Of a DNA stretch of 64,000 nucleotides, positions 1 to 64,000 are shown piece after piece. The notes beneath the pieces were generated by a model. The model did not search any database. It saw only the letters and a list, made by a program, of their open reading frames with translations, and was not told where the DNA came from. Origin of the DNA: Kiloniellaceae bacterium (GTDB lineage Bacteria > Pseudomonadota > Alphaproteobacteria > Kiloniellales > Kiloniellaceae); assembly GCA_021776195.1 (NCBI GenBank), contig JAJFGK010000081.1, positions 7,497 through 71,496 of the forward strand, given 5' to 3'. Both the position numbers and the translations under genes were made by a program. Numbering within the stretch: the stretch's first letter is position 1; each line of letters begins with the position of its first letter.

Positions 1-139
1 CGCGAAAGATCAGATCGGCGGAGCGGACCTGTTCCTCGGGCGACATGGCGGCGCAGGAGCAAGCCAGGGCCGGGCCGAGCCAGCCCATCGTGAAGACGGC
101 AAAGAGAAGCGTGCCAGCCATCCAGCGTCCAGCGATCAT
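1..139 (-). CDS. Secreted Cys-rich protein, N-terminal fragment
   Basis: Only the first 46 codons lie in the window; the gene runs off the left edge. The start is the ATG at 139, preceded by GGAG eight bases upstream. The translation has a short basic start (MIAGRWM), a hydrophobic core and an ALA-C junction, so it is a signal peptide for export. The mature start reads CSCAAMSPEEQVRSADLIF. This CSC plus S-x-EE-x(4)-AD-x-IF pattern is typical of small exported bacterial proteins distantly like the TIMP/netrin fold, where a first-turn cysteine pair is used in disulfides. That family link is inference from a short stretch. The residues before the cysteine fit a lipobox poorly, so signal peptidase I cleavage is more likely. 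Confidence 0.6.
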   Translation of the reverse strand, partial: MIAGRWMAGTLLFAVFTMGWLGPALACSCAAMSPEEQVRSADLIFR

Positions 140-232
140 GGTGAGGTCTCCCGCATCGGATTATCGGACCTCGCCAGGATAATCGTCGGACCGCGCCCTG
201 GGAACCGCTCTGTGGGCCGACCCTCCGAGGGC

Positions 233-709
233 TCAGCCCTCCAGCACCTTTTCCAGCTCCACAATGCGCTCATCGAAGCCGCAGGCGCCATAGAGGTGAC
301 GGGCGCCATCGTTTCGGGCCAGCACGTCGATGCGCAGCCAGCGGGCGCCCCGTTCCCGCGCCAGAGCCTCGGCCGCGGCGATCAGGGCCCGGCCGATGCC
401 CCGGTTGCGATGGCTGTCCAGGACGCTCAGTTCCGAAATCAGGGCGTAGTGGTAGTTCTCCTCGTCATAGTCCTCGCAGAGGACATTGGCTTGAAGGTTG
501 GCGAAACCGACCACCGCGCCGTCGCACTCGGCGACCAGGAGATGACCGTCCTTCTCCCGGTTATGGTCTTCGAGCAACGGCAGGTACCACTCGGCCACCG
601 CCGCGCCGGTCAGCGAGCGGACATCGATCGCCCGCTCGAAATCCTGCATCTGGACGATACAGGCATTGATCGCCGCGCGGTCCTCGGGTCTGTAGGGGCG
701 TATAATCAT
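233..709 (-). CDS. GNAT family N-acetyltransferase
   Basis: A 158-residue protein of normal length for a single GNAT domain. It starts MIIRPYRPEDRAAI, the usual first strand and helix. The acetyl-CoA pyrophosphate loop is visible near residue 100 as HRNRGIGRALI (R/Q-x-x-G-x-G/A), preceded by a conserved YHYALISELSVL strand. The C-terminal half carries LYGACGFDE, the common GNAT terminal motif. It probably acetylates a small molecule or an amino group on a protein in the cytoplasm; the substrate cannot be told. It converges on the left-edge gene side and is divergent from the amidohydrolase gene. The ATG at 709 has only a weak ribosome-binding site. Confidence 0.85.
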   Translation of the reverse strand: MIIRPYRPEDRAAINACIVQMQDFERAIDVRSLTGAAVAEWYLPLLEDHNREKDGHLLVAECDGAVVGFANLQANVLCEDYDEENYHYALISELSVLDSHRNRGIGRALIAAAEALARERGARWLRIDVLARNDGARHLYGACGFDERIVELEKVLEG

Positions 710-782
710 GACGGCGTGTTCTAATGGTTGCTCTCGCGAATGACAATCGGGCAGGCTGGCCGTTCAAGACGAGGAACAATCC

Positions 783-2216
783 ATGACCGACATCCTGATC
801 GAGAACGCCACCGTCATCACCATGGACCCGGCGCGGCGCGTCATCGAGCAGGGTGCGGTGGCGATCAGCGGTGCGCGAATCGAGGCGGTCGGCCCGACCG
901 AGGAGGTCCGGCGCGGGCGCAATCCGGCCCAGGTCATCGACGGGCATAGAATGGCGGTGCTGCCCGGGCTGATTGACTGCCATGCCCACGCCGGCCACGG
1001 CCTGGTGAAGTCGCTCGGCACCGGCAGCGACCGGGGCGAGGCCTGGAACGGGGCCTGCGAGGCGATCTATGCCCGCGGCTCGACCGAGAAGTTCTGGGCC
1101 GCCGAGGCGGCCTTGGCCGGGCTCGAGCGCCTGAAGGCCGGGGTGACCTGCGGCGTCTCGCTGCTCGGCGGCGGCGACGACATCCACCGCAGCGATCACC
1201 CGGCCTATGCCGCCGCCCACTGCCGCGTCATCGAACGGCTGGGCACCCGCGCCATCGTCGCCGTGGGTCCCGGCCGGCCGCCCTACCCGCACCGCTTCGT
1301 CCGCTTCGAGGAGGGCCAGGAGGAGGAGCGCGCCGTGACCTTCGACGAGGAGATGGCGGTGAGCGAGCAGGTGGTGAAGGACTGGCACGGGGGCGCCGGG
1401 GGCCGCATCCTGATCGCCCTGGTCAGCCCGGTCTTTCGCGGCGACGCGGCCCGCGACGGCGCCGAACTGGCGACCATCAAGGCCATGGCCGCGGCGGTCG
1501 GTGCCCTGCGCCAACGCTACGGCCTGCTGCTGACCCAGGACGGCCACAGCGAGGGGTCCCTGGACTTCACGGCGCGCGAACTGGGCCTCATGGGGCCCTG
1601 GGCCCTGATGTCCCATTCGGTCGACCTGACACCCGAGGACATGGCCGCCTGCCGCGACAGCGGGGCCCGGGTGGTGCACAACCCCAGTGCCATTCGCTCG
1701 ATTTTCGGGCGCTGTCCGGCACCCGAGTTGATGGAGATGGGCGTGATCGTGGCGATCGGGTCGGATGCCGCGGCGCCCGACCGGGGCTACGACATGTTCC
1801 GTCACATGGCCCAGTGCATGCACTATCACCGGCGCCATTTTCGCGATCCGACCGTCCTGCCGCCGGGCAAGGCCTTGGAGATGACCACCATCGGCGCGGC
1901 GCGCTCGCTGGGTCTCGACGGTGAGTTGGGCTCCCTGGAGCCGGGCAAGCGGGCCGACCTGATCCTGGTCAATCTTTTCAAGCCGCACCTGGTCCCGCTC
2001 AACATGCCGCTGGTCCGCCTCGCCCACTTCGCCAACGCCGCCGACGTGGATACCGTGCTGGTCGAGGGCAAGATCCTGATGCGCGGCCGCGAGGTTCTGA
2101 CCCTGGACGAAACCGAGGTCCTGGAAGAGGCCGAGCGCGAGGCAATCGCCGCGCTGGAGCTCAGCGGCCTGCAGCATCTGACCGAAGAACCGGCAAGCTT
2201 CTGGGGCCGTCACTGA
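783..2216 (+). CDS. Amidohydrolase (AtzA/SsnA-type deaminase family)
   Basis: A 477-residue cytosolic metal-dependent hydrolase of the amidohydrolase superfamily, in the branch with S-adenosylhomocysteine/methylthioadenosine deaminase and chlorohydrolases. The order is typical: an N-terminal beta sandwich (ILIENATVITMD), then GLIDCHAHAGHG with the metal-binding His67 and His69, a DGHSEG segment, the second histidine region LMSHSVDLTPEDM, the catalytic Asp in GSDAAAPDRGYDMF, and the C-terminal ALEMTTIGAARSLG and LGSLEPGKRADLI motifs. The ATG at 783 has GAGGA eight bases upstream. It stands alone between a divergent acetyltransferase and a convergent fusion gene, so the substrate cannot be inferred from neighbours. 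A deaminase or hydrolase acting on a cyclic nitrogen compound is likely. Confidence 0.88.
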   Translation: MTDILIENATVITMDPARRVIEQGAVAISGARIEAVGPTEEVRRGRNPAQVIDGHRMAVLPGLIDCHAHAGHGLVKSLGTGSDRGEAWNGACEAIYARGSTEKFWAAEAALAGLERLKAGVTCGVSLLGGGDDIHRSDHPAYAAAHCRVIERLGTRAIVAVGPGRPPYPHRFVRFEEGQEEERAVTFDEEMAVSEQVVKDWHGGAGGRILIALVSPVFRGDAARDGAELATIKAMAAAVGALRQRYGLLLTQDGHSEGSLDFTARELGLMGPWALMSHSVDLTPEDMAACRDSGARVVHNPSAIRSIFGRCPAPELMEMGVIVAIGSDAAAPDRGYDMFRHMAQCMHYHRRHFRDPTVLPPGKALEMTTIGAARSLGLDGELGSLEPGKRADLILVNLFKPHLVPLNMPLVRLAHFANAADVDTVLVEGKILMRGREVLTLDETEVLEEAEREAIAALELSGLQHLTEEPASFWGRH

Positions 2217-2272
2217 CGCGGGGTGACGACGAAACGAGCGGGCGGTCTCGCGGTGTCGGACCGGCCCCCGTT

Positions 2273-5251
2273 CTAAGACCCCGCGTAGGGTCCCTGCAAC
2301 CCCAGCCGTTGCATCTCCGCGGCATAGCGGTTCGACCGGTCGATCAACTGGGCGCCGTAGCGCTCGATCAGGTCCTGACGCCGTTCGCTTTCCTCGATCG
2401 AAGACAAGGCTCCCAGGATCGCGGTCATCTGCTCGGCCAGGGCACGCAGACGACCCAGGGCCGCCGCATCGGCCGCCACCGCCGCCAAGCCGTTGGCCGT
2501 CACCTTGCCGACCCCGTTCACCGTGGTCGCGCCGGCATTCACATAGCCCTCGGGCAGGTCGCCCTTCAGGTTCATCACCGACCTGTGCTGGATTGCCTGA
2601 AAAATCTGATCGACGGCCTGCCTGGCACCCTCGACGCGGGACAGGTGCTCGGTGTCGGCCGCGGCGTGGGGCAGCAGCTCCATCTTGCCGCGGTGACGGG
2701 CCTCAAGCGCCAGATAGGGCACCATCGGCCCGCTCAGGGCACCGCTCTGCGCATCCTTGAAGAGATCGGCATCGATCGCGGCGTAGGCCACCTTGCCGCT
2801 GGTAAGAGCGGCATCGAGCGCCTCGCAGTCGATGACCTCGCCGCGGTCGTAGTTGATCACCACGGCGCCATTGTTCAGGGCTTCGAGGACAGAGGCGCTC
2901 ACGATCTTCTCGTTGGCGAAATGTCCGGTCTTGGCGTCGAGCGCGCCCAGTCCGGTATGGGGGCTGATCACGTCGGCGCCCGCCGCCGCTTCCTCCAGGG
3001 TCGCGGCGAACTGGAACCCTTCGGACTCGATCCAGTCCCGATGCAGCGGCCGGGCATGGATCGCCACCTCCATATTGAAGGCCTTGGCCAGCTTGGCCAG
3101 CTCGCGGCCGATGTTGCCGTAGCCGATGATGGCGATCTTCTTGCCCTCGAGCTTTTCGGTCGGATAGTCCCGTAGGTTCTTGCCGGTGTCGAAGTCGCCG
3201 CCGACGACCCGACGGTGCAGGTCCTCCACCGGCAGATTCGGCAGAACCTTCAACAGCGCCTTCATCGCCATCTGCGCGGTCGCGCGGCTGTTGAAGCTGG
3301 GGGTGTTCATCAGCGGCGCCCCGCCGCCCTCGCCGTTGCCGCCACCCCAGGAGGCGCTGCCCATGTTGCCGGTGCCGGCGCCGATCCGCACGCCGCCCTG
3401 GGCAAAGACGGAGTCCGGCGGCAGAAAGGTCGCCGCGACGATGGTGGCGTCATACTGGCCTTGGTCGGTCTGCGGCAGGATCTCTTCAGCGGTACTGAGA
3501 TCGGGCTGATAGAAGAAATGGATCTTGCCCGCTTCGAGAATCGTGTCTTCGGCGGCCGGCCCTTCGTGGAAGACACCGCCCCGGGCCTCGATGTGGGCGC
3601 GGACCTCGCTATGGTCGGGCTGCCCATCGGCATCGAACCTCAGCCCGACCAGATCGGCGACCAGGACCTTGTAGGCCCGCGTGGGGTCGTCCTGGCGCGC
3701 GCGCCGGCCGGCGCCGGCAGGGGCGGCAAAGGTTTCGCCCTGGAGCGCGAGCTCTTCCTCCAGCACCACGATCTTGGCCCGGTGGTAGGCATACCGCAGG
3801 TTATCCAGCAGGGCCGTGACGTCGCTGTCGGGCCGGATTCCGCCGATCCAGGCGCGATAGTCGCCGGGGGTTCCCGGGAAGGCGTTCACGTAGCGGGCAA
3901 CATCCAGGCCGGGCTCGTAGTCGCCATTGGGATGGGTCAGCCCCTCGTAGCCAAGGATCTGTTTCGAGCGGGCGATGATCCGGCCGTGCAGGCCAGGGTC
4001 GGTGACGTCGGGGTCGTTGACCTTCAACAGCGTCACCGCGGCGCCGCGGCGCTCGGCATCGGCGACGCCGAGTTCCAGGATCGGATGGTCGGCGACCCAC
4101 TCGTTGATCTTCTGGCGGTTGACCGTCGAGCGGCGGTTCAGCTCGCGCACCGGCCCGATGCGTTTTTCCGAGCGCAGCAGACCGAAGGTGGTCTCGGCGA
4201 AGGCCAGGGTGCTGTAAGTGTTGATGATGCCGCCCAGCATCTTGCCTTCTTCCGGGTCGAAGATCGGCCCCAGGGCGGTCGTCTGCGGGCCCGACAGCGG
4301 CATCTTGGGATCCACCGGAACGGCGATCTTGAGCTGCCTGGGGATGGCCCAGGAGGGGTTCTTCTGATTGGCCTCGATCAACGCCAGGGCCTGCGGCGTG
4401 AAGGAGGCGACGAAGTAGCCCGAAATGCCGCCGATGGCCTTTTGAAAGGGCATGAACATGCAGCACTTGGCCGTGACCTGGCGCACGACCTCCTCCGGCC
4501 AGGGCATGGCCCCCAGCATCGAGGTGCTGTCGATGACCGCGTGATGCGCCACCGGATCGCGGCCGAGCCACTCCAGCAGATTGGCGATGTCCTGCTCGGT
4601 GTAGGTGGTGGCCCCGGTGGTCTCGTGGCCGACGCCGACGAAGATCTTGACGCCCATGGCCTCCAGCTCGTCGGCCGAGGGAATGGCGCCCTCGTTCTCG
4701 CTGAAATGGAGGCGCGCCTCGTCGCCGTTCTTGGCCAGGCGCTGCATCTCGATCAACTGGGCGCCCCAGGACTGGCGAAAGAAGCCGCCGGCCTTGGCGG
4801 CGTCGGATTCCGGACGGGGCGTGTCGACGTAGACCTGCTGGTCCAGGTCGTTGGCGTCGATCATGTGGAGGACGCAGACCGTGAAGCCGCTGTGACCGCC
4901 ACCCAGGCCCACGGCCATCTTGTTCGAGCGGGGAAACTCGAAGTAGCGGTGAATTTCGCGCATCATGTCCAACAGGATCTTATCGGCCGGATAGCCGCGA
5001 TGCATGGACCGGCCGATCTCGGCCGCGGTAAAGGGCCCGACGTCCCGGCCCGTATCGTCCAGCTTGCGGTAGGTCGACTCCAGCCAGGCCTCGAACTCGA
5101 AGCGCAGCAGCCGTGAGTCGGCCTCGTCCGCGGTCACGTCGGTAATCGGCCCGACGCCGAAAAAAGGGTTCGAGGTCCGCGCCGGTGGGCCATCCGCTGT
5201 CGCCGCCAGGGACGCCTGTCGCTGCGCCTTCAACTCGTCGATCGTTGCCAT
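2273..5251 (-). CDS. SerC-like aminotransferase fused to SerA-like dehydrogenase
   Basis: A 992-residue two-enzyme fusion. Residues ~25-490 look like a class V PLP aminotransferase: HETTGATTY, a conserved [13 protein letters not shown] strand, and the probable Schiff-base lysine K271 in [10 protein letters not shown], which resembles the WSWQKVLGG site of the separate SerC in this window. After a linker with a charged stretch near 510-525, residues ~530-890 form a D-2-hydroxyacid dehydrogenase: substrate-side [14 protein letters not shown], Rossmann loop GYGNIG (710-715), the catalytic-type arginine in NYDRGEVID (~803) and histidine in [11 protein letters not shown] (~862). A helical tail follows. 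The ATG at 5251 is chosen because GGGAGAG lies eight bases upstream; a GTG 24 bases earlier lacks this. The two activities would suit an amino acid/2-oxoacid/2-hydroxyacid conversion. The true substrate is unknown, and serine synthesis already has dedicated genes here. Confidence 0.82.
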
Positions 5252-5630
5252 TTTTTTGTCTCTCCCTGTGTTCACGTCGCGGCGCGACCGTCATGTCCGC
5301 TTTTCAAGACGCGCGACCCATCGATTCCGACATTGCGGAGCCGAGCGGCGACAATATGCCGGCCGCCACTACCAGACAGCGACATCCGCGCCGGACTCTT
5401 GCGAATATCCGCCCCGGGCAGCGCTTTGCGGGGATGCCGGGTCCGGCCTGGGCCCACGCACTTGCGGCCCCCGCGGCGACGCCCCAAACTGCGGGCCCTA
5501 TCAAAGGCCCCTGACGCCGGGTCCCGCCCGGGCCGGTTCGCCTGCAAGACCGAACCGCGGTGACCTGGCGCTTTTGCTGGAGCCAGGGTTGGGATATTCA
5601 AGTGCCGCTGATTTGGGGGAGGGAGGTGTC
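5252..5630. other. Intergenic region between divergent genes
   Basis: This 379-base stretch separates the fusion gene (leftward) from the acyl-CoA dehydrogenase gene (rightward), so promoters for both should lie here. No clear sigma-70 pair, terminator or RNA gene was recognised. The open frames across it have no ribosome-binding site or family resemblance. A purine-rich GGGGGAGGGAGG just before 5631 is the ribosome-binding site of the acyl-CoA dehydrogenase. Confidence 0.5.
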
Positions 5631-6857
5631 ATGAGTTTCGAGCCGCGCGATGAGGTCAAGGCCCTCGAGGTCGAACTCGAGGCCTTCATGAGCGAGCGGA
5701 TCTATCCCAACGAGCAGCTCTACTACGAGCAACTGGCGAAGGACCGTTGGACCTCGCCGCCGATCCTGGAGAGCCTGAAAGCCGAGGCCCGGAGCGCCGG
5801 CCTGTGGAACCTCTTTCTGCCCGACAAGACCCTGGGCAGGGGCCTTCGCAATCTCGACTATGCGCCGCTCTGCGAGATCATGGGACGTTCGCCGATCGCG
5901 CCCGAAGTCTTCAACTGCAGCGCGCCGGACACCGGCAACATGGAGACCCTTTGGCTGTTCGGCACCGATGCGCAAAAGGAACGCTGGCTGACCCCTCTTC
6001 TGGCCGGCGAGATCCGCTCGGGCTTTGCCATGACCGAACCCGATGTCGCCTCCTCCGACGCGACCAACATTCAAGGCTCGATCCGGCCCGACGGCGATCA
6101 CTACGTGATCGACGCGCGCAAGTGGTGGACCTCCGGCGCCGGGCACAAGCGCTGCGAAGTTCTCATCTTCATGGGCAAGACCGACATCCGGGCCGAGCCT
6201 TACCGGCAGCAGTCCATGATCCTGGTGCCGGTCGACACGCCCGGCGTGGAGATCCTGCGCCCCCTCACCGTCTTTGGCTACGACGACGCGCCCAAGGGCC
6301 ATATGGAGGTCTCCTTCCAGGACGTCCGGGTGCCGGCCGAGAACATCCTGCTGGGCGAAGGCCGCGGCTTCGAGATCGCCCAGGCCCGCCTCGGCCCCGG
6401 GCGCATTCACCACTGCATGCGCTTGCTGGGCCTGGCCGAGCGCGCCCTGGAATCGATGTGCGCCAGGGCCCAGGAGCGGGTCGCCTTCGGCCGCCGGCTC
6501 GCCGAACAGGGCGTGGTGCAGGAGGCCATCGCCCGCTCGCGCCTCGAAATCGAGCAGGCCCGCATGCTGGTCTTGAAGGCCGCCTGGAAGGTCGACCAGG
6601 TCGGCGGAAAGGGTGCCCGCGCCGAGGTCGCCATGATCAAGGCCGGGGTCCCGGCCATGGCCCAGCAGGTCATCGACCGGGCCATCCAGGTCCATGGCGG
6701 CGGCGGCGTTTCGGGCGACTTCGGCCTGGCCAAGGCCTGGGCCCTGGCCCGCACGCTGCGCCTCGCCGACGGTCCCGACGAGGTGCACCTGCGTTCCATC
6801 GCACGGGCCGAGCTGAAGAAACCCGCCGAACTGTGGAAGACGAAACGCCAGAACTGA
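5631..6857 (+). CDS. Acyl-CoA dehydrogenase (ACAD10/11-like)
   Basis: A 408-residue FAD enzyme that introduces a double bond into an acyl-CoA. The N-terminal helical domain leads to the mid beta domain with [16 protein letters not shown] and [13 protein letters not shown], both classic ACAD flavin and substrate motifs. The C-terminal helical domain has [12 protein letters not shown] and [12 protein letters not shown]. In place of the usual YEGT catalytic segment it has [10 protein letters not shown], the form seen in the ACAD10/11 and LvaC group. The frame is open further upstream, but the ATG at 5631 has a very strong GGGAGG site. The next gene, ten bases on, is an APH-type kinase. In mammalian ACAD10/11 kinase and dehydrogenase are one polypeptide, and bacterial LvaA/LvaC act on 4-hydroxyacyl-CoA. 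A similar role here is inference. Confidence 0.9.
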
Positions 6858-6867
6858 GGCCTGCCCC

Positions 6868-7959
6868 ATGACGACGGACCCCATGACCGCGGGAAGCTTC
6901 GACGATCCGGAATTGCGGGCCGAGCGGGCCGACGAGAAGCTGCCACTGGCCCGGCTCGATCCTTATCTGCGCGACCGCCTGCCCGCCACCGAAGGCGCGC
7001 TCAGGGTCGCCCAGTTCGGCGGCGGCAAGGCCAACCTGACCTATCTGCTGGCCTTTGAGACGGACCGGGTGACCAGCGAGTACGTCCTGCGCCGTCCGCC
7101 TCTGGGGCCGGTGGCGCCCTCGGCCCACGACATGGGGCGCGAGCACCGGGTGCTGTCGCGCCTCGCCGAGCACTTCGCCCTGGCGCCGATGTGCTATCTC
7201 CACTGCACCGACAAGGCGATCATCGGCGCCGAGTTTCAGGTCATGGAGCGCCGCCGCGGCCAGGTCATCCGGGAGGTCATTCCGGAAGGCGACCGCGATC
7301 CCGAAACGCTCCAGGGCATCGGCCAGATGCTGATCGATGTGTTGGCGGATTTTCACAGGCTGGACCGCCAGGCCGTGGGTCTCGGCGACCTCGGTCACCC
7401 GCCAGGATTCGTCGAACGGCAGCTCGAGGGCTGGGCCAAGCGTTGGCACGCCGCGGTGGAAGAGCCCAACCCGGCGATGGACCGCCTGATCGCCTGGCTG
7501 CGCGACCGGCTGCCGACCTCGCATCACGAAAGCCTGCTGCACAACGACTACAAGCTCGACAACCTGTTGCTCGACGGCGCCGACCCGACCCGGGCGGTGG
7601 CGATCCTCGACTGGGACATGGGGACCAGCGGCGACCCGCTGATGGATCTCGGCTACCTCTTGAACCAATGGGTCGAAGAGGACGACGACCCGGCCTGGAT
7701 CGAGGCCAGCCACATGCCGAGCCACACGCCGGGCTTCCCGCGCCGCGTCGAGGCGATCGAACGCTACGCCCGGCGCACCGGTTTCACGGTCGATGCGATC
7801 GACTGGTACCACGCCTTTGCGGCCATGAAATTCGCTGTCATTATCCAGCAAATCTACATCCGCTACCGTCGCGGCCAGACCCAGGACGAACGCTTTGCCG
7901 ATTTCGGCCAGCGGGCCCAGAACTTCGTCGACAAGGGTGCGATGATCGCCGGATTGTGA
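6868..7959 (+). CDS. APH-family phosphotransferase, ACAD partner kinase
   Basis: A 363-residue kinase of the aminoglycoside phosphotransferase/choline kinase fold. The nucleotide-binding N-lobe begins VAQFGGGKANLTYLL, followed by YVLRRPP with the ATP-anchoring strand. The catalytic loop is LLHNDYKLDNLLLD near residue 230 (Brenner-type HNDYKxDN), and the metal-binding aspartate sits in ILDWDMGTSGDP. It closely resembles the kinase half of ACAD10/11 and LvaA rather than drug-resistance enzymes. It follows the acyl-CoA dehydrogenase by ten bases, so the two are almost surely co-transcribed. The likely job is to phosphorylate a 4-hydroxyacyl-CoA so that the hydroxyl can be moved or removed. A second in-frame ATG at 6883 is an alternative start. 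Confidence 0.87.
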   Translation: MTTDPMTAGSFDDPELRAERADEKLPLARLDPYLRDRLPATEGALRVAQFGGGKANLTYLLAFETDRVTSEYVLRRPPLGPVAPSAHDMGREHRVLSRLAEHFALAPMCYLHCTDKAIIGAEFQVMERRRGQVIREVIPEGDRDPETLQGIGQMLIDVLADFHRLDRQAVGLGDLGHPPGFVERQLEGWAKRWHAAVEEPNPAMDRLIAWLRDRLPTSHHESLLHNDYKLDNLLLDGADPTRAVAILDWDMGTSGDPLMDLGYLLNQWVEEDDDPAWIEASHMPSHTPGFPRRVEAIERYARRTGFTVDAIDWYHAFAAMKFAVIIQQIYIRYRRGQTQDERFADFGQRAQNFVDKGAMIAGL

Positions 7960-8006
7960 GGCGGCGCGCCGTCGCTGAAGAACCACGAATGACATGGAGG
8001 CTCCCG

Positions 8007-8327
8007 ATGATTTTCGACCATCGCACTTACGTTTGCCGGCCCGGCACCATCAAGAAGCACATGGCCCTCTACGAAGAGTATGGCTATGGGCCGCAGACCC
8101 GCCACGTCGGCCAGCCCCTGCTCTATGCCGTGACCGAGACCGGCAATCCCAACGCCTATATCCATATCTGGGTCTACGAGAGTGCCGCCGACCGCGCCAC
8201 CAAGCGCGCCGCCATGCAGGCCGATCCCGACTGGCAGACCTACCTGGCCAAGAGCGCCGAGGCCGGCTACCTGGTCAGCCAGGAGAACCAGCTGCTGACC
8301 GAAGCGCCCTTCTTCGCGCTGCCCTGA
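8007..8327 (+). CDS. NIPSNAP family protein
   Basis: A 106-residue single-domain protein of the dimeric alpha/beta barrel type. It begins MIFDHRTYVCRPGTI, where the D-x-R-T-Y opening is a NIPSNAP hallmark, and contains HIWVYES followed by a repeated alanine/arginine-rich helix. NIPSNAP domains often accompany catabolic enzymes and may be monooxygenase-like or structural; the exact reaction is not known. The start at 8007 has GGAGG seven bases upstream. It lies 47 bases after the APH kinase gene in the same direction, so it probably belongs to the acyl-CoA dehydrogenase-kinase operon. Confidence 0.85.
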   Translation: MIFDHRTYVCRPGTIKKHMALYEEYGYGPQTRHVGQPLLYAVTETGNPNAYIHIWVYESAADRATKRAAMQADPDWQTYLAKSAEAGYLVSQENQLLTEAPFFALP

Positions 8328-8334
8328 TCGCCGC

Positions 8335-9555
8335 TCAGCCTGGCTGGCGCGCCAGCCAGGCAAGGGCGTCCTGGGCGGCGGCCCGGCCGGTGGCAAAGCA
8401 GGCCTGCAGCAGGTAACCGCCGGTCGGCGCCTCCCAATCGAGCATCTCGCCGGCCAGGAAGACGCCGGGACGCGCCCGCAGCATGTAGTCCGGGCCGAGC
8501 GCCTCGAAGGCCACGCCGCCGGCGGTCGAGATGGCCCGCGCCAGCGGCAGAGGCGCGGCGAGCTCGAGCGGCAGTGCCTTGATCAGTCCGGCCAGCGTCG
8601 CCGCGTCTCCCGGCAGCTTGTTGTCCGTGGCCTCGCGCAGCAGGTTGGCGGCCACCGGCGACAGGCCGGCGGCCTTGCGCAGGTGGTTGGACAGCGACTG
8701 ACCCTTGCGCGGCTTGGCCAGCCGCTTGACAAGCGCCGCCTGGGACTGACCCGGCTTCAGGTCGATCGTCAGCACCACCGGCTCAGGGCCCGCGAAGGCC
8801 TCGCGCAGCACCCCCGCGAGGCCATAGACCGCGCCGCCCTCCAGACCCTGGGCCGTGACGACCGCCTCGCCGCGAACCCGCCGTCCGGCAAAGGCGAGGG
8901 CGATGGTCTTGAGGGGCTGGCCGGCGAAGCGGTCGCGAAAGAGGTCGCTCCAGGCCACCGCGAAGCCGCAGTTGGCCGGTCGCAGGGGCGCGACCTCGAC
9001 GCCGCGGTCCGCCAGGGTCCCGGTCCAGGCACCGTCGCCGCCGAGGCGCGGCCAGGAGGCACCGCCCAGGGCCAGGACCGCGGCATCGCAGGCGACAGTC
9101 CGCGGGTCACCGGCCGCGTCGCGCACCAGGAGGCGGTCTTTGTCATCCCACCCTTCCCAGCGGTGCCGGAGGCAGATCTCCACGCCCAGGCCGTCCAGGC
9201 GCCCGAGCCAGGCGCGCAACAGGGGCGATGTCTTCAGCGCCCTGGGAAAGACCCGGCCGCTGGAGCCGACGAAGGTCGGCTGCCCCAGTTCCTCGCACCA
9301 GGCCCGGAGCGCCTCGGGCGGGAACGCGGCGATGGCCGGCTCCAGACGGGGCGCGGCCGCGCCGTAGCGGGCCAGAAAGGCCGGGGCCGCCTCGCTGTGG
9401 GTCAGGTTCAGCCCGCCGCGTCCGGCCAAGAGGAACTTGCGGCCGACCGAGGGCATGCGCTCGAAGACCGTGACCTTAGCGCCGGCCCGCGCCAGGGTCT
9501 CGGCCGCCATCAGACCGGCCGGCCCCGCGCCGACAACGGCGACAGAGGGGGTCAC
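8335..9555 (-). CDS. FAD-dependent oxidoreductase (TIGR03862/HI0933-like flavoprotein)
   Basis: A 406-residue flavoprotein. The N-terminus has a dinucleotide-binding motif VAVVGAGPAGLMAAE followed by VTVFERMPSVGRKFLLAGRGGLNLTHSE, the signature of the BaiN/HI0933-type flavoproteins. An internal ALGGASWPRLGGDG segment and the C-terminal GVFLAGEMLDWEAPTGGYLLQ close the FAD site. Members reduce double bonds (BaiN in bile acid metabolism) or have unknown substrates. It converges on the NIPSNAP gene with only seven bases between the stops. Assignment to the family is firm; the reaction is unknown. Confidence 0.85.
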   Translation of the reverse strand: MTPSVAVVGAGPAGLMAAETLARAGAKVTVFERMPSVGRKFLLAGRGGLNLTHSEAAPAFLARYGAAAPRLEPAIAAFPPEALRAWCEELGQPTFVGSSGRVFPRALKTSPLLRAWLGRLDGLGVEICLRHRWEGWDDKDRLLVRDAAGDPRTVACDAAVLALGGASWPRLGGDGAWTGTLADRGVEVAPLRPANCGFAVAWSDLFRDRFAGQPLKTIALAFAGRRVRGEAVVTAQGLEGGAVYGLAGVLREAFAGPEPVVLTIDLKPGQSQAALVKRLAKPRKGQSLSNHLRKAAGLSPVAANLLREATDNKLPGDAATLAGLIKALPLELAAPLPLARAISTAGGVAFEALGPDYMLRARPGVFLAGEMLDWEAPTGGYLLQACFATGRAAAQDALAWLARQPG

Positions 9556-9606
9556 GGTGAGCCCCTTGCGGCGGACGCGCTGTGCTCTCTGGCGCGGCGC
9601 GTCCGG

Positions 9607-9894
9607 CTAGCCGGCACGAATGCGCTCGTGGTTGCGGATCACTTCCTGGATGATGAAATTGATGAATTTCTCAGAGAAATCGGGATCGAGCTGGGCCGCC
9701 TCGGCGAGCGCGCGCAGCCGGGCGATCTGCTGCTCCTCGCGCGCGCCGTCGGCCGGAGGCAGGTCGTGGGACTTCTTGTACTGCCCCACTCTCTGCGTGA
9801 CCTTGAAACGTTCGGCCAGCATGAAAATCAACGCGGCATCGATGTTGTCGATGCTTTGACGGTACTCGGTCAACTGGGCGTCAACGGCGCTCAC
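9607..9894 (-). CDS. Chorismate mutase (AroQ class, monofunctional)
   Basis: A 95-residue all-helical protein matching the AroQ chorismate mutase domain length. It shows YRQSIDNIDAALIFMLAERFKVTQRVG, so the first helix carries the R-x(2)-I-D-x-I-D pattern and the second the conserved RxxV. The last helix reads FINFIIQEVIRNHERI. The protein converts chorismate to prephenate for Phe/Tyr synthesis. The start is a GTG at 9894, supported by GGAGG six bases upstream. It lies downstream of the LysR gene on the same strand. No fused prephenate dehydratase or dehydrogenase domain is present. Confidence 0.9.
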   Translation of the reverse strand: MSAVDAQLTEYRQSIDNIDAALIFMLAERFKVTQRVGQYKKSHDLPPADGAREEQQIARLRALAEAAQLDPDFSEKFINFIIQEVIRNHERIRAG

Positions 9895-9912
9895 TCTGCC
9901 CTCCTCTTACTA

Positions 9913-10827
9913 TCACGGCGATTCTCCAGCCTGCTCCAGAATCCAATCGCGGAACACCCGCGCGCCCCATTTCATGGGGTTCGGCTCGGGCGCGGTGAGG
10001 TAAAGCGCCAGGCCCGACCGGTAGCTGTCGCGCACCGGGCGGACCAGCCGGCCCTCGCGCAGCAGGTCGCCGACCAGATGGCGCCAGCCCAGCGCCACGC
10101 CCTGATCGCGCAGGGCCGCCTGCATCAGGGCCTCGGCGTCGGTGAAGACCAGATCGTAGTCGAGCCGGGCATCGCCGACACCCTTTTGGTGCAGCCACTC
10201 CTTCCAGCCGATGCGCACGCGGTGAGGCTCGTCGAGCTGCAACAGGCGGTGCGCTGGCAGCGCCGCCGCGGCTTCGATGGGCCCCTGGGCGGCCAGGTAG
10301 CGGGGACTGCAAACCGGGAAGACCTCCTCGTCGACAAAACGCCAGGACTGCAGACCGCCCCAGAGGCCGTCGCCGAGGCGCATGGAAAGATCGATGCCCT
10401 CGCGGGCCAGGTTCTTATCCTCGCGGTCGTTGACCTCCACATGGAGCCGAAGGTTGGGATAGCGCGCCTTGAAATCCTGGAGCCGCGGCACCAACCAGAG
10501 TGCCACGAAGATACCGGAAAAGGAGACCTCGAGACTCTCCTTGGCCGGCGCGCGGCCGAGTTCCAGGGCGGCGCCATAGAGATGATCGAGGCTCGCGCTG
10601 ACCTCGCGGTAGAAGCGCCGGCCCGCCGGGGTCAGCGCGATGGCCCGGTGCTGGCGGTGGAACAGGCGCGTGCCCAGGTGACCTTCGAGCTGAGCGACGG
10701 CCTTGCTGATGGCGGGTTGACTGACGTTCAGCTCCTGGGCCGCCTCGGTGAAGCTCTCGTGCCGGGCCGCCGCCTCGAAGGTAAAGAGGCTGTTGCCCGA
10801 GGGCAGGAGATTTCGCAGCTTATGCAT
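9913..10827 (-). CDS. LysR-family regulator (GcvA-like)
   Basis: A 304-residue LysR regulator. Residues ~8-65 form the winged helix-turn-helix, with LNVSQPAISKAVAQLEGHLG as the recognition region and LFHR at the wing. The rest is the co-inducer-binding domain, with GLWGGLQSWRFVDEEVFPVCSP typical of the GcvA/AmpR branch. The gene is divergent from the dimethylglycine dehydrogenase-like gene, 118 bases apart, and an ATAAC-N5-GTTAT site overlaps its own start codon. It therefore probably controls the methylated-amine genes and itself. The ATG at 10827 has no recognisable ribosome-binding site. Confidence 0.88.
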   Translation of the reverse strand: MHKLRNLLPSGNSLFTFEAAARHESFTEAAQELNVSQPAISKAVAQLEGHLGTRLFHRQHRAIALTPAGRRFYREVSASLDHLYGAALELGRAPAKESLEVSFSGIFVALWLVPRLQDFKARYPNLRLHVEVNDREDKNLAREGIDLSMRLGDGLWGGLQSWRFVDEEVFPVCSPRYLAAQGPIEAAAALPAHRLLQLDEPHRVRIGWKEWLHQKGVGDARLDYDLVFTDAEALMQAALRDQGVALGWRHLVGDLLREGRLVRPVRDSYRSGLALYLTAPEPNPMKWGARVFRDWILEQAGESP

Positions 10828-10840
10828 AACTGGAAGTTAT
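10826..10840. promoter_or_regulatory. Possible LysR operator (T-N11-A)
   Basis: The inverted repeat ATAAC-TGGAA-GTTAT spans the start codon of the LysR gene and fits the T-N11-A rule for LysR binding sites. It lies in the short divergent region before the oxidoreductase gene at 10946. Binding here would allow autorepression. This is a motif match only. Confidence 0.4.
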
Positions 10841-10945
10841 CTGAGACATAATTTTATTGCAACGTCACAGCGACGGTATGGTGGGATAGCCTACGACGAA
10901 CATCGGTACCCGGTCATAGGGTCGGTCTTAGGGAGTGGTCAGGTT

Positions 10946-13393
10946 ATGCAAAGCCATGCCCGTGTGGTTGTGATCGGCGGCGGCTGTGTCGGCGTCAACA
11001 TTCTCTATCATCTGAGCAAGAAGGGTTGGCGCGATGTCGTCTTGCTGGAGCGTAGCGAACTGACCGCCGGCTCGACCTGGCACGCCGCCGGGCTCTTGCC
11101 GCTCTACAGCTTCAGCTACTCCTTCGGCCGCATCATCGCCAAGTCGATCGAGGTCTATCAGGGACTGGAGGCCGAGACCGGCCAGGCCGTCGGTCTGCAC
11201 ATGTGCGGCCAACTGCGGGTCGCCAACACACGCGATCGCATGGACGAGTACCTGAACTATGCCAGCATCGCCGGGACCCATGGGGTGCGGGCCGAGATCC
11301 TGGGCCGCGACGAGATCAAGGCGCTCTGGCCGCTTTACGAGCCCAGTCCGGACCTGGTGGGCGCGGTCTACAACCCGGACGACGGCCATATCGCGCCGGC
11401 CGACGTGACCCAGGCCCTGGCCAGGGGCGCGCGCCAGTACGGGGCGACCATCGAGCGCAACACCGAGGTCACCGCCATCGAGCAACTGGCGAGCGGCGAA
11501 TGGAAGGTCACGACCGACCTGGGCGCCATCGTCTGCGAGCACCTGGTGACGGCGACCGGCAACTACGCCCAGCAGACCGGCCGGATGCTGGGGTTGGCCC
11601 TGCCCGCCCTGCCGATCCTTCACCAGTACTGGGTCACCGAGCCGGTCCCCGCGGTCAAGGAGCGCCACGCCCAGGGCCTGCCGGAGATGCCGATCCTGCG
11701 CGACGAGACGGTCAACGGCTATGTGCGCGAAGAGGGCGAAGCCCTGATGTTCGGGCCCTACGAGGAACCCGACAAGCTCGAGCTCTTCGCCTACGACGGC
11801 GTGCCCGCGGGTTTCGGCGCCGACCTGATGCCGGAAGATTACGATGCGGTCGAGAGCCATTGGGAGACCGCCATCGAGAAAGTCCCGGTTCTGGGCGAGG
11901 TCGGCATCCGGCGCAACGTGCGCGGCCCGATCTGCACCACGCCGGACGGCCTGCCGCTCATGGGGCCGGCCTGGGGCAAGCGCAATCTCTGGCTCGCCGA
12001 GGGTTTTGCCGGCGGCATCCTGATGCCCGGCGGGCTCGGCTTCCACCTGGCCGACTGGATCATGCAGGGCGAACCCGGGATCGATCTTTCAGAGGTCGAT
12101 CCGCGGCGCTACGGCGCCCACGCCAACAAGCGCTGGTCGGCGGTCAAGAACCGGGAATCCTTCGGCCACAACTTCGGCATCCACTATCCGGGCTACGAAT
12201 GGTCCCGGGGCCGACCGCTGAAGACCGCCCCCTGTCATGACCGTTTGGCCGCCAGGGGTGCGGTCTGGGGCGCGGTATACGGGTGGGAAACGCCGCTCTG
12301 GTACGCACCCGAGGGGGTCGAGGCGAAGGAGGACTACAGCTACCGGGAGTTCAACTACTTCCCCCATGTCGGCGCCGAGGTGAAGGCGATCCGCAATGAC
12401 GTGGCGCTGCTGGAGATGACCTCCATGGCGAAGTTCGAGGCCCGGGGGCCCGGAACCGAGGCCTGGCTGAACCGGATCTTCGCCAACCGCGCGCCAGCCA
12501 GGGTTGGGCGCATCGCGCTCTGCCACCTGCTGACCCATTTCGGCGGCGTGCGCGCCGAGTTCACCGTGACCCGGCTGACCGACGATCTGTTCTATCTGGT
12601 CGCCACGCCGCGCGGCGAGCGCCACGACTTCGACTGCCTGCTCAAGCTCTTGCCGGACGACGGCTCGGTCCGTCTGCACAATGCCACGCTGGAGCGCGGC
12701 TGTTTCACCCTCGTCGGCCCCAAGTCCCGGGACCTGCTGCAGGGGCTGGTGGACGAAGACCTTTCCAACGGCGCCTTTCCCTGGCTGACGGCGCAGACCG
12801 CCACCGTGGCCTGGGCCTCGGAGGTTCACATGCTGCGGGTCAACTACGAGGGCGAGCTGGGCTGGGAACTCTACCACCCGATCTGCTACCAGCATCACCT
12901 GTTGGACACCCTGCTGGCGGCCGGCGCCGATCATGGGCTGCGCCTGGCCGGCAACCGGGCCATCGAGTCCTGCCGGCTGGATAAGTCCTACCGGGCCATG
13001 TACCGCGACCTGAACATCGAGCACACGGCACTGGAGGCCGGCCTGGAGCGCTTCGTGCGCTTCGACAAGAACGAGGACTTCATCGGCCGCGATGCTCTCC
13101 TGCGCCAGAAGGAGGCCGGGCTGAGCCGGCGCATGGTGACCTTGAAGGTCGAGACGGTCGACGCCGACGCCTACAGCAACGAGGGCGTCTACCGCGACGG
13201 ACAGCTGGTCGGGCGGGTCACCTCGGGCGCCAGCTCCCACACCCTGGGTCATTGCATCTCCATGGCCTATCTCGATATCGATCACGCCCAAGAGGGAACC
13301 GAATTGGAGATTCCCTTGCTCGGCACCACCCGAAAGGCCACGGTGATTGCCGATTCGCCCTACGATCCCGCCAACGAACGCCCCAGGCTCTGA
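10946..13393 (+). CDS. Dimethylglycine/sarcosine dehydrogenase-like FAD enzyme
   Basis: An 815-residue flavoenzyme of the DMGDH/sarcosine dehydrogenase family. The N-terminal DAO domain has VVVIGGGCVGVNILYHL and the STWHAAGLL motif, in which His46 is the residue that binds FAD covalently in relatives. An FAO_M linker (~400-455) leads to an aminomethyltransferase-like GCV_T domain (~455-720, with GELGWELYHP) and GCV_T C-terminal barrel (~730-810). Such enzymes oxidatively demethylate N-methyl amines and pass the one-carbon unit to tetrahydrofolate. The ATG at 10946 is preceded by AGGGAG. The adjacent MttB homologue and carnitine dehydrogenase-like gene support a role in betaine or other methylated-amine breakdown. 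DMG, sarcosine or a related compound cannot be separated by sequence alone. Confidence 0.87.
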   Translation: MQSHARVVVIGGGCVGVNILYHLSKKGWRDVVLLERSELTAGSTWHAAGLLPLYSFSYSFGRIIAKSIEVYQGLEAETGQAVGLHMCGQLRVANTRDRMDEYLNYASIAGTHGVRAEILGRDEIKALWPLYEPSPDLVGAVYNPDDGHIAPADVTQALARGARQYGATIERNTEVTAIEQLASGEWKVTTDLGAIVCEHLVTATGNYAQQTGRMLGLALPALPILHQYWVTEPVPAVKERHAQGLPEMPILRDETVNGYVREEGEALMFGPYEEPDKLELFAYDGVPAGFGADLMPEDYDAVESHWETAIEKVPVLGEVGIRRNVRGPICTTPDGLPLMGPAWGKRNLWLAEGFAGGILMPGGLGFHLADWIMQGEPGIDLSEVDPRRYGAHANKRWSAVKNRESFGHNFGIHYPGYEWSRGRPLKTAPCHDRLAARGAVWGAVYGWETPLWYAPEGVEAKEDYSYREFNYFPHVGAEVKAIRNDVALLEMTSMAKFEARGPGTEAWLNRIFANRAPARVGRIALCHLLTHFGGVRAEFTVTRLTDDLFYLVATPRGERHDFDCLLKLLPDDGSVRLHNATLERGCFTLVGPKSRDLLQGLVDEDLSNGAFPWLTAQTATVAWASEVHMLRVNYEGELGWELYHPICYQHHLLDTLLAAGADHGLRLAGNRAIESCRLDKSYRAMYRDLNIEHTALEAGLERFVRFDKNEDFIGRDALLRQKEAGLSRRMVTLKVETVDADAYSNEGVYRDGQLVGRVTSGASSHTLGHCISMAYLDIDHAQEGTELEIPLLGTTRKATVIADSPYDPANERPRL

Positions 13394-13407
13394 GGGATTC
13401 CACCGCC

Positions 13408-14952
13408 ATGACCATGACCGAGGAAGACAGACCCCGCCGGCGCGGCGGCAGCGACCGAAGGCGGGCCGCCAAGATCGACGCGCCGGTGGTGCACAATCCG
13501 ACCCTGCTGCGCAATCTGCCGGTCTACGAGGTGGTCAACCAGGAAGGCGTGGAGATGGTCCACGAACTGGCGATGCGCATCGTCGAGGAGATCGGAGTCG
13601 ATTTCCGCGATGAAGAATCGCTCGATATCTGGCGCCGGGCGGGCGCCGATGTGGGCGGCGCTATTGGCGCGGAACGCGTCCGTATCGGCCGCGACGAGCT
13701 GATGGCTCTGGTCGCCAGCGCACCCGAAACCTTTGTCCACCACGGACGCAACCCCGAACGGACGGTGACGGTGGGCGGCAAGAACATGGTGATCTCGCCC
13801 TCCTACGGCCCGCCCTTCATTCTCGATCTCGAGGGCCAACGCCGCCACGCGACCCTGGAAGACCTGAACAATCTGCAGAAGATCAATCACATGGGCTCGT
13901 CGGTCCATATCGCCGGCGGCCCGATCGTCGAGCCGGTCGACGTGCCGGTGCCCCATCGTCACCTGCACATGGCCTACAGCGGTCTGAAGTACTCCGACAA
14001 GCCGATCATCGGCAATGTCACCGCCCGCGAGCGCGCCGAAGACACGGTCGCGATGATGAAGATCGTCTTCGGCGATGACTTCGCGGCGAACAACACCTGC
14101 ACCACCTCGCTGATCAACTCCAACTCGCCCCTGGTCTGGGACGCCACCATGCTGGACGCCCTCAAGGTCTATGCGGCGAACAATCACGCGGTCATGTGCT
14201 CGCCCTTTTCCATGGCCGCCGCCTCGACCCCGGCCAGCAACGTGGGCACCATGGCGGTGGTCACCGCCGAGGCCTTGATGGCCATCGCCTTCGGCCAGAC
14301 GATCCGGCCGGGCTGCCCGATGCTGTTCGGCGTGCCGGCCATGACCGTGGCCCTCGACACCGGCGCGCCGGTGCATGGCAGTCCGGACTCAGCGCTGGTC
14401 CAGTTCCTCGCCGGCATGATGGCGCGGCACTACAAGGTGCCCCACCGCGCCATCGCCAACTGCGCCACCTCCAAGTCGCCCGATATCGTCGCCGGCTTCG
14501 ATTCCATGTGGGGCCTCTTTCCCTCCTTCCTCTGCGGCGCCCAGTGGATCACCATGGCCGGCGGTATGCTGGAAGGCACGCTTGCGTTGAGCTACGCCAA
14601 GACCGTGATCGACCTGGAACAGGTCGACGCCTTCTATCACTTCATGCAGGGCTACCAGTTCGACGATCTGGACGAGATTTTCGAAACCGTGCGCGAGGTC
14701 GGCCCGGGCGGCCATTTCCTGGGCGCCGCCCACACCCGCAAGTCCAATCTCTTCATTTTCCCCTCCCAATACAACAACACCTATGAGCAGTGGCTCGAGG
14801 AGGGCAGCAAGGACGCCGCCGCGGCCGGCCAGGACAAGGCCCGGGACAGGCTGGAGCGCTACGAGGCCCCACCCCTCGATCCGGCTCTCGACGAGGCGCT
14901 GCTGGCTTTCATCGCCAAACGCAGCGAAGAGATCCCCGCCGGCTTCAGTTGA
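13408..14952 (+). CDS. Trimethylamine methyltransferase family protein (non-Pyl MttB)
   Basis: A 514-residue TIM-barrel protein of the MttB superfamily. Recognisable family stretches are EGVEMVHELAMRIVEEIG near the N-terminus, NPERTVTVGGKNM, YGPPFILDLEGQRR and a long central region with GNVTARERAED and SMAAASTPASNVGTMAV. The frame is open throughout with no in-frame amber codon, so it is of the non-pyrrolysine type, whose characterised member MtgB demethylates glycine betaine to a corrinoid protein. No corrinoid protein gene is in the window. It starts at 13408, fifteen bases after the dimethylglycine dehydrogenase-like stop, and is clearly in its operon. Converting a quaternary amine into the substrate of that enzyme is the natural model. 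Confidence 0.87.
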   Translation: MTMTEEDRPRRRGGSDRRRAAKIDAPVVHNPTLLRNLPVYEVVNQEGVEMVHELAMRIVEEIGVDFRDEESLDIWRRAGADVGGAIGAERVRIGRDELMALVASAPETFVHHGRNPERTVTVGGKNMVISPSYGPPFILDLEGQRRHATLEDLNNLQKINHMGSSVHIAGGPIVEPVDVPVPHRHLHMAYSGLKYSDKPIIGNVTARERAEDTVAMMKIVFGDDFAANNTCTTSLINSNSPLVWDATMLDALKVYAANNHAVMCSPFSMAAASTPASNVGTMAVVTAEALMAIAFGQTIRPGCPMLFGVPAMTVALDTGAPVHGSPDSALVQFLAGMMARHYKVPHRAIANCATSKSPDIVAGFDSMWGLFPSFLCGAQWITMAGGMLEGTLALSYAKTVIDLEQVDAFYHFMQGYQFDDLDEIFETVREVGPGGHFLGAAHTRKSNLFIFPSQYNNTYEQWLEEGSKDAAAAGQDKARDRLERYEAPPLDPALDEALLAFIAKRSEEIPAGFS

Positions 14953-15032
14953 GAGCCGCGCGTTCTTTACGAAAAATTTCCCTATCCGTGGGAACTTCTC
15001 GGATCTGGGATTTGCAACCGGGATCTGCAACC

Positions 15033-15374
15033 ATGTCCAAAACCATTGAGGTTAGCGCCGCGGAACGCCGCCGCGACCGACGCCGGCCGACCTTCGTGAA
15101 GGCCGCGCTGAACGGCGAACCGATCACCATTCTCGATGTCAGCCTGGGCGGCTTCGGCGGCACGATCGAACTCAGCGGCAATGACGAGGCCCTGCCCGAG
15201 GTCGGTGACTTGGCGAAGCTGGAGCTGAACCCGGACGCGCCGGACGCCGTGACCCTGTCGATCGAGGTCATCCGCTGCGACCACGATCTCAAGCTCTTCG
15301 GCGCCCACATCGTGGAGATGAGCGACGACCAGTTCCGTAGGCTCGAGCGCCTGACCATGGGACGTCCGGTCTAG
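15033..15374 (+). CDS. PilZ domain protein
   Basis: A 113-residue single PilZ domain. The c-di-GMP binding signatures are visible: an arginine cluster RRRDRRRPTF (RxxxR box) at residues ~12-20 and ILDVSLGGFGG (D/N-x-S-x-x-G) about twenty residues later. It would bind cyclic di-GMP and pass the signal to a partner, for example in motility or surface polymer control. It lies 80 bases after the MttB homologue and just before the MITE-like element, so co-transcription is possible but not required. Confidence 0.85.
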   Translation: MSKTIEVSAAERRRDRRRPTFVKAALNGEPITILDVSLGGFGGTIELSGNDEALPEVGDLAKLELNPDAPDAVTLSIEVIRCDHDLKLFGAHIVEMSDDQFRRLERLTMGRPV

Positions 15375-15432
15375 CCGCACAAGGTGGCGCCAGCAGCGCC
15401 TTTCTCACTTTCATTTCAAGAGCTACCCTGGC

Positions 15433-15724
15433 TAGAGCCCTTCTTTGTTACATGGAAGCATTTGACCGGGATTATTTTGTCTTCTGGCAAGGCGCGCTAC
15501 GAAGAGCGATACGCGTATCGGTCGAGAGGCGGAACGCGGCCAGAAGGCAAAAGAACCCGGCCTTCGGTGGGCCATAGGCGAGCCCCCTCTCCCAATGGGG
15601 GTGCGTTCCGCTGCTTGCCCGATGCCCAATCTCCAAGACCGGGGGCATCGCGCCGCACAGCGCGCCTTCCCGAATGATCGCCTATGACCCATCAAATGTT
15701 TCCATGTAACAAAGAAGGGCTCTA
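15433..15724. mobile_element. MITE-like palindromic element, copy 1
   Basis: A non-coding 292-base element. Its ends are near-perfect terminal inverted repeats of over 30 bases: GAGCCCTTCTTTGTTACATG at 15435 and its complement ending at 15722, with one mismatch. Each end is flanked by TA, as expected for the target duplication of IS630/Tc1-mariner transposons. Inside are nested inverted repeats: CTTCTGGC...GCCAGAAGG in the left half, CATAGGCGA...TCGCCTATG in the right half, and a 14-base palindrome at 15507-15520. A second copy lies at 49163-49444. No transposase is encoded, so mobilisation would need one elsewhere. It fills the gap between the PilZ gene and the carnitine dehydrogenase gene. 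Confidence 0.8.
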
Positions 15725-15758
15725 GTGTCTCCTCCTGAACCACAGTGGGGGAATAGTC

Positions 15759-16718
15759 ATGGCCGGCAATCGAGTTCCAGTGGAGACCCTCGAACGCGTC
15801 GCCGTGATCGGCGCGGGAACCATCGGCGCCAGCTGGGCGGCACTTTTCCTCGCCCGTGGACTTGCGGTCGATCTCTTCGATCCACAGCCAGGGGTGAAGG
15901 ACGCGGTGCGTGACTACGTGGCGGCGGCTTGGCCGAGTCTCGAGCGCCTTGGGCTGGTCGAGAGTGGCGATCCTGACCGCCTGACCTTTCATGACGACCC
16001 CGCTTCGGCCGCGCGCAGCGCCCAGTTCGTGCAGGAAAACGTACCCGAGAGGATCGAAATCAAGCACGAAACCTACCGCCTGATCGAACCCGCCCTGGCG
16101 CCGGAGGCGATCATCGCGACCAGCACCTCGGGGATCATGATCAAGGACCTGCAGAGCGCGCTGGCGCGCCCCGAGAGGCTGGTCCTGGCGCACCCCTTCA
16201 ACCCGCCGCATCTGATCCCCCTCGTCGAACTGCTCGGTAACGACCGGACCGAGGCGGCGGCGGTGGATTGGTGCGAGGACTTCTACCGCGGCTGCGGCAA
16301 GGTCACCATTCGGGTCCGCAAAGAGGTGCCGGGCCATGTCGCCAACCGCCTACAGGCAGCGCTATGGCGCGAGGCGATCAACCTGGTGCTGGAGGAGGTC
16401 GCCACCGTGGAGGACGTCGACAAGGCAATCGTCCACGGCCCGGGCCTGCGTTGGTCGATCATGGGCCCGCACATGCTCTTCAGCCTGGCCGCCGGCGGTC
16501 CTGGCATGCGGGTCTTTTGCGAACGTTTCGGGCCGCCCATGAATGGCTGGTGGGAGACCTTGGGGGCACCGACCGTGACACCTGCCGTGGGCGAGACCCT
16601 GGCCCGGGGCGTCGAGGCCGAGGAGGCCGGCCGGTCCTTCGCCGAGCTGGCGGCGGAACGCGACGAGAAGCTGATCCGTGTGATGCAGGCGATCAGCCTG
16701 GTTGACCGCGGGGAGTGA
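15759..16718 (+). CDS. L-carnitine dehydrogenase-like / 3-hydroxyacyl-CoA dehydrogenase family
   Basis: A 319-residue NAD-dependent dehydrogenase. The Rossmann loop GAGTIGASWAALFL lies at residues ~17-30. The catalytic region TSGIMIKDLQ and HPFNPPHLIPLVE, and GHVANRLQAALWREAINLV in the dimerisation helix, match the carnitine 3-dehydrogenase (LcdH/CDH) branch, which usually carries PGHV and WG-type end motifs. It oxidises the hydroxyl of L-carnitine to 3-dehydrocarnitine in the first step of aerobic carnitine use. A general 3-hydroxyacyl-CoA dehydrogenase is the alternative. Its position after the dimethylglycine dehydrogenase-like and MttB genes supports the carnitine/betaine reading. The MITE-like element sits just upstream, so its promoter may lie in or next to that repeat. 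Confidence 0.85.
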   Translation: MAGNRVPVETLERVAVIGAGTIGASWAALFLARGLAVDLFDPQPGVKDAVRDYVAAAWPSLERLGLVESGDPDRLTFHDDPASAARSAQFVQENVPERIEIKHETYRLIEPALAPEAIIATSTSGIMIKDLQSALARPERLVLAHPFNPPHLIPLVELLGNDRTEAAAVDWCEDFYRGCGKVTIRVRKEVPGHVANRLQAALWREAINLVLEEVATVEDVDKAIVHGPGLRWSIMGPHMLFSLAAGGPGMRVFCERFGPPMNGWWETLGAPTVTPAVGETLARGVEAEEAGRSFAELAAERDEKLIRVMQAISLVDRGE

Positions 16719-16736
16719 TCTTCAGGAAAGACGCGA

Positions 16737-17531
16737 TCAGATCAGATCGGGCGCCTCGGCCACCTGCTCGAACTTGGACTTGGCGCGCTTCACGTAGAAC
16801 AGGTGACGGCCAATCTGGGCTGACTTCGACAGCGCTTTGCGCCACACCGGCTTTACGTAGTCGGCGTGATACCAAAGAGCGCCCTCGGTCGGATCGTCAA
16901 GGCGACCCCAATAGACGTCGTGGGCCACGTCCTGGGCCAGCGCCCAGGCCTTGGCGTTGGCAATTTCATCTTCCTTGCCATCGCACCACCAGGAGAACTG
17001 GCAGCCGTTCTTGCGCGTGACCACACCCTGGTGCACGACGTCGCAGGCACTGTCGGGAAAGCGCTTTGTGGCGACCCGATTCATCACCACATGGGCCACG
17101 GCAATCTGGCCATCCAGTTCCTCGTTGCGCGCCTCGAAATAGACATTCCTGGCCAGGCAGGTCAGGTTGGCGTGAATCTCGCCTTTGGCCGCGCCGGTTG
17201 CAATCGTCAAATTGCTTTCGAGGTCGGCGGCGGCGATCGCACCGTTGCGCTGGGCGAAGGCCTCGGGATCGAAGTCAGCGCTGTCGACAGTGACGAAGGC
17301 CTGCGCCGTCACCAGCGTCCAGCGTTCTTGAACCGTCTCGCTGGTCGCCAGGGTCAAGAGGCTGGTCAGCATGAGGCCGCAAGCGATCACCGAGATCACC
17401 GGCGTCCCGGCCGGACCGGTCATCCAACGCCTGAAGCGCCGGGCCGGTGTCGTGGCCCGCGGCAGCGCAACCGTCGTCGGCCGCGTGTCCCGGCTTTCCG
17501 TCGCAAATCCCTTGAGCCCGATACCAGTCAT
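16737..17531 (-). CDS. SleB-type cell-wall hydrolase
   Basis: A ~264-residue protein with an N-terminal membrane anchor (VISVIACGLMLTSLLTLA, residues ~30-48) and a C-terminal Hydrolase_2 (SleB) domain. The domain has CLARNVYFEARNE, where the glutamate is the likely catalytic residue, and the family sequence GQIAVAHVVMNRV, then FPDSACDVV and QFSWWCDGK. It should cleave peptidoglycan from the periplasmic side. The ATG at 17531 is preferred; a TTG 48 bases upstream would add a proline-rich stretch with no clear role. A sigma-70-like promoter and a CtrA-like TTAA-N7-TTTA site lie ~125-160 bases upstream, which would fit cell-cycle-timed wall remodelling. That control is inference. Confidence 0.85.
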   Translation of the reverse strand: MTGIGLKGFATESRDTRPTTVALPRATTPARRFRRWMTGPAGTPVISVIACGLMLTSLLTLATSETVQERWTLVTAQAFVTVDSADFDPEAFAQRNGAIAAADLESNLTIATGAAKGEIHANLTCLARNVYFEARNEELDGQIAVAHVVMNRVATKRFPDSACDVVHQGVVTRKNGCQFSWWCDGKEDEIANAKAWALAQDVAHDVYWGRLDDPTEGALWYHADYVKPVWRKALSKSAQIGRHLFYVKRAKSKFEQVAEAPDLI

Positions 17532-17653
17532 CTTCAGCGTACCTACTCCTGGGGCCGGCAAGTGCCGATCCTCTCCCAATCGTCGAGATCATCCATCGCG
17601 GCTTGGACCGTGACTTCTGCCCTGCGCCTTATCGGCCACCTCAGGGCGTCTCA

Positions 17654-17692
17654 TTAAGAAATCTTTTACACTTTGCCGTTGGTTAAAATCAA
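17654..17692 (-). promoter_or_regulatory. Promoter with CtrA-like site for SleB gene
   Basis: Reading leftward, a -35 TTGATT, a 16-base spacer and a -10 TGTAAA fit a sigma-70 promoter pointing at the cell-wall hydrolase gene. TTAA-GAAATCT-TTTA overlaps the -10 side and is one base from the CtrA consensus TTAA-N7-TTAA. Motif-based only. Confidence 0.4.
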
Positions 17693-17925
17693 TAGAAATT
17701 TGGACTAAAGCGATGTAATTAGTAGGCAACACAGAAAGTTAATCTATTATACAATCTGTAAAATTGTATTCATTTCAAGTACTGTTTCGAAACATAATTT
17801 CGATATATCGAAATAACTGGTTAACAATTTGTCGCAATTGAGTATTTCATCATATTTTTCGAAATTAATAAAATTTTTTTCTTTTCTGTTAACCTATTTT
17901 TAATGACAGTGCTTCCCCAGTAAAG
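17693..17925. other. AT-rich non-coding island with palindromes
   Basis: Part of the ~550-base gap between the SleB gene and the DUF934 gene. It is far richer in A and T than the surrounding DNA. It contains a perfect 18-base palindrome ATTTCGATATATCGAAAT (17797-17814), a GTTTCGAAAC palindrome (17784-17793), a third TTTCGAAA (17857-17864), and a perfect TTAA-N7-TTAA (17889-17903). No gene was seen. It may be a complex regulatory region or a remnant of foreign DNA. Confidence 0.55.
17889..17903. promoter_or_regulatory. CtrA-like binding site
   Basis: TTAA-CCTATTT-TTAA matches the full CtrA consensus TTAA-N7-TTAA. CtrA is the alphaproteobacterial cell-cycle and motility regulator. The surrounding DNA is AT-rich, so the chance of a random match is higher here than elsewhere. 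Confidence 0.35.
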
Positions 17926-18085
17926 AAGACATGCCTTGCAACATCAAAGTCAACCCGCCCCATGGTCTGTGCCATTCGGGTCAGGATTGCTGATTTTTCT
18001 CATACTATGAAGAGAGTCTGCGACAAAACTTTTCCACAGGAATCTTCCGCCCTGTCCGAATCGGCGGGCGGCCGTGGGTCTTCGG

Positions 18086-18622
18086 CTAAAGAATTCCGCA
18101 GCGCGGTTCGGGTCCATGACGCAGTTGAAGCACCGAGGGCCGGACATCGTTGGCGGACTGATAAAACACCCCGATTTCTCTCATGGCTTCCTGCCAATCC
18201 ACGACCGACGCGGCATCGGACAGCTCGATGGCATCCACGCCGCAGCGGTCGAGAAAGAGGAACTGGTCGCGAATCAGGTGTCCCCGGGCGCGGATTTCGC
18301 CCCGAAAGCCGAAACGCTCGCGCAGCAATCGGGCCGTCGAGTAGCCGCGACCGTCACCGACCTTGGGGAAAGTCACCGCCACCAGACCGATGTCATCCAG
18401 GTCTTCGCGCAAGGCATCGGCCAATTCATCGCTGCGCAGCCTGACACCGAGACCACCCTCGACCCGCCGATTGCGCGCGGCCAAGGCGGCTTTCTCGCGT
18501 TGCCAGCGGGTCAAGCTGACGATAATGCGGTCGCCCAACGGACCGGAGTCGGCCAAGACCTCATCGTCCTCGACGTCGCGCCAATCGTCGGCGACCAGGC
18601 GTCCGTCCTTAATGATTGCCAT
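18086..18622 (-). CDS. DUF934 protein of sulfite-reduction operon
   Basis: A 178-residue DUF934 protein. It shows the family core PLGDRIIVSLTRWQ, a central DLDDIGLVAVTFPKVGDGRGYSTARLLRERFGF region and the C-terminal SAASVVDWQEA-like stretch. DUF934 genes sit beside sulfite or nitrite reductase genes in many alpha- and betaproteobacteria; the protein is thought to help reductase assembly or function, but no reaction is established. It overlaps the end of the reductase gene by 14 bases, which makes translational coupling likely. The start at 18622 has a strong AAGGAG site inside the upstream reading frame. No cysH follows it. Confidence 0.85.
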   Translation of the reverse strand: MAIIKDGRLVADDWRDVEDDEVLADSGPLGDRIIVSLTRWQREKAALAARNRRVEGGLGVRLRSDELADALREDLDDIGLVAVTFPKVGDGRGYSTARLLRERFGFRGEIRARGHLIRDQFLFLDRCGVDAIELSDAASVVDWQEAMREIGVFYQSANDVRPSVLQLRHGPEPRCGIL

Positions 18623-20264
18623 AGAGCTGCTCCTTGAAGGGTTCGAGGCCGAGCCGGGCCAGGGCCTCATTGAAGCTCTCGCCATCCTCGCGAAGGCCGC
18701 GGTAGGTGGTGACGATGGTCTCCACGGCCGGGACGATCTCGTCATAGGAGAACGCGGGACCGATGATCTTGCCGATGGCCGCGGCCTCGCCCGGTGCGCC
18801 GCCAAGGGTCACCTGATAGTACTCCTCGCCTTTCTTATCGACGCCAAGGATGCCGATCTCGCCGATATGATGATGGCCGCAAGCGTTGATGCAGCCAGAA
18901 ATCTTGACCTTCAAGCCGCCGATATCGTGCTGTCGCTCCAGATCGGCAAAGCGCAGGGCGATTTGCTGGGCAACGGGAATGGCCCGCGCGTTGGCCAGGT
19001 TGCAATAGTCAAGCCCGGGGCAGGCGATGATGTCGGAAATCAGGCCGATGTTGGCGGTTGCCAGATCTGCCGCCTTGAGCCCCTGCCAGAGGTCGTAGAG
19101 ATCGCTCTGCCGCAGGTACGGGAGCACCAGATTCTGCTCGTGGGTCACCCGGATCTCGCCGAAGCTGTACCGCTCTGCCAGATCGGCGATCGCCTCCATC
19201 TGGCCGGCGCTGGCGTCGCCCGGCGCCTCGCCCGGCTTTTTCAGCGAGACCGTGACCACGGCGTAGCCGGCCGCCTGATGCGGGGTGACCGCGGTGCGCG
19301 CCCAAAGGGCGAAACCGGGCTCCGCCTGGCATCGGGCGGCGTAGCTCAGATCGTCGGCCGGCAAGTCTTCATAGGGTGGCGGCGCGAAGTGGGCGCGAAT
19401 GCGCTCGACCTCTGCCGACGGCAGATCCTGGGCGCTTTCCTTGATCGCCGCCCATTCCGCCTCCACCAGGCGCCGGACCTCCTCGAGGCCGACCTGATTG
19501 ACCAGGATCTTGATCCGCGCCTTGTAGATGTTGTCGCGCCGGCCAAGCTGATTGTAGACCCGCAGGATCGCGTCCAGATAGTTCAGGAGCTGATCCTTCG
19601 GCAGGAAACCGCGAATCGTCTTGCCAATAACCGGCGTGCGCCCCAGGCCGCCGCCGACGACGACCTCGAAGCCGACCTCGCCCTTGATGTTGCGCCGGAG
19701 CTGGAGCCCGATGTCATGGACCCGGATCGCGGCGCGGTCCTCGGCGGAACCGGTAACGGCGACCTTGAACTTGCGCGGCAGAAAGGAAAACTCTGGATGC
19801 AGACTGGACCACTGCCTGATGATCTCGGCATAGATACGCGGATCCTCGATCTCGTCCGCCGCGACGCCGGCAAAGTGATCGGCGGTGACGTTGCGGATGC
19901 AATTGCCGCTGGTCTGGATGGCGTGCATCTCGACCCGGGCCAGATCGGCGAGGATGTCGGGGGTCTCCTCCAACTTGATCCAGTTGAATTGAATGTTCTG
20001 GCGCGTGGTGAAGTGGCCATAGCCGCGATCGTAGCGCCGCGCGACCTGCGCCAGCACGCGCATTTGCGCGGCCGACAGCGTCCCATAAGGTATCGCCACC
20101 CGCAGCATATAGGCGTGGAGCTGCAGATAGAGCCCGTTCATCAAGCGCAGCGGCTTGAACTCCTCCTCGCTGAGCGCGCCCGCCAGCCGCCGCTCCACCT
20201 GACCGCGGAACTGGGCCACCCGCTGGTCGACCAGGGCACGGTCGTAGCTATCGTAGCGATACAT
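18609..20264 (-). CDS. cysI: Nitrite/sulfite reductase, siroheme hemoprotein
   Basis: A 551-residue siroheme-[4Fe-4S] reductase with the usual duplicated fold. The first half has the ferredoxin-like start and GHFTTRQNIQFNWIKLE, and GNCIRNVTADHFAG, which contacts the siroheme. The cluster ligands are in the second half as CPGLDYCN and CINACGHHHIGEIG (C-x(5)-C...C-x(3)-C pattern). It carries out six-electron reduction of sulfite to sulfide or nitrite to ammonia. The neighbours, DUF934, DUF2849 and a siroheme synthase-like gene, argue for assimilatory sulfite reduction. The ATG at 20264 has AAGGGAG upstream and overlaps the DUF2849 gene by 17 bases. Confidence 0.9.
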   Translation of the reverse strand: MYRYDSYDRALVDQRVAQFRGQVERRLAGALSEEEFKPLRLMNGLYLQLHAYMLRVAIPYGTLSAAQMRVLAQVARRYDRGYGHFTTRQNIQFNWIKLEETPDILADLARVEMHAIQTSGNCIRNVTADHFAGVAADEIEDPRIYAEIIRQWSSLHPEFSFLPRKFKVAVTGSAEDRAAIRVHDIGLQLRRNIKGEVGFEVVVGGGLGRTPVIGKTIRGFLPKDQLLNYLDAILRVYNQLGRRDNIYKARIKILVNQVGLEEVRRLVEAEWAAIKESAQDLPSAEVERIRAHFAPPPYEDLPADDLSYAARCQAEPGFALWARTAVTPHQAAGYAVVTVSLKKPGEAPGDASAGQMEAIADLAERYSFGEIRVTHEQNLVLPYLRQSDLYDLWQGLKAADLATANIGLISDIIACPGLDYCNLANARAIPVAQQIALRFADLERQHDIGGLKVKISGCINACGHHHIGEIGILGVDKKGEEYYQVTLGGAPGEAAAIGKIIGPAFSYDEIVPAVETIVTTYRGLREDGESFNEALARLGLEPFKEQLYGNH

Positions 20265-20595
20265 GATCGGCTCCCTTGGGACTGACCGGCTGCCGGCTCG
20301 TCAAGGCCTGCTTGCCCAAATCCAGACGGCTCGAAGGCCCCTTTGCGCGGATCGCCTCGCGTTGGCTGAGCGGGCGCCAGGATCCGTCCACGGCGCGTCC
20401 AACTGTCATCAGGTAGGCGCCGACCACCTTCAGGTCGCGTTCGCCTTCCACACCGCGCCGCGCGAGGCGGTCCTGACCTTCGGTATCGTCACGCGCAATG
20501 GCCTCCTCGAAGCGCTCGCTCCAGCGACCCTCGGCGGTCAAATAGACCACCTCCCCGTCGCCCAGACGATTGGCCGTCATCAATTTGTAGGTCAT
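20248..20595 (-). CDS. DUF2849 domain protein
   Basis: A 115-residue DUF2849 protein. It begins MTYKLMTANRLGDGEVVYLT, with the family's typical LxxGxVVYL-like strand, then a W-S-x-RFEEA helix and DLKVVGAYLM. The family is found almost only between siroheme synthase and sulfite reductase genes in Alphaproteobacteria; no activity is known. It lies between these same genes here, overlapping the reductase start. The gap to the siroheme synthase-like gene is 34 bases, so all four genes form one operon. Confidence 0.85.
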   Translation of the reverse strand: MTYKLMTANRLGDGEVVYLTAEGRWSERFEEAIARDDTEGQDRLARRGVEGERDLKVVGAYLMTVGRAVDGSWRPLSQREAIRAKGPSSRLDLGKQALTSRQPVSPKGADHVSLR

Positions 20596-20629
20596 GGCAG
20601 AACACTCCGCGACTGCGTCATGGGCAAGG

Positions 20630-21676
20630 TCATCGGCCCACGGCCCGCACCAGGGACGGCGCGGCGGTACCGGCTTGCGCTTCGGAGCCGAGACTCCGGG
20701 CGCTGTTGTGGATCGGCTCGACAGCCAGGCCCTGGGCCCGCAAGAGACCCGGCTGGCGAACGATGAAATGGTCGGGCGCCGTCACGCAAACGACCTGCTG
20801 GCCTGCCCGGACGGCCTTCAGGAGCCTTGCCGACAGGCTTCGCGCCGCGGGCCGCTGGGCTGCCAGATCGAGCAGGTCGGCGTCGCGCCGCATGTGGTCG
20901 CGCAACCGCTCGTCCGCAGGTGCAGGAAGGTCGCAGATTACCAAATCCGCCTCCCAAAGCCGGCGCAGCGCCCTCAGCGGCAAATCTTCCGGGTCGCTCG
21001 AGGTGACCGCGATCGATGCGATGCCGGGAGACAGCCGGGGTGCCTGCGCGCCATTGATCAGGCTCAGCATGGCCTCACGCGCCTCGGACTCGGCGCCGGC
21101 GAGAACCTTCGCGGCCACCTCGCCAGCGAAAAAGCCTTCCCAGAAGCCGCGGCGCAGGCCAGGCGTGTCGAAGTTCGCTTTCACGGCCTGGCGGAATCGA
21201 TCGGCAAAGCGTGCCAGACGACCCAACCGTTGTGGCAGCCAAGCTTCCAGTTGGTGACGCAAGCGCCGCGCCAGGACCGGCGCGGCTCCCGAGGTCGAGA
21301 TCGCGACGACCACCGGATCCCGGTCGACGATCGACGGCACGATGAAATCGCAGAGGTCCGGGCGGTCGACCACGTTGACTGGCAGACCGCGGCGCCGCGA
21401 CGCCGCCGCGATCTCTTCATCGCTCGCCGCATCGTCGCTGGCGACGAACACCAGCGCCTGCCCCACCAGATCGCTTTCTCGGAATGCCCGCCGCCGCAGA
21501 GTATGGCCGGTCGCACGGACCGCCGCCGCCAGCTCGGGCAGCGGATCTGCCGCGACGACCGTCAAACGCGCTTCGGTGGCCGCCAGAATTCGCAGTTTCG
21601 CGGCGGCCGCGGGCCCGCCGCCCACCAATAGACAGTGGCGCGCACGGGTGTCGACAAAGGTCGGGAAGTAGCGCAT
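20630..21676 (-). CDS. Siroheme synthase-like protein, CysG N-terminal domain with shortened C-terminus
   Basis: A 348-residue protein. Residues 1-~215 are the precorrin-2 dehydrogenase/sirohydrochlorin ferrochelatase domain: NAD-binding HCLLVGGGPAAAAKLRIL, then VNVVDRPDLCDFIVPSIVDRDPVVVAISTSGAAP with the conserved aspartate and serine/glycine loops. The remaining ~130 residues resemble only a reduced uroporphyrinogen methyltransferase domain (DLPLRALRRLWEADLVICD, RRDADLLDL); a full domain is about 250 residues. The usual SAM-binding methylase loops are not visible, so methyl transfer by this protein is doubtful and a separate uroporphyrinogen methyltransferase is expected elsewhere. It would supply siroheme to the reductase encoded just downstream. 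Confidence 0.83.
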   Translation of the reverse strand: MRYFPTFVDTRARHCLLVGGGPAAAAKLRILAATEARLTVVAADPLPELAAAVRATGHTLRRRAFRESDLVGQALVFVASDDAASDEEIAAASRRRGLPVNVVDRPDLCDFIVPSIVDRDPVVVAISTSGAAPVLARRLRHQLEAWLPQRLGRLARFADRFRQAVKANFDTPGLRRGFWEGFFAGEVAAKVLAGAESEAREAMLSLINGAQAPRLSPGIASIAVTSSDPEDLPLRALRRLWEADLVICDLPAPADERLRDHMRRDADLLDLAAQRPAARSLSARLLKAVRAGQQVVCVTAPDHFIVRQPGLLRAQGLAVEPIHNSARSLGSEAQAGTAAPSLVRAVGR

Positions 21677-21875
21677 CTACGGCAACCCTTCGTCCCTACC
21701 GACCAATCGGCGTTGGCCATGTTGATCGATTTCGTGTCCGGAATGTTTTCCTTCTCCTCAATGTAGTTTCGGTTATTAAAACAGTCAATATAAGTTATTT
21801 ATGAATTATTTACACTTTCATCTAGTGTTAATTGCCGTTGGCGAAATCCTAGAGGGCCGTGGTAGAAAGCCTGCC

Positions 21876-22304
21876 ATGCAGCGCCCAAAGCCCAACTCAG
21901 TCCAGGCGAACCAGCACCGTGGGGTATCGAGACGGCGGTCAAGCCTGCTGGCCATCGCGATCCTCGGGCTCGCCCTGTCGGCCTGCAGTCAGGATGCCCG
22001 CAATGCGCGGGTGCCCAAGGCGGCCAGCGCCTATGCCAACGAGATTGGCGGTCCCGATCAGCCGCCCCGGCGACAGTTTTCGTGGCAGGACGTGCGCCGG
22101 GTCCAGGCCATGTCCTTTTGCTACAGCGCCGGGATCAATCGCATCCAGGATGTGACGGGCGAGGCGAAAGAGGCCTGCAAGGGCGGACGCTTGGCGCTCT
22201 ACAGCCAGGAAAGCTCATTCATCAACTGTCCTTTGCTGCAGCCGGTGCGCATCACTTTCATCTGCTATCCGCCGGACCTACCCGAAGGCGCAACCCTGCC
22301 TTAG
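21876..22304 (+). CDS. Small exported lipoprotein, unknown function
   Basis: A 142-residue protein with a long basic n-region, a hydrophobic core ILGLALS and a lipobox-like LSAC at residues ~35-38, so it is probably a lipid-anchored envelope protein. The mature part has three more cysteines (in SFCYSAG, EACKGG and FINCPLL) plus a further FICYPP, which may form disulfides. No family was recognised. The upstream 200 bases are AT-rich and may hold its promoter. Its TAG stop overlaps the TAA stop of queG on the other strand by two bases. The start at 21876 lacks a clear ribosome-binding site; an in-frame ATG at 21801 is an alternative. Confidence 0.6.
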   Translation: MQRPKPNSVQANQHRGVSRRRSSLLAIAILGLALSACSQDARNARVPKAASAYANEIGGPDQPPRRQFSWQDVRRVQAMSFCYSAGINRIQDVTGEAKEACKGGRLALYSQESSFINCPLLQPVRITFICYPPDLPEGATLP

Positions 22305-23425
22305 TCGACGAGCCCTTCGCGCCATTCCTGCTGCACGGCGTCATCGCTTTCGCCTGCGCCCTGGCGATCGCGCAGGGCGGCAAAGTCATCGGATGGCAAC
22401 AGGCGCGACAGCGCCCAGACCGCCATGGCGCGCACCAGCGGCGAGGCATCTTCCAGCAAAGATTCGAGCAGTCCGACGACACCGCGGTCGCCGCTGTTGC
22501 CAAGCGCGATCAGAACGTTGCGCAGGAAACGGTCGCGTCCGACACGCTTGACCGGCGATCCGGAGAAGACCTGGCGGAAGGCCGCCTCGTCGAGGCGCGC
22601 CAGGTCGGCCAGGCGGGGCGCCCGCAGCTCGGCGCGGGGCCAGAAGGCCGCCTCGCCGCTGGGCCGCGCGAACTTGTTCCAGGGACAGACCGCCAGGCAA
22701 TCGTCGCAGCCATAGATCCGGTTGCCCATGGCACGCCGGAACTCGCGCGCGATATGGCCCTTGTGCTCGATCGTGAGATAGGAAATGCAGCGCCTGGCGT
22801 CGAGCTGATAGGGCGCCGGAAAGGCCTTGGTCGGACAGACCTCCAGGCAGCGTTGGCAGGAGCCGCAGTGGTCGGTCTCGGCGGGGCCCGGCGCCAGATC
22901 GAGAGTCGTGAAAACCTCGCCGAGGAACAGCCAGGACCCAGCCTCGCGCGAGACCAGGTTGGTGTGCTTGCCCTGCCAGCCGAGCCCTGCCTGGGCCGCC
23001 AGCGGCTTTTCCATCACCGGGGCGGTATCGACGAATAACTTGACGCCGGCACCCAGTTCCTCGCTCATCCAGCGCGCCAGCTGCCGCAGCCGGCGCTTCA
23101 TGACATCGTGATAGTCGCGGCCCTGGGCATAGACCGAGATCGTACCGCGCCTGGTCCGGGTCAGGTTTGCCATGGGGTCGCCGCGCGGCCCGTAGTTCTG
23201 CGCGACGACCACGACCGAGCGCGCTTCGGGCCAGAGCGTCCGGGGCTCGCCGCGCCGGTCGGCCTTGGCTTCCAGCCAGCCCATGTCGCCATGATAGCCC
23301 CGCTCGAGATAGCTCTGCAGATTGTGTTTGACCTCGGGGGCAAGGGCCGCCGGCGCGAAACCGATGCCATCGAAGCCGAGCGCGAGGGCCCGCTCGCGGA
23401 TTACCGCCGCCGCGCCCTCGGCCAT
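22301..23425 (-). CDS. queG: Epoxyqueuosine reductase QueG
   Basis: A 374-residue cobalamin- and iron-sulfur-dependent reductase that converts epoxyqueuosine to queuosine in tRNA, the last step of Q synthesis. The order is standard: N-terminal cobalamin-binding domain with LGFDGIGFAPA and SVVVVAQNYGP, then DTAPVMEKPLAAQAGLGWQGKH, two ferredoxin-like cysteine sets (CGSCQRCLEVCPTKAF, CDDCLAVCPWNKF), and a C-terminal HEAT-like region (FLRNVLIALGNSGD). The ATG at 23425 sits five bases after the queF stop. It is the last gene of the queuosine operon. Confidence 0.93.
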   Translation of the reverse strand: MAEGAAAVIRERALALGFDGIGFAPAALAPEVKHNLQSYLERGYHGDMGWLEAKADRRGEPRTLWPEARSVVVVAQNYGPRGDPMANLTRTRRGTISVYAQGRDYHDVMKRRLRQLARWMSEELGAGVKLFVDTAPVMEKPLAAQAGLGWQGKHTNLVSREAGSWLFLGEVFTTLDLAPGPAETDHCGSCQRCLEVCPTKAFPAPYQLDARRCISYLTIEHKGHIAREFRRAMGNRIYGCDDCLAVCPWNKFARPSGEAAFWPRAELRAPRLADLARLDEAAFRQVFSGSPVKRVGRDRFLRNVLIALGNSGDRGVVGLLESLLEDASPLVRAMAVWALSRLLPSDDFAALRDRQGAGESDDAVQQEWREGLVD

Positions 23426-23430
23426 GATAT

Positions 23431-23892
23431 TCAGCACCGGCCGCGATAGGGCGCGACACCTTGGTCCGGCAGCCAGAGGCCTTCCGGCGGCGGGCCCGAC
23501 TGATAGAACACATCGATGGGGATGCCGCCGCGCGGGAACCAGTAACCGCCGATGCGCAGCCAAATCGGGGATAGCAAGTCTTCCAGGCGCTTGCCGATGG
23601 CCACGGTACAGTCCTCGTGGAACGCGCCATGATTGCGAAAGGATCCGAGAAAGAGCTTCAGGGATTTGCTTTCGACCATCAGCTTGTCGGGAACATAGTC
23701 GATGACAAGATGGGCAAAATCCGGCTGCCCCGTGACCGGGCAGAGCGAGGTGAACTCCGGACAGGTGAAGCGGATCAGGTAGACCGTCCCGACGTGCGGG
23801 TTGGGCACCGGATCGAGCCGCGCCTCGTCGGGCGACGCCGGCAGCTCGCTGGAGCCGCCCAGTTGGGTAAGGCCGGTCAGGTCTTCTTGCAT
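23431..23892 (-). CDS. queF: preQ1 synthase QueF (NADPH-dependent nitrile reductase)
   Basis: A 153-residue unimodular QueF that reduces preQ0 to preQ1. The catalytic pair is Cys51 in [12 protein letters not shown] (forms the thioimide with the nitrile) and Asp58. The substrate/NADPH region [21 protein letters not shown] is complete. The ATG at 23892 is preferred because GAGGAG lies five bases upstream; a GTG two codons earlier has none. It lies between tgt and queG. Confidence 0.93.
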
Positions 23893-23916
23893 GGTCACTC
23901 CTCTCGTCCCTGGGCG

Positions 23917-26150
<2,234 letters not shown>

Positions 26151-26179
26151 GATCGGGCTGGGCCTTCGCCGCGGGCCGT

Positions 26180-26821
26180 TCACGCGATCGCCTGGTCGGC
26201 CCGCGTGTCGTAGCGCAGGCCCAGGCTGACGCGATGGGAGGCGACGTCCTTAAGCATATGAAAGGGACGGATCTTGGCCCCGGCGTAGCCCGGCGCGCGC
26301 ATCAGCAAGAGGCTCCCCGGCGGCGAGGGAATCTCCCGCGCGCCGGCACCGCTGCGGTCCGGGCAGACGAAGAAGCGGGCCTCGCCAGCCAAGATCACCA
26401 GGGCCACCAGGCCCTGGTAGCGGATATGATCCCGGTGCGGCGTGATGCCCCGGGAGCCCGGTCGGTAGCGCTGCACCGCCAGATCGTTGTAGTGGATCGG
26501 CTCGAACGGTGGCGCGGGCATCAAATCGAGAGCCTGGTTCGTCAAGACCTCCAAGACACGCGCGAAGTCGCGAAAAACCGACCGCGCGGGAAATGTCATG
26601 CAGATTTCGAAATCCTGGCCGACGGCGCGCTCCCCTTCGCCGACGATCGGCCGCGCCTCGCGGTAGGCCAGCTCCCCAGCCGCCCGCAGCAGGGACCGGC
26701 GCAGCTCCTCGTCCAGAAGGTCGAGCGCGAGAGCGTCTTCCCGCTCAAGCCGGTCCAGCGCCCGGGCCAGGCTCTCGGGTGCCAAGGTCAGGCCCTCGCT
26801 CATGATCGGGGCGTCACTCAT
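26180..26821 (-). CDS. 2-oxoglutarate/Fe(II) oxygenase-like protein
   Basis: A 213-residue protein with a double-stranded beta-helix pattern. The metal ligands look complete: H129-x-D131 in TPHRDHIRYQG, then a distal histidine in RPFHML (H188) or SHRVSL (H196), with a nearby arginine (R197 or R203) for 2-oxoglutarate. GSLLLMRAPGYAG is a typical late strand. The N-terminal half is helical. The substrate is unknown. It is the first gene of the queuosine operon, 29 bases before queA, so it could act on tRNA or on a Q precursor, or it may only share the promoter. The start is the first ATG of MSDAP; a second ATG at 26803 is possible. Confidence 0.7.
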   Translation of the reverse strand: MSDAPIMSEGLTLAPESLARALDRLEREDALALDLLDEELRRSLLRAAGELAYREARPIVGEGERAVGQDFEICMTFPARSVFRDFARVLEVLTNQALDLMPAPPFEPIHYNDLAVQRYRPGSRGITPHRDHIRYQGLVALVILAGEARFFVCPDRSGAGAREIPSPPGSLLLMRAPGYAGAKIRPFHMLKDVASHRVSLGLRYDTRADQAIA

Positions 26822-27032
26822 CGCAACGCGGGCACCTGCGCGGTTTCGGCTGATTTGGGTCCATAGCAGCAATGATTTGCCTCATTGCCGAGGTCGGCGC
26901 AAGCGCGGCAGAATCGCGCATCACAAGCGCTGGACAGAGCATGGGGCCTCGGTAAGAATCGCTCGGCGAGCTCGGGGTAGCGCCAACGCCGCACAGGAAA
27001 AAGACAGCGACAAGCAAGAGGGGGAAGTCGAG

Positions 27033-27893
27033 ATGAAGGCGGCCATCGAGGCCCTGTTCCACGAAGACACCAACAACGTGACCTACCTGGTGCGCGATCC
27101 CGACAGCCACAAGGCGGCGGTAATCGATCCGGTCCTCGACTTCAACCTGCAGAGCGGCCGCAGCTCGACAGAAGCGCTCGACGCTCTGTCGCACCGTATC
27201 GACAGCCAGGCCCTCGAGATCGATTGGGTCCTCGAGACCCATCCTCATGCCGACCATCTGACCGGCGCCAAGGAACTGCAGCGGCGCCATGGCGGGACCA
27301 TCGCGATCGGCGAGGGGATTGCCCAGGTGCAGGAGACCTGGCGGGCGATCTACAACCTGCCTGACGACGGCTCGATCGGCCCGGCCTGCTTCGACCGGCT
27401 CTTCTGCGATGGCGAGGACTTCGCGATCGGCAACACGACCGCGCGCGTCCTCTCCACCCCGGGTCACACCCCGGCCTGCATCACCTATCTGGTGGGCGAC
27501 GCGGCCTTTGTCGGCGACGCCATCTTCATGCCGGACTTCGGCACGGCGCGGGCCGATTTTCCCGGCGGCGACGCGCGACAGCTCTTTCGTTCCACCCGGA
27601 AGATCCTGGCCCTACCGCCGGAAACCCGCATCTTCGTGGGCCACGACTACGGCACCGGCGGCCGCGAGATCGCCTGGCAGACAACCGTCGCCGCCCAGCG
27701 CGCGCACAACAAGCACGTCGGCCAGACGATCGACGAGGACGCCTTTGTTGCCATGAGAAGCGCCCGGGACCAGGAGCTGACACCGCCGGCCCTGCTCCTG
27801 GCGGCCCTGCAGATCAACATCCGGGGCGGTGCGCTGCCGCCGGCGGAAGACAATGGCTCATGCTATCTCAAGATCCCCCTGGACCGCTTTTAG
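27033..27893 (+). CDS. MBL-fold metallo-hydrolase (persulfide dioxygenase/Blh-like)
   Basis: A 286-residue metallo-beta-lactamase-fold protein. The metal motif H-x-H-x-D-H is HPHADH (His70, His72, Asp74, His75), followed by the third histidine in STPGHTPACITY, VGDAIFMPDFGTARADFPGG and a final GHDYG histidine. This pattern is that of the ETHE1/Blh group of sulfur dioxygenases and related enzymes. The next gene encodes a TusA-type sulfur carrier, which supports a role in persulfide or sulfane-sulfur handling. The ATG at 27033 has GAGGGGGAAG upstream. The specific reaction remains inference. Confidence 0.87.
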   Translation: MKAAIEALFHEDTNNVTYLVRDPDSHKAAVIDPVLDFNLQSGRSSTEALDALSHRIDSQALEIDWVLETHPHADHLTGAKELQRRHGGTIAIGEGIAQVQETWRAIYNLPDDGSIGPACFDRLFCDGEDFAIGNTTARVLSTPGHTPACITYLVGDAAFVGDAIFMPDFGTARADFPGGDARQLFRSTRKILALPPETRIFVGHDYGTGGREIAWQTTVAAQRAHNKHVGQTIDEDAFVAMRSARDQELTPPALLLAALQINIRGGALPPAEDNGSCYLKIPLDRF

Positions 27894-27965
27894 CCTCTAA
27901 CCTATATCAAGAACGGGTCGCGCGCCTGGGCGCGACGGCAATTCAAGCAATCGAGGCTGGATTTC

Positions 27966-28193
27966 ATGGCCACTGCCCAACTCGACGCCAAGGGTCTTCG
28001 CTGCCCCATCCCCGTGCTGCGCGCCCGCAAGGCCATGAAGCCGCTGGCAGGCGGCGAGATCCTCGAAGTCGAAGCGACCGATCCCAGTTCGGTTCAGGAC
28101 TTCAAGTCTTTCTGCGATACCACGGGCCACGAGCTGGTCGCCTCCAGCGAGGCCGAAGGCGTGTTCCGTTTTCAGATCCGCAAAGTGGACTGA
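27966..28193 (+). CDS. TusA-family sulfur carrier protein
   Basis: A 75-residue two-layer alpha/beta protein of exact TusA length. The active cysteine is Cys13 in LRCPIPVLRARKAM (CPxP motif), followed by GGEILEVEATDPSS and DFKSFCDTTGHELV. It would carry sulfur as a persulfide for tRNA thiolation or sulfur oxidation; the subgroup cannot be told. It lies 72 bases after the metallo-hydrolase gene in the same direction, so they are likely co-transcribed. Confidence 0.88.
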   Translation: MATAQLDAKGLRCPIPVLRARKAMKPLAGGEILEVEATDPSSVQDFKSFCDTTGHELVASSEAEGVFRFQIRKVD

Positions 28194-28196
28194 GGG

Positions 28197-30827
28197 TCAG
28201 GATTCCACTGCCACCGATTCCACTGCCACCGATTCCACTGCCCCGGATTGCGCCGCGTCTGGCGGGGCTGTCTCCGATGGCGCCGCTGCGGGCCGGCACG
28301 AGATCCGCTCGATGACCGCGTAGAGGGTCTCCCGGTCGATCGGCTTGGATACGTAGTCGTTCATCCCGCAGGCGAGATAGCGTTCCCGGTCGCCGGTCAT
28401 GGCATTGGCCGTCAGAGCCACGATCGGAATTCCAGCGACCGCGCCGGGCAAGGCACGGATCGCCTCTGTGGCCGCGATTCCATCCATCTGCGGCATCTGG
28501 ATATCCATCAGCACCAGGTCATAGGATCCGCGCATGACCGCGCTCACGGCCTCCAGACCGTTCGCCACCAGATCGTAGCGATGGGGGCTCCTGTCGAGGT
28601 AGCCACGGATCACGGCCTGATTCAGATCGTTGTCCTCGGCGACGAGAATTCGTTGCGCGCGACCCGGATCGTCGGAGGTTTTGGCCGTCTGTTCCGGGGC
28701 GGCGGTGGCCGGCGCCTGGCTTGAGGTCTTAATGGACCGGCAGGACAGAGCGAAGCGAAAGGTCGAGCCCTCGCCGGGTCGGCTATCGAGGTCGATCTCG
28801 CTCCCGAGCAACATTGCCAGTTCCTTGCAGATCGCAAGGCCCAGCCCAGAGCCGCCCTGACGCTGGGCGGGCGACGCGGCGACCTGACTGAACTTCTCGA
28901 ATATCTTATCCTGGTCCTCCTTGGCGATCCCGATGCCGGTATCGGCAACCTCGAAGGTCAGCCTGTGCCGACTTTCACCCAGGTCCTCGCCGATCAGGCG
29001 AACCACGATTTCCCCGCGGTCCGTGAACTTCAGGGCGTTACCGACCAGATTGAAAAGGATCTGGCGAAGCCGCGCCTGATCGCTGACGACAAGACGCGGC
29101 AGATCGCCGGCCCGCTGGTGCCGAAAGGCCAGTCCGCGCGCTTCGATCTGGTCATGCCAGACCGCCTGCAATCCGGCCACGAATTCATCGAGGTCGAACG
29201 GCTGCTCGGCCATTTCCAGCTTGCCGGCCTCGACCTTGGAAAGATCGAGGATGTCGTTGAGCAAGCCGAGCAGCAGTGTGCCGGACTCTTTCATCATCTC
29301 GACGCAGCGCCGTTGCTCAGGCGGCAGACCGCCATCCAAAAGCACATCGGCCATGCCGAGTACACCATTCAGCGGCGTGCGAATGTCGTGGCTCATGTTG
29401 GCCAGGAACTCGGACTTCGCACGGTTCGAAGCCTCGGCCTGCTCCTTGGCCACACAGAGCGCCTGCTCCGCCTCGACCTCCCGGGTGACATCGAGACAGA
29501 TGCCCTGCAACCGCCGCTCGCCGTCCGGCGTCACGGAAAGATTGACCAGGTCGCGAAGCCAAAAGGTTCGTCCGTCGGGGGTCGCCTTTCGATAGACGAC
29601 CGACCGCGCCTGACCGTCCTCCATGACGCTGCGGGCAACGGATTGGAGCAAGACCCGGTCGTCAGGATCGTCTACTTCCGTTCCAACCTCGACTCCCACC
29701 AGATCGCGCTGCACGTTATCGCCGAACAGCCGCCGCGCGCTGGCGCTGATCAAACCGTAGCGTGGCGGATCGCCCCGGGCTTCCCAAACGATCCCCTCGA
29801 TGGCGTCGAGCAACCGCTCGCGCGAATCCTGTACCTGCCCCAGTTGCGCCGTACGTTGCGCGACCTGGGCCTTGACCGCGCCCTTCTGACGCACCAGGAC
29901 AATCAACGCCAAAGTCACCAGCATTGAAATCGCCGATCCGACCAGCTGAACCGAAGTCCCAACGGTGAGGTTGGGGCCATCCCGATAGTCGGGCATGACA
30001 TCCCAGTTCATCTCCCAGTGAGCCTGGCCGTGGGTCGTGCGGATCGTGTAGGTCGCCACCGCCTGACGCGGCGCTACGCCGAGCCCGAAGAGGGTGTGAA
30101 GAACGGCCTCGGCCTTGTCCTCGTTATCTCGTTCGCTGACACGCAGCCGCAGGCCGGAGGGCACTTTCGTGGCCATGAACAGCTCAAGGTACGCAATGAT
30201 ATCGACAAGGGCAAAAACCACGCCCTGGTCGGCCCCATTGGAGGCCGCCACCGCCATCAGCGAATAACGCGAACCGGCATGGCCGAAGCCCGGCCCCACA
30301 ACCGCATCGTAGGGCGTCCGATAGGCGGTTTCCACCACCGTCCGGGTCGCCGGCAGACTGGCAAGATCAGTCCCCAGCAATAGATGATCGTCGGCCTGGG
30401 TTAGGAGGGTGACGGCATAGCTCTCGAAGCGTGCTGGTGCGAGCCGAACCGGTTTGCCCATGGTCAAGAGATCATAACCTCTGACCAGCTCGAAACCCGA
30501 CCGTTCGGAACGCAGCACACGCTGGGCAAATCCCATGGTGGCGAAGTGAAATTCGACCTCCCAATCGCGCTCTACGCTGGCGACGGCTTGGAAGACCTGT
30601 TGATCCACTTCTCTGCCGTTGCGAAACAGCGCAGCGAAGGTGCGCAATCGGGCAGCAGCCTGGTCGACCGCGGCGTAAACGACCTCGGTGGCCCGATTGG
30701 CGTCCTGCTCGGCTTGGCGCAGCCAGGTGTTGCGCGCCGTTTGTTTCATGGCATCGCCAACCAGGAAGGACGCGCCGCAACCTAAAACTATTGCGGCAAG
30801 CACAGCGAGGGCAGTCGAACGATTCAT
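28197..30827 (-). CDS. CHASE-domain hybrid sensor histidine kinase
   Basis: An 876-residue membrane kinase. A TM helix at ~6-25 and another near ~300-320 flank an extracytoplasmic CHASE-type sensor. A PAS-like domain (~345-460) precedes HisKA with the phosphoryl histidine in FLANMSHDIRTPLNGV, and HATPase_c with NLVGNALKFTDRG, DTGIGIAKEDQDKIFEKFSQ and GSGLGLAI. A receiver domain (~725-840, ILVAEDNDLNQAV, LVLMDIQMPQMDG) follows. The last residues are a VAVES repeat from a DNA tandem repeat. No response regulator gene is next to it. The signal is unknown; CHASE domains usually bind small ligands. It lies convergent with tusA, three bases away. Confidence 0.88.
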   Translation of the reverse strand: MNRSTALAVLAAIVLGCGASFLVGDAMKQTARNTWLRQAEQDANRATEVVYAAVDQAAARLRTFAALFRNGREVDQQVFQAVASVERDWEVEFHFATMGFAQRVLRSERSGFELVRGYDLLTMGKPVRLAPARFESYAVTLLTQADDHLLLGTDLASLPATRTVVETAYRTPYDAVVGPGFGHAGSRYSLMAVAASNGADQGVVFALVDIIAYLELFMATKVPSGLRLRVSERDNEDKAEAVLHTLFGLGVAPRQAVATYTIRTTHGQAHWEMNWDVMPDYRDGPNLTVGTSVQLVGSAISMLVTLALIVLVRQKGAVKAQVAQRTAQLGQVQDSRERLLDAIEGIVWEARGDPPRYGLISASARRLFGDNVQRDLVGVEVGTEVDDPDDRVLLQSVARSVMEDGQARSVVYRKATPDGRTFWLRDLVNLSVTPDGERRLQGICLDVTREVEAEQALCVAKEQAEASNRAKSEFLANMSHDIRTPLNGVLGMADVLLDGGLPPEQRRCVEMMKESGTLLLGLLNDILDLSKVEAGKLEMAEQPFDLDEFVAGLQAVWHDQIEARGLAFRHQRAGDLPRLVVSDQARLRQILFNLVGNALKFTDRGEIVVRLIGEDLGESRHRLTFEVADTGIGIAKEDQDKIFEKFSQVAASPAQRQGGSGLGLAICKELAMLLGSEIDLDSRPGEGSTFRFALSCRSIKTSSQAPATAAPEQTAKTSDDPGRAQRILVAEDNDLNQAVIRGYLDRSPHRYDLVANGLEAVSAVMRGSYDLVLMDIQMPQMDGIAATEAIRALPGAVAGIPIVALTANAMTGDRERYLACGMNDYVSKPIDRETLYAVIERISCRPAAAPSETAPPDAAQSGAVESVAVESVAVES
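28200..28244 (+). repeat. 15-bp tandem repeat at kinase C-terminus
   Basis: GATTCCACTGCCACC is repeated about three times (one copy degenerate at the end). On the minus strand it encodes VAVES units at the very end of the hybrid kinase. Such in-frame short repeats can change copy number without shifting the frame. Confidence 0.7.
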
Positions 30828-30932
30828 GAATGTACCTACAGTGGACGCAAAGGACCCCGGGGGAAGGGCGCCCAGTGTAGCGATTGGAAGATTAAGAATG
30901 AATTGAACTCAATCGAAGATATGCGAAGAGAG

Positions 30933-32510
30933 CTAAAAGGTCAGCAATTCAGCCTGTTTGATGTGGGGCAGGTTGCGCACCTGGGCCAGCACCTCGGGCC
31001 CGATCGCCCCGTCGAGCGCAACCAAAGCGATTGCGTCGCCGCCCGGCGCCACGCGGCCCAGGTGAAAGGTGGCGATATTGGCGCCGGCGCCACCCAGCGC
31101 GGTTCCCAGGGCGCCGATGAAGCCGGGGCGATCCTCGTTGGTGATATAGAGCATATGGCCTTCGATCTCCGCCTCCATGGAAATTCCCTTGACCTCGACC
31201 AGCCGGGGTTTGTGGCCGCCAAAGAGGGTCCCCGCCACCGAGCGTTCGCCGCGTTCGGTTTTGACCGTGAGACGGATCAGGGTCTGGTAGTCGCAGTCGC
31301 GGTCATGCCTGATCGAGGACACGGCAATATCGCGCTCGCGGGCGATGACCGGTGCATTCACCATGTTGACCGACTCCAGGATGGGGCGCAGCAGGCCGGT
31401 CAGGGCGATCTGGGTCAGCGGCCGGTGATTGAGCGCCGCCACATCGCCTTCGTACTCGATGGTGACACCCCTGAGGCCGGTGTGCGTGAGCTGCCCGGCG
31501 AAGGACCCGAGCCGCTCGGCGAGGGTCATGTAGGGGCCCAGGTGGGCCGCTTCTTCGGCCGACAGCGAGGGCATGTTGAGGGCATTGGTGACGGCACCGT
31601 CCAGCAGGTAGTCGGAGAGCTGTTCGGCAACCTGGACCGCCACCTTTTCCTGGGCCTCGGCGGTCGCCGCGCCGAGATGGGGGGTCGCCACCACATTGGG
31701 CAGACCGAACAGGGGATTGCTGCGCGCCGGTTCCACTTCGAAGACGTCGAGCGCGGCCCCGGCGACGTGACCGGAGGCCAGGGCTGCCCGCAGATCCTCC
31801 TCGACCACCAGGCCGCCACGCGCGCAGTTGACGATCCGCACACCCGGCTTGGTCTTCGCCAGCGCGACGGCGTCGATCAGTCCCGCCGTCTGCTCATTGA
31901 GCGGCAGATGGAGGGTGATGAAATCGACGGTGGCCAGGAGCTGGTCCAGCTCGACCTTCTCGACCCCCAGATCGACCGCCCGCTCGGGCGACAGATAGGG
32001 GTCATAGGCGCAGACCCGCATCTTGAGACCCTGGGCGCGATTGACCACGACCGATCCGATGTTGCCGCAGCCGATGACACCGAGCCGCTTGCCGGTCAAC
32101 TCGACCCCCATGAAGCGGGATTTCTCCCACTTGCCGGCTTGGGTCGAGCGGTCGGCGGCCGGAATTTGCCGCGCCAGGGCAAAGATCATGGCAATGGCAT
32201 GCTCGGCCGTGGTGATCGCGTTGCCGGTCGGGGTGTTCATCACCACGATGCCGCGCCCGGTCGCCGCCTCGAGGTCGATGTTGTCGATCCCGATACCGGC
32301 GCGGCCCACGACCTTCAGGCGGTCGCAGGCTTCCAGAACCGCCGCCGTGACCTTGGTCGCCGAGCGCACGACCAGACCGTCGCAGTCGCCCAGCGCGTCG
32401 ATGAGCTCGCGCTCGCTGAGGCCGGGGCGAACCTCGACCTCGACCCGGCGTTCGCGGAAGACCTGCTGCGCGCTGTCGCTCATCTTGTCCGCGATCAGTA
32501 CTTTGGGCAT
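30933..32510 (-). CDS. serA: D-3-phosphoglycerate dehydrogenase SerA
   Basis: A 525-residue long-type SerA that makes 3-phosphohydroxypyruvate, the first step of serine synthesis. It has the substrate domain start (MPKVLIADKMSDSA), the Rossmann loop LGVIGCGNIGSVV, NCARGGLVVEEDL with the catalytic arginine, and the histidine in TPHLGAATAEAQEK. The C-terminal half has the intervening ASB domain and a final ACT domain (ITNEDRPGFIGALGTAL) for serine feedback. The ATG at 32510 has GAGGAG upstream. It follows serC by eleven bases and forms the serine operon. Confidence 0.95.
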   Translation of the reverse strand: MPKVLIADKMSDSAQQVFRERRVEVEVRPGLSERELIDALGDCDGLVVRSATKVTAAVLEACDRLKVVGRAGIGIDNIDLEAATGRGIVVMNTPTGNAITTAEHAIAMIFALARQIPAADRSTQAGKWEKSRFMGVELTGKRLGVIGCGNIGSVVVNRAQGLKMRVCAYDPYLSPERAVDLGVEKVELDQLLATVDFITLHLPLNEQTAGLIDAVALAKTKPGVRIVNCARGGLVVEEDLRAALASGHVAGAALDVFEVEPARSNPLFGLPNVVATPHLGAATAEAQEKVAVQVAEQLSDYLLDGAVTNALNMPSLSAEEAAHLGPYMTLAERLGSFAGQLTHTGLRGVTIEYEGDVAALNHRPLTQIALTGLLRPILESVNMVNAPVIARERDIAVSSIRHDRDCDYQTLIRLTVKTERGERSVAGTLFGGHKPRLVEVKGISMEAEIEGHMLYITNEDRPGFIGALGTALGGAGANIATFHLGRVAPGGDAIALVALDGAIGPEVLAQVRNLPHIKQAELLTF

Positions 32511-32521
32511 GGCGCCGCTCC

Positions 32522-33685
32522 TCACAGGGTCTCGTCATGGACGACCGCAAAGGCCCAGTCCAGCCAGGGAAAGAGTGCCTCCAGATCGGATTGCTCCACG
32601 GTCGCGCCGGCCCAGATTCTGAGGCCCGGCGGCGCCGCGCGGTAACTGGCGATATCGTAGGCCGCCGCCGCGTCTTCAAGCTGGCCGGCCAGGGCCTTGC
32701 AGAAGCCGCGCTGGTCGGCCTCGGACAGGGCCATGACCTTGGGATCGACAATCGTCAGGCAGACCGAAGTGGTCGAGCGGGTCTCGGGCCGCGGCGCCAG
32801 ATAATCGATCCAATCGCGGTTCTCGACCCAGTGCGCGATGGCGGCGCTATTGGCCTCGCTGCGCGCGATCAGGGCCGGCAGGCCGCCAATCGACTCGGCC
32901 CAGGCAAGACCGTCCAAGGCATCCTCGACCGCCAGCATCGACGGCGTGTTGATGGTCGCGCCCTCGAAGACCGCGCTGTCGAGGACGCCCTTCTTGGTCA
33001 GGCGAAAGATCTTCGGCAGAGGCCAGGAGGGCTGGTGGGTTTGGAGCCGCGCCAGGGCCCGGGGGCCAAGGGCCAACATGCCGTGCGCGGCCTCGCCGCC
33101 CAGGACCTTCTGCCAGGACCAGGTCACCACGTCGAGCTTGGACCAGGGCAGGTCCATGGCGAAGATCGCCGAGGTGGCATCGCAGATCACCAGGCCCTCC
33201 CTGTCGTCCGCGATCCAATCCCCGTCGGGCAGACGCACGCCCGACGTCGTACCGTTCCAAGCCAGCACCAGGTCGCGGGCGAAGTCCGCCGCCGTCAGGT
33301 CGGGCAGCGCCCCGTAGTCGGCAGCCAGCACTCGAACGTCGTCGAGACGCAAATGGTTTTCAATATCATCGGCCCAGGTCTTGCCAAAGGACTCCCAGGC
33401 CAGAACGTCGACGCCGCGCGGCCCCAGCAGGTTCCACAGCGCCAGCTCCATCGCCCCGGTGTCCGACGCCGGCACGATCGCCAGGCGCCAATCGTCGGGC
33501 AGTCCGGCCAAACGGCGCGAGCGTTCGATCACCGCCTGCAGCCGGGCCTTGCCGCCGGCAGCGCGGTGCGAGCGGCCCAGGTAGGCCCCTTCGAGCACGC
33601 TGGGCGACCAGCCCGGACGCTTGGCGCAGGGGCCGGACGAAAACCGCGGATTCGAGGGTTTGATCGTCGGTTTGACAGGCGCCAT
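32522..33685 (-). CDS. serC: Phosphoserine aminotransferase SerC
   Basis: A 387-residue PLP enzyme of the alphaproteobacterial SerC type (TIGR01365), converting 3-phosphohydroxypyruvate to phosphoserine. It begins [18 protein letters not shown] and has [39 protein letters not shown] and the Schiff-base lysine in [14 protein letters not shown]. It is the first gene of the serine operon. A good sigma-70 promoter (33756-33783) and an inverted repeat (33711-33731) lie just upstream. The start at 33685 has GGAAG nearby. Confidence 0.94.
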
Positions 33686-33710
33686 GATCGATTGCCACTT
33701 CCAACCGGGG

Positions 33711-33731
33711 CTAGTGGATAGAATCCACTAG
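33711..33731. promoter_or_regulatory. Inverted repeat in serC leader
   Basis: CTAGTGGAT-AGA-ATCCACTAG is a perfect 9-base inverted repeat with a 3-base loop, 26 bases before the serC start and just after the predicted transcription start. It could be a repressor operator or an mRNA hairpin. Confidence 0.55.
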
Positions 33732-33755
33732 GCGATGACTTTCACGCGGGCCGGC

Positions 33756-33783
33756 ACTCTAGCCAAATTGTGCAGTGCGTCAA
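33756..33783 (-). promoter_or_regulatory. Predicted sigma-70 promoter of serC-serA
   Basis: Reading leftward: -35 TTGACG, a 16-base spacer and -10 TAGAGT. Transcription would start near 33749, upstream of the inverted repeat in the serC leader. Confidence 0.55.
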
Positions 33784-34051
33784 ATTGAGGTTCCTGCGGG
33801 CCTTGTCCGCTGTCGAGACCTGCCCAGGGGCAGGATCACAATTCCTGTGACGGCGGTCACTCGACGGCCCAAGGCGAATATGCATATTAGTAGATGGAAG
33901 CCGGGGAGCGGAGTCACGATTTCTCGCTGTCGCCAGCGATGCGTTCTTTGTCGGTTCGCATTTGCGACCGGCGAGGCCCTTCACCCTATCGATGCTCGTG
34001 ATTCCCCAGGTTCCCGGACGATCTTGGGAGAGCGATCAAGGGAGAGCGACG
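33784..34051. other. Upstream region of the giant repeat gene
   Basis: Between the serC promoter and the large repeat gene. It should contain the rightward promoter of that gene, but no convincing hexamer pair was found; TTGCGA and TATCGA near 33961-33993 are spaced too widely. AAGGGAGAG just before 34052 is the ribosome-binding site. No gene or RNA was recognised. Confidence 0.4.
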
Positions 34052-37000
34052 ATGAGCCAAGGACAAGGTCTGAAATCAACATGGGGCGTCGTTGACCCGG
34101 CGAAAGCCGCTTCCGATCCGCAAGCCAAGGCATTCAACCAAAGTTTCAACACCATCATCGGTCCGATGCGCGGCCACGTGGAGTACATGTCGGTCTATGG
34201 ACCGCTGCAACAGTGCACCTCCATGGATGGCAAGTGCGAGAGCCTCTACCAGGCCTATCAGAAGGTCGCCAAGACAATCGATCCGGCCAACGAGGCCAAG
34301 GCGAAGCCCTCGATCGAGAAGGTCATTGCCTCGGCCAAGGAAACGCTGGCCAAGCACAAGGCGACGGTGGCCCAAACCAAGGCCGACCAGGCAGCCTGGG
34401 ACGCAAAGGAACCGCTCTACGCCAAGACGATGGACCGGATCAGCGAGCTGGAGGCCTGGGACGATTCCGCCGCCGGTTTCCTTCAAGCGCTCGGCGACAT
34501 CGATACCAAGGCCAACGAGCGCTGCTGGTCGGAGGCCATTAAGGGCCTCGACAAGCTGGCCGCCGAGGTCGATCCGGCCTACGCCCTATACCTGAAACAA
34601 AAAGAGGCCATGGCGGCCTACGATCAGGAACGGCCGGCCTTCGACGCCGCCTTCGACGCGGCCCAGGCCCATCCCCTGCCCTCGGCGGAGATGACGGGCC
34701 TGGCGGACCAGATCGCCAATCAGCTTCCGGCGATCGACGCCTGCGTCGAGCAGAAGGACTATGTCTCGGCCGTCGATCAACTGACTGCCCTCGGCTCGCC
34801 CCTGAAAGAGCTGCAAGACGCCTTGGCGCGCCACGAGGAGCGCGAGCAGGAATACAACACCCGTCTCGACGCCCTGCAACCGCGGCTGTTGGAGTCCGAG
34901 GTCTGCGAGTTCCCGACCCTGGCGCCGATGCATGAAGAGATCGAGAGCTTCCATTCGCAGATGGAGACGGCCGCCGGCACCGGCGACTTCGAGACCGCGC
35001 TCGGTCATCTGGACGACCTGGAGACAAGGGTCGACGGTTACTTGAGGGCGCTCGAGGAAGAGCGTGCCAAACGCGATGCCTTCGAGCAGCGCGCCGACGA
35101 TCTGGCAGGCCGAGTTCCGGACGAATGCCGCTTCGGCGTTCTGGAACCCCTGCAAAACGATATGCAGGCTGCGCTGGAAGCCGCGCGCGCCGCCGCGACC
35201 GAGGGAGAATTCGATGCCGCGGAAGGCCAGCTCGACACGCTGGAGCAAAACATCGGCAGTTTCGAAACCGAATTGGCGGCGCTGGAGGCCAAGCAGGCGG
35301 AGTACGAGACCGGTCTCGCCGCCCTGCAGCCGCGTCTGTCGGAGACCGAGATCTGCGAGTTCCCCTCCATGGCGTCGCTGCATGAGACCGTCGCCTCCCT
35401 GCAGGGTGAGATGGAAGGATTCGCCGCCGATGGCGACTACGACCGGGCGATCACTTGCCTGGGCGACCTCGAAATCAAGGTCGATGAGTTCTTCCTGGCC
35501 CTGGAGGAGGAGCGCGAGCGGCAACGGCGGCGCGAGGAAATTGAGCAGCGTATTCAAGAGTACGAGGCGCGGATTCCGCAGGAATGCCGCTTCCCCACGC
35601 TGGTGCCGGTCCAGCAAGACCTGGTGGACCTAGTTGGCCAGGCGCGCGACGCCCTGGCGGCTGACGATCTGGACGGCGCGGAGATGATTCTCAATGATCT
35701 GGAGCTGAAGTTCGGCGAGTTCGAGGCCGAGTATGCCGCGCTGGAGGCCAAGCAGACGGAGTACGAATCGCGCCTGGCCGCCATTCAGCCAGGCCTCGCG
35801 GATGCGTCGGATTCCGTGTTTCCCAGTCTGACGGGGCTGCTGGAAGAGGTCGTCGCCCTGCGGGACTGCATGGCGGAAGCCGCCAGTGCCGGCGAGTACG
35901 ACGTGGCGCTGGATCACCTGACCGACCTGGAAATCAAGCTGGCCGAATACCTCGCCCTGCTGGACGAGGAACGCGAGAAGGAGCGCCGCCGCGAGGCCTT
36001 CGAGCAGCGCTACGAAGAGCTCGTGGCGCGGCTGCCGAACGAGTGCCGCTTCCAGACATTGAAGCTCCTGGTGGACAAAATGGAGGAGCTCAAGGGTGTG
36101 GCGCGCAGCGCCGCCGATGTGGAGGACTTCGACCGGGCGGATGTTCATCTCGAGGATCTGGCGACAACAATCGATGAATACGAAACCCGCTACGACGAAC
36201 TGGAAAAAAGGCAAGCCGAGTACGAGACCCGCCTGCCCGGTGTGATTCAACGCTTCGATGCGATCGTGGACTGCGAGTATTCCGAGCTCGCGGACAGTCA
36301 ACAGAGAATGGACCCGCTGCGCAGCGAAATGGAAACCGCGGCGGCGGATGGAAACTTCAGTCATGCGGTCGATCTGCTGTGCGATCTCGAGGCGCTGCTG
36401 ACCGAGATCGAGGAGACCCGCGTAGAGCTCGACGAAAAGCGGGCGGATTACGACGCGCGTCTCCCCGGGCTGACGGATCGCAAATCGCCCTTCGACACCG
36501 TCGAGTTCACCGAACTCGAGGAGCCGGTCGACAAAATGAAGCAGGACTGGAGCGCCATGGAGGCAGCCGCCGGGGGGACCGATTTTCGCCTCGCCGTCAA
36601 GCTCATGGATACCCTGGAGCCCCAGCTCGATGACCTGGAAAAGCGTCTCGCCGAGCTGAAGGCGCTGCGCGACAGGTACGAATCGGCCCTGCAGGATCTG
36701 GCCTCCAGCCTGGCAGACGTCGAGGGCTGCGATCACGCGCTGCTGGCGGACAAGAAGAAGGAAATCCTCGACCTGCGCGACGAGATGGTGGCGCTGGCCG
36801 AGGCGACCGACTTCGAAGCGGCCCTGGAGAAGGTCGAACCCCTGAAGGAGAAGATCGCGGCCTTTGCCAAGCTCGAAGAGCTGCGCGAGGAATATGAACG
36901 GCGCCACGAGCTGGTGGCCCCGAGGGTCGAGGCGGCCAAGGCGATCACCTACAAATCGCTCGCCGACGACGTCAAGGAGGTCACCGATCTCTACGGCAAG

Positions 37001-38845
37001 ATGACGGCGGAGGCGGCCAAGGCCGAGTTGGAGACGGCGCTCGAAAAGATGGGAGAGCTGGAAGACAAGCTCGAGGAGCTAGAGGCCGACAACGAGCGCC
37101 TGAAGACCGACGAGATCCGCTACAACGACCGCCACGGCATTCTGGAGCCCAAGGTCAAGATCGCCGAGGACAACAAGGCGGAGGACGCCAAGTCCGAGGC
37201 CGAGGCGGTCACCGACAAGTACGAGGAGATGACCGACGAGGCCGAAGAGCACGAGTTCACCAAGGCCATCGAGAAGGCCGACGAGCTGGCCGAGCTGATC
37301 GAGGCCTACGAGAAGAAACTCGAAGAGATCGGCGATTTGCAGGAGCGCTACGAGGCGCTCAAGCCGATGGTCGAGACGCGCATGAAAACCGCCGAGGCGA
37401 CCGAGTTCGAGACACTGAAGGGTGATCTCGACGATCTGCGCGACCTCAAGGAGGCAATGGAAGGCGCCGCGGACGACGATGACTACAAGTCCGCCCTGGA
37501 AAAGCTCGATGAGCTTCAAAGCGCGCTCGACGAATTCGAGAAGAAGGCCTTGGCGCTGCACGACGCGCAAACCGATTACGAATCCCGCTCCGGGCCGGTT
37601 GTCGAGCGCTTCAACAACTTGCCAAAAGATGCGCGGGACAAGGCGGAAGACGCCGTGGAAGACGCCGAGCAGTACAAAGAAGAGATGGAAGAGATGGCCG
37701 GCGAGGAGGACTTCGAGGGCGCGGTCAGCGCGCTTGACCGGCTTATCAAGGCGCTGGACGAGGTCGACGAGAAGCTCAAGTCCGACGACGAGCTCAAGGC
37801 CCAGTACGACGGCCGCCTGGACTCGCTCCAGCCGCGCCTCGACAAGGTGGCCGGCTCGAAATGGGCCGACAAGCTATCGGCCGAGAAAGACGCCGTCGAC
37901 AAGGCGGTCGCGGAGATGGAGAAGATCGCCGGCCGCGACGATTTCAAGGGCGCACTGGACGCCGCGGACGCGGTCGACGAAGCCCTGGGCAAGTTTGACG
38001 AGGCCGAAGACAAGCTGGAACAGCAGCAGGTGCGCTTCGATGAGCGCATTCAAGGTGTCCAGTCGCGCTATGACAAGGCCATGAAAGTCACGCTGAATGA
38101 GCTGTCGGACAAGAAGAAGAACCTGACCAGCCTGAAGAAAACCGCTGAAGAGACCGCCAAGACAGGCGATTTCGACAAGGCGCTCAACGAGGCCGACGAC
38201 TATGCCAAGGCGGTCGATGAATTCCTGGAAGAAGCCGACAAACTGGAAGATGAGCAGGCCCGCGAGGAAGACGGCGGAAAACCAGGATCGGGCGGCGGGG
38301 GAGACCCCACCGGGACGGATCGGGTCCGCGACGGCATCGAGACGATCGTCGATGGTGCCGGCGAGATTATCGAAGGGGTTGGCGAAGCGGCCACCCAGGT
38401 CGGAGACTCGATCCAGAACGCCGGCGAAGACGCGGTCAATGCCCTCGAGAAAGACCGCGACGGGGTCATGGCGGAAATGGGCGAAGCGGTGCTGCAAACT
38501 GCCGCCGAACTGATCGACCCCGTCGGCGACGCCGTCGGTTCGATTATCTCGGACAGCGGGACCATCGTCGACAACGTGGGCGAGGCCATCGGCAACGTGG
38601 TCGACGGTGAAATCATCGACGCCGTGGTCAACGTCTATGAGGCCGGCAAAGGCGCCAAGGACTTGAGCTTCGACGTCGGCGCGGCAGCCAAGGAGGCCTT
38701 CGTCGACAACATCCCCGATGTCGCCGAGCAGGTCTTCGACGGGGTTGTCGAGGTCGGCGGCGAAGCCTTCGACGCGCTGACCGGAGACGGCAAGAAGGAC
38801 GTCGAGGAAGGCGTGGAAGAAGGCATCAAAGAGGGCGTCAAGTAG
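34052..38845 (+). CDS. Giant helical tandem-repeat protein, unknown family
   Basis: A 1597-residue acidic protein without a visible signal peptide or transmembrane helix. Residues ~1-120 form a unique head with WGVVDPAKAASDP and GHVEYMSVYGPLQQC. Residues ~100-1400 contain about 17 units of ~76 residues. Each unit has a G/D-D-F/Y-x(2)-A-x(3)-L-x-x-L-E core, with anchors near residues 158, 235, 311, 385, 461, 538, 614, 691, 767, 843, 919, 992, 1067, 1143, 1219, 1296 and 1372. Units in the first half alternate between CEFP-type and PxECRF-type starts. A GSGGGG hinge (~1412-1417) leads to a 170-residue glycine/valine/acidic tail. The helical, heptad-rich pattern suggests rod-like three-helix units like spectrin, so a scaffold, tether or length-measuring role is possible. 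I do not recognise the family. Start: ATG with AAGGGAGAG upstream. It is monocistronic between divergent serC and convergent MaoC. Confidence 0.8.
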   Translation: MSQGQGLKSTWGVVDPAKAASDPQAKAFNQSFNTIIGPMRGHVEYMSVYGPLQQCTSMDGKCESLYQAYQKVAKTIDPANEAKAKPSIEKVIASAKETLAKHKATVAQTKADQAAWDAKEPLYAKTMDRISELEAWDDSAAGFLQALGDIDTKANERCWSEAIKGLDKLAAEVDPAYALYLKQKEAMAAYDQERPAFDAAFDAAQAHPLPSAEMTGLADQIANQLPAIDACVEQKDYVSAVDQLTALGSPLKELQDALARHEEREQEYNTRLDALQPRLLESEVCEFPTLAPMHEEIESFHSQMETAAGTGDFETALGHLDDLETRVDGYLRALEEERAKRDAFEQRADDLAGRVPDECRFGVLEPLQNDMQAALEAARAAATEGEFDAAEGQLDTLEQNIGSFETELAALEAKQAEYETGLAALQPRLSETEICEFPSMASLHETVASLQGEMEGFAADGDYDRAITCLGDLEIKVDEFFLALEEERERQRRREEIEQRIQEYEARIPQECRFPTLVPVQQDLVDLVGQARDALAADDLDGAEMILNDLELKFGEFEAEYAALEAKQTEYESRLAAIQPGLADASDSVFPSLTGLLEEVVALRDCMAEAASAGEYDVALDHLTDLEIKLAEYLALLDEEREKERRREAFEQRYEELVARLPNECRFQTLKLLVDKMEELKGVARSAADVEDFDRADVHLEDLATTIDEYETRYDELEKRQAEYETRLPGVIQRFDAIVDCEYSELADSQQRMDPLRSEMETAAADGNFSHAVDLLCDLEALLTEIEETRVELDEKRADYDARLPGLTDRKSPFDTVEFTELEEPVDKMKQDWSAMEAAAGGTDFRLAVKLMDTLEPQLDDLEKRLAELKALRDRYESALQDLASSLADVEGCDHALLADKKKEILDLRDEMVALAEATDFEAALEKVEPLKEKIAAFAKLEELREEYERRHELVAPRVEAAKAITYKSLADDVKEVTDLYGKMTAEAAKAELETALEKMGELEDKLEELEADNERLKTDEIRYNDRHGILEPKVKIAEDNKAEDAKSEAEAVTDKYEEMTDEAEEHEFTKAIEKADELAELIEAYEKKLEEIGDLQERYEALKPMVETRMKTAEATEFETLKGDLDDLRDLKEAMEGAADDDDYKSALEKLDELQSALDEFEKKALALHDAQTDYESRSGPVVERFNNLPKDARDKAEDAVEDAEQYKEEMEEMAGEEDFEGAVSALDRLIKALDEVDEKLKSDDELKAQYDGRLDSLQPRLDKVAGSKWADKLSAEKDAVDKAVAEMEKIAGRDDFKGALDAADAVDEALGKFDEAEDKLEQQQVRFDERIQGVQSRYDKAMKVTLNELSDKKKNLTSLKKTAEETAKTGDFDKALNEADDYAKAVDEFLEEADKLEDEQAREEDGGKPGSGGGGDPTGTDRVRDGIETIVDGAGEIIEGVGEAATQVGDSIQNAGEDAVNALEKDRDGVMAEMGEAVLQTAAELIDPVGDAVGSIISDSGTIVDNVGEAIGNVVDGEIIDAVVNVYEAGKGAKDLSFDVGAAAKEAFVDNIPDVAEQVFDGVVEVGGEAFDALTGDGKKDVEEGVEEGIKEGVK
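34349..38251 (+). repeat. Coding tandem repeat, ~17 units of ~228 bp
   Basis: The repeat array inside the giant gene. Spacing between equivalent anchors is 73-77 residues. DNA identity between units is low while protein spacing is conserved, so the repeats are old and held by selection, not a recent expansion. The first eight full units pair into 152-residue super-repeats. Confidence 0.8.
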
Positions 38846-38869
38846 TGGCGGCCTCTTGCCTGTTGTCGG

Positions 38870-39322
38870 TCATGGCTGGACTTGCCGGGCAAAAATCATC
38901 ATGGCGGTGAAGGTCATGACCGGCTCGTCGTCCTGGTCCAGGGTCCGAAAGTTCATGCGGACGATCCCCCGGTCGGGCTTGGAGGCCGAGGGGCGTGTCT
39001 CCAGGACCTCGGCCTCGACCCGCAGGGTGCCGCCGGGGCGCACCGGCTTCAGCCAGCGCAGCTCGTCGAATCCCGGCGAGCCCATGGAGCAGTGATTGAT
39101 GATGCCGGCGTCGTAAAACAGCCGGAAGGTCAGGGCGAGTGTCTGGAAGCCCGACGCGATGAGGCCGCCGAATGGTCCGGCCTCGGCCGCGCCGCGGTCC
39201 AGGTGGAAGGGTTGCGGATCATAGGCCTGCGCGAAGTCGATGATCTGCGCCTCGGTCAGGGTCATGCCGCGCGAGGCGAAGCGCTCACCCACCGAGAAGT
39301 CATCGAAATAGCGCGGTGTCAT
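38870..39322 (-). CDS. MaoC-family dehydratase
   Basis: A 150-residue single hot-dog protein. It starts RYFDDFSVGERFASRGMTLTE, typical of MaoC-like hydratases, and has the active-site pair in AYDPQPFHLD (D-x(2)-P-x-H hydratase motif) followed by FGGLIASGFQTLALTFRL. It would hydrate an enoyl-CoA or act on a related thioester. It overlaps the following GNAT gene by four bases (upstream on this strand), so they share a transcript. Confidence 0.9.
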   Translation of the reverse strand: MTPRYFDDFSVGERFASRGMTLTEAQIIDFAQAYDPQPFHLDRGAAEAGPFGGLIASGFQTLALTFRLFYDAGIINHCSMGSPGFDELRWLKPVRPGGTLRVEAEVLETRPSASKPDRGIVRMNFRTLDQDDEPVMTFTAMMIFARQVQP

Positions 39323-39825
39323 GAGGACTCGGACTCTTGCAGGGGAAGCTCGAGGTAGCGGACGTCGTCGAGCGGATTGTCATAGTAGGCCGGGATCTCC
39401 CTGAACCCCATCCGGCCGTAGAGCGCCCGGGCCGCGTCCATGAAGGCCAGGGTGTCGAGACAGAGACGCCGATAGCCAGCCTCGCGCCCCGCTTCGATTG
39501 CCGTCTCGGCGAGCCGGCGGCCGAGCCCCAGACCGCGAAAGGCTTCGCGCACCCACAGGCGCTTGATCTCGGCGCGCTCGGGGTCCAGCGGGCGTAGGGC
39601 GACACAGCCGGCCAGTTCGCCATCGACCCTGGCAAGCCACAGGCCCCCGCGCGGCGGCCGGTAGCTGCCCGGCAGCCCGGCCAGCTCCTCTTCGAAACCC
39701 TGAAAACAAAGATCGACCCGCAGCCAGGCGGCATACTCGCGAAACAGCGCGCGCAGGGTATCGATCTCGCCTCCCTCCGCTGGCCGAATCGAAAGCGATG
39801 GCGATTGAACCGCCTGGTCCGTCAT
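39319..39825 (-). CDS. GNAT family N-acetyltransferase
   Basis: A 168-residue GNAT protein. The acetyl-CoA loop is REAFRGLGLGRRLAE (R-x-x-G-x-G-x-x-L) near residue 95, preceded by EIKRLWVRE, and the last strand region has LYGRMGFREIPAYYDNP. The similarity of the tail to small-molecule or amino acid acetyltransferases is only general. Its stop overlaps the MaoC start by four bases, and PhzF lies upstream by 23 bases. Confidence 0.88.
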   Translation of the reverse strand: MTDQAVQSPSLSIRPAEGGEIDTLRALFREYAAWLRVDLCFQGFEEELAGLPGSYRPPRGGLWLARVDGELAGCVALRPLDPERAEIKRLWVREAFRGLGLGRRLAETAIEAGREAGYRRLCLDTLAFMDAARALYGRMGFREIPAYYDNPLDDVRYLELPLQESESS

Positions 39826-39848
39826 TTCAAGCCTCCGGCGCCGGCTAG

Positions 39849-40634
39849 CTAAAGCGTGATCGTTCCCTTCAGATAGGGCACGGCATGGCCGCCGATCATG
39901 ACCCTCTCACCGCGAAGCTCGACTTGCAACTCCCCGCCCCGTGCGGAAATCTGACGGGCCACCATGCGGGTCTTGCCGAGCCGTTCGGCCCAGATCGGCG
40001 TCAACAGGCTGTGGGCCGATCCGGTGACCGGATCCTCGGGGATGCCGTGGCTCGGGGCGAAAAAGCGCGAGACGAAATCGACCTCGTCTCCTTCGGCCGT
40101 GATGATCAGGCCGCGGCCCTCAAGGCCGGCAACCTTCGCCAGGTCCGGCCGCGCGTCACGCACCTGCGCCTGGCTCTCCAGCAGCGCGACATAGTCGTCG
40201 CCGCACCACAGCAGGCTCGGGGTCAGACCGAGGGCCTCGGCGACGCTGCCATCGTCTTCGTGGGGCGCGGGCATCAGCGTGGGAAAATCGAGGGTCAGGA
40301 GATCACCGTCGCGGGTCACCTCCAGCGCGCCGCTCATGGACTGAAAACTGACCTTGTCCCGGCCGGGGTCGAGGTAGGAGGTTATCACATAGGCCGACGC
40401 CAGGGTGGCATGGCCACAGAGCTTGACCTCGGTCGTGGGCGTGAACCAGCGCAGATGATAGTGGTCGCCCTGGTCGATGAAGTAGGCGGTCTCGGCCAGA
40501 TTGTTTTCGGCGGCGATCGCCTGCAGCGTCTCATCGGGCAGCCAGGACTCCAGCGGGCAAACCGCCGCCGGGTTGCCGGTGAAGACCTTCGAGGCGAAGG
40601 CATCGACCTGATAGAGCGGGATCTCGAGTGTCAT
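39849..40634 (-). CDS. PhzF-family isomerase
   Basis: A 261-residue PhzF/diaminopimelate-epimerase-fold protein. It begins PLYQVDAFASKVFTGNPAAVC and carries the catalytic glutamate in AENNLAETAYF, then RWFTPTTEVKLCGHATLASAYV and the C-terminal DPVTGSAHSLLTPIWAERLGK, all PhzF hallmarks. The substrate is unknown for most members. The ATG at 40634 has AAGGAAA upstream and overlaps the transporter stop by four bases, so they are coupled. Confidence 0.92.
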   Translation of the reverse strand: MTLEIPLYQVDAFASKVFTGNPAAVCPLESWLPDETLQAIAAENNLAETAYFIDQGDHYHLRWFTPTTEVKLCGHATLASAYVITSYLDPGRDKVSFQSMSGALEVTRDGDLLTLDFPTLMPAPHEDDGSVAEALGLTPSLLWCGDDYVALLESQAQVRDARPDLAKVAGLEGRGLIITAEGDEVDFVSRFFAPSHGIPEDPVTGSAHSLLTPIWAERLGKTRMVARQISARGGELQVELRGERVMIGGHAVPYLKGTITL

Positions 40635-41527
40635 GGTGAAATTTCCTTTCTGCGAAAGAGCGTGCCGTCGAGGCCCTGGGCCCAGGCGACACCGATCAGG
40701 ATCAAGGCCGCACCCGCCATGCTGGCGGGGCTGAGACCTTCGCCCAAGAGCCAAACCGCAAGGGCGAGCGATGCCAGGGGTTGGAGGAACTGGAGCTGGC
40801 CGATTTTTCCCGAGGCCCCACGGGCCAGGGCGCCGGTCCAGAGCACGTAGCCCAGCAGCGAGCCGAGCAGCGCCAGGTAGCCAATCGCGAGCCAGGCCTC
40901 GGTGCTCTGGGGCAGGCGCGACTCCGCGGGCAGAAACGGCATGATGGCCAGCAGGGCGAGTGCGCCGATGATCAGGCCGCGCAGGGTGACCGCCCAGGAA
41001 GACCAGCCGCGCGCCGCCTTGGCGCTGGTCACGTAGCCGAAGGAAACCGCCACGACCGAGGCCAGCAGCAGCGAATCGCCCAGAAGCGCGCCCTCTGCCA
41101 GGGCCTCGCCTTCCCGCCCGAGGATCACCAGGGGCGTCCCGATCAGCGCCGCCAACGATCCAAAGGCCCAACGCCGGCCGGGTCGCTCGCCGTCGAACAG
41201 AAAGGCGAAGAGGCTGGTGAAGACCGGCAGCAGCGCCAGCAGAAGGGCGCCGTGGGTGGCGCTGCTATGGGCGATGCCGAGGGAAAAGAGCAGCGGAAAG
41301 ACGGCGAAGTTGCTGAGACCGGCCGCGAGCAGCAGGCCCCGGGAGGCGCCCGGCGGCGGCGCGGCACTGGTCCGCAGCAGAACCAGTGCCACGGCGGCCG
41401 CCAACAGGGTGCGCCAGAGCCCGATCGTCAGGCCATCCCCGGCCAGGGCGCCGATCCGGGTGGCGACCGGCGTGCCGGCCCAAAGCAGGATTGCCGCCAG
41501 GGCCCCGGCAACGGCCCAGGTGTCCAT
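40631..41527 (-). CDS. EamA/DMT-family transporter
   Basis: A ~298-residue membrane protein with about ten hydrophobic helices in two EamA repeats, the second starting near SLLLASVVAVSFGYV and containing GYLALLGSLLGYVLW. It probably exports a metabolite or amino acid. The start at 41527 gives the family length; ATG 41593 and TTG 41620 are longer alternatives. It is divergent from the MocR regulator and couples to PhzF, so it is the likely regulated gene. Confidence 0.87.
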   Translation of the reverse strand: MDTWAVAGALAAILLWAGTPVATRIGALAGDGLTIGLWRTLLAAAVALVLLRTSAAPPPGASRGLLLAAGLSNFAVFPLLFSLGIAHSSATHGALLLALLPVFTSLFAFLFDGERPGRRWAFGSLAALIGTPLVILGREGEALAEGALLGDSLLLASVVAVSFGYVTSAKAARGWSSWAVTLRGLIIGALALLAIMPFLPAESRLPQSTEAWLAIGYLALLGSLLGYVLWTGALARGASGKIGQLQFLQPLASLALAVWLLGEGLSPASMAGAALILIGVAWAQGLDGTLFRRKEISP

Positions 41528-41680
41528 GACGGGAGCCACTTTGGCGGGCCCATCGACTGTCGGCCGTGCGGCTTTGACCCGATCAACGATCATCGGCTTG
41601 ATCCATAAAAGAAGGTTCAATCGAACATTTGTGTCATTTTTTCTGGTCTAATTGGCTCAGTCAATGTCATAATTGATACG

Positions 41681-43081
41681 ATGACAACTTGGCACCCCGA
41701 TCTCTCTGCCCGACGCGGGCCCAAGTACGGCGCGATAGCCGACGCCTTGAGCCGGGACATCGCCAACGGCCAATTGGCCGCCGGCACCCGCCTGCCGACC
41801 CACCGCGATCTGGCCTGGCGGCTCGGCGTGACCGTGGGCACGGTCAGCCGCGCCTATGCCGAGGCCGAGCGTAGCGGGCTGGTTCAGGGCGAAGTTGGCC
41901 GCGGCACCTTCGTCCGCGGCGCCACGGCGCGCGACGAGATCCGCTTTCCCCACCTGGCGGACCATGCCTCGCCGGCCTCGCGCCGAACCGATCTCTCCTA
42001 CGCCTCGCCTCCCATGGTGCCGGACGACGGCGCGCTGCCGCGGCTCTTCCGCGAGGTCGCCGCGGCACCCGACGCGGGCGAGCGGCTGCACTATCAGCCA
42101 AGCCTCGGCGATCCGGGCCTGCGCCAGGCTGCCGCCGGCTGGCTGGCGCGGCGCGACATCCCGGCGGACCCCGAACGCCTGGCGATTACCGCCGGCGGTC
42201 AGCACGCCATGCTGGTCGCCCTGGCCGCGATCGCTCAGCCCGGCGACCGCATTTTCATCGAGGAGGTGACCTATCAGGGCATTTTCACCACGGCGCAGCT
42301 GCTCGGCCTGAAACTGGAGCCGCTGGCCATGGACCGCGACGGGCTGTTGCCCGATGCCCTGGAGAAGGCTTGCCGGCGAACCAAGGCGCGCGGGCTCTAT
42401 CTGATCCCCACGCTGCACAATCCGACCACCGCGACTCTGCCGGCGGCGCGGCGGACGGCGATCCTGGAAATCGCCCGCCGCCATGGCCTGCCCATCGTCG
42501 AGGACGACGTTTTCGGCTATCTCGGGTCGTCACCGGCGCCCCTGGCCGCCCTCGACTGCGAACAGGTGCTCTACCTGACCTCGCTCTCCAAGTGTCTGGC
42601 GCCCGGCCTGCGGACCGGGTTCCTGCATCTGCCCAAGGGACTGGTGACCAGGGCCACCCGCGCCATCGAGGCCTCCTGTCTGACCACCTCCGGCTTTCTT
42701 GGCGAGGTCGCGCGCCGCGCGATCACGGGCGGTGTCGCGGAAGACCTGCTGGCCAAGCGCCTGGCCGCGGCCGCCCGGCGCCGGGCTCTCTGCCTCGATC
42801 TGCTGGGCCCCTGGGGACCAGCCTGTCCGGAAGGGTCGGTGATCGCCTGGCTGCCCCTGCCGGCGCCCTGGCGCGGCGCCGACTTCGCCGCCGCGGCGGC
42901 GCGGCGCGGCGTGCGGGTGACCGCGGCCGAGCGCTTTGTCGCCACCCGCGAAACCTCCCTGCACGCGGTGCGCATCGGCTTTGGCAACCCGGCGAGCGAG
43001 AGCCGCCTGGAGGAGGCCCTGGCGACCCTGCGCGACCTGTTGGAGAACGAAGATCTGGCGACCGGCGAGGCGGTCGTCTGA
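41681..43081 (+). CDS. MocR-family regulator (GntR HTH plus aminotransferase domain)
   Basis: A 466-residue MocR/PdxR-type regulator. Residues ~10-80 are the GntR winged helix (GTRLPTHRDLAWRLGVTVGTVSRAY), and ~95-450 form a fold I aminotransferase domain with HNPTTATLP, VEDDVFGYL and the PLP lysine in YLTSLSKCLAPGLR. Such proteins sense PLP or amino-substrate ligands. It faces the EamA transporter gene across ~150 bases and probably controls it. The start at 41681 has no clear ribosome-binding site, so the message may be leaderless. Confidence 0.9.
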   Translation: MTTWHPDLSARRGPKYGAIADALSRDIANGQLAAGTRLPTHRDLAWRLGVTVGTVSRAYAEAERSGLVQGEVGRGTFVRGATARDEIRFPHLADHASPASRRTDLSYASPPMVPDDGALPRLFREVAAAPDAGERLHYQPSLGDPGLRQAAAGWLARRDIPADPERLAITAGGQHAMLVALAAIAQPGDRIFIEEVTYQGIFTTAQLLGLKLEPLAMDRDGLLPDALEKACRRTKARGLYLIPTLHNPTTATLPAARRTAILEIARRHGLPIVEDDVFGYLGSSPAPLAALDCEQVLYLTSLSKCLAPGLRTGFLHLPKGLVTRATRAIEASCLTTSGFLGEVARRAITGGVAEDLLAKRLAAAARRRALCLDLLGPWGPACPEGSVIAWLPLPAPWRGADFAAAAARRGVRVTAAERFVATRETSLHAVRIGFGNPASESRLEEALATLRDLLENEDLATGEAVV

Positions 43082-43091
43082 TAGCTCGCGC

Positions 43092-44435
43092 TTAGCCCGC
43101 TGCCGCGATGACCTCGCAAAGACCGTCGGCCAGGGCCGCGATCTGGCCTGAGTCCTCGCCCTCGATCATGACCCGGATGACCGGCTCGGTACCTGACTTG
43201 CGGATCACCAGCCGGCCGGTATCGCCGAGTTGGCTTTCGCTGTCGCTGATCGCCGCGCGAACGGGGGCCGTCTCCAGCGGCAGGCCACCGTTGAAACGGA
43301 CCGAACGCAGCACCTGAGGCAGGGGCTCGAAGACCCGGGTGACCTCGCTGGCGCGGCCTTCCGACTTGACCAGCACGGCCAGCACCTGGAGGGCCGCGAT
43401 CAACCCGTCGCCGGTGGTGGAGAAGTCGCTGAGAACGATGTGTCCGGACTGCTCGCCGCCCAGATTGAAGCCGCCGCCGCGCATCCGCTCGACAACGTAG
43501 CGATCGCCCACCGGGGTCCGCTCGAGGGCCAGACCCAGTCCCTGGAGATAGCGCTCGAAGCCGAGGTTGGACATCACCGTGCTGACCACCCCGCCGCCCT
43601 TTAAAAGACCGGCGCTCTGCCAGGACCCGGCAATCAGCGCCATCACCTGATCGCCGTCGAGGATGGCGCCGGTCTCATCCGACAGAATGACCCGGTCGGC
43701 GTCGCCGTCCAGCGCGATACCCAGGTCGGCACCGTGGGCGGCGACCGCTTGCTGCATGGCCTGGGGCGCCGTCGCGCCACAGCCGGCATTGATGTTGATG
43801 CCGTCGGGATCGTCGGCAAGCGGCACGACATCGGCGCCCAGTTCATAGAGCACCCGCGGCGCGACCCGATAGGCGGCGCCCTGGGCGCAGTCGACCACGA
43901 TCTTGAGACCGTCGAGGCGAAGCTGCCGGGGAAAGCTGCTTTTGGCGAATTCGATGTAGCGGCCCTGGGCATCGTCCAGGCGCTGGGCCCGGCCCAGTGC
44001 GGTGGCCGAGGCCAGGCCGGCGGCCCGGTCTTCGGTCATCAGGGCCTCGATGGTCCGCTCGACCTCGTCGCTCAGCTTGTAGCCGTCGGGCCCGAACAAT
44101 TTGATCCCGTTGTCTTCGTAGGGGTTGTGCGAGGCCGAGATCATGACCCCCAGGTCGGCCCGAAGGGTGCGCGTCAACATACCGACCGCCGGAGTCGGCA
44201 GCGGTCCGAGAATGACCACGTCCATGCCCACGCTGATGAAGCCGGCGGTCAGGGCAGGCTCCAGCAGATAGCCGGAGAGCCGGGTATCCTTGCCGATCAC
44301 CACGCTATGCCGATGCTCGCCACGCCGAAAAAAGCGCCCGGCCGCCTTGGCGACGGCCAGCGCCGTCTCGGCCGTGATCGGCTCCTGGTTGGCCCGGCCA
44401 CGGATGCCATCGGTGCCGAAGAGCTTGCGGGTCAT
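43092..44435 (-). CDS. glmM: Phosphoglucosamine mutase GlmM
   Basis: A 447-residue phosphohexomutase making glucosamine-1-phosphate for peptidoglycan and LPS. The phosphoserine loop [17 protein letters not shown] places Ser102 as the phosphorylated residue, and the metal loop is [10 protein letters not shown]. It begins [13 protein letters not shown]. Its end lies eleven bases from the MocR stop, convergent. It is the last gene of the ftsH-folP-glmM series. Confidence 0.95.
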
Positions 44436-44516
44436 GGTTATCTCGATCCAATCGCAGAAGTTACGCGCAGGTGCCTTCTTGGCCCTTTTAGGCGATGGCC
44501 GGAGGACTTGTCACCC

Positions 44517-44592
44517 CTCAATCCAGTTGGGCCTCAATCCAGTTGGGCCTCAATCCGGTTGGGCCTCAAACCGGTTGGCCCTCAACCTGGCC
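44517..44592. repeat. 16-bp tandem repeat between glmM and folP
   Basis: About 4.7 copies of CTCAATCCAGTTGGGC, the right-hand copies diverging (CCGG, AACC variants). The array includes the folP stop codon: on the minus strand GGCCAACCGGTTTGAGG encodes the last G-Q-P-V and TGA. It could alter the folP-glmM spacing. Confidence 0.85.
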
Positions 44593-45654
44593 GGCATCCC
44601 GGACCGCGGTCCAGAGCGCCAGGGCCTGACGGGTCGCCGCCACATCGTGGACCCTGAGGAACTGGGCGCCGCGCGCGACCGCCGTCAGCGCCGCGGCCAG
44701 GGACCCCGGCAGCCGTTCCTTGGGCGCCTCTGCCCGGCTCAGCCGGCCGATGAAGGACTTGCGGCTGGCGCCCAGCAGAACCGCACAGCCAAGGCCCTGA
44801 AAGATCGCCATTTGTTCTAACAGGCGCAGGTTATGGTTCAGGGTCTTGCCGAAACCGATACCCGGATCCACGGCGATCTGATCCCGCTCCAGGCCGGCCG
44901 CGAGACAGGCGGCGACCCGCGCCGCCAGATAGTCGAAGATATCGAGCGCGACATCGTCGTAGCGCGGGTCCTGCTGCATGGTCTTGGGCTCGCCCAGCAT
45001 GTGCATCATCACCACCGGGACCCGCCTCGCCGCGACCAGGGCCAGGCTTTCCGGATCGCCGGTCAGGGCCGTCACGTCATTGACCACGGCGGCGCCGGCA
45101 TCCAGCGCGGCACGCTGCACCGCGGCACGCCGGCTATCGATCGAAACCAGACCGCCAGCCGCCGCCAGGGCCTCGACCACCGGCAGGACCCTGTCCGTTT
45201 CTTCCTGGGGCGACACTGGCTCGGCGCCGGGCCGCGTCGATTCGCCGCCGACATCGAGCAGGTCGGCGCCGGCCGCCATCATCGCCAGCCCATCGTCGAT
45301 CGCTCTTGCCGCGTCGAAACGGTCGCCCCCGTCCGAAAAGGAATCCGGCGTCACGTTGATGATGCCCATGATACGGGGCCGGTCCAGGGCGAGACCGGCG
45401 AAGGCGCCGCGGGGGCGGACCAGTTGCTCGAGAGTTCGTTCCGCGACGGATCGCAGGCCGGCTTCGCCGGCCCAGTCGGCCAGGGCATCGAGCGCCAGAA
45501 TGCGCCGTTCGCGACCGCCATCGGCAAAACGGACGGTGGCCTCGACCCGGTCGAACAGCAGGCCGCCCCCGGCCAGCCGAACCGCGCGGTCCGACGCCCC
45601 GAGCGCGCTCTCGAGTCCCACTGGACGGAGCGTCAGCAGGGTTTCGTCGGCCAA
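44566..45654 (-). CDS. folP: Dihydropteroate synthase FolP
   Basis: A ~362-residue DHPS. The catalytic domain starts at RPRIMGIINVTPDSFSDGG (family signature one) with DLLDVGGESTRPGA (signature two) and VVNDVTALTGDPESLA. It joins dihydropterin pyrophosphate to p-aminobenzoate in folate synthesis. The N-terminal ~90 residues form an extra helical segment common in Rhodospirillales relatives. The TTG at 45654 has GGGAG eight bases upstream and gives the family-like start; a GTG at 45693 is an alternative. The 3-prime end lies in the 16-bp tandem repeat. Confidence 0.9.
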   Translation of the reverse strand: MADETLLTLRPVGLESALGASDRAVRLAGGGLLFDRVEATVRFADGGRERRILALDALADWAGEAGLRSVAERTLEQLVRPRGAFAGLALDRPRIMGIINVTPDSFSDGGDRFDAARAIDDGLAMMAAGADLLDVGGESTRPGAEPVSPQEETDRVLPVVEALAAAGGLVSIDSRRAAVQRAALDAGAAVVNDVTALTGDPESLALVAARRVPVVMMHMLGEPKTMQQDPRYDDVALDIFDYLAARVAACLAAGLERDQIAVDPGIGFGKTLNHNLRLLEQMAIFQGLGCAVLLGASRKSFIGRLSRAEAPKERLPGSLAAALTAVARGAQFLRVHDVAATRQALALWTAVRDAGQVEGQPV

Positions 45655-45723
45655 GCCGTCATCTCCCGGTTCAAGAAATCCTCCCTTTCTCACCTAGAGC
45701 CGATCCATCACCGCGCAACGCAA

Positions 45724-45747
45724 GAGCCCCGCCAAACAGCGGGGCTC
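45724..45747 (-). terminator. Hairpin after ftsH
   Basis: GAGCCCCGC-CAAACA-GCGGGGCTC is a perfect 9-base stem lying 26 bases after the ftsH stop. The following T-run is short (TTGCGTTG), so it may be a partial terminator or attenuator before folP. Confidence 0.55.
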
Positions 45748-45772
45748 AAGATCTTGGGACTTTCGTCGGTTA

Positions 45773-47698
<1,926 letters not shown>

Positions 47699-47821
47699 GG
47701 GCCAAACCTCTTAACCTGTGTCGACCAAATCGCCCAATGTGGGCAGGCGTAAAGGGTCGCCCATGCACCTCGTGTGCCCGGACCACCTGCGTCCTTCCCT
47801 TAAGATAGTGTACGCTCGCTC

Positions 47822-49156
47822 CTAAACAACAGTAAAGGTCCCACGGGATAAGGGAATTCGCGGCTGAAAGTCCCATTTGCCCAGGGCGCGGAGGCTCCAG
47901 CCCGGCCGCGACCAGCGCAAATGCGGCACCGCGATCAATCCTTGATCGTCCCACAGGCTGGCCAGCGCGAAACGGGCGGCCGCGGGCAGTCGCTGCAAGC
48001 TGTCGGTACCTGTCGCCCGGTTGCGCCCGGGCCCGGCCATGACCTCCCGCCAGCCCGTCGAGCCCAGGCAACGTGCCGTCAAAGCGCCTCTCGAGGGTCC
48101 CGGCCGCCGCCCCAGGACAATGCGAAACCGCCCATCCCAGAAACCCGGCCGGCCCGGGATAAGCACCGCCGGGGGGCAGCGTCCAACCTCGCGCAGAACC
48201 CAGATTTTCCCCTTTTGGGTTACGACCCGGCAGCCGCCAAGGGTGCCGCCGGCAAATTCCGGGGCCGACAGACGGGTCCAAAGTCGCTCGGCCCGTGCCT
48301 GGCGCGGGGCGTAGCGGGCTCCGCCGATACTCAAGATCAAGTGCTCCAGAAGGTGCTTTCCGCCCGCGCCCGTCACACCTTCCCGGGCGAGCGACACCCA
48401 ACCGCGCGGATCGAGACGGGCTGTCCCGGCCAGCAGTGCGGCGCAGGCCGCCTCCCGGTCGTCGCGCTCGGCCGCCAGTCCGGCCATGGCCCGGGCAAAG
48501 GCAGGGAGGGCGAGACCGGCCGCCGCCAAGCCAGGCAGCATCCCACGTAGACGCACTCTGGCGAAACGGGGATCCGCATTGCTCGGGTCTTCGACCCAGG
48601 TCAGGCCGCGCGCGGCCAGCGTGGCCTTCAGGCGTGCCTTGGGGATCGCCAGGACGGGCCGCAGGAGCCGGTAGTCGGGCCGCTCGACAATCGGCGCCAT
48701 GCCGGCCAGCCCGGCCGGGCCGCTACCGCGCCCCAGGCGGAGCAGAAAGGTCTCCGCTTGGTCTTCGGCATGATGCCCCACCAATAGATGAAATGACCCC
48801 AGTTTGAGCATGGCGGCATGGAGCAGGTCATAGCGCGCGTCGCGGGCCTGTGCCTGAAGACCGCTCGCCGCCTTCTCCCCGCGCCAGGTCAGAACCCGCG
48901 CGCCCAGCCCGGCGCGCTCCAGGCGCCGGGCCGCGGCACGGGCTTCCTTCGCGGCCTCGGGCCTGAGCCCATGATCGACAATCAGGGCAACCGCCCGGCC
49001 GCCCTGCCGAACGGCCCAGTCGTGGGCCAGGACGGCCAGTGCCATGCTGTCGGGCCCGCCGGAGACGGCGACAGCCAGACAGGGCGACGGTTCGAAGGGG
49101 CCGAGGGGCGCCAGGAGCGACGCGAACTCGTCGTATCCGATCGGCCCCGCGCGCAT
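47822..49156 (-). CDS. tilS: tRNA(Ile)-lysidine synthase TilS
   Basis: A 444-residue enzyme that modifies the wobble cytidine of tRNA-Ile2 to lysidine. The PP-loop ATPase motif is SGGPDS (32-37), with LLVGHHAEDQAETFLLRL and GPAGLAGMAPIV further on, and a C-terminal TilS domain. The ATG at 49156 begins the family-typical N-terminus, but a MITE-like element starts seven bases upstream, so its native leader has been replaced. Only a weak AAGAAG precedes the start. Confidence 0.93.
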   Translation of the reverse strand: MRAGPIGYDEFASLLAPLGPFEPSPCLAVAVSGGPDSMALAVLAHDWAVRQGGRAVALIVDHGLRPEAAKEARAAARRLERAGLGARVLTWRGEKAASGLQAQARDARYDLLHAAMLKLGSFHLLVGHHAEDQAETFLLRLGRGSGPAGLAGMAPIVERPDYRLLRPVLAIPKARLKATLAARGLTWVEDPSNADPRFARVRLRGMLPGLAAAGLALPAFARAMAGLAAERDDREAACAALLAGTARLDPRGWVSLAREGVTGAGGKHLLEHLILSIGGARYAPRQARAERLWTRLSAPEFAGGTLGGCRVVTQKGKIWVLREVGRCPPAVLIPGRPGFWDGRFRIVLGRRPGPSRGALTARCLGSTGWREVMAGPGRNRATGTDSLQRLPAAARFALASLWDDQGLIAVPHLRWSRPGWSLRALGKWDFQPRIPLSRGTFTVV

Positions 49157-49162
49157 CGGATC

Positions 49163-49444
49163 TAGAGCACTTCTTTGTTACATGGAACCATTTGACCGGG
49201 ATGATTTTGCCTTCTGGCAAGGCGCGCTTCGAAGAGCAATGCTAAAGCATCGATCGAGGAGCGGAACGCGGCCAGAAGGCAAAAGAACCCGGCCTCCGTT
49301 GGGCCATGGGGGATCATCGGGTGCGTTCCGTTGCTTGCCCGATGCCCAAACTCCAAGACCGGGGGCATCGCGCCGCGCAGCGCGCCTTGCCGAACGATCG
49401 CCTATGATCCATCAAATGAATCCATGCAACAAAGAAGCGCTCTG
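49163..49444. mobile_element. MITE-like palindromic element, copy 2
   Basis: Related to 15433-15724 and clearly aligned over its length. The terminal inverted repeats are GAGCACTTCTTTGTTACATG (left) and CAACAAAGAAGCGCTC (right), more diverged than in copy 1; the left flank is TA but the right is TG. An internal stem-loop ATGCTAAAGCAT (49239-49250) occupies the place of a different palindrome in copy 1. It separates cpoB from tilS and ends seven bases before the tilS start. Confidence 0.78.
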
Positions 49445-49455
49445 GTCTGGCGAGG

Positions 49456-50460
49456 TCAGCTACAGCCCAGGCTGGCGCGCTCGCTCTTGGCCTTCTGCAT
49501 GACCGTGGGCTGGGCGTTGGGATAGCGCTGCAGCAGCTCGTCGAAGGTGCCGCAGGCATCGCTCTTGTTGCCCAGCACCGACAGCGCCATGCCGAGTTTC
49601 AGCAGACTGGCCGGCGCCTTGGCGCCATCGGGATAAGCCTGGAAGGCCTCGGCGAAGGTTACGGCCGCGCCATTGTAGTCGCCCTGCACATAGTAGGTCT
49701 CGCCGAGCCAGTACTGGGCGTTGCCGGCCAGCGGGTCGCCCGCGTTCTGTGCCAGAAATGCGCCGAGGGCGAGCCGCGCTTCTTCGTAGTTGGCCTGCCG
49801 CAGCAGCGAGAAGGCGTACTCGTACTGTTCCTTGGGCGTGCCCGGCGGCAGTTCATAGCTGCCGTCGTCGAGCGAGGCGGTCTGCGTGGCGCTCTCCACC
49901 GACCCGATTGGCGGCGCCTGGGCGGCCTGGCTCGCCTGAAAGGCCTGCAGATCGCTCTGGGAGAGGGTGCCGATGGTGCCCGGCTGGCTGGAGCCGGCCC
50001 CGGCCGGCGGCAGGGCGCCCGCCTGGGGCAGTCCGTCGGCGCCAACTTGGGCGCCCACCAGGCTTTGACGTTCCAGAGCCTCGAGCCGCAGCCGGGTCTC
50101 TTCCGCCAGACTGTCGAGACGTCCGTTGACGCTGTCGATGGCAAAGCCAAGATCCTCGACCTGTCCGGTCAGCGATTGCAAAGCCGCCTCGAATTGGGAC
50201 ATACGCAGTTCGATGCGCGCGGCCTGGGCCTGATTAATATCGCCGCCTACGGCACCGGTGGTCTTGGGCGGCGGAGCGCCCTGATAGACCACGCGCTGCA
50301 TGTCGGTCAGCTCGCGCTGCAGGCGGTCGATCTTGCTCGATAGCCCCTGAAGGTCGTTGGACTGCGCGGCGAGGTCCGGCACCCCGACAAGCGCCGCGAG
50401 CAGCACCAAACCCAGGAGCCCGCTGCCGAGCCCTCGGCTCGAGAATAGCCGGTCTGTCAT
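49456..50460 (-). CDS. cpoB: Cell division coordinator CpoB (YbgF)
   Basis: A 334-residue periplasmic protein. A signal peptide with the LGLVLLAALVGVPDLAAQ core precedes a coiled-coil segment (SSKIDRLQRELTDMQR, LRMSQFEAALQSL) that trimerises, then a disordered glycine/proline/glutamine linker and C-terminal TPR repeats (YEYAFSLLRQANYEEA, AQYWLGETYYVQGDYNGAAVTFAEAF). It links Tol-Pal action with septal peptidoglycan synthesis. It is separated from pal by a terminator-like hairpin, so it may have its own promoter. Confidence 0.93.
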   Translation of the reverse strand: MTDRLFSSRGLGSGLLGLVLLAALVGVPDLAAQSNDLQGLSSKIDRLQRELTDMQRVVYQGAPPPKTTGAVGGDINQAQAARIELRMSQFEAALQSLTGQVEDLGFAIDSVNGRLDSLAEETRLRLEALERQSLVGAQVGADGLPQAGALPPAGAGSSQPGTIGTLSQSDLQAFQASQAAQAPPIGSVESATQTASLDDGSYELPPGTPKEQYEYAFSLLRQANYEEARLALGAFLAQNAGDPLAGNAQYWLGETYYVQGDYNGAAVTFAEAFQAYPDGAKAPASLLKLGMALSVLGNKSDACGTFDELLQRYPNAQPTVMQKAKSERASLGCS

Positions 50461-50581
50461 AATCTCTGCCTCCCGGTCCCGCGAAATGATTGGCTGGCGA
50501 GGGGATCACTAGCCCCCCAAGGTGTCAACAATGTGGCAGAGAGCACAGCACCACCTACGGCCCGATCCACAAAAAGCACGG

Positions 50582-50613
50582 GCCCGACCCAGGCCGCAGG
50601 GCCTGGATCGGGC
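50582..50613 (-). terminator. Terminator-like hairpin after pal
   Basis: GCCCGACCCAGGCC-GCAG-GGCCTGGATCGGGC forms a 14-base stem with one mismatch. Reading leftward it is followed after a few bases by CTTTTTG. This fits a Rho-independent end for the tolQRAB-pal message. Confidence 0.65.
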
Positions 50614-50717
50614 TCGATCACTGCGCCGGAGAGCCGCGGCCCGTGACCTACCGTGCCTTGCGGCCAACCGTGAACCGCGGCCGACCGCGCGAACGCCGGT
50701 CCGCGCCGCGGGGCCGA

Positions 50718-51236
50718 TCAGTTGACCAGGAACACGCCGCGGCGGTTCTGGGCCCAGGCCGACTCGTTCGATCCCAGCACCGCCGGACGCTCCTTGCCGT
50801 AGGAGATCGTGTCGATGCGGTTGGGATTGACGCCCAGGGCGATCAGATAGTCCCGCGCCGCCGATGCGCGCCGGGCACCGAGGGCGAGGTTGTACTCGCG
50901 GGTGCCGCGCTCGTCGGCGTGACCCTCGACCGTGACGATGACACCCTGATAGGTCGACATCCAGGCGGCCAGGCCCTGCAGGGTGTTCTGCGACTCGGCG
51001 TTCAGATCCGATGAGTTGTAGGCGTAGAAGACACGGTCTCCGACTTGAACCGTGAGCTGCTCTTGCGATCCTGGGGCCGGCCCCGGCAAGGGCTGACTAT
51101 CGGTCGCGGTGGTGGCGGTCGAGGTGGTGGTGTTGGAGGCACCCCCGCTATCCGCGCCACCATCGCCTTCAGGCGCGGTTTCGCAAGCGGCGAGAAGGAA
51201 CAAGGCTGCAAGGAGAGTAAGGAACTTCGCGCGCAT
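50718..51236 (-). CDS. pal: Peptidoglycan-associated lipoprotein Pal
   Basis: A 172-residue outer-membrane lipoprotein. The signal ends LLAAC with the lipidated Cys18. A disordered Ser/Thr/Gly-rich spacer (~25-65) leads to the OmpA-like domain with VTVEGHADERGTREYNLALGARRA (peptidoglycan-binding D and R residues). The ATG at 51236 follows AAAGGG. It binds meso-DAP peptidoglycan and TolB, keeping the envelope layers together. Confidence 0.95.
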   Translation of the reverse strand: MRAKFLTLLAALFLLAACETAPEGDGGADSGGASNTTTSTATTATDSQPLPGPAPGSQEQLTVQVGDRVFYAYNSSDLNAESQNTLQGLAAWMSTYQGVIVTVEGHADERGTREYNLALGARRASAARDYLIALGVNPNRIDTISYGKERPAVLGSNESAWAQNRRGVFLVN

Positions 51237-51371
51237 TTTCTGCCCTTTCAAGACATGTCGGGTATGCAGGATTTGGAGTGCCGTTGCTTCGACTTGTCGC
51301 TGGCCCCCCCTTTGAACGACTCGAAGGTCGTAAAGGCGTTTTCTATTGACTGCCTTATAGCTGTTGAAGCG

Positions 51372-52763
51372 CTAGGGAATCAAGGGGGACCAAGCCGGAT
51401 CGGACGCATCGAGCGGAGTGGTAATCTCTCTTTCGTTGTGGCCCGTCAAATCGATGGTGAAGAGCTTCGCCGAAACCTTGCCCTGATTGTCGGCCTTGCC
51501 CTGGCGAAAGTAGGCAAGCACCCGGCCATTGGGGGCCCAGGTCGGCGCCTCGACGTCGAAGTCCCTGACCAGCATGCGCTCTTCGCTGCCGTCCGGTTTC
51601 ATCACACCGACATAAAAGTCGCCCTGAAACTGCCGTGTGAAGGAAATCAGGTCCCCGCGCGGCGACCAGACCGGGGTGAAGTAACTGCCGCTGCCGCGGC
51701 TGATTCGGCGCACGTTGCCGCCGTTGCGATCCATCACATAGAGTTGAGCCCGCCCGCCACGGTTGGAATTGAAGACGATGAACTGACCGTCGGGAGAGTA
51801 GGACGGCGAGGTATCGATCGCGGTGTGATTGGTGAGACGCCGCTCCTCGCGGGTTCTGAGGTCCAGGGTGTAGATCTCGGAGTTGCCGTCCTGCACCATG
51901 GAAAGCACCACCGCATTGCCGTCAGGGGCAAAGCGCGGCGCAAAGGTCATGCCGGGAAACTGGCCGAGCAGTTCTTGCTGTCCGGTGCTGAGATTGAACA
52001 GATAGACCCGCGGCACCTCGCGCCCGCCGACCTTGCGGTAGGCCATGTAGGTGATTTCCTGGGTCGTCGGCGAAAAGCGCGGGGTCAGCACGGTCTCGTC
52101 GCCGTCGGTCAGGAAGCGGTGGTTTGCGCCGTCCTGGTCCATGATCGCGAGGCGCTTCTCGCGCCGGTTCTGCGGACCGGATTCGGCAATATAGACGATG
52201 CGGGTGTCGAAATAGCCGGCCTCGCCGGTCAGGCGCTTGTAGATGGCGTCCGAGATGATATGGGCCACCCGGCGCCAGTTATCGGGCGCGGTGAAATAGG
52301 CCAGACCGGTCATCTGCGATTCGGCAAAGACGTCCCATAGGCGAAACTCGACCCGCAGCCGGCCGTCGGGCTCCTGAACCACGGCGCCACTGACCAGTGC
52401 CTGGGAGTTGATCAGGCGCCAATCGCCAAAGCGCGGACCCAATCGCAGGGACTCGGGCTTTTGGATGAAAGCGCCTTGATCGATCGGGCGAAACAGGCCC
52501 GTGTTCTGCAGGTTGGCCGAGATCACGCCACTGATGTCGCGGCCGACCGTGGCGGTATCGGGAGTCTCGCCGTAGAGATCCGTGATCGCCACCGGCAAGG
52601 GCTCGACGAACCCCTCGGTGATGTCGACGGTGATTTCGGCGCGGGCGAGGCCGGCCACCGCCAGCGCCGTTGCAAGGCCAAGCACCGCGGCCCTGAGCGC
52701 CCTTGTTCCTGCGTGCGCCTTGGCGTTGGTTCTGCGCCGAGGGTTGGCGGACGTGCTTGTCAT
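51372..52763 (-). CDS. tolB: Tol-Pal translocation protein TolB
   Basis: A 463-residue periplasmic protein. The signal peptide (~[19 protein letters not shown]) is followed by the TolB N-terminal domain (PLPVAITDL) and a six-bladed beta propeller with repeated [31 protein letters not shown] and [12 protein letters not shown] units. The ATG at 52763 has GGGAG upstream; longer frames lack one. It connects TolA and Pal. Confidence 0.95.
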
Positions 52764-52831
52764 AACATCTGTCTCCCGGAGATTGCTTTCATGGCCGTCG
52801 ATCTGCGGCACCATCGGTTGAGTTTTTCCCA

Positions 52832-53779
52832 CTAGAACATTTCACTCGGATTGAAGCGCAGCGTGACCTCGCGCCACGAATTGAATTTGGCCGGCGGCAG
52901 ACCCTCGAAGGGGCTGCATTTCAGCACCGATCGCCGGGCATTTTCCGCGGCGCTGCGATAAAAGGCATCGATCGTGGTGCGCGTTACATCGACGATTTCG
53001 GCGCGCTGCACCGAGCCGTCGGGGCTGAACAGGACCCGAATATCGACCACCAGATCGGCGGCCTTCTGGGCTCCGGCATCGACCCGCCAGCAACGCTTCA
53101 TCTGACTCTGCAACAGCGCGACGATCTCGCGCTGCTCGAAGACCGAGGCCACCCGGGTCTCACCGACCTCGGGGGCCCTGGCCTCCTGGGTCTCGCCCTT
53201 GGGCTGCGGCTTTTCTTTTTCTCGCAGAACGTTCTTCAGGATCGACTGCAGGCGGTCTTCCTGCTCCTCGGGTTCGGGCTCCGGCTTGGCGGCCGTCTGG
53301 ACCGCCGGTTTGCGCTGCGGCAAGGGCACCGGTGGTTTGGTCTCCGCCTCGGGTTCCGGCTCGGGTTCCGGCTCGGGCTCGGGCTCGGGCTCGGGTTCCG
53401 GTTCGGGCTCTGGTTTGGGCGGCGGCGGCGGAACCGGATTGGGCGGCGGGTCGGCCGCGGCCTGCTGGACCGGCTCGGGCTCCGGCCGATTGGGATCGTC
53501 GATCTTCGGCAGCGGCTTGGCCTGAGGTTTCGGCGGGCTCACGCTGGCCGTGCGGTCGGGTTTGGACGGCGGATCCGGCAAGGGGTCCTTCTCTTCGGCC
53601 TTGGGTTCTTCCTCGGGCTCGGGCTCGGGTGTCGGTTCTTTTTCCGTATCCAGAACCAGCAGTTCAACAGGGATTGGCGCGTCGCTCTGCAACGGCTCGA
53701 ACAGGTCGGGGAGACCGAAAATCAAGAGCGCAAGCACCACGCCGTGGAGGGCCGCCGAAAGTGTGATGCCGCTCTGCAT
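52832..53779 (-). CDS. tolA: Envelope integrity protein TolA
   Basis: A 315-residue inner-membrane protein. An N-terminal membrane helix with the S-x(3)-H pattern ([17 protein letters not shown]) anchors it to TolQR. The middle is a proline/glutamate-rich, likely extended linker, including about eleven Pro-Glu pairs. The C-terminal ~100 residues form the TolB/phage-binding domain ([27 protein letters not shown]). The linker is proline-rich instead of the long helical linker of E. coli. Confidence 0.92.
53347..53412 (-). repeat. Pro-Glu codon repeat in tolA
   Basis: Repeated six-base GAGCCC/GAACCG-type units encode consecutive Pro-Glu pairs in the TolA linker. Hexamer repeats of this sort can expand or shrink in frame. 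Confidence 0.75.
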
Positions 53780-53862
53780 TCGTTACACTCGAAGTCCCGT
53801 CCTTGGGCGATCCGTCCGCCGGATTGCCGCCGTTCCCATAGATGACCGAACCCGCCGCACGG

Positions 53863-54339
53863 CTATTCCGGCGCCGGCTGTTCGATGACCGCGTCTTCAC
53901 TGCCCGGCTGCTGCGAGATCAAGGCGACCCGGGTGTAGCCGGCCCGGTTCACCAGGCCCATCACGACCATGACCCGGCCGTAGTCGATCGAGCGGTCGCC
54001 GCGGATGTAGATCCGGGTATCGGCCTTGTTCTCGGTAATCGCGATCAACCGCGGGATCAGGTTCTCCAGCTCGACCTCGGTGTCCTGGATGTAAATCAAT
54101 CCCTCGGCGTCGACGCTCACCACCAGCGGTTCGTCGGGCTCGGTCAGGGACTGCGCCTCGCTTTCGGGCAGGTCGACCGGGACGCCGACGGTCAAGAGCG
54201 GCGCCGTCACCATGAAGATGACCAGCAAAACCAGCATGACATCGACGAAGGGCGTCACGTTGATCTCCGCAACCGGCCCTTGGCGCTGGCGCCGGCCGCG
54301 GGCGAAACGGTTCGCCCCCTGCTGCATGCCACCAGCCAT
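53863..54339 (-). CDS. tolR: Tol-Pal energy transducer TolR
   Basis: A 158-residue ExbD/TolR protein. The single TM helix follows EINVTPFVDVMLVLLVIFMV, with the proton-conducting aspartate in the PFVDV motif. The periplasmic domain has DRSIDYGRVMVVMGLVNRAG. It pairs with TolQ to drive TolA. It lies two bases from tolQ. Confidence 0.95.
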   Translation of the reverse strand: MAGGMQQGANRFARGRRQRQGPVAEINVTPFVDVMLVLLVIFMVTAPLLTVGVPVDLPESEAQSLTEPDEPLVVSVDAEGLIYIQDTEVELENLIPRLIAITENKADTRIYIRGDRSIDYGRVMVVMGLVNRAGYTRVALISQQPGSEDAVIEQPAPE

Positions 54340-54341
54340 GG

Positions 54342-55064
54342 CTAGGTCCTATCCTCGAGCTCGCGGGACAGCAAGGTGCTGAACTCGACCGCGAAGGCCT
54401 GCAGGCGGCCCTCGTAGCGCTGCAGGTCATTGTTGATCTTGTTGTAGGCGATGACCGCCGGAATCGCCGCCACCAGGCCCAGCGCCGTGGCGAAGAGCGC
54501 CTCGGCGATGCCCGGCGCCACCACCGCGAGACTGGTGTTCTTCGAGGCGGCAATCGAGGCGAAGGCATTCATGATGCCCCAAACGGTTCCGAAGAGGCCG
54601 ATGAAGGGCGCCGAAGAGCCGACCGAGGCCAGGAAGATCATGGCCTTTTCGATGTGCTCCATCTCGCGGTTCAAGGCGATGTCCATGACCCGGTCAACGC
54701 GCTGCTGCAGGCCGGCCTTGAAATGGTCGTCGCGCGCGCCACTGGCACCGGTGCGGCGCCATTCCCGCATGGCCGTGACAAAGATCGCGGCCATGGGATC
54801 GGCGGCCCGGCGGTCGATCCGGTCGTAGAGATCGTCGAGCGACCCGCCCGACCAAAAATCGTCCTCGAACTGATCGGCCAGGCGGCGCAGACGGCGCAGG
54901 CGAATCAGCTTGTCGAAGATGATGGTCCAGGTCCAAAAGGACGCCAGGATCAGAATCACAATGACGATCTTGACCACGATATCGGCCTCGAGGAAGAGGC
55001 CCCAGATCGAAAAGTCCTGAATGGCTCCGCCCAGATCCAAAGCGTCGACGCTATCCTGTCCCAT
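54342..55064 (-). CDS. tolQ: Tol-Pal energy transducer TolQ
   Basis: A 240-residue proton-channel protein of the ExbB/MotA family. Three TM helices are visible: KIVIVILILASFWTWTII (~30-48), MIFLASVGSSAPFIGLFGTVWG (~140-160) and PGIAEALFATALGLVAAIPAVIAYNKI (~175-200). The second and third have the conserved threonine-rich and GLxAAIPA motifs. It is three bases after ybgC. Confidence 0.95.
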   Translation of the reverse strand: MGQDSVDALDLGGAIQDFSIWGLFLEADIVVKIVIVILILASFWTWTIIFDKLIRLRRLRRLADQFEDDFWSGGSLDDLYDRIDRRAADPMAAIFVTAMREWRRTGASGARDDHFKAGLQQRVDRVMDIALNREMEHIEKAMIFLASVGSSAPFIGLFGTVWGIMNAFASIAASKNTSLAVVAPGIAEALFATALGLVAAIPAVIAYNKINNDLQRYEGRLQAFAVEFSTLLSRELEDRT

Positions 55065-55067
55065 GAA

Positions 55068-55514
55068 TTACCCCTGTTGTTCTTCGACTAAGAGCGGCGC
55101 CATCGCCCGATGCACCGCGGATGGGATGCGGGTCGGCCGGCCATTGGAGCGTATCGCCGCAACCCGGACCCGCAGTGCGACCAGAAGTTCGCTGTCGTGC
55201 AGAATGTCCTGCCCCAAGGTGATGCTGGCGCCGCCCAAGGCGAGCAGGCGCGAATTCACGGTCAAGAGGTCGTCGAGCCGCGCCGGCCGCAAGAAATCGA
55301 TTTGGCAGTCGCGCACCGCAAAGGCGACATCCTGGTCGGCCAGCAGCCGCGACTGGTCGATGCCGAGCTCGCGCAACAGCTCGGTGCGCGCCCGTTCGGC
55401 ATAGTTGAGATAGCGCGCGTGATAGACGATGCCGCCGGCATCGGTGTCCTCGTAGTAGATCCGCACCGGATAACCGTGGCGGGAGCGATCGGTCGCGCTG
55501 GCCAAAGCCGTCAA
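55068..55514 (-). CDS. ybgC: Tol-Pal-associated acyl-CoA thioesterase YbgC
   Basis: A 148-residue hot-dog thioesterase of the YbgC/4HBT family. It shows [29 protein letters not shown] with the catalytic aspartate ([10 protein letters not shown]). It acts on acyl-CoA or acyl-ACP, probably in phospholipid metabolism. It overlaps the ruvB stop by four bases. Confidence 0.94.
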
Positions 55515-56590
55515 GACACCGCCTCCCCGGCATCGCCCTCCAGCAGATCCAACTGCTGCACCAGGCGGGCTTCGTGATCGCGCGGCGGAACCAGGCCCAG
55601 ATAGCCGAAGGCGTTGGCGGTCAACATGCGGCCGCGCGGCGTGCGCTGGATCAGGCCCTGTTGGATAAGGTAGGGCTCGATCACCTCTTCCAGGACATCG
55701 CGCTGCTCCGACAGGGCGGCGGCAATGGTCTCGACACCGGCTGGTCCGCCGCCGTAGTTGTTCGCCAGACAGCCCAGATAGCGGCGGTCCATGGCATCGA
55801 GTCCACGCTCGTCGACGCCCAGACGCCGCAAGGCCGCGTCCGCCTGGACCGCGTTGACCTCGGCGACCTTGGCCACGGCGGCGAAATCGCGGACCCGGCG
55901 CAACAGGCGCCCGGCCACGCGCGGCGTGCCGCGGGCACGGCGCGCGATCTCCGTGGCGCCGTCATCGCTCAGCGCCATCTCCAGGATGCGCGCGCCGCGC
56001 AGCACGATCAGTTTCAGCTCGGCCGGTTCATAGAAGACCAGCCTGAGGGGAATGCCGAAGCGCTCGCGCAGTGGCGTGGTGATGAGGCCCGAGCGGGTGG
56101 TCGCGCCGATCAGGGTAAAGGGCGGCAGGTCGATCTGCACCGAACGGGCCGCGGGACCCTCGCCGATGATCAGATCCAGCTTCAGGTCCTCCATCGCGGG
56201 ATAGAGGATTTCTTCGATGGCCGGCGACAGGCGGTGGATTTCATCGATAAAGAGGACGTCGTACGGCTGCAGATTGGTCAGGATCGCCGCCAGGTCGCCG
56301 GCGCGCGCGATCACCGGGCCCGAGGTGGCGCGAAAGCCGACACCCAGCTCGCGCGCGACGATCTGCGCCAGCGTCGTCTTGCCCAGGCCCGGCGGTCCGT
56401 AGAAGAGAATATGATCCAGCGATTCGCCGCGCGCCTTGGCGGCCTGGATGAACACGGCGAGGTTCTCGCGCAGCTCGCGCTGGCCGGTGAAGTCGGACAG
56501 CAAGGTCGGTCGCAGCGACGCCTCGGGGCGGTCCTCGGCCTGGGGTTCGGGCGTCACCATGCGCGGATCCCCACTGCCCTCGTCGCTCAT
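55511..56590 (-). CDS. ruvB: Holliday junction helicase RuvB
   Basis: A 359-residue AAA motor. Walker A is in [13 protein letters not shown], with [23 protein letters not shown] (Walker B), [17 protein letters not shown] (sensor 1 and arginine finger region) and a winged-helix end ([22 protein letters not shown]). It drives branch migration with RuvA. It overlaps ruvA by four bases. Confidence 0.96.
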
Positions 56591-57213
56591 GAGGCGAGCT
56601 CCTTGAGGCCGCCGCGGATCAGTGCCTCGATGGTCGCATCCGCGCCCAACTGACCGCCGGCGCGGGCCACCGCACCGAAGGCCTCGGCACGGCGATAACC
56701 GAGGTTGACCAGGGCCGAGACGGCATCCTCGGAAACGCCACCGGTCGCGCCCACCCCGGCGCCGACCGGGGCACCGGCGGCGGCCGCAAAGGCGCCGGCG
56801 CCGAGCGCCATGTCGCCGACCTTGTCCTTCAATTCGGCCGTGATGCGGCCGGCCAGCTTTGGACCCACGCCGTTGGCCCGGGTCAGAAGCGTCTTGTCCT
56901 GGGCCGCGATGGCCTGCAGCAGATCTTCCGGCGCCAGCACGCCGAGGATGGCCAGGGCCATGCGGTTGCCGACGCCCTGGACCGAGACCAAAAGACGAAA
57001 CCAGTCGCGCTCGCTGGCGCTGGCAAAGCCGTAGAGATGGATGTGATCCTCGCGCACATGGGTCTCGATCAGAAGCGACATGACCTCGCCGGGCGGCGGC
57101 AGCAGACCCAGGCCGCGGCGCGATGCGAAGATCTGGTAGCCGACGCCAGCGACATCGAGGATCAACCAGTCCTCGCCGCTGCTGTCGAGGGTTCCTGTCA
57201 GCTTGCCGATCAC
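56587..57213 (-). CDS. ruvA: Holliday junction protein RuvA
   Basis: A 208-residue protein with the OB-fold start [26 protein letters not shown], helix-hairpin-helix motifs ([25 protein letters not shown]) that bind the junction, and a C-terminal helical domain III ([15 protein letters not shown]) that binds RuvB, joined by an alanine/glycine linker. It overlaps ruvC by four bases. Confidence 0.96.
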
Positions 57214-57746
57214 GAGCGCGGGGCCCCCGCTGCCCTGCGTGCTTGCGTTTCGGCCTGATCGATCGCCCAGTGCCGGTTGGTCGCCAGATGATGGGCGTGG
57301 CAGATCGCGACGGCGAGCGCGTCGGCGGCGTCGCTGGCGGCGATATCGCAGCCGGGCAGGAGGCGGCGGACCATCATCTCGACCTGGTCCTTGGTGGCAT
57401 GACCGGTGCCGACCACGGCCTTCTTCACGATCATCGGCAGATACTCTCCGACCGGGAGCCCCCGCGCCGCCGGCGTCACCAGGGCAATGCCGCGCGCCAT
57501 GCCAAGCTTCAAGGTCGAGCCCGGGTTCTTATTGGCCAGGCTGGTTTCGACCGCGGCGACAGCGGGCCGGTGACCGGCGATCACAGCTTCGATACCCTCC
57601 TTCAACTGCAAAAGACGCTCGGCCAGGGAGCGTTCCTGCTGGGAGTGGATGACCCCGTTGGCCACATGACTGAGGCGGTTGTCCCTGGAAACGATGATGC
57701 CCCAGCCGGTGTTGCGCAGGCCGGGGTCCAGTCCCAATACGAGCAT
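57210..57746 (-). CDS. ruvC: Holliday junction endonuclease RuvC
   Basis: A 178-residue RNase H-fold resolvase. The catalytic acids are visible: Asp in [13 protein letters not shown], Glu in [13 protein letters not shown], and the last aspartates in [15 protein letters not shown]. It cuts symmetric strands at Holliday junctions. It is the first of the ruvCAB genes. Confidence 0.96.
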
Positions 57747-57774
57747 CGCCTATCCTTCTCCCGTCCCGCGTGGC

Positions 57775-58524
57775 TCAGACCAACAAGCGGGCCATGACGT
57801 CGTCGGCGATTTCGAAGTTTGCCGAGACGCGTTGCACGTCGTCGTTGTCGTCCAGGGCATCGAGCATCTTCAGCATTGTGCCGGCCTTGTCCTCGTCGAC
57901 CTCGACCGTGGTCTGCGGCTTCCAGGTGAGGCTGGCCTCGCGCGGATCGCCGAATCGCTCGGTCAGGTTATCGCGCACCTCGGAAAAATCGTCCGGGTCG
58001 CAGAGCACCTCATGACTCTCGTCGCTGGTCTCGACATCCTGGGCGCCGGCTTCCACCGCCGCCTCGAACATCTCATCCGGGCTGGCCACCGTTGCGGGAT
58101 AGACGATGAGCCCCGTGCGGTCGAACATGTAGGAAACCGAGTTGGTCTCGCCGAGCGAACCACCGTGCTTGCTGAAGGCGGTGCGCACATCGGAGGCGGT
58201 GCGGTTGCGGTTGTCGGTCAAGGTCTCGACGATCACCGCCACGCCGCCGGGCCCATAGCCTTCGTAGCGGATCTCCTCATAATTGGCGTCGTCCTCGCCG
58301 CCGGCGGCCCGTTTGATGGCGCGCTCGATATTGTCCTTGGGCATGTTGCCGGCCCGTGCCGCCTGCACCGCACCGCGCAACCGCGGGTTCTTGTCGATCT
58401 CGGGCAGGCCCGACTTGGCGGCCACCATGATCTCGCGGGTCAGACGGGCAAACTCCTTGGCACGCTTTTTATCCTGCGCGCCTTTGCGGTACATGATGTT
58501 TTTGAACTGTGAATGGCCGGCCAT
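57775..58524 (-). CDS. yebC: YebC/PmpR family protein
   Basis: A 249-residue protein of the three-domain YebC fold. It begins [23 protein letters not shown] and has the [26 protein letters not shown] core. Members were called transcription regulators; YebC-type proteins are also known to relieve ribosome stalling. It lies 28 bases before ruvC, the conserved yebC-ruvC order. Confidence 0.94.
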
Positions 58525-58872
58525 CGCGTGAATTTCCCAGATCTAGGTGATTTCAACCGAGGTACTACCATATTTGCGGGGCGCGTGGCAGAAGCCAAGA
58601 CATGAATACGACACCTTGTTAGGCGCCCAATATGGCGACATTGCGGCGCCTTTTAGCAGGTCTCGACCGCCGGAAGAAGGCTTAGCGCGCGGCTGGAGCG
58701 AAGAAAACGCCAAACTGCCGGCCGCTTTCCATCAGCCGCCCCGGTCCCGGTGTCCTGCCGCACGATATCTCTCCTCCTTAACGCCCGTTTAACCGCTTGG
58801 CGCCAATATAGAGTCGCAACTGCCACGCAGAGCGCCTGACCAAGGCCGGTACGAGAAGCGGAAACGAGCATC
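58525..58872. other. Intergenic region between yebC and small gene
   Basis: A 348-base gap between divergent genes. It holds a perfect CtrA-like site (58778-58792). The region near the yebC start has no clear sigma-70 hexamers. No RNA gene was recognised. Confidence 0.45.
58778..58792. promoter_or_regulatory. CtrA-like binding site
   Basis: TTAA-CGCCCGT-TTAA followed by CC matches the CtrA consensus TTAA-N7-TTAAC. The surroundings are GC-rich, so a chance match is less likely than in the AT-rich island. It lies ~80 bases before the small gene at 58873. Confidence 0.5.
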
Positions 58873-59181
58873 ATGTCGATCCCAAGCAATGTCCTGGAAG
58901 CCGTCTCGGCCAAGCCTCGCGGCTCGGCACGCAGCCGGAACAACCGCTTGGACAAGGCCGCCTGCTTGGTCGCGGATTTCGCACAGGAACGTAGCCTCGA
59001 GGCCTTCGGCGCACTCGATGCCCTTCTCGAGCGCGCCGACGAAGCAAGCAGCGCTTGCGAAGGCGGCCTGCCCAGTGCAGCCGAGATCCTCGACTTCCGC
59101 CGCGAGGCCGACGAGATCAGCGAACAGACCCAGGTCCTGCAGAACGAAACACAGCGTTTCCTCCAGACCCTCACACGCTAA
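58873..59181 (+). CDS. Small helical protein, unknown function
   Basis: A 102-residue protein predicted to be mainly alpha-helical, with LDKAACLVADFAQERSL, FGALDALLERADEASSAC and DFRREADEISEQTQVLQNETQRFLQTL stretches of coiled-coil character. No signal peptide or TM helix. A CtrA-like site lies just upstream, so a link with flagella, chemotaxis or the cell cycle is possible. It converges on ymdB. The family was not recognised. Confidence 0.55.
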   Translation: MSIPSNVLEAVSAKPRGSARSRNNRLDKAACLVADFAQERSLEAFGALDALLERADEASSACEGGLPSAAEILDFRREADEISEQTQVLQNETQRFLQTLTR

Positions 59182-59190
59182 CCGCCCTTT

Positions 59191-60030
59191 TTACCGGGGC
59201 TTGACCCCGAAGGCCTCGGGCCGCGGCATGGCCTCGGCGAGCCGGCCACCCAGACGCAGGGGCTCGATTGTCACCGCGCGACCGGTCTTGTCGTCGGTCT
59301 GCAACAGCAGACCGGACAATGTCGCCTCGCCCATCGCCGGGCTCAAACGCTCGCCGCGCATCTTGCGCCGAAAACGCTCCACTGCCGGTCCCTTGACCAT
59401 GCCGATGACCGAATCGTAATCGCCGCACATCCCGGCGTCGCTCTGGTAGGCGGTGCCACCGGGCAGGATCACGTGGTCAGCGGTCGGCACATGAGTGTGG
59501 GTCCCGACACAGAGCGAGACCCGGCCATCGACGTGATGGCCCATGGCCATCTTCTCGGAGGTCGCCTCGCCGTGGAAGTCGAGCACGATGGCCTCGACCG
59601 TGGTGCCCAGGCGTTGGGTCTTCAAGATGCCCTCGATGGCCTGAAAAGGATTGTCCAGGTCCTCCATGAAGAGCTGGGCCATCAGATTGATCACCAGGAT
59701 CTTCCGACCATCGGTCAAGCTGTAGACGTGATGGCTGCGCCCCGGCGTGCCGAGGGGAAAGTTTGCCGGCCGCAACAGCCGCGGCTCGCCATCGATAAAG
59801 GCCAGGGCCTCGCGTTGATCCCAGCTGTGATTGCCGCCGGTAATGACATCCACCCCGACGGCGAAGAGCTGATCGGCTATCTTCTTGGTGATGCCGAATC
59901 CGCTTGCCGCGTTCTCGCCATTGACGATCACGACATCCAGGGCAAAGGAACGGCGCAGGTCGGGCAGCCGGTCGATGACCGCCTGGCGGCCGGCGCGGCC
60001 GACGATATCGCCGAGAAAGAGAATCCGCAT
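59191..60030 (-). CDS. ymdB: YmdB-type metallophosphoesterase
   Basis: A 279-residue calcineurin-like phosphodiesterase of the TIGR00282/YmdB group. Metal ligands are in LFLGDIVGRAGRQAV, VNGENAASGFG, GGNHSWDQ and GTHTHVPTADH. Members hydrolyse 2',3'-cyclic nucleotides. It follows the 5-formyl-THF cyclo-ligase gene by 12 bases and shares its transcript. Confidence 0.92.
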   Translation of the reverse strand: MRILFLGDIVGRAGRQAVIDRLPDLRRSFALDVVIVNGENAASGFGITKKIADQLFAVGVDVITGGNHSWDQREALAFIDGEPRLLRPANFPLGTPGRSHHVYSLTDGRKILVINLMAQLFMEDLDNPFQAIEGILKTQRLGTTVEAIVLDFHGEATSEKMAMGHHVDGRVSLCVGTHTHVPTADHVILPGGTAYQSDAGMCGDYDSVIGMVKGPAVERFRRKMRGERLSPAMGEATLSGLLLQTDDKTGRAVTIEPLRLGGRLAEAMPRPEAFGVKPR

Positions 60031-60042
60031 GGCCGGTCGGTC

Positions 60043-60717
60043 CTATCGTGGCGCCTGGGCGGACCCGGCCGGGCAGAGGACACCCGGTCGAAACTCGATC
60101 GCCTCGGCCTCGGTGACGAGACCGTCGAGCGGCTGGTCGTAGGGGCCGCGCGGCACCGCCGGAACCTCCTGGGCCGCCAACGCCAGGCCGACCGCGACCG
60201 CGCGCTTGCCGTTGTCCCGGCGCAGCTTGGCCAAGGTGCGGTCGTAAAAGCCGCCGCCATAACCCAGCCGATAGCCGGCGCGGTCGAAGGCCAGCAGCGG
60301 CACCGCCAGCAGATCGGGCAGCAGCCGCGGCCGCTCGGGCGCCGGCTCCTGGGTGCCGAAACCCGCCGGAACCAGATCGTCGCCGGGCTCCCAGAGACCA
60401 AAGAGCAACGCCTTGCCCGGCCCCTGCATCACCGGCAGCAGGACCTTGAGGCCGCGGTCGTGCAGCCCCGTCATCAGCGGCAGCGTGTCGATTTCGTCGC
60501 CCAGCGGCCAGAAGACCGAGGCCGCGCCCGGACCGGAGCGGGAACCGGGCACAAGGCCGGAGAGATCGACGCTGCTCAAAAAGCGCTCGGCCAGAGCCGC
60601 GCCGACCTCGCGCGCCGAACCGGCGTGGGTCGCGCGGCGCGCGCGGGCCTCCCGGCGCAGTGCCCGCTTCCGGTCGTCTAGGTCCTGTGCGGCGGTCGCG
60701 CCGTTTGGTGATGGCAC
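60043..60717 (-). CDS. ygfA: 5-formyltetrahydrofolate cyclo-ligase
   Basis: A 224-residue enzyme that makes 5,10-methenyl-THF from 5-formyl-THF. It has basic N-terminal KRALRREARARRA, ASVFWPLGDEIDTLPL, and the family ATP/folate motif GYGGGFYDRTLAKLR. The start is a GTG at 60717, with GGAGC seven bases upstream; the open frame upstream overlaps the predicted 6S RNA and lacks a ribosome-binding site. The zapA-6S-ygfA order is conserved in many proteobacteria. Confidence 0.92.
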   Translation of the reverse strand: MPSPNGATAAQDLDDRKRALRREARARRATHAGSAREVGAALAERFLSSVDLSGLVPGSRSGPGAASVFWPLGDEIDTLPLMTGLHDRGLKVLLPVMQGPGKALLFGLWEPGDDLVPAGFGTQEPAPERPRLLPDLLAVPLLAFDRAGYRLGYGGGFYDRTLAKLRRDNGKRAVAVGLALAAQEVPAVPRGPYDQPLDGLVTEAEAIEFRPGVLCPAGSAQAPR

Positions 60718-60764
60718 CGAAAAGCTCCGAAATCGGCGGTCGCCGCGCCTCTTGCCGGCCAAGT

Positions 60765-60890
60765 CGAGGCCGCGAGGCCGGGTTATGGCGGTGCCGCGGC
60801 AGCCGTCGTCCACATATGGATCCTCTTGCGGCCTGCTTACGCAGGTGGGCGCCGTATAACGAGACCAGGGCCCCGACAGGGACAGCTCCC
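60765..60890 (-). ncRNA. ssrS: Probable 6S RNA (ssrS)
   Basis: The gap between zapA and the cyclo-ligase gene is the usual site of 6S RNA. Reading leftward, GGGGCC (60874-60869) pairs with GGCCTC (60779-60774), and GUUAU plus GGCG pair with CGCC plus AUAAC, enclosing a bubble with a CCUGC-GUAA-GCAGG hairpin (60845-60832). A TGATAA -10-like box lies just before. Together this fits the 6S shape, but the pairing was only checked by eye, and the ends are approximate. Confidence 0.5.
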
Positions 60891-60953
60891 TAGAGGTTAT
60901 CATTGGCCCCAGGGATCGAAGGGACTAACGCACCCCGCAGCACCGTGGGCTGT

Positions 60954-61289
60954 TTAGGCTTCCTGGAGCCTGGCGGCAAGGTTCTCGATGCGTTGCGCGT
61001 AGCTATCGAGCGCGGCGGCCGCTTGTTCTTCGAGTTGGGCCGCCTTCGCGGCGTCGTCGCCGGTCGCGCTGTCGGCCTGGCCTCCCTTGCGCTGGTCGAA
61101 GAGTTCGTCGGCGACCAACAGGGCGGCCATGATCAAGAGACGCTGGTCCGCGGCCTGCCGGGTCGCGTTCATCAGCTTCTGGACTTTCGTGTCCAGATGA
61201 GCGGCAAGCTCGTGGAGATGAGGTTCCTGTCCCTCGGGGCAAGCGACTTCGTACTGGCGACCACCGACCGCGACCGAAACTTGCAGCAA
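60954..61289 (-). CDS. zapA: Cell division protein ZapA
   Basis: A 111-residue FtsZ-associated protein. The N-terminal globular part has VSVAVGGRQYEVACPEGQEPHLHELAAHLD, followed by the long C-terminal coiled coil (ALDSYAQRIENLAARLQEA). The start is a TTG at 61289, with AGAGGA upstream; no ATG fits. It precedes the 6S RNA and follows the DUF4164 gene. Confidence 0.9.
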   Translation of the reverse strand: MLQVSVAVGGRQYEVACPEGQEPHLHELAAHLDTKVQKLMNATRQAADQRLLIMAALLVADELFDQRKGGQADSATGDDAAKAAQLEEQAAAALDSYAQRIENLAARLQEA

Positions 61290-61361
61290 TGCCGAATCCT
61301 CTCTTCTTGTGTCTTGCCTCGAAGTGGCGTTGATCTCTTGCCCTACTCGGCGTCGACCGGC

Positions 61362-61604
61362 CTAACCCGCCATCAGCCCCTTTAAGCGGCCGACGGTGCG
61401 GTCGATCTGATCGGATACCTCGCCGGCGACACGCTGGAGGTCGGCGTGCTCTTGTTTCGCCGCCACCAGGGCCGCCTCCAGTTCCGCGCCCTTTTCGTCA
61501 ACGCCATCTTGGCCGTTGCCATCGGCCTGGCGTTCGTCGATTGCAGCCTCGAGACGGATCATGGCTCTTTGGAGTCGTTCCGAGGCCTCGTCCAAACGCA
61601 CCAT
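61362..61604 (-). CDS. DUF4164 coiled-coil protein
   Basis: An 80-residue protein beginning MVRLDEASERLQRAMIRLEAA, then an acidic linker and AKQEHADLQRVAGEVSDQIDRTVGRLKGLMAG. It has heptads throughout. DUF4164 genes sit just upstream of zapA in many Alphaproteobacteria, suggesting a division-related role. The ATG at 61604 has AAGGA upstream; the longer frame is arginine/proline-rich and not family-like. Confidence 0.8.
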   Translation of the reverse strand: MVRLDEASERLQRAMIRLEAAIDERQADGNGQDGVDEKGAELEAALVAAKQEHADLQRVAGEVSDQIDRTVGRLKGLMAG

Positions 61605-61705
61605 CTCCGTTCCTTTCCCCCGCGTGGCGCCAGGCGGTGCACCCGCTTGTTCCGCGCGCCCACTGGCAGCTCGTTCGCGCTCGCTGCTCGCTGTCAGAAG
61701 GAAAG

Positions 61706-61733
61706 GATATAGGGGGCTTAGCATGGGGGTCAA
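61706..61733 (-). promoter_or_regulatory. Predicted sigma-70 promoter of DUF4164-zapA
   Basis: Leftward -35 TTGACC, 16-base spacer and -10 TATATC, about 100 bases before the DUF4164 start. Confidence 0.55.
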
Positions 61734-61810
61734 CCGTCAGCCTTCGATGGCATGACGATTGCCGTCGCATACAAACCGCACCAGGGCCCGGCGGCGCGCC
61801 ACGATCGAGG

Positions 61811-61839
61811 TTGACCTCGCCCGGTGGCGGCGGCATTTT
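61811..61839 (+). promoter_or_regulatory. Possible tkt promoter
   Basis: TTGACC and CATTTT are separated by 17 bases, about 70 bases before the tkt start. The -10 is weak. The ~300-base divergent gap shows nothing else clear. Confidence 0.35.
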
Positions 61840-61908
61840 GCCGGCCCAATCCGGGAGCCGGCGCAAGGGGCGGCGGCACGGGTTTTCAGGACAGGAACGG
61901 AGTGATCG

Positions 61909-63939
61909 ATGGACGCAGCCCGGTCATCCCTAGGCGAACCCGCAACCGGGGGCGAGACCTCTCGCGACGGCGTCGGCCACGACGACCTGGCCAATGCGAT
62001 CCGCGCGCTCGCCATGGACGCGGTTCAGCAGGCAACCTGCGGCCACCCCGGCATGCCGATGGGCATGGCCGACGTCGCCACGGTGCTCTTCACCCGTTTC
62101 CTGAAGTTCGATCCGGCCCGCGCCGACTGGCCCGACCGCGACCGCTTCGTGCTGTCGGCCGGCCATGGATCGATGCTGATCTACGCCCTGCTGCACCTGA
62201 CCGGCTACCCGGACATGACCCTGGAGGAGCTGCGCAACTTCCGCCAGCTCGGCAGCCGCACCGCCGGCCACCCGGAGTTCGGCCACGCCGCCGGCATCGA
62301 GACCACCACCGGCCCGCTGGGCCAGGGTCTGGCCAATGCCGTCGGCATGGCCTTGGCCGAGCGCCTGCTGAACGCGCGTTACGGCGACGCCCTGGTCGAT
62401 CACCATACCTATGCCATCGCCGGCGACGGCTGCCTGATGGAGGGCATCAGTCACGAGGCCATTTCCCTGGCCGGTCATCTGGGGCTCGGCAGGCTGATCG
62501 TGTTGTTCGACGACAACGGCATTACCATCGACGGGTCCACCGACCTGACGGTGTCCGACGACCAGGTGGCCCGCTTCCGGGCCTCGGGCTGGGAGACCGC
62601 GTCGGTGGACGGCCACGATCCCGAGGCGGTCGCCCAGGCCATCGAGTCGGCACGGCGGAGCGACAGGCCCTCGCTGATCGCCTGCCGCACGGTGATCGGC
62701 CGCGGCGCGCCCAACAAACAGGGCACCGCCGCGACCCACGGCGCCGCCCTCGGCGCGGAGGAAATCGCCGCCACCCGCGAGAACATCGGCTGGCCCCACG
62801 CCCCCTTCGAAATTCCCGATGCGGTGCTTTCGGCCTGGCGCCAGGCCGGTGGACGCGGCGCTGTCGAGTCCGCCGCGTGGGATCAGCGCCTCGCCGCAAT
62901 CGACGCGGACAGCCGGGCCCGTTTCCTGCGCGAGATGGCCGGCGAGCTGCCGGAGGGCGCCTTCGAGGGGCTCGCCGCCTTCAAGGCCAAGACCGTCGAC
63001 GATAAACCCAGCCTCGCGACCCGCAAGTCCTCGGAGGCCGTGCTCGGGCAACTGACCGCCGCGATACCCGCGCTGATCGGCGGCTCGGCCGATCTCACGG
63101 GGTCGAACAATACCAAGACCAAGGATCAGGCGATCGTCGGGCGCGGCGATTTTTCCGGCAGCTACCTCCACTACGGTGTCCGCGAGCACGCCATGGCCGC
63201 GGCGATGAACGGCCTGGCCCTGCACGGCGGGCTGATTCCCTATGGCGGCACCTTCATGGTCTTCACCGACTACTGCCGCCCGGCGATCCGCCTGTCGGCG
63301 CTGATGGGCCTGCGGGTGGTCTATGTCATGACCCACGATTCCATCGGTCTCGGCGAGGACGGGCCGACCCATCAACCGGTCGAGCATCTGGCGGCCCTGC
63401 GCGCCATTCCGAACCTGATGGTGTTCCGCCCTTGCGATACCATCGAGACGGCGGAATGCTGGGAACTGGCACTGCGGACGGAGAAAACACCCTCGGTACT
63501 GGCGCTGACCCGCCAGAACCTGCCGACCCTGCGCCGCGACCACGGCGAGAATCTCTCGGCCCTGGGTGCCTACATCCTGGCCCCGGCCGACCGTGGCCGT
63601 CAGGTCACCTTGATCGCCACCGGTTCGGAGGTCGAGATCGCAATAGCCGCCCGAAGCCAGTTGGAGGAACAGGGCATCGCCACGGCGGTAGTCTCCATGC
63701 CCTGTTGGGAGCTATTCGAGCAGCAGTCGCAGAACTACCGCGACGAGGTTCTGGGACCCGGCAGCCTGCGTATCGCCATCGAGGCGGCGACCGGCTTCGG
63801 CTGGACCCGTTGGACCGAGAATTCGGGCGCCTTTGTCGGCATGGACTCATTCGGGGCTTCGGCGCCGGCGAAGGATCTCTATGCCAAGTTCGGCATCACC
63901 GCGGAGGCCGTGGTCGCGGCGGTCAAGGCACGGCTTTAG
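61909..63939 (+). CDS. tkt: Transketolase
   Basis: A 676-residue thiamine-diphosphate enzyme of the pentose phosphate and Calvin pathways. It has [17 protein letters not shown], the ThDP/metal motif [13 protein letters not shown] followed by [37 protein letters not shown] and a C-terminal transketolase domain ([14 protein letters not shown]). The ATG at 61909 has GGAG upstream. It is divergent from the zapA group. The next gene lies beyond the window. Confidence 0.95.
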
Positions 63940-63955
63940 TTTTAACGAGACCCGG

Positions 63956-63975
63956 CCGCGGGCAACGACCCGCGG
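63956..63975. other. Inverted repeat after tkt
   Basis: CCGCGGG-CAACGA-CCCGCGG is a perfect 7-base stem 16 bases after the tkt stop. No T-run follows before the window ends, so it may be a weak terminator or part of the next leader. Confidence 0.4.
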
Positions 63976-64000
63976 GCCGGCTGGCCCGTGAGAGGGCCGG

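Follow-up and report, generated by a model that had tools for sequence, protein, structure and literature searches.

Locus and layout of the repeat protein gene

The stretch of DNA analysed here (64,000 nucleotides from a Kiloniellaceae bacterium, referred to as the window) carries on its forward strand, at 34052..38845, a gene encoding a repeat protein of 1597 amino acids, P0001. The open reading frame starts with ATG, and relatives of the product (P0002-P0007) align along most of its length. A likely ribosome-binding site, GGGAGAG, is located at 34040..34046 of the same strand, followed by five bases (CGACG) and the start codon. Third-position GC of the reading frame (0.82) is similar to that of its neighbours (0.71-0.91). 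To the left lie serC and serA, which are divergent; serC was named by sequence, no Pfam family being found for it. To the right, MaoC-type, GNAT and PhzF-like genes are encoded on the opposite strand, the convergent MaoC gene being separated from the P0001 gene by 24 bases. With divergent genes on one side and convergent genes on the other, the P0001 gene has no co-directional neighbour, and no candidate for an adjoining immunity-like gene was seen. By eye, the rest of the window has the look of typical alphaproteobacterial chromosomal DNA, with tol-pal, ruv, ftsH and other such genes. No gene of a type VI secretion system (T6SS) was seen in it, either by eye or among the ten neighbours scanned with Pfam. 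Eighty relatives of serC were kept (best segment 60-67% identical, labels mostly Alphaproteobacteria); in the 80 loci around them, open stretches of at least 150 amino acids gave no match to P0001 or to the unit profile.

P0001 begins with a head (residues 1-104, 34052..34363, forward strand) of the type termed A, with the motif GLKxxWGVxxP..., as supported by a head profile and an AlphaFold model. It is followed by 17 helical-bundle units (residues 105-1393, 34364..38230, forward strand) that were assigned with a unit profile and of which units 1-5 were modelled. A glycine-rich hinge evident from the sequence (residues 1408-1417, 38273..38302, forward strand) leads into an acidic, amphipathic-helix-like tail (residues 1418-1597, 38303..38842, forward strand), so that the separate tail behind a glycine hinge described in an earlier note on this DNA is indeed present. 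That note had also reported neither a signal peptide nor a transmembrane helix, and hydropathy agrees: the best 19-residue window has a Kyte-Doolittle mean of 1.11, below the strength of either feature.

The tail was analysed as residues 1401-1597, which have a net charge of -34. Its hydrophobicity has a period of 3.70 residues, at a level that none of 300 shuffles attained, and is also periodic at lags 7 and 11, where none of 1000 shuffles came as high; no stretch in it reaches transmembrane strength. The pattern bears some likeness to that of synuclein or perilipin, whose helices are made of 11-mers. The tails of P0003, P0006 and P0007 likewise have a high lag 11, which is not clear in those of P0002, P0004 and P0005. 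The P0001 tail shows a marginal likeness, of about 13-15 bits, to the tails of P0002 and P0007.

The units form a predicted rod of chained helical bundles

The unit cores are found at residues 157, 235, 311, 385, 461, 538, 614, 691, 767, 843, 919, 991, 1067, 1143, 1219, 1296 and 1372. The proposal of 17 evenly spaced repeats could be confirmed, with a core-to-core spacing of 72-78 residues and a regularity beyond that of shuffled controls. In a BLOSUM autocorrelation of P0001, lags 76 and 153 are prominent (both -0.06, only lag 7 being higher at -0.03), as compared to a best value of -0.43 at lags 60-169 in 200 locally shuffled copies. When each unit was scored with a leave-one-out profile, every one of the 17 scored higher than any of its 200 shuffled versions. 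The margin was wide for units 3-17 (34-75 bits versus at most 15.5 bits for shuffles) and modest for units 1 and 2 (9.9 versus 7.1 bits and 16.6 versus 8.2 bits, respectively). The two-unit period of 153 is as strong as the one-unit period, and within units 3-9 identity is 33-49% between units two apart versus 26-27% between neighbours.

An AlphaFold model of residues 1-484, covering the head and units 1-5, has a mean pLDDT of 90.5. Apart from the low-confidence residues 1-20 the head is helical, and along the modelled segment helices of 40-47 residues alternate with helices of 22 residues. The earlier expectation that each unit is a three-helix bundle and that the units together make a long rod is supported by two AlphaFold models; in these models consecutive units appear as chained three-helix bundles. 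Judged from the order and lengths of the predicted helices, the bundles are arranged linearly and share a continuous helix, as in EzrA. The rod of P0001 is thus predicted to be a chain of three-helix bundles with a layout like that of spectrin or EzrA. The modelled helix lengths lead to an estimate of about 3.4 nm for each unit, so that a rod of 17 units would measure some 58 nm. A Foldseek search returned no match at E <= 0.001, and P0001 has no match among PDB sequences.

Searches of profile libraries (Pfam, NCBIfam, PHROGs and PADLOC) gave only weak matches for P0001, most of them to coiled-coil proteins; all Pfam and NCBIfam matches lie below the curated cut-offs. An SMC/Rad50 identity was rejected: the best NCBIfam scores are about 45 bits where the cut-offs are 700 and 300, none of the ten matches reaches its cut-off, and no Pfam ATPase domain is present. 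PADLOC matches to LmuB (40.4 bits) and JetC (31 bits), for which no cut-offs are given, were likewise set aside as helical-composition matches, and matches to tape-measure proteins were judged in the same way. No recognised enzymatic or toxin domain was found in P0001 with Pfam or NCBIfam.

P0001 belongs to a modular family with differing C-termini

A whole-protein search whose seed words came from residues 1-500 retrieved P0001 alone. However, residues 257-1395 used as query recovered 11 relatives, and the empty search is therefore no proof that the protein is an orphan. P0002 is 43% identical over 89% of the query, P0003-P0007 are 33-35% identical (two labelled Sulfitobacter and one Paracoccaceae) and P0008-P0012 are 25-29% identical. 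The long forms P0001-P0007 comprise 1235-1597 amino acids with 11-17 units and align with one another along most of their length. Their units correspond in order to those of P0001 (Spearman 0.98-1.0), with 11 reciprocal best unit pairs for P0002, nine each for P0003 and P0006, and eight for P0004. No enzymatic domain was found by Pfam in P0002, P0004, P0005 or P0007. With unit order kept and no Pfam enzymatic domain, the long forms appear to be constrained more like a structural protein than like a fast-evolving toxin.

A second, larger group was reached when residues 1-215 of P0012 served as query, which yielded 90 proteins, including P0012 itself, among 2989 candidates. These proteins are shorter (569-1149 amino acids) and carry two to eight units according to the unit profile. 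The sources of the type-A group are partly labelled Rubrivivax and Ideonella. In 92 of the 94 proteins P0008-P0101 at least 50 residues follow the last unit. Single-linkage clustering of these 92 C-termini by BLAST gave 11 clusters (32, 20, 13, 10, 6, 4, 3, 1, 1, 1 and 1 members), seven of which have at least three members. The heads of nine of the 11 cluster representatives are 61-100% identical to that of P0012; the P0010 head is 36% and the P0009 head 29% identical, P0009 being seemingly headless. In these relatives, a shared head and 2-14 units precede unrelated C-termini, an arrangement found in polymorphic toxins. These data show that the family is modular, consisting of a head, a rod of 2-17 units of about 76-78 amino acids and a differing C-terminal part.

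Several C-terminal clusters carry peptidase-like motifs. HExxH occurs in 27 of 32, three of three and the single member of three clusters, respectively. All 20 members of the second, C39-like cluster contain SCNAT together with H[YF]V...H[DN]P, and HE[AST]EVH is found in 13/13 members of the third (P0016-P0019, P0021, P0023-P0025, P0030, P0040-P0042 and P0099). Peptidase_C39 matches P0012 with an E value of 0.0027, below the Pfam cut-off; PF13529 and PF07737 are precomputed on two proteins each among the relatives found by the P0012 head, and for P0053, P0031, P0019 and P0092 Pfam reported neither a peptidase nor a toxin family. Since Pfam support is thin, the enzyme readings of the C-termini are mostly by motif.

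The number of units also varies between close relatives. Among P0012-P0101 there are 15 pairs, overlapping in membership, whose heads and tails are at least 85% identical and whose lengths differ by at least 20 amino acids. For 14 of them the difference is an exact multiple of 78 amino acids (one, two or three units), and for the remaining pair it is 76. Many of the sources are short metagenome contigs, so that repeat misassembly may contribute to these 78-residue steps.

The head of P0001 had been regarded as unique, a view that can no longer be held: a profile built from 90 other heads (those of P0010-P0101 except P0099 and P0101) matches it with 81.4 bits, the best of 1000 shuffles scoring 7.5 bits. 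The first 104 residues of P0001 are common to P0002, P0008 and P0010-P0012. P0003-P0007 and the members found in Rhodobacteraceae have another head type, most with a DGxID-like motif. The two types may be related: hhalign gives a probability of 34%, and the P0004 head scores 14.9 bits on the type-A profile.

The earlier statement that no described family has this architecture holds in that the family is not listed in Pfam, NCBIfam, PHROGs or PADLOC, but relatives do exist (11 found by the repeats and 89 more by the P0012 head). No description of the family was found among the open-licence PMC papers listed. A search of P0001 against genome contigs for related loci confirmed none. In searches that had no positive control and hence carry no weight, the repeat profile A1 matched none of 48 genomes and none of 385 genomes of one class, and profile A5 none of 369 genomes from the order of a Methyloversatilis genome, even though Rubrivivax and Ideonella are among the source names of relatives. 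P0012 matched none of four genomes. The family was not found in plasmid and phage records, nor were relatives found in viral contigs.

Members in Rhodobacteraceae co-occur with type VI secretion genes

Among 394 Rhodobacteraceae genomes, profile A3 matched five and profile A7, which combines the other head type with two units, matched six. The match in the sixth genome (G809) is weak (6e-7) and covers positions 124-231 only, outside the head. VipB, the T6SS sheath protein, was detected in 101 of the 394 genomes, including all six family-positive ones (hypergeometric probability 2.5e-4, uncorrected for kinship). At least two VipB matches were counted by hand in 50 genomes, again including all six (3.2e-6, for a subset picked after the data had been seen). 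The T6SS link thus concerns six genomes of one bacterial family, in which the members with a visible head carry a head that is not of type A. In two of these genomes, G597 and G628, a second sheath gene was noted in the T6SS cluster (L120:13464-18026 and L125:1800-6815, encoding 1520 and 1671 amino acids, respectively); both reading frames have a TssB-like start by eye and a second VipB match within.

The surroundings of seven relatives in five genomes were viewed, one of the relatives being a contig-end fragment and two further matches (G628 C11 and G809 C17) being left out; the sole type-A gene read in context is that of P0001. The earlier note had found no partner operon. This is correct for the window, but a gene with a recurring partner domain adjoins two of the six full-length relatives seen in context. 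In G597 it is divergent beside a long form (L090:12636-13415), and in G628 it lies 18 bases upstream of a family member (L094:7594-9012). The partner domain has no Pfam match over cut-off and none in PADLOC or PHROGs, where one protein was scanned, and it is absent from the window and from P0001-P0101. All four genomes tested contain it, in open frames of 265-1910 amino acids, with ten matches in G597. The domain, KARKKxxNFAxxxGKDG-like in sequence, heads long proteins (L107, L109, L111, L112, L116, L117 and L119). The C-termini of the partner proteins differ among those inspected: that of L109 has a VanY domain exactly at the Pfam cut-off (25.0 bits). HExxH was noted in L117 and L119, and L107 appears GH19-like by eye. 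The partner domain looks like an effector marker domain that is not yet listed.

Partner genes are also found close to T6SS genes. In G640, an open frame (L122:1187-2308) divergent from tssA matches both the repeat units (E 7.7e-9) and the partner domain (E 1.1e-7). In G597, two partner frames precede a divergent tssA at position 1476 of L120. Both tssA genes were assigned by eye and resemble the Pfam-confirmed TssA of G665; in that genome the distance from tssA to the two partner genes is about 6 and 10 kb, on a T6SS contig whose TssA, TssB, TssC and Hcp are confirmed by Pfam. In the T6SS stretches of G628 and G544 (L125 and L126) the partner domain was not found.

Small genes were observed behind some of the long ones. 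Those at L116:12999-13433 and L118:12186-12653, with C-termini that look alike by eye, follow long genes of two genomes after 15 and 28 bases and are, by position, candidates for immunity-like genes. Another (L093:8150-8599), with an apparent signal peptide by eye, comes directly after a family member whose tip contains HExxH; the product of this small gene is possibly a periplasmic immunity protein.

Comparison with known systems and interpretation

T6SS effectors with MIX-type markers are not known to carry a signal peptide, and P0001 shows none by hydropathy. Pfam gave no hit to PAAR, VgrG, Hcp or Rhs in P0001 or the scanned relatives, nor to MIX as far as Pfam models it. According to PMC10673891, a marker such as MIX stands N-terminally in a variety of effectors; P0001 differs in having no known T6SS marker hit by Pfam, and the T6SS link of the family runs only through co-occurrence and the neighbours of relatives. 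Polymorphic toxins, as outlined in PMC3482391, combine a kept N-terminal part, a central filamentous repeat module and exchangeable C-terminal domains that include papain/C39-like domains and metallopeptidases. The P0001 family has a similar layout of head, repeats and exchangeable C-termini, but in the proteins scanned neither the head nor the repeats hit a Pfam module and no RHS, VgrG, PAAR or HINT match was obtained, and P0001 itself has no recognised toxin domain. The UmbC umbrella toxins of Streptomyces are described in PMC11062931 as having degenerate alpha-helical ALF repeats, a long helical stalk and variable C-terminal toxins, an overall plan similar to that of the P0001 family. Their repeats are of 43-44 amino acids in a ring and they carry a TAT signal, whereas P0001 has units of 72-78 amino acids in a row, no signal by hydropathy and no ALF hit in Pfam. 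A head, a rod, a differing C-terminal part and the absence of a signal make up a polymorphic-toxin design in which the rod takes the place of the filamentous module. The design of the family fits a known kind, its head, helical repeat and neighbour domain being unlisted.

Together, a shared head and rod with differing C-terminal domains and the association with T6SS genomes suggest a cargo protein of polymorphic-toxin-like character. Our preferred reading, to which we assign a probability of about 0.5, is that P0001 is a giant rod-like effector chassis within a polymorphic-toxin-like modular family. The head would dock on a delivery machine, the rod would be a stalk for holding or threading the tip, and action in the target would be left to the C-terminal part. 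For the Rhodobacteraceae members the machine would most likely be the T6SS, which is the best-supported delivery route there. In P0001 the role of active part would fall to the acidic amphipathic tail, which is perhaps membrane-active, and T6SS delivery may apply in its source organism as well. Against this reading stand the lack of a recognised enzymatic domain and of an adjacent immunity-like gene in the case of P0001, the structural-protein-like constraint on the long forms and the lack of a visible T6SS gene in the window. A bolder version has a bacterial spectrin-like rod as weapon chassis, its slim bundles threading lengthwise in the Hcp tube as a cargo much larger than any globular one could be, whose length is tuned by gain or loss of 78-residue units. 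The width of the rod and its fit in the tube are assumed here, and we regard this version as speculative and rather improbable.

The earlier note had suggested a scaffold, tether or ruler. The modular C-termini and the T6SS-genome link point elsewhere, to cargo, yet a scaffold stays in play. An intracellular spectrin-like protein would use the rod to link cell components, the amphipathic tail to bind the membrane and the head to bind a partner. EzrA, as presented in PMC4243239, is a linear array of antiparallel three-helix bundles in which continuous helices run from one bundle into the next, in five units of about 100 amino acids that are described as lacking meaningful mutual similarity, and it has a role in cell division. 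The likeness to P0001 lies in the chained bundles, which in P0001 are predicted only; in contrast to EzrA, the units of the P0001 family are of 72-78 amino acids, up to 17 in number, mutually similar and variable in number. Against a scaffold speak the head, which in relatives precedes peptidase-like and other unrelated C-termini, and the patchy spread of the family (five or six of the 394 Rhodobacteraceae genomes, and none of the 385 searched with A1 in one class, without positive control), and we consider it unlikely, though deserving serious attention.

Alternatively, the long forms could be accessories of the T6SS, acting as adaptor, chaperone or rod that loads partner-domain effectors. 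Their non-enzymatic-looking tails, the partner-domain genes beside the G597 long form and the G628 member, and the G640 protein with both repeat units and partner domain beside tssA (by eye) would fit such a role. The long form of G640, however, has no partner neighbour, the window has no partner domain, and 95 of the 101 VipB genomes showed no family match; we regard an accessory role as improbable. Peptidase-domain toxins are also reported for PVC-type systems (PMC3482391), so that delivery by an extracellular contractile injection system instead of the T6SS was considered as well. We regard it as very improbable; Pvc16_N was detected in none of the six family-positive genomes, a result of little weight given that no control genome matched either. 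That P0001 is a tape-measure or tail protein of a phage or prophage can practically be dismissed: against weak PHROGs matches of 18.8 and 16.1 bits stand housekeeping rather than phage genes among the neighbours (partly judged by eye), the lack of relatives in viral contigs and the lack of a P0001 match in phage records.

With the P0001 family, the parts list of delivered-looking bacterial proteins gains a head, a helical repeat and a neighbour domain, none of them listed before. In 2014 EzrA was the only bacterial use of spectrin-like arrays known to the authors of PMC4243239; the rod would be a further one. Should the T6SS link hold, the head and neighbour domains would be markers for finding effectors both in the type-A group and in Rhodobacteraceae, and the rod would raise the question of how large a cargo a T6SS can carry.
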